Part shown: one piece after another, positions 1 to 7,815 of the stretch
Numbering within the stretch: the stretch's first letter is position 1
How the letters are laid out: the number at the start of each line of letters is the position of its first letter
NCBI GenBank assembly: GCA_017399665.1
Contig: JAFQBR010000341.1
Coordinates: forward strand, 1 to 7,815
Direction of reading: 5' to 3'
DNA: 7,815 nucleotides
DNA from: Clostridia bacterium
Lineage (GTDB): Bacteria; Bacillota_A; Clostridia; Christensenellales; Borkfalkiaceae
Position numbers and translations under genes: made by a program
The notes under the pieces: generated by a model
Database searches by the model: none
What the model was told of the DNA's origin: nothing
What the model saw: the letters and a program-made list of their open reading frames with translations, nothing else

Positions 1-300
1 GCTAAAAACGTTGTTGCGGCAGGTCTTGCTAAAGAATGCCACATTGAAGTTGCTTATGCTATTGGTGTTGCTCGCCCCGTTTCATTATTTGTTGACACTA
101 AGGGTACAGGCGTTATCGGGGACGATAAGATTGTTGAAATTATTAATAAAGAGTTTGACTTAAGACCTTACTCAATAATTAAAACTCTTGATTTACGCAA
201 GCCCATATATCGTAAGACTGCTGCTTACGGTCACTTTGGCAGAAATGAATTCCCTTGGGAAAAATTAGATAAGGTTGATGACCTTAAAAAATACCTATAA
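1..300 (+). CDS. metK: S-adenosylmethionine synthetase (methionine adenosyltransferase), C-terminal part
   Basis: This is the last 99 codons of MetK, which makes S-adenosylmethionine from methionine and ATP in the cytosol. Frame 1 is open from the first base and ends with TAA at 298-300; the start lies outside the window. Recognisable C-terminal MetK signatures are the segment [16 protein letters not shown], the [16 protein letters not shown] segment and the near-terminal [13 protein letters not shown] motif, which the family conserves. The C-terminus is complete and of normal form. There is no obvious intrinsic terminator in the 120 bases after it, so the downstream oxidoreductase operon could receive some read-through, but the functions are unrelated. 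The family call is very secure. Confidence 0.97.
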
Positions 301-411
301 TCAAGTTATCACTTAACAGATTATTTAGCAAACAAAAGAACTTAATAAACGTTAAAACAAAAGAGTTTTAAACTCTACCGAAAAAAATTGCGGTTGTTAA
401 CAATTTATGAT
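301..411 (+). promoter_or_regulatory. Intergenic region upstream of the glycerol-3-phosphate oxidoreductase operon, with two short palindromes
   Basis: This AT-rich spacer holds two dyads: AGAGTTTTAAACTCT at 362-376 (7-bp arms, one central base) and TTGTTAACAA at 394-403 (perfect 10-bp palindrome). Both lie where an operator for the downstream operon would be expected. I could not find a convincing sigma-A promoter with good spacing, nor a U-tract that would make either dyad a terminator for metK. The role as operator is inference only. Confidence 0.25.
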
Positions 412-423
412 AAGGAGGAGAAT

Positions 424-1848
424 ATGTTTGACGTTATAGTTATAGGTGGTGGTGTAGTTGGCGGACTTATTTTGCGCCAGCTTACCAAGTACGAGCTTAC
501 TTGCGCCCTAGTCGAAAAGGAAAATGATGTATGTATGGGGCAAAGCAAGGCAAACAGCGGTATTGTGCATGCTGGGTTTGATGCAAAAGAGGGCTCTTTA
601 AAGGCAAAATTTAACGTGTTGGGCAACAAAATGATGCCAACCGTTACAAAAGAGTTAGGTGTTAAATACGTTAACAACGGCTCTTTAGTTGTTGCCTTTG
701 ACCAAGACGATTTAAATATGCTTCAAACCTTAAAAATTCGCGGTGAAAACAACGGGGTTTTAGGACTTGAAATTTTATCGCAAGCTCAGCTTCGCGAAAA
801 AGAACCTAACATTTCAGATGACGCCTTAGGCGCGTTATATGCGCCAACAGGCGGTATTGTTTGTCCGTATGATTTGGCTGTTTCTGCAATAGGTAACGCT
901 ATGGATAACGGTGCAGAACTTTACAGAAATTTTGATACCGTTACTATTGAAAAAAATGACGGAATATTTACTTTAACCAGCGCAGACGGTCAAGTGCTTC
1001 AAGCAAAGGTCATAGTTAACGCAAGCGGTCACGGCGCACAAAAAATAGCAAATCTTGTTGGAGATTATTCATTCAAGATGGGCGCGCGCAAAGGTGAATA
1101 CATTTTACTTGATAGGGGTGATTTTGTAAACAGCACTTTATTCTTTACCCCTACGGAAAAGGGCAAAGGTATACTTGTTACCGATACGGTAGACAATAAT
1201 ACTTTGCTTGGCCCAACCTCTGAAGAAATCGAAGGTAATATTACCGAAACGAGCGCAGAGGGGCTTGCCTTTGTTATTTCTAAGGTTAAAAAGATGTGCA
1301 AAAACGTTCCCTTACAAGATACAATCGGTTCTTTTACAGGGGTTAGAGCATATTGCGACAGACACGATTTTATTATAGAGAAAAGTAACGCAGTAGAAGG
1401 ATTTATTAACGTTGCCGGTGTGGAATCGCCCGGTTTAACTTCTTCGCCTGCTATTGCTGAATATGTTGTTAACGAGCTTATAGGCTCACTTTTAACGTTA
1501 AAAGAGAACAAAAACTTTAACCCAATACGTGAACGCGCGTACTTCTTTAGATTTTTATCTGATGAAGAAAAGACGGAGGTTATTAAAAAAGACCCCAGGT
1601 ACGGTAGAATTATTTGCAAGTGCGAAAAGATTACCGAAGGTGAAATTGTTTGCGCAATTAATCAAAATCCAAAAGCCTTTGACCTTGATGGTGTAAAGCG
1701 TAGAACAAGAGCGGGTATGGGCAGATGCCAGGGAAGCTTTTGTCAGCCAAGGGTTGTTGAAATTATCGCGCGTGAGCGCAATATCCCCGTTGAATGCGTA
1801 ACTAAAAAGGGCAAGGGCTCTGAACTTGTTAAGGGGGTAAGCAAATAA
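424..1848 (+). CDS. GlpA-like NAD(P)/FAD-dependent oxidoreductase with C-terminal BFD [2Fe-2S] domain
   Basis: This is a 474-residue flavoprotein of the DAO/GlpA family, probably the catalytic subunit oxidising glycerol 3-phosphate to dihydroxyacetone phosphate; a related 2-hydroxyacid dehydrogenase role (LhgO type) is the main alternative. The N-terminal FAD-binding Rossmann motif is GGGVVG at residues 8-13, followed by the acidic end of strand 2 (VEKEND) and the QSKANSGIVHAGFD segment that these enzymes use around the flavin. The C-terminus has a BFD-like iron-sulfur domain with Cys398, Cys400, Cys435 and Cys440 (C-x-C and C-x4-C). The start is the ATG at 424, because AAGGAGGAG at 412-420 sits at ideal distance; an upstream in-frame TTG at 388 would add 12 unlikely residues and lies before the binding site. 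Its stop overlaps the next start (TAATG), so the two are translationally coupled. Confidence 0.9.
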   Translation: MFDVIVIGGGVVGGLILRQLTKYELTCALVEKENDVCMGQSKANSGIVHAGFDAKEGSLKAKFNVLGNKMMPTVTKELGVKYVNNGSLVVAFDQDDLNMLQTLKIRGENNGVLGLEILSQAQLREKEPNISDDALGALYAPTGGIVCPYDLAVSAIGNAMDNGAELYRNFDTVTIEKNDGIFTLTSADGQVLQAKVIVNASGHGAQKIANLVGDYSFKMGARKGEYILLDRGDFVNSTLFFTPTEKGKGILVTDTVDNNTLLGPTSEEIEGNITETSAEGLAFVISKVKKMCKNVPLQDTIGSFTGVRAYCDRHDFIIEKSNAVEGFINVAGVESPGLTSSPAIAEYVVNELIGSLLTLKENKNFNPIRERAYFFRFLSDEEKTEVIKKDPRYGRIICKCEKITEGEIVCAINQNPKAFDLDGVKRRTRAGMGRCQGSFCQPRVVEIIARERNIPVECVTKKGKGSELVKGVSK

Positions 1849-3107
1849 TGGTTAAGAATTTTGACATAGTAATCATAGGCGGTGGACCAGCCGGTCTTGC
1901 CGCTGCAATATCTGCTTACGATAACGGCTGTAAAAACGTAGTAATTATCGAACGTGATAATAAGCTTGGAGGAATATTAAACCAATGTATTCATAACGGC
2001 TTTGGTCTTCAACGCTTTAAAGAAAGCTTAACAGGGCCTGAATATTCTGCTCGTTTTATTGATGAAGTTAAAAAACGCGATATTACCGTAATGACGGAAA
2101 CAGCTGTTCTTTCACTTGATGAAAATAAAGTAATGACAGTTATGAACCCTATTGACGGCGTATTTAAAATTTGCGCAAAGGCAGTTATTTTAGCCATGGG
2201 ATGCAGAGAAAGAAGCCGTGGCGCGTTAAATATTCCAGGCACAAGACCTGCAGGTATTTTCTCTGCTGGCTCAGCTCAAGTTTACATGAACGTAAAAGGT
2301 TACTTGCCCGGTAAAAGGGTTGTAATTTTAGGTTCTGGCGATATAGGGCTTATTATGGCTCGTCGTTTAACGCTAGAGGGCGCTAAAGTGCTTGCTGTTT
2401 GCGAAATTATGCCTTATTCAAGCGGGCTAAAAAGAAATATTAAGCAATGTATTGAAGATTTTAATATTCCACTTTATTTAAATCACACAATTACAAAAAT
2501 TGAAGGTAACGAAAGAGTTACAGGCGTTCAAGTTTCTAAGGTTGATGAGTTTAAGCGTCCCATTTTAGGAACGGAAATGCACTTTGACTGTGATACAGTG
2601 CTTTTCTCTGTTGGGTTAATCCCTGAAAACGAGCTTTCAAAGGGTGCTAACGTTCAATTATCTCCAAGAACAAAGGGCGCAATAGTTTATCAGAACCGCG
2701 AAACCTCTGTTGAAGGTGTTTTTGCGTGCGGTAACGTTCTGCAGGTGCATGACCTTGTTGACTTTGTTTCTGAAGAAGCCGAGCTTACGGGTAAGGCGGC
2801 TGTTGAATACGTTAATAAAGGCGCGCAAAAGCGTGATCCTATTAGCGTTATTAACGGTAAAAATATCAATTACGTAGTTCCTCAAATAATAGATAAAAAT
2901 GCAGAAGGTAACGTTAAACTTTATTTTAGAGTATCTAATACATTTAAAAACTGCACGATTAAGGTTGCTTGCGGAGATAATGTTATACTTTCTAAAAAGA
3001 AAATGGTTGCAGTTCCGGGCGAAATGGAAACCTTGCTTTTAACTAAAGAAAAAATTGCTTTAGCAAACGAAAGCCTAACCGTTTGGCTTGAAGAAGAGGA
3101 GGGCTAA
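1848..3107 (+). CDS. FAD/NAD(P)-dependent oxidoreductase, second subunit of the GlpA-like complex
   Basis: This 419-residue protein belongs to the pyridine nucleotide-disulfide oxidoreductase fold. It has two dinucleotide-binding sites: GGGPAG at residues 11-16 for FAD and GSGDIG at 162-167 for NAD(P). Near the C-terminus, VEGVFACGNVLQVHDLVD is the second FAD contact typical of the fold. Cys47 (in NQCIHNGFG) and Cys119 (in GCRERSRG) are conserved-looking, but there is no redox CxxC, so this is not a thioredoxin reductase type enzyme. Paralogues sit beside GlpA-like and DUF1667 genes in many anaerobes, where they are thought to pass electrons between the dehydrogenase and NAD(P). It begins one base inside the stop of the upstream gene and ends one base before the ATG of the DUF1667 gene, so the three genes are clearly one unit. 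Confidence 0.88.
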   Translation: MVKNFDIVIIGGGPAGLAAAISAYDNGCKNVVIIERDNKLGGILNQCIHNGFGLQRFKESLTGPEYSARFIDEVKKRDITVMTETAVLSLDENKVMTVMNPIDGVFKICAKAVILAMGCRERSRGALNIPGTRPAGIFSAGSAQVYMNVKGYLPGKRVVILGSGDIGLIMARRLTLEGAKVLAVCEIMPYSSGLKRNIKQCIEDFNIPLYLNHTITKIEGNERVTGVQVSKVDEFKRPILGTEMHFDCDTVLFSVGLIPENELSKGANVQLSPRTKGAIVYQNRETSVEGVFACGNVLQVHDLVDFVSEEAELTGKAAVEYVNKGAQKRDPISVINGKNINYVVPQIIDKNAEGNVKLYFRVSNTFKNCTIKVACGDNVILSKKKMVAVPGEMETLLLTKEKIALANESLTVWLEEEEG

Positions 3108-3108
3108 T

Positions 3109-3462
3109 ATGCAAGAAGTAAAGAATATTACCTGTATAGAATGTCCTATGGGCTGCGAAATGCAAGTTGCCGTAGAAAACGGAGTAGTTTTATCTGTAAG
3201 CGGTAATCGTTGCCCGCGCGGTAAGGTATATGGCGAAAACGAAGTTACTTGCCCTAAGCGTGTGCTTACTACAACGGTTCGTACGAATAAAGGGGATTTG
3301 CTTCCGGTAAAAACCTCACAGCCCGTTATTAAGGCAAGAATGTTTGAAGTAATGAAAAAAATTAACTGTATTGTTGCCGTTTTGCCGATACGTATAGGCG
3401 ATATTATAGCAAAAGATATTGATGACGGAGTTGATTTATTGGCGGCAGATAACCGCGATTAA
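3109..3462 (+). CDS. DUF1667 domain protein, small Cys-rich putative iron-sulfur subunit
   Basis: This 117-residue protein matches the DUF1667 family by its pattern and context. Cysteines 9, 12, 16 and 35 form C-x2-C-x3-C-x18-C, which resembles the [4Fe-4S] domain of molybdopterin oxidoreductases; Cys48 (TCPKR) is a further conserved-looking residue. It probably carries an electron-transfer cluster for the two flavoproteins upstream. The start is ATG at 3109, because GAAGAGGAGGG at 3093-3103 is its ribosome binding site; an in-frame ATG at 3088 lies inside the upstream gene and before that site. The C-terminal half (VIKARMFEVMKKI onward) is the usual DUF1667 tail. The biochemical role of the family is not firmly known; assignment as an iron-sulfur subunit is inference from the cysteines. 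Confidence 0.85.
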   Translation: MQEVKNITCIECPMGCEMQVAVENGVVLSVSGNRCPRGKVYGENEVTCPKRVLTTTVRTNKGDLLPVKTSQPVIKARMFEVMKKINCIVAVLPIRIGDIIAKDIDDGVDLLAADNRD

Positions 3463-3468
3463 GTGATT

Positions 3469-4284
3469 ATGAAAGATTATTACGGAAAGGATCTAACAAA
3501 TTTACGCAATAAAAAGTTATATCTTTTTGATATGGACGGAACGATTTATCTTGGCGATCAGCTTTTTGAAGGTGTTTACGATCTACTAAAGGGTATTGAA
3601 AAGAGCGGTGCAAACTACGTTTTTATAACGAACAACTCCTCTAAGTCTGTGTGTGACTACGTTGCAAAGCTTCACAGGCTTGGGCTTGATTTTGTTAACG
3701 AAAACAACTTTTTTACATCTGTTCAAGCTTCTGTAATGTTAATGAAAGAAAAGCACGCAAACGATCTTATATATTTGCAGGGCACAAAATCTTTTGTAGA
3801 AGAGTTTAAAAAATCTTCACTTAATATCACAACTGATTATAACTCTGAGGCAAAGGTTGTTTTAGTTGCTTTTGATACTGAAATTACAGGCGAAAAGATG
3901 ACCAACACCTGTAAAATGCTTTTAACCTGTGACGTAGCTTATTATGCAACTAATCCAGACTGGGTTTGCCCAACAGAATTTGGCGCTATACCTGACTGCG
4001 GTTCTATGTGTCAAGGGTACGAAAGGGCAACGGGTAAAAAGCCTGTGTTTATTGGTAAGCCACAGCCACAAATGATATATTCAGTAATGCAAAAGTTTGG
4101 CGTAAGCAAGGAAGATACCGTTGTTATTGGCGACAGACTTTATACCGATATTGCATCGGGGAATAACGCAGGGGTAGATACCGTTTGCGTTTTATCGGGC
4201 GAGGTTACGCTTGAAGAAGTAAATAATTCGGTGGGAAAAGAAAAACCGACTTACTTACTTAACCATGTTAAAGAATTAATTTAA
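3469..4284 (+). CDS. HAD-superfamily IIA (NagD-like) phosphatase
   Basis: This 271-residue cytosolic hydrolase has all four HAD motifs. Motif I is FDMDGT with nucleophile Asp21 and acid/base Asp23; motif II is Thr54 in ITNNSSK; motif III is Lys197 in IGKPQPQ; motif IV is Asp222 and Asp227 in GDRLYTDIASG. A large cap between motifs II and III, with the GKP-x-P signature, places it in subfamily IIA with NagD and 4-nitrophenylphosphatase-like enzymes. Relatives include glycerol-3-phosphate and phosphoglycolate phosphatases. It follows the DUF1667 stop by 6 bases, so it is in the operon, which hints at a triose or glycerol phosphate substrate; that is inference. I prefer ATG 3469; GTG at 3463, directly abutting the upstream stop, would add two residues. 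No clear Shine-Dalgarno is seen, so translation probably depends on coupling. Confidence 0.88.
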   Translation: MKDYYGKDLTNLRNKKLYLFDMDGTIYLGDQLFEGVYDLLKGIEKSGANYVFITNNSSKSVCDYVAKLHRLGLDFVNENNFFTSVQASVMLMKEKHANDLIYLQGTKSFVEEFKKSSLNITTDYNSEAKVVLVAFDTEITGEKMTNTCKMLLTCDVAYYATNPDWVCPTEFGAIPDCGSMCQGYERATGKKPVFIGKPQPQMIYSVMQKFGVSKEDTVVIGDRLYTDIASGNNAGVDTVCVLSGEVTLEEVNNSVGKEKPTYLLNHVKELI

Positions 4285-4292
4285 TTAAGTAG

Positions 4293-4321
4293 CGCAAATG
4301 AAGTATTTTGTTTTATTTGCG
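4293..4321 (+). other. Stem-loop after the HAD phosphatase gene
   Basis: CGCAAATGAA (4293-4302) pairs with TTTATTTGCG (4312-4321) in a 10-bp stem with one G-T wobble and a 9-base loop. No T-tract follows, so it is not a standard intrinsic terminator. It may stabilise the 3' end of the operon mRNA or form part of the leader of the mgtC-like gene. Confidence 0.4.
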
Positions 4322-4327
4322 TAATAA

Positions 4328-4355
4328 AGTGGGGCTATAGGGCGATTAACCCACT
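4328..4355 (+). promoter_or_regulatory. Inverted repeat just upstream of the mgtC-like ribosome binding site
   Basis: AGTGGG (4328-4333) is complementary to CCCACT (4350-4355), with a 16-base loop between. The hairpin ends 5 bases before the GGGAGGG ribosome binding site (about 4360-4366) of the MgtC/SapB gene. It could tune translation initiation, or be an operator, or be incidental; only the pairing is directly seen. Confidence 0.3.
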
Positions 4356-4370
4356 AAAAGGGAGGGAAAT

Positions 4371-5051
4371 ATGCAAGAATTTTTAAAAATAATATCATGG
4401 GAAAATCTAAGCGCTCAGCTTTGGATTTTACCAAATTTATTACTTTCCGTTCTTATGGGCTTTATTATAGGCTTTGAACGTAAGGTAAGATTTAAAGAAG
4501 CCGGAATAAGAACTCATACCATAGTTTGCGTAGGTTCTGCGCTTATGATGATAGTATCTAAGTATGCTTTTAACGTAGCAGATGAAGCGCGTGTTGCAGC
4601 GCAAATTGTAACGGGCGTAGGTTTCTTGGGCGCAGGTATGATTGTTTATAGAAAGAACGAGGTGCGTGGTTTAACGACGGCTGCCGGCGTTTGGGCAACT
4701 GCTGGTGTTGGTATGGCTTGTGGCGGCGGTCTTTACATAATAGCACTTGGCGCAACTTCAGTTATTATTGCAGCGCAATGTTTATTCCACTTACCATTTA
4801 AGTTCTTCCATTCTAAACGCTTTTACGCAATTAAAATAGAGTTCATTCAAAAAGAACAAGAAAATTTAATGATAAAGAATTTCTTTGGGGTAGATAGATT
4901 TAACCACTTAGTAATTCGCCGTGAAAACGATCAGGTTATTTATAGCGCAACTCTTAATACCGACAAAGAATTTTCATCATCAAAGCTTAACAAAATTATG
5001 CTAGAAAATGACTTTATTTTAGGCATTGAAAGAGAAGATGACGTTAACTAA
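4371..5051 (+). CDS. MgtC/SapB family inner-membrane protein
   Basis: This 226-residue protein is a full-length MgtC/SapB family member. The N-terminal half has about five hydrophobic segments (roughly residues 17-35, 50-66, 78-92, 104-116 and 121-138). Family signatures seen are GFERK (34-38), AGIRTH (44-49), GVGFLGAGMI (82-91) and GLTTAAGVWATAGVG (100-114). The last 85 or so residues are a soluble domain, as in the longer members that end in an ACT-like fold. In pathogens MgtC supports growth at low Mg2+ and modulates the F-type ATP synthase; in commensal Firmicutes the role is poorly defined, and many are simply annotated as Mg2+ transporters without proof. A GGGAGGG ribosome binding site precedes the ATG. 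It is followed by a strong terminator, so it ends its transcription unit. Whether it is co-transcribed with the upstream phosphatase (86-base gap) is unclear. Confidence 0.9.
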   Translation: MQEFLKIISWENLSAQLWILPNLLLSVLMGFIIGFERKVRFKEAGIRTHTIVCVGSALMMIVSKYAFNVADEARVAAQIVTGVGFLGAGMIVYRKNEVRGLTTAAGVWATAGVGMACGGGLYIIALGATSVIIAAQCLFHLPFKFFHSKRFYAIKIEFIQKEQENLMIKNFFGVDRFNHLVIRRENDQVIYSATLNTDKEFSSSKLNKIMLENDFILGIEREDDVN

Positions 5052-5080
5052 TCGTTCTATTTAGCGAAAGTTAGATAAGA

Positions 5081-5111
5081 AAAAAGTAGCAGGAAAAACT
5101 GCTACTTTTTT
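5081..5111 (+). terminator. Intrinsic terminator after the mgtC-like gene
   Basis: AAAAAGTAGCAG (5081-5092) pairs perfectly with CTGCTACTTTTT (5099-5110) around the 6-base loop GAAAAA, and the T-run continues to 5111. The A-run on the 5' side means that it could also work on the - strand. It separates the mgtC-like unit from ruvX. Confidence 0.92.
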
Positions 5112-5174
5112 GTTTGTATTGGGGGGGTATTAACTAGCATAAAAATAGTAAATTGGTAATTTAGTGCATTTGCT

Positions 5175-5203
5175 TTGACAAAAGCGCTTTTGTGTGATAT
5201 AAT
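5175..5203 (+). promoter_or_regulatory. Perfect consensus sigma-A promoter of ruvX
   Basis: TTGACA (5175-5180) and TATAAT (5198-5203) are separated by exactly 17 bases, and TGA at 5195-5197 gives an extended -10 (TGATATAAT). Every consensus base is present. Counting 6-7 bases after the -10 puts the start of transcription at A5210 or A5211, and the ruvX ATG is at 5211, so the mRNA is expected to have no 5' leader. Confidence 0.88.
5178..5193. promoter_or_regulatory. 16-bp perfect palindrome in the ruvX promoter spacer (candidate operator)
   Basis: ACAAAAGCGCTTTTGT is its own reverse complement over 16 bp. It overlaps the last three bases of the -35 and fills most of the spacer up to the extended -10. 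A dimeric regulator bound here would compete with or distort RNA polymerase. The identity of a regulator cannot be told from the sequence. Confidence 0.45.
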
Positions 5204-5210
5204 TACTTCA

Positions 5211-5645
5211 ATGGAAAAAAGATATATTGCCTTTGACGTGGGCGACAAAAGAATAGGAATTGCAGTAACAGACCCTTTTGGCTCTATGGTTTTACCTGTT
5301 GAAACCTATCACCGCAAAAACTTTAATGATGATTTAAAATATCTTGCTAACGCGGCTAAGGGTAGAAGTGTAGACGGAATCGTGTGTGGATTGCCTTTTA
5401 ATGCAGACGGAACGCCATCTATTCAAACGGAAAAAACACTTTCTTTTATAGAAGCTTTGAAGCAGGTTACCAATATACCTATTTACACGCAAGACGAAAG
5501 ATTTTCCACAATGTCAGCGCACGAAGTGCTTTTAAGTGAGGATATGAGCAGACAAAAACGCAAAAAATACGTTGACGCTATTGCTGCAACCTTTATTTTA
5601 GAAGACTTTATGCACGCTTTAAGAATGAATAAAATCAAGGGCTAA
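5211..5645 (+). CDS. ruvX: RuvX/YqgF family RNase H-fold nuclease (pre-16S rRNA processing or Holliday junction resolvase-like)
   Basis: This 144-residue protein has the usual length and motifs of the YqgF family. They are the N-terminal FDVGDKRIGIAVTDP (Asp9 catalytic), GLPFNADG (Gly60-Pro62), DERFST (95-100) and the final acidic Asp122 in YVDAIAATFIL. The RNase H-like fold cuts nucleic acid; members act in 16S rRNA 5'-end maturation in E. coli and as a resolvase in some bacteria. The start is ATG 5211: it gives the family-typical N-terminus, and the only upstream in-frame alternative (TTG 5175) is the -35 hexamer itself. There is no Shine-Dalgarno, which fits a leaderless mRNA. It is followed after 30 bases by the DUF1292 gene, a pairing conserved in Firmicutes (yrrK-yrzB in Bacillus); the usual upstream partner ireB/yrzL is absent here. 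Confidence 0.93.
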   Translation: MEKRYIAFDVGDKRIGIAVTDPFGSMVLPVETYHRKNFNDDLKYLANAAKGRSVDGIVCGLPFNADGTPSIQTEKTLSFIEALKQVTNIPIYTQDERFSTMSAHEVLLSEDMSRQKRKKYVDAIAATFILEDFMHALRMNKIKG

Positions 5646-5675
5646 AACCCATACTATTTTTAAAAGGAGTTTATT

Positions 5676-6164
5676 ATGGTAAACGAAAAAAATCCCGAAA
5701 TTTATACCGAAGATGAAGATTTAATTGATTTAGTAGACGACCAAGGCAGACATTTAAAATTCTACCACGTTGGCAGTACGGAATATTTAAACAAGTGGTA
5801 CGCATTCTTTATGCCCGCTGAAGATATTGAAGGCCTTGCAGACGAAGAGGTTGTTATTTTTGAAGTTGCTCAAGATGAAAATGGCGACGAAATTTTACTT
5901 CCTGTTGAAGACCACGCTCTACTTGAAAACGTATACGAGCAGTTCTGTAAAGAAATGGAAGAAGAAGCTGACGCAGAAGAAGCATTAGAGCAAGAAGGCG
6001 GATGTTGTTGCGGTCACCACCATGGTGATGAAGAAGAATGTGATTGCGACCACGAACACTGCAATCACGACCATGAACACGGCGAAGATTGCGGATGCGG
6101 TCATCACCACGGCGACGGACATTGCAAGCACGGCGAAGGTCACGGTCATTGCAAAAAACACTAA
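5676..6164 (+). CDS. DUF1292 (YrzB-like) protein with a long His/Cys-rich metal-binding tail
   Basis: This is a 162-residue acidic protein. Residues about 11-95 match DUF1292 in pattern (EDLIDLVDDQGRHLKFYHV, KWYAFFMPAED, EVVIFEV, LLPVEDHALLENVYEQF) and position after ruvX. An acidic linker (EEEADAEEALEQE) leads to a tail at 110-162 with 10 cysteines and 16 histidines in 53 residues plus many Asp/Glu. The tail contains two copies of CGHHHGD (112-118 and 141-147). Such tails bind Ni, Zn, Co or Cu in metallochaperones and stores; here the metal is unknown. The DUF1292 core has no established function. The ribosome binding site AAAGGAG ends 6 bases before ATG 5676, and a strong terminator follows the stop, so ruvX and this gene form a two-gene unit. 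Confidence 0.88.
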   Translation: MVNEKNPEIYTEDEDLIDLVDDQGRHLKFYHVGSTEYLNKWYAFFMPAEDIEGLADEEVVIFEVAQDENGDEILLPVEDHALLENVYEQFCKEMEEEADAEEALEQEGGCCCGHHHGDEEECDCDHEHCNHDHEHGEDCGCGHHHGDGHCKHGEGHGHCKKH

Positions 6165-6175
6165 TTATGTTTAGT

Positions 6176-6208
6176 AGCGAGCTATTTATTAGCTCGCTTA
6201 TTTTTTTG
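6176..6208 (+). terminator. Intrinsic terminator after the DUF1292 gene
   Basis: AGCGAGCTA (6176-6184) pairs perfectly with TAGCTCGCT (6190-6198) around the loop TTTAT, followed by TATTTTTTT. It closes the ruvX-DUF1292 unit and isolates the leader region that follows. Confidence 0.94.
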
Positions 6209-6269
6209 CATAAAATTACATTTCGCGCGCACAACATATTATATATATTTAAAAATTGCGCATAAAATC

Positions 6270-6312
6270 TGCAAAATTTTTTTAAGAAAAATGAAAAAGT
6301 ATGCAAAATTTT
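6270..6312 (+). repeat. Two 11-bp direct repeats TGCAAAATTTT upstream of the leader promoter
   Basis: TGCAAAATTTT occurs at 6270-6280 and again at 6302-6312, 32 bases apart (about three helical turns), the second copy ending one base before the -35 hexamer. The spacing puts both on one face of the helix. They could be UP-element-like A/T tracts or sites for a regulator; given the AT-rich background this is tentative. Confidence 0.35.
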
Positions 6313-6313
6313 A

Positions 6314-6342
6314 TTGACAACACAAAATTACTATGCTATCAT
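6314..6342 (+). promoter_or_regulatory. Extended -10 promoter of the tyrosine leader and transporter gene
   Basis: TTGACA (6314-6319) and TATCAT (6337-6342) are 17 bases apart, with TGC at 6334-6336 making an extended -10. The predicted start is near 6349-6351, about 26-28 bases upstream of the leader peptide ATG. A/T-rich DNA upstream is consistent with a strong promoter. This is the only good promoter seen between the terminator at 6208 and the transporter gene. Confidence 0.85.
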
Positions 6343-6376
6343 AAGTGCGTAAATTGATTTGACGGAGAGAACTTTA

Positions 6377-6436
6377 ATGTTTAAAACCACTTACTCTTAT
6401 TACTATTATTATATCGGTAATTTAAGGATGCAGTAA
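6377..6436 (+). CDS. Tyrosine-rich leader peptide (MFKTTYSYYYYYIGNLRMQ)
   Basis: This is a 19-codon reading frame with ATG at 6377 and TAA at 6434-6436. GGAG at 6364-6367 lies 9 bases before the ATG, a proper ribosome binding site. Tyrosine is encoded at codons 6, 8, 9, 10, 11 and 12 (TAC, TAT, TAC, TAT, TAT, TAT), six of 19 residues with five consecutive. It is followed by an intrinsic terminator whose stem begins 41 bases after the stop, a distance close to that of the trp leader. Such a run is the hallmark of an attenuation leader that senses charged tRNA-Tyr. The peptide itself is probably of no use to the cell and is translated only as a sensor. Confidence 0.85.
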   Translation: MFKTTYSYYYYYIGNLRMQ

Positions 6437-6477
6437 TTGTTCACAGCGTCAAATTTTCCTATGGGATTTTTTTTACC

Positions 6478-6510
6478 GACCTGTAAGCAGTACTGCTTAT
6501 AGGTCTTTTT
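6478..6510 (+). terminator. Attenuator terminator upstream of the substrate-binding protein gene
   Basis: GACCTGTAAGC (6478-6488) pairs with GCTTATAGGTC (6495-6505) in an 11-bp stem with one G-U; an extra A-T pair (6489-6494) is possible. The loop is AGTACT. It is followed by TTTTTATTT. It lies between the promoter at 6314-6342 and the transporter ATG at 6597, so it must be read through for the gene to be expressed. Confidence 0.92.
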
Positions 6511-6596
6511 ATTTATCAAATATTTACCAATTTAGAAAAAACGGGCAACCGTAAAATTTTTATATAAACAGCCATAACGGCAAAAGGAGAAAACTT

Positions 6597-7571
6597 ATGA
6601 AAAAACTACTTTCTTTATTCTTGGCAACAGTAACCGCTCTTACCTTAACTGTTTCTGCAACTGCATGCGGTGGCGCAAGCGACGATAACGTTGTTAACGT
6701 TGGCATTTTACAGGTTGCAACTCACTCTGCATTAGATGATGCAAGATTAGGCTTTAAAGAGGTAGTTGACGCTTGGGCAAAAGAAAATGGCAAAACTGTT
6801 AAATATAAAGAGGAAAATGCTGTTGGTGATTCTAATAATGAGCGTACTTTAGCTAACTTGTTAGTTAGTGAGCGACATGATTTGCTGTTAGGTATAGCAA
6901 CTTCGTCAGCACGTGCTTTGGCAAACGCAACAAGCAGTATCCCGGTGCTTTTCACGGCAGTTACAGCGCCTGAAGAAGAAGGGCTTATTTCAAATAACGT
7001 AACAGGCACAAGCGACTTAAACCCTGTTGTTGAGCAAGTTGCTCTTATAAAAGATGTCGTTCCCGGTATTACAAAAATAGGCTTTTTATATAACTCATCA
7101 GAAAATAACTCTGTTATTCAGTATAATCTTGCAAAAGCAAAAGAAAGCGAATTGGGTATAGAATTAGTAAATTATACAGCTCATTCTGTAAGTGATATAA
7201 ATACAGTGGTAAGAGGTATTGTTTCAGATGGAATACAAGCTGTTTACGTTCCCACCGATAACTTAATGGCAGAGAATATGATTACAATATGTTCGATCCT
7301 TCATGAAGCTGGTATTCCTGTTATTGGTGGCGAAGAAGGCGTTTGTGAGAATGGTGAAGCAGTTGCTACTTTAGGTATTAGCTACTTTGAACTTGGCAAA
7401 CAAACGGGAGCAATGGCAGTTGCTATTTTAAGCGGAGAAAAAACAGCTAAAGATATTTCTTTTGAATATTACAATAAACAGCCTTCTTTCTTTATTAACG
7501 AAGAAAATGCAGCCGCAGCTGGATTATCTGAAAATTTAATTGCTTCATTAAAGGCAAAATACAACGTATAA
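6597..7571 (+). CDS. ABC transporter substrate-binding lipoprotein, TrpX/ABC_sub_bind (DUF534) family; predicted tyrosine or aromatic amino acid uptake
   Basis: This 324-residue protein starts with a lipoprotein signal peptide: positive MKK, a hydrophobic core and a lipobox ending SATAC, with Cys24 the lipid-modified residue. The mature part (VVNVGILQVATHSALDDARLGF onward) has the two-lobed periplasmic-binding fold of the ABC_sub_bind family (COG2984), including VLFTAVTAPEEEGL, KIGFLYNSSENNS, IQAVYVPTDNLM and PVIGGEEG segments. Family members deliver amino acids such as tryptophan to a membrane permease and ATPase. Here the tyrosine-rich leader upstream suggests tyrosine as ligand; that is inference. 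The ribosome binding site AGGAGA (6585-6590) precedes ATG 6597. A strong terminator follows within 15 bases, so the permease and ATPase genes usually found directly downstream are not in the window; they may lie further on or elsewhere. Confidence 0.9.
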   Translation: MKKLLSLFLATVTALTLTVSATACGGASDDNVVNVGILQVATHSALDDARLGFKEVVDAWAKENGKTVKYKEENAVGDSNNERTLANLLVSERHDLLLGIATSSARALANATSSIPVLFTAVTAPEEEGLISNNVTGTSDLNPVVEQVALIKDVVPGITKIGFLYNSSENNSVIQYNLAKAKESELGIELVNYTAHSVSDINTVVRGIVSDGIQAVYVPTDNLMAENMITICSILHEAGIPVIGGEEGVCENGEAVATLGISYFELGKQTGAMAVAILSGEKTAKDISFEYYNKQPSFFINEENAAAAGLSENLIASLKAKYNV

Positions 7572-7581
7572 TAATTTTTAC

Positions 7582-7615
7582 AAAAAGCAGGCCAATTTGC
7601 CTGCTTTTAATTTTT
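7582..7615 (+). terminator. Intrinsic terminator after the substrate-binding protein gene
   Basis: AAAAGCAGGC (7583-7592) pairs perfectly with GCCTGCTTTT (7599-7608) around the loop CAATTT, followed by AATTTTT to 7615. The A-run at the 5' side makes it potentially bidirectional. Confidence 0.93.
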
Positions 7616-7815
7616 GGCTCTGTCACAACAAAGGGTTGATAAAATAAGTTTTATATACTTCGTAATAGTTTGTTATTTGCAAATTTTTACAATTCCAACG
7701 TACGGCAAGTACGCTTCCTTGCAAAAATTTACAAATGCTTGACATCTCTTACTCGCATCTAAAACTTCTTTTAGTCTTTAACTAAGGAACTTTTATCTCT
7801 TAAAAAAAAAATCAA
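7616..7815. repeat. Non-coding, structured sequence; possible edge of a dispersed or mobile repeat
   Basis: No gene with a start codon and recognisable product is seen here on either strand. The stretch begins with GGCTCTGTCACAACA right after the terminator, a sequence that looks like an insertion-sequence terminal repeat, though I cannot name a family. Within it is a large inverted repeat: arms 7675-7692 and 7719-7736 match at 16 of 18 positions, and the two mismatches become G-U pairs on the - strand transcript, which would favour a - strand RNA hairpin. Inside sits a perfect small hairpin CGTAC-GGCAA-GTACG (7699-7713). A 34-codon open stretch without a start codon (7777 down to 7673, - strand) crosses it. 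It runs off the window, so its far end is unknown. Confidence 0.4.

Follow-up and report, generated by a model that had tools for sequence, protein, structure and literature searches.

The enterobacterial trp, his, leu and phe leader-peptide attenuators are represented by Rfam leader families, and the element described here shares their design: a leader rich in the sensed amino acid, a terminator, a 2:3 antiterminator and a putative protector. It differs from them in its run of Tyr codons, in a protector that lies upstream of the leader start codon, and in its target, which is a transporter and not biosynthesis. A scan of the window (the whole stretch of clostridial DNA that was analysed, 7,815 nucleotides long) at Rfam E-values up to 5 yields five matches, all of them weak, below gathering score and clear of the leader, and no match to the enterobacterial or any other family overlaps the element. 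For aromatic amino acids, an aroR-aroF attenuator of Corynebacterium glutamicum was reportedly described by Neshat et al. in 2014, and Camakaris et al. are said to have proposed in 1980 a Tyr-tRNA attenuator of aroF in E. coli aroF-tyrA.

In the text available on it, the C. glutamicum attenuator resembles the present element in its aromatic leader (Phe-Tyr-Phe) and aromatic pathway; it differs in belonging to an actinobacterium and to a biosynthesis operon, and Tyr availability is without effect there (PMC11802643). The aroF proposal is listed by one source as a Tyr-tRNA attenuator on the strength of the 1980 E. coli paper (PMC2659441), and another refers to a hypothesis of attenuation at aroF of E. 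coli (PMC8632094). It invokes Tyr-tRNA sensing as the window does, but concerns a proteobacterium, and the excerpts of these sources describe no Tyr-run leader (PMC2659441, PMC8632094). The uORFC-13-1 motif of Acholeplasma aroF likewise puts an upstream ORF and a terminator at an aromatic gene, although that ORF is credited with at least one Phe, the excerpted text mentions no Tyr run, and both gene and organisms are different (PMC8632094). His leader peptides are known in firmicutes (PMC2965389, PMC9413887) and a leucine attenuator in Staphylococcus aureus (PMC5794164). As excerpted, these sources present leader-peptide attenuators as well, some of which replace T-boxes, but for different amino acids and different genes (PMC2965389, PMC9413887, PMC5794164). 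Streptococcus suis trpXYZ is, in the portion of the source at hand, a TrpX-type transporter turned on by amino-acid shortage through tRNA charging, but by way of a Trp T-box riboswitch that reads UGG (PMC9382623), whereas the window has no T-box match, and the best motif match upstream of its gene has 5 mismatches. For actinobacterial tyrosine operons, the excerpted source reports that no conserved RNA structure was found upstream (PMC1262725).

Firmicutes are a T-box stronghold, and no demonstrated leader-peptide tyrosine attenuator was found in the open PMC literature, where most subscription papers are absent. The first-pass annotation of this DNA had called a leader-peptide tyrosine switch in such an organism unusual and possibly undescribed. 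The open literature searched bears this out for demonstrated tyrosine cases, but the claim has to be narrowed: his and leu leaders are known in firmicutes, and a Tyr-tRNA attenuator has been listed for aroF, as far as the excerpts of these sources go (PMC2965389, PMC9413887, PMC5794164, PMC2659441). What is new here is the sensed amino acid, the host lineage, the target and the exchange with T-boxes; the kind of attenuator is already known.

A DUF1292 gene lies upstream of the element and a substrate-binding-protein gene downstream (Table 1), with 34 nt from the end of the promoter -10 to the leader start codon. Much of what the first-pass annotation had read from the letters was recovered: a 19-codon ORF with its own ribosome binding site and six Tyr codons, an antiterminator right after the stop codon, and a putative protector ahead of the start codon. 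The antiterminator also makes the predicted 12 pairs with the terminator 5' arm, with one bulge and one mismatch, at a duplex energy of -11.9 kcal/mol, or -13.7 with flanks. Two of its boundaries shift. The terminator, given as 6478-6510, does have its stem 41 nt past the leader stop, but the hairpin itself (12 bp, -17.1 kcal/mol) ends at 6505 and the T tail comes after. The protector is an exact complement of 6447-6454 (CGTCAAAT), as claimed, but this 8-bp core is only part of a longer, interrupted 1:2 pairing. The nearby relative L003 has a protector with the identical 8 bases and an identical partner. In the interval between segment 2 and the terminator, TTTTCCTATGG (6454-6464) is common to the window, L003 and the more distant L008. 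Could it be a small hairpin or a pause site?

Table 1. Predicted parts of the leader element and the regulated gene (positions in the window).
Feature	Position	Strand	Remarks
Sigma-70 type promoter TTGACA-17-TATCAT, extended -10	6314..6342	+	11/12 matches
Putative protector, segment 1 ATTTGACG	6357..6364	+	upstream of leader start codon; exact reverse complement of 6447-6454
Leader ribosome binding site GGAG	6364..6367	+	
Leader peptide ORF MFKTTYSYYYYYIGNLRMQ	6377..6436	+	stop TAA 6434-6436; 19 codons, six Tyr
Sensed codons Tyr-Ser-Tyr5 (putative)	6392..6412	+	
Segment 2, antiterminator strand TTGTTCACAGCGTC	6437..6450	+	begins immediately 3' of leader stop codon
Segment 3, terminator 5' arm	6478..6489	+	
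Segment 4, terminator 3' arm (6494-6505) and T tail (6506-6510)	6494..6510	+	
Ribosome binding site AGGAG of regulated gene	6585..6589	+	
Regulated gene, ABC transporter substrate-binding protein, PF04392, TrpX-like	6597..7571	+	profile matches

The protein of the regulated gene matches PF04392 at 201.2 bits (threshold 25.9; E 3e-59). It scores 230.9 bits with the TrpX equivalog NF041285, under the curated cut-off of 390, and solved structures related to it by sequence are 6hni, 3lkv and 3lft. Genes for a PF02653 permease and an ABC ATPase come next after the binding-protein gene at loci L001 and L002; the 244 bases 3' of the window's gene, up to the window's end, show neither. A terminator-like hairpin is visible by eye at about 7585-7606, 3' of the gene, and the contig end beyond it (7608-7815), which is without a permease gene, unlike L001 and L002, gives the impression of being perhaps a mobile-element remnant. 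The DUF1292 protein upstream (5676-6164) carries a long His/Cys/Asp-rich tail, possibly metal-binding, and in L002 it likewise stands ahead of the orthologous gene.

The element very probably acts by ribosome-mediated transcription attenuation, sensing charged tyrosyl-tRNA and turning on an aromatic amino-acid ABC transporter upon shortage, a reading built on sequence and folding models. Transcription would begin at about 6349, as judged from the promoter sequence. With ample tyrosyl-tRNA the ribosome would reach the stop codon and cover segment 2, leaving the 3:4 hairpin to halt transcription in the cell at about 6510. With scarce tyrosyl-tRNA it would stall within the Tyr run and leave segment 2 free for segment 3; the terminator would then not form, and the binding-protein gene would be transcribed, together with the permease and ATPase genes where these come after it (L001, L002). 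If the leader is not translated at all, the 1:2 pairing should allow the terminator to form in at least some cases. The cargo would be tyrosine, or aromatic amino acids more generally. Tyrosine sensing in the control of such a transporter is plausible because the T-boxes of its homologues, described below, read as Trp, Tyr or Phe specific.

The model of the proposed switch gives the ribosome a 13-nt footprint, counted from the first base of the A-site codon, and takes the terminator 3' arm as not yet made. In the window, the terminator 5' arm is predicted to be paired upstream with a probability of 0.90 when the ribosome stands at Tyr codons 4-6, of 0.17-0.55 at codons 1-3, of 0.22 at the stop codon and of 0.47 without a ribosome; the protector thus reduces 2:3 pairing in the absence of translation but leaves some of it. 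The contrast between a stall at Tyr 4 and the stop codon has p 0.024 against shuffles. The outcome depends on the footprint, only codons 5-6 being effective at 10 nt and codons 3-6 at 17 nt. TCGGTAA, right after the Tyr run (6414-6420), has its complement, TTACCGA, at the terminator's foot (6473-6479), and this may be why stalls at the early codons do not favour 2:3 in the model. Across 22 elements (the window's and those of its relatives, introduced below), the mid-run stall minus stop difference is 0.31, and shuffled spacers give 0.08 (combined p 1e-4). When every codon of the run is averaged in, the combined p is 3e-5, and p is 0.195 for the window by itself. The difference is reversed in L037 and L105a and absent in L008, L038, L040 and L041, six of the 22, and in L039 it is not above its shuffles. 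In the model, then, an antiterminator that excludes the terminator, is freed by a stalled ribosome and is masked by one at the stop codon appears for the group as a whole and, in the window, for the late Tyr codons.

Energies of the alternative folds, a check that the first-pass annotation had proposed, give a divided answer for the window taken singly. The fold of 6348-6514 is strong (z -3.7; 0/200 shuffles equally low), but against shuffled spacers the 2:3 duplex is not significant (z -1.3, p 0.13), nor is the 1:2 pairing (z -0.7). The strong pairing statistics stem from the relatives pooled and not from the window by itself.

These relatives are homologues drawn from genome contigs and from species genomes of the same genera, families and order; two are clostridial MAGs, one of them from yak cecum. 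The examined set is 138 loci plus the window, 139 in all, and is a subset of the family: weaker matches, among them several fragments, some tens of low scorers and others beyond the matches listed, lie outside it. Two genes appear under two names each, L001 also as L004 and L002 also as L003, and each is counted once. Leaders rich in Tyr and Phe, with ATG starts, precede 21 of the 139 genes (20 and the window), making 22 elements. Four of the 22 loci that passed the scan were excluded by eye for a GTG or TTG start or for want of a clear run (L094, L121, L122, L125), and L037 and L041 were added despite a leader more than 300 nt upstream of the gene. The nearest relatives of the window on the tree have the leaders MTFVNVYYYSYYYIGGIKMQ (L003, whose protein is 69% identical to the window's), MFTYTYYYYYYIGDLMMR (L005), MKTNMVKFAFASYYYFYYSFISL (L004), MKTIISISFAYYYFYYSIITL (L034) and MLFIAKASFYFYFYRGLSC (L006).

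The 22 leaders are 16-33 residues long and variable in the position of the run and in the C-terminus. Tyr makes up 23% (105/449) and Phe 16% (70/449) of the residues counted, together 39%, with L082 counted from its run only. Both Tyr codons are in use (TAT 39, TAC 66), so it is the amino acid that is kept and not the bases. The annotation had expected conserved Tyr codons in a variable surrounding; in close orthologues an aromatic run is indeed kept while its flanks vary, but most relatives mix Phe with Tyr. The other parts recur with the leader. Ribosome-site words from a loose list have a match in 22/22 elements, and a promoter match of 10-12 of 12 lies upstream of the leader in 20 of the 22, against 5/440 shuffled controls; the exceptions are L089 and L105b, the latter a second tandem copy that lacks its own strong promoter. 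Every one of the 22 also has a terminator hairpin, with energies from -12.1 to -24.5 kcal/mol and a stem beginning 23-64 nt past the leader stop, and 2/176 shuffled regions attain -12 kcal/mol in the same scan.

For each element, the stretch reaching from 36 nt upstream of the stop codon as far as the terminator was matched computationally against the 5' arm and loop of a terminator, either its own or that of another element. Own pairs average -12.9 kcal/mol vs -9.3 when swapped, none of 20000 permutations is as low, and the result also holds in a thinned set of 18. Arm sequences vary between groups, yet match inside each locus, as in L082 (GCTACGATAG with CTATCGTAG) and L004 (CTTTGTTGTAGTA with GTACCGCAACAAAA). 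Against shuffled spacers the group gives a Stouffer z of -8.6 for 2:3 and of -7.1 for 1:2, both with relatedness ignored; the 1:2 pairing is a perfect 8 bp in the window and L003, and in L005 and L038 the 2:3 energy is no better than with shuffled spacers. Sequence and comparison establish what the element consists of, that its parts recur together and that its pairing arms match each other. The comparison of 2:3 helices among related genomes that the annotation had called for thus came out in favour of its attenuator reading, and the 22 terminators, the preference for own arms and the kept aromatic run all argue for it.

T-boxes occur within the same gene family. The T-box motif, at no more than one mismatch, is found upstream of 45/139 genes, against 4/139 in shuffled controls. 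Leaders precede 21/139 genes, both sensors 0/139 and neither 73/139 (Fisher p 2e-4, uncorrected for relatedness); divergent sensors may be hidden among the 73. Rfam at gathering score gives five T-boxes in the 40 loci scanned, among them L042, which the one-mismatch motif had missed. With L042, L043 and L075, which match at two mismatches, added to the 45, there are 48 candidates whose specifiers, taken after GAA, were read: 19 for Trp, 7 for Tyr, 4 for Phe and a further 7 for Phe if a shift of one base is allowed (our own reading), with 11 left unassigned. In all, 37/48 would specify Trp, Tyr or Phe. The seven with a UAC specifier for Tyr (L042, L043, L062, L075, L091, L101, L104) agree, within this gene family, with the remark of the annotation that firmicutes mostly use T-boxes for tyrosine.

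How are the two sensors distributed on the tree? It has 49 rows, a chosen part of the 139, with L080, L090, L104 and L137 left out. The window's clade holds 12 rows with leaders in all (support 100/99); in two other trees L080, which has neither sensor, falls inside this clade on a long branch. L100 groups with Phe T-box genes (98/95) and L089 with a group of Tyr and Phe T-boxes (97/86). The leader label changes 7 times, at least 5 of the changes being forced by supported branches, against a shuffled mean of 16; some changes adjoin genes with neither sensor, and not T-box genes. No leader occurs in the Trp T-box clade (4 rows of the 49-row tree, 19 rows in another tree), and leaders lie outside it, in the part of the tree with Tyr and Phe T-boxes. 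Since leaders were gained or lost repeatedly, and L100 and L089 group directly with T-box genes, leaders and T-boxes appear to have replaced each other. We consider it fairly likely that a clade of Clostridia controls an aromatic ABC transporter by a tyrosine-specific leader-peptide attenuator of a type unestablished in the open literature searched, with repeated gain or loss of the leader, leaders and T-boxes apparently swapping as sensors of the same amino acids, and the sampled Trp T-box branch leaderless. A single transporter gene family with both would let one follow, as a natural experiment, the replacement of one tRNA-charging RNA sensor by another, and it suggests a tyrosine or aromatic class of substrate for the PF04392 transporters of uncultured Clostridia.

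Could AT-rich DNA give Tyr/Phe runs and hairpins by composition? Aromatic codons are AT-rich, a crude block shuffle of the 138-locus scan leads one to expect 3.4 matches, and the antisense strand matches in 7 loci. The sense strand nevertheless matches in 22/138 loci, 18 of them accepted as leaders, and dinucleotide shuffling of the 350 nt upstream of the window's gene, repeated 1000 times, never gives a short ORF with 6 Tyr within 8 codons. With the promoter and terminator controls above and the clustering of leaders on the tree, chance is refuted for the group and scarcely conceivable as an explanation, although single weak members could still be due to it. A functional micro-peptide ORF followed by the plain terminator of a short transcript would also account for promoter, ribosome site and terminator. 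It would not account for the fact that what relatives keep is chiefly the aromatic run, nor for a stop-proximal segment that fits its own terminator arm better than swapped ones, a match that a plain terminator does not need. Nineteen leader-bearing genomes were moreover scanned for runs of six aromatic codons, and among the matches listed 42 stretches were considered (30 taken automatically, 12 chosen); apart from transporter leaders (L160, L166, L167), none of these 42 is a leader of similar make. A micro-peptide is very improbable. Of these stretches, L172 and L173 were ruled out as TAC/TTT repeats; L142 has an aromatic run a short way upstream of a gene, but the run lacks a preceding start codon.

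An arrest peptide of the TnaC type, in which a free aromatic amino acid stalls the ribosome and the gene is induced by plenty, has a precedent in TnaC and tryptophan, according to the excerpted source (PMC8429421), and the leader stop codon does lie near segment 2. Inspected by eye, however, the 22 leaders keep no residue pattern outside the run and no conserved residues at a fixed distance from the stall site, and homologous genes are preceded by T-boxes, which report uncharged tRNA and hence shortage; we regard arrest as improbable. It is harder to set aside a general aromatic attenuator for Tyr and Phe together, with the near-lack of Phe in the window's run a matter of drift. Phe and Tyr are mixed in most relatives (7 Y/6 F in L035, 4 Y/5 F in L036, 3 Y/4 F in L006), the leader of L007 is Phe-rich, and AroR of C. 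glutamicum (Phe-Tyr-Phe) is described as responsive to Phe but insensitive to Tyr (PMC11802643). Set against this are the window, L003 and L005, each having 6-7 Tyr but just one Phe (codon 2 or 3), and the Tyr T-boxes on homologues, so that a general aromatic sensor is possible but doubtful. Because most relatives mix the two amino acids, pure tyrosine sensing is best supported, as judged from codon content, for the window, L003 and L005 only.

Several loci have leaders of unusual make. Of the two homologous binding-protein genes in genome G108, L007 has a leader rich in Phe (MKTVNFTFVFRFFFNYCLCQ) and L054 one rich in Tyr. At L105 (genome G611), two complete aromatic leaders with their terminators stand in tandem, 307 to 97 nt ahead of the gene start. 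The leader of L100 (genome G450), MKRYYGIANYWFWFSFTMRHSKVDL, starts 201 nt upstream of the gene and has two Trp codons besides Tyr and Phe; it is possibly a three-way aromatic sensor. A class-level sample of 29 new loci (L183-L211) adds three T-box motifs and, with the weak TTG-start L196 uncounted, three further leader-like ORFs (L194, L198 and L200), which were judged by eye and kept outside every statistic; MKRRFFYYYYYYFSPAVECCAANI is an example.
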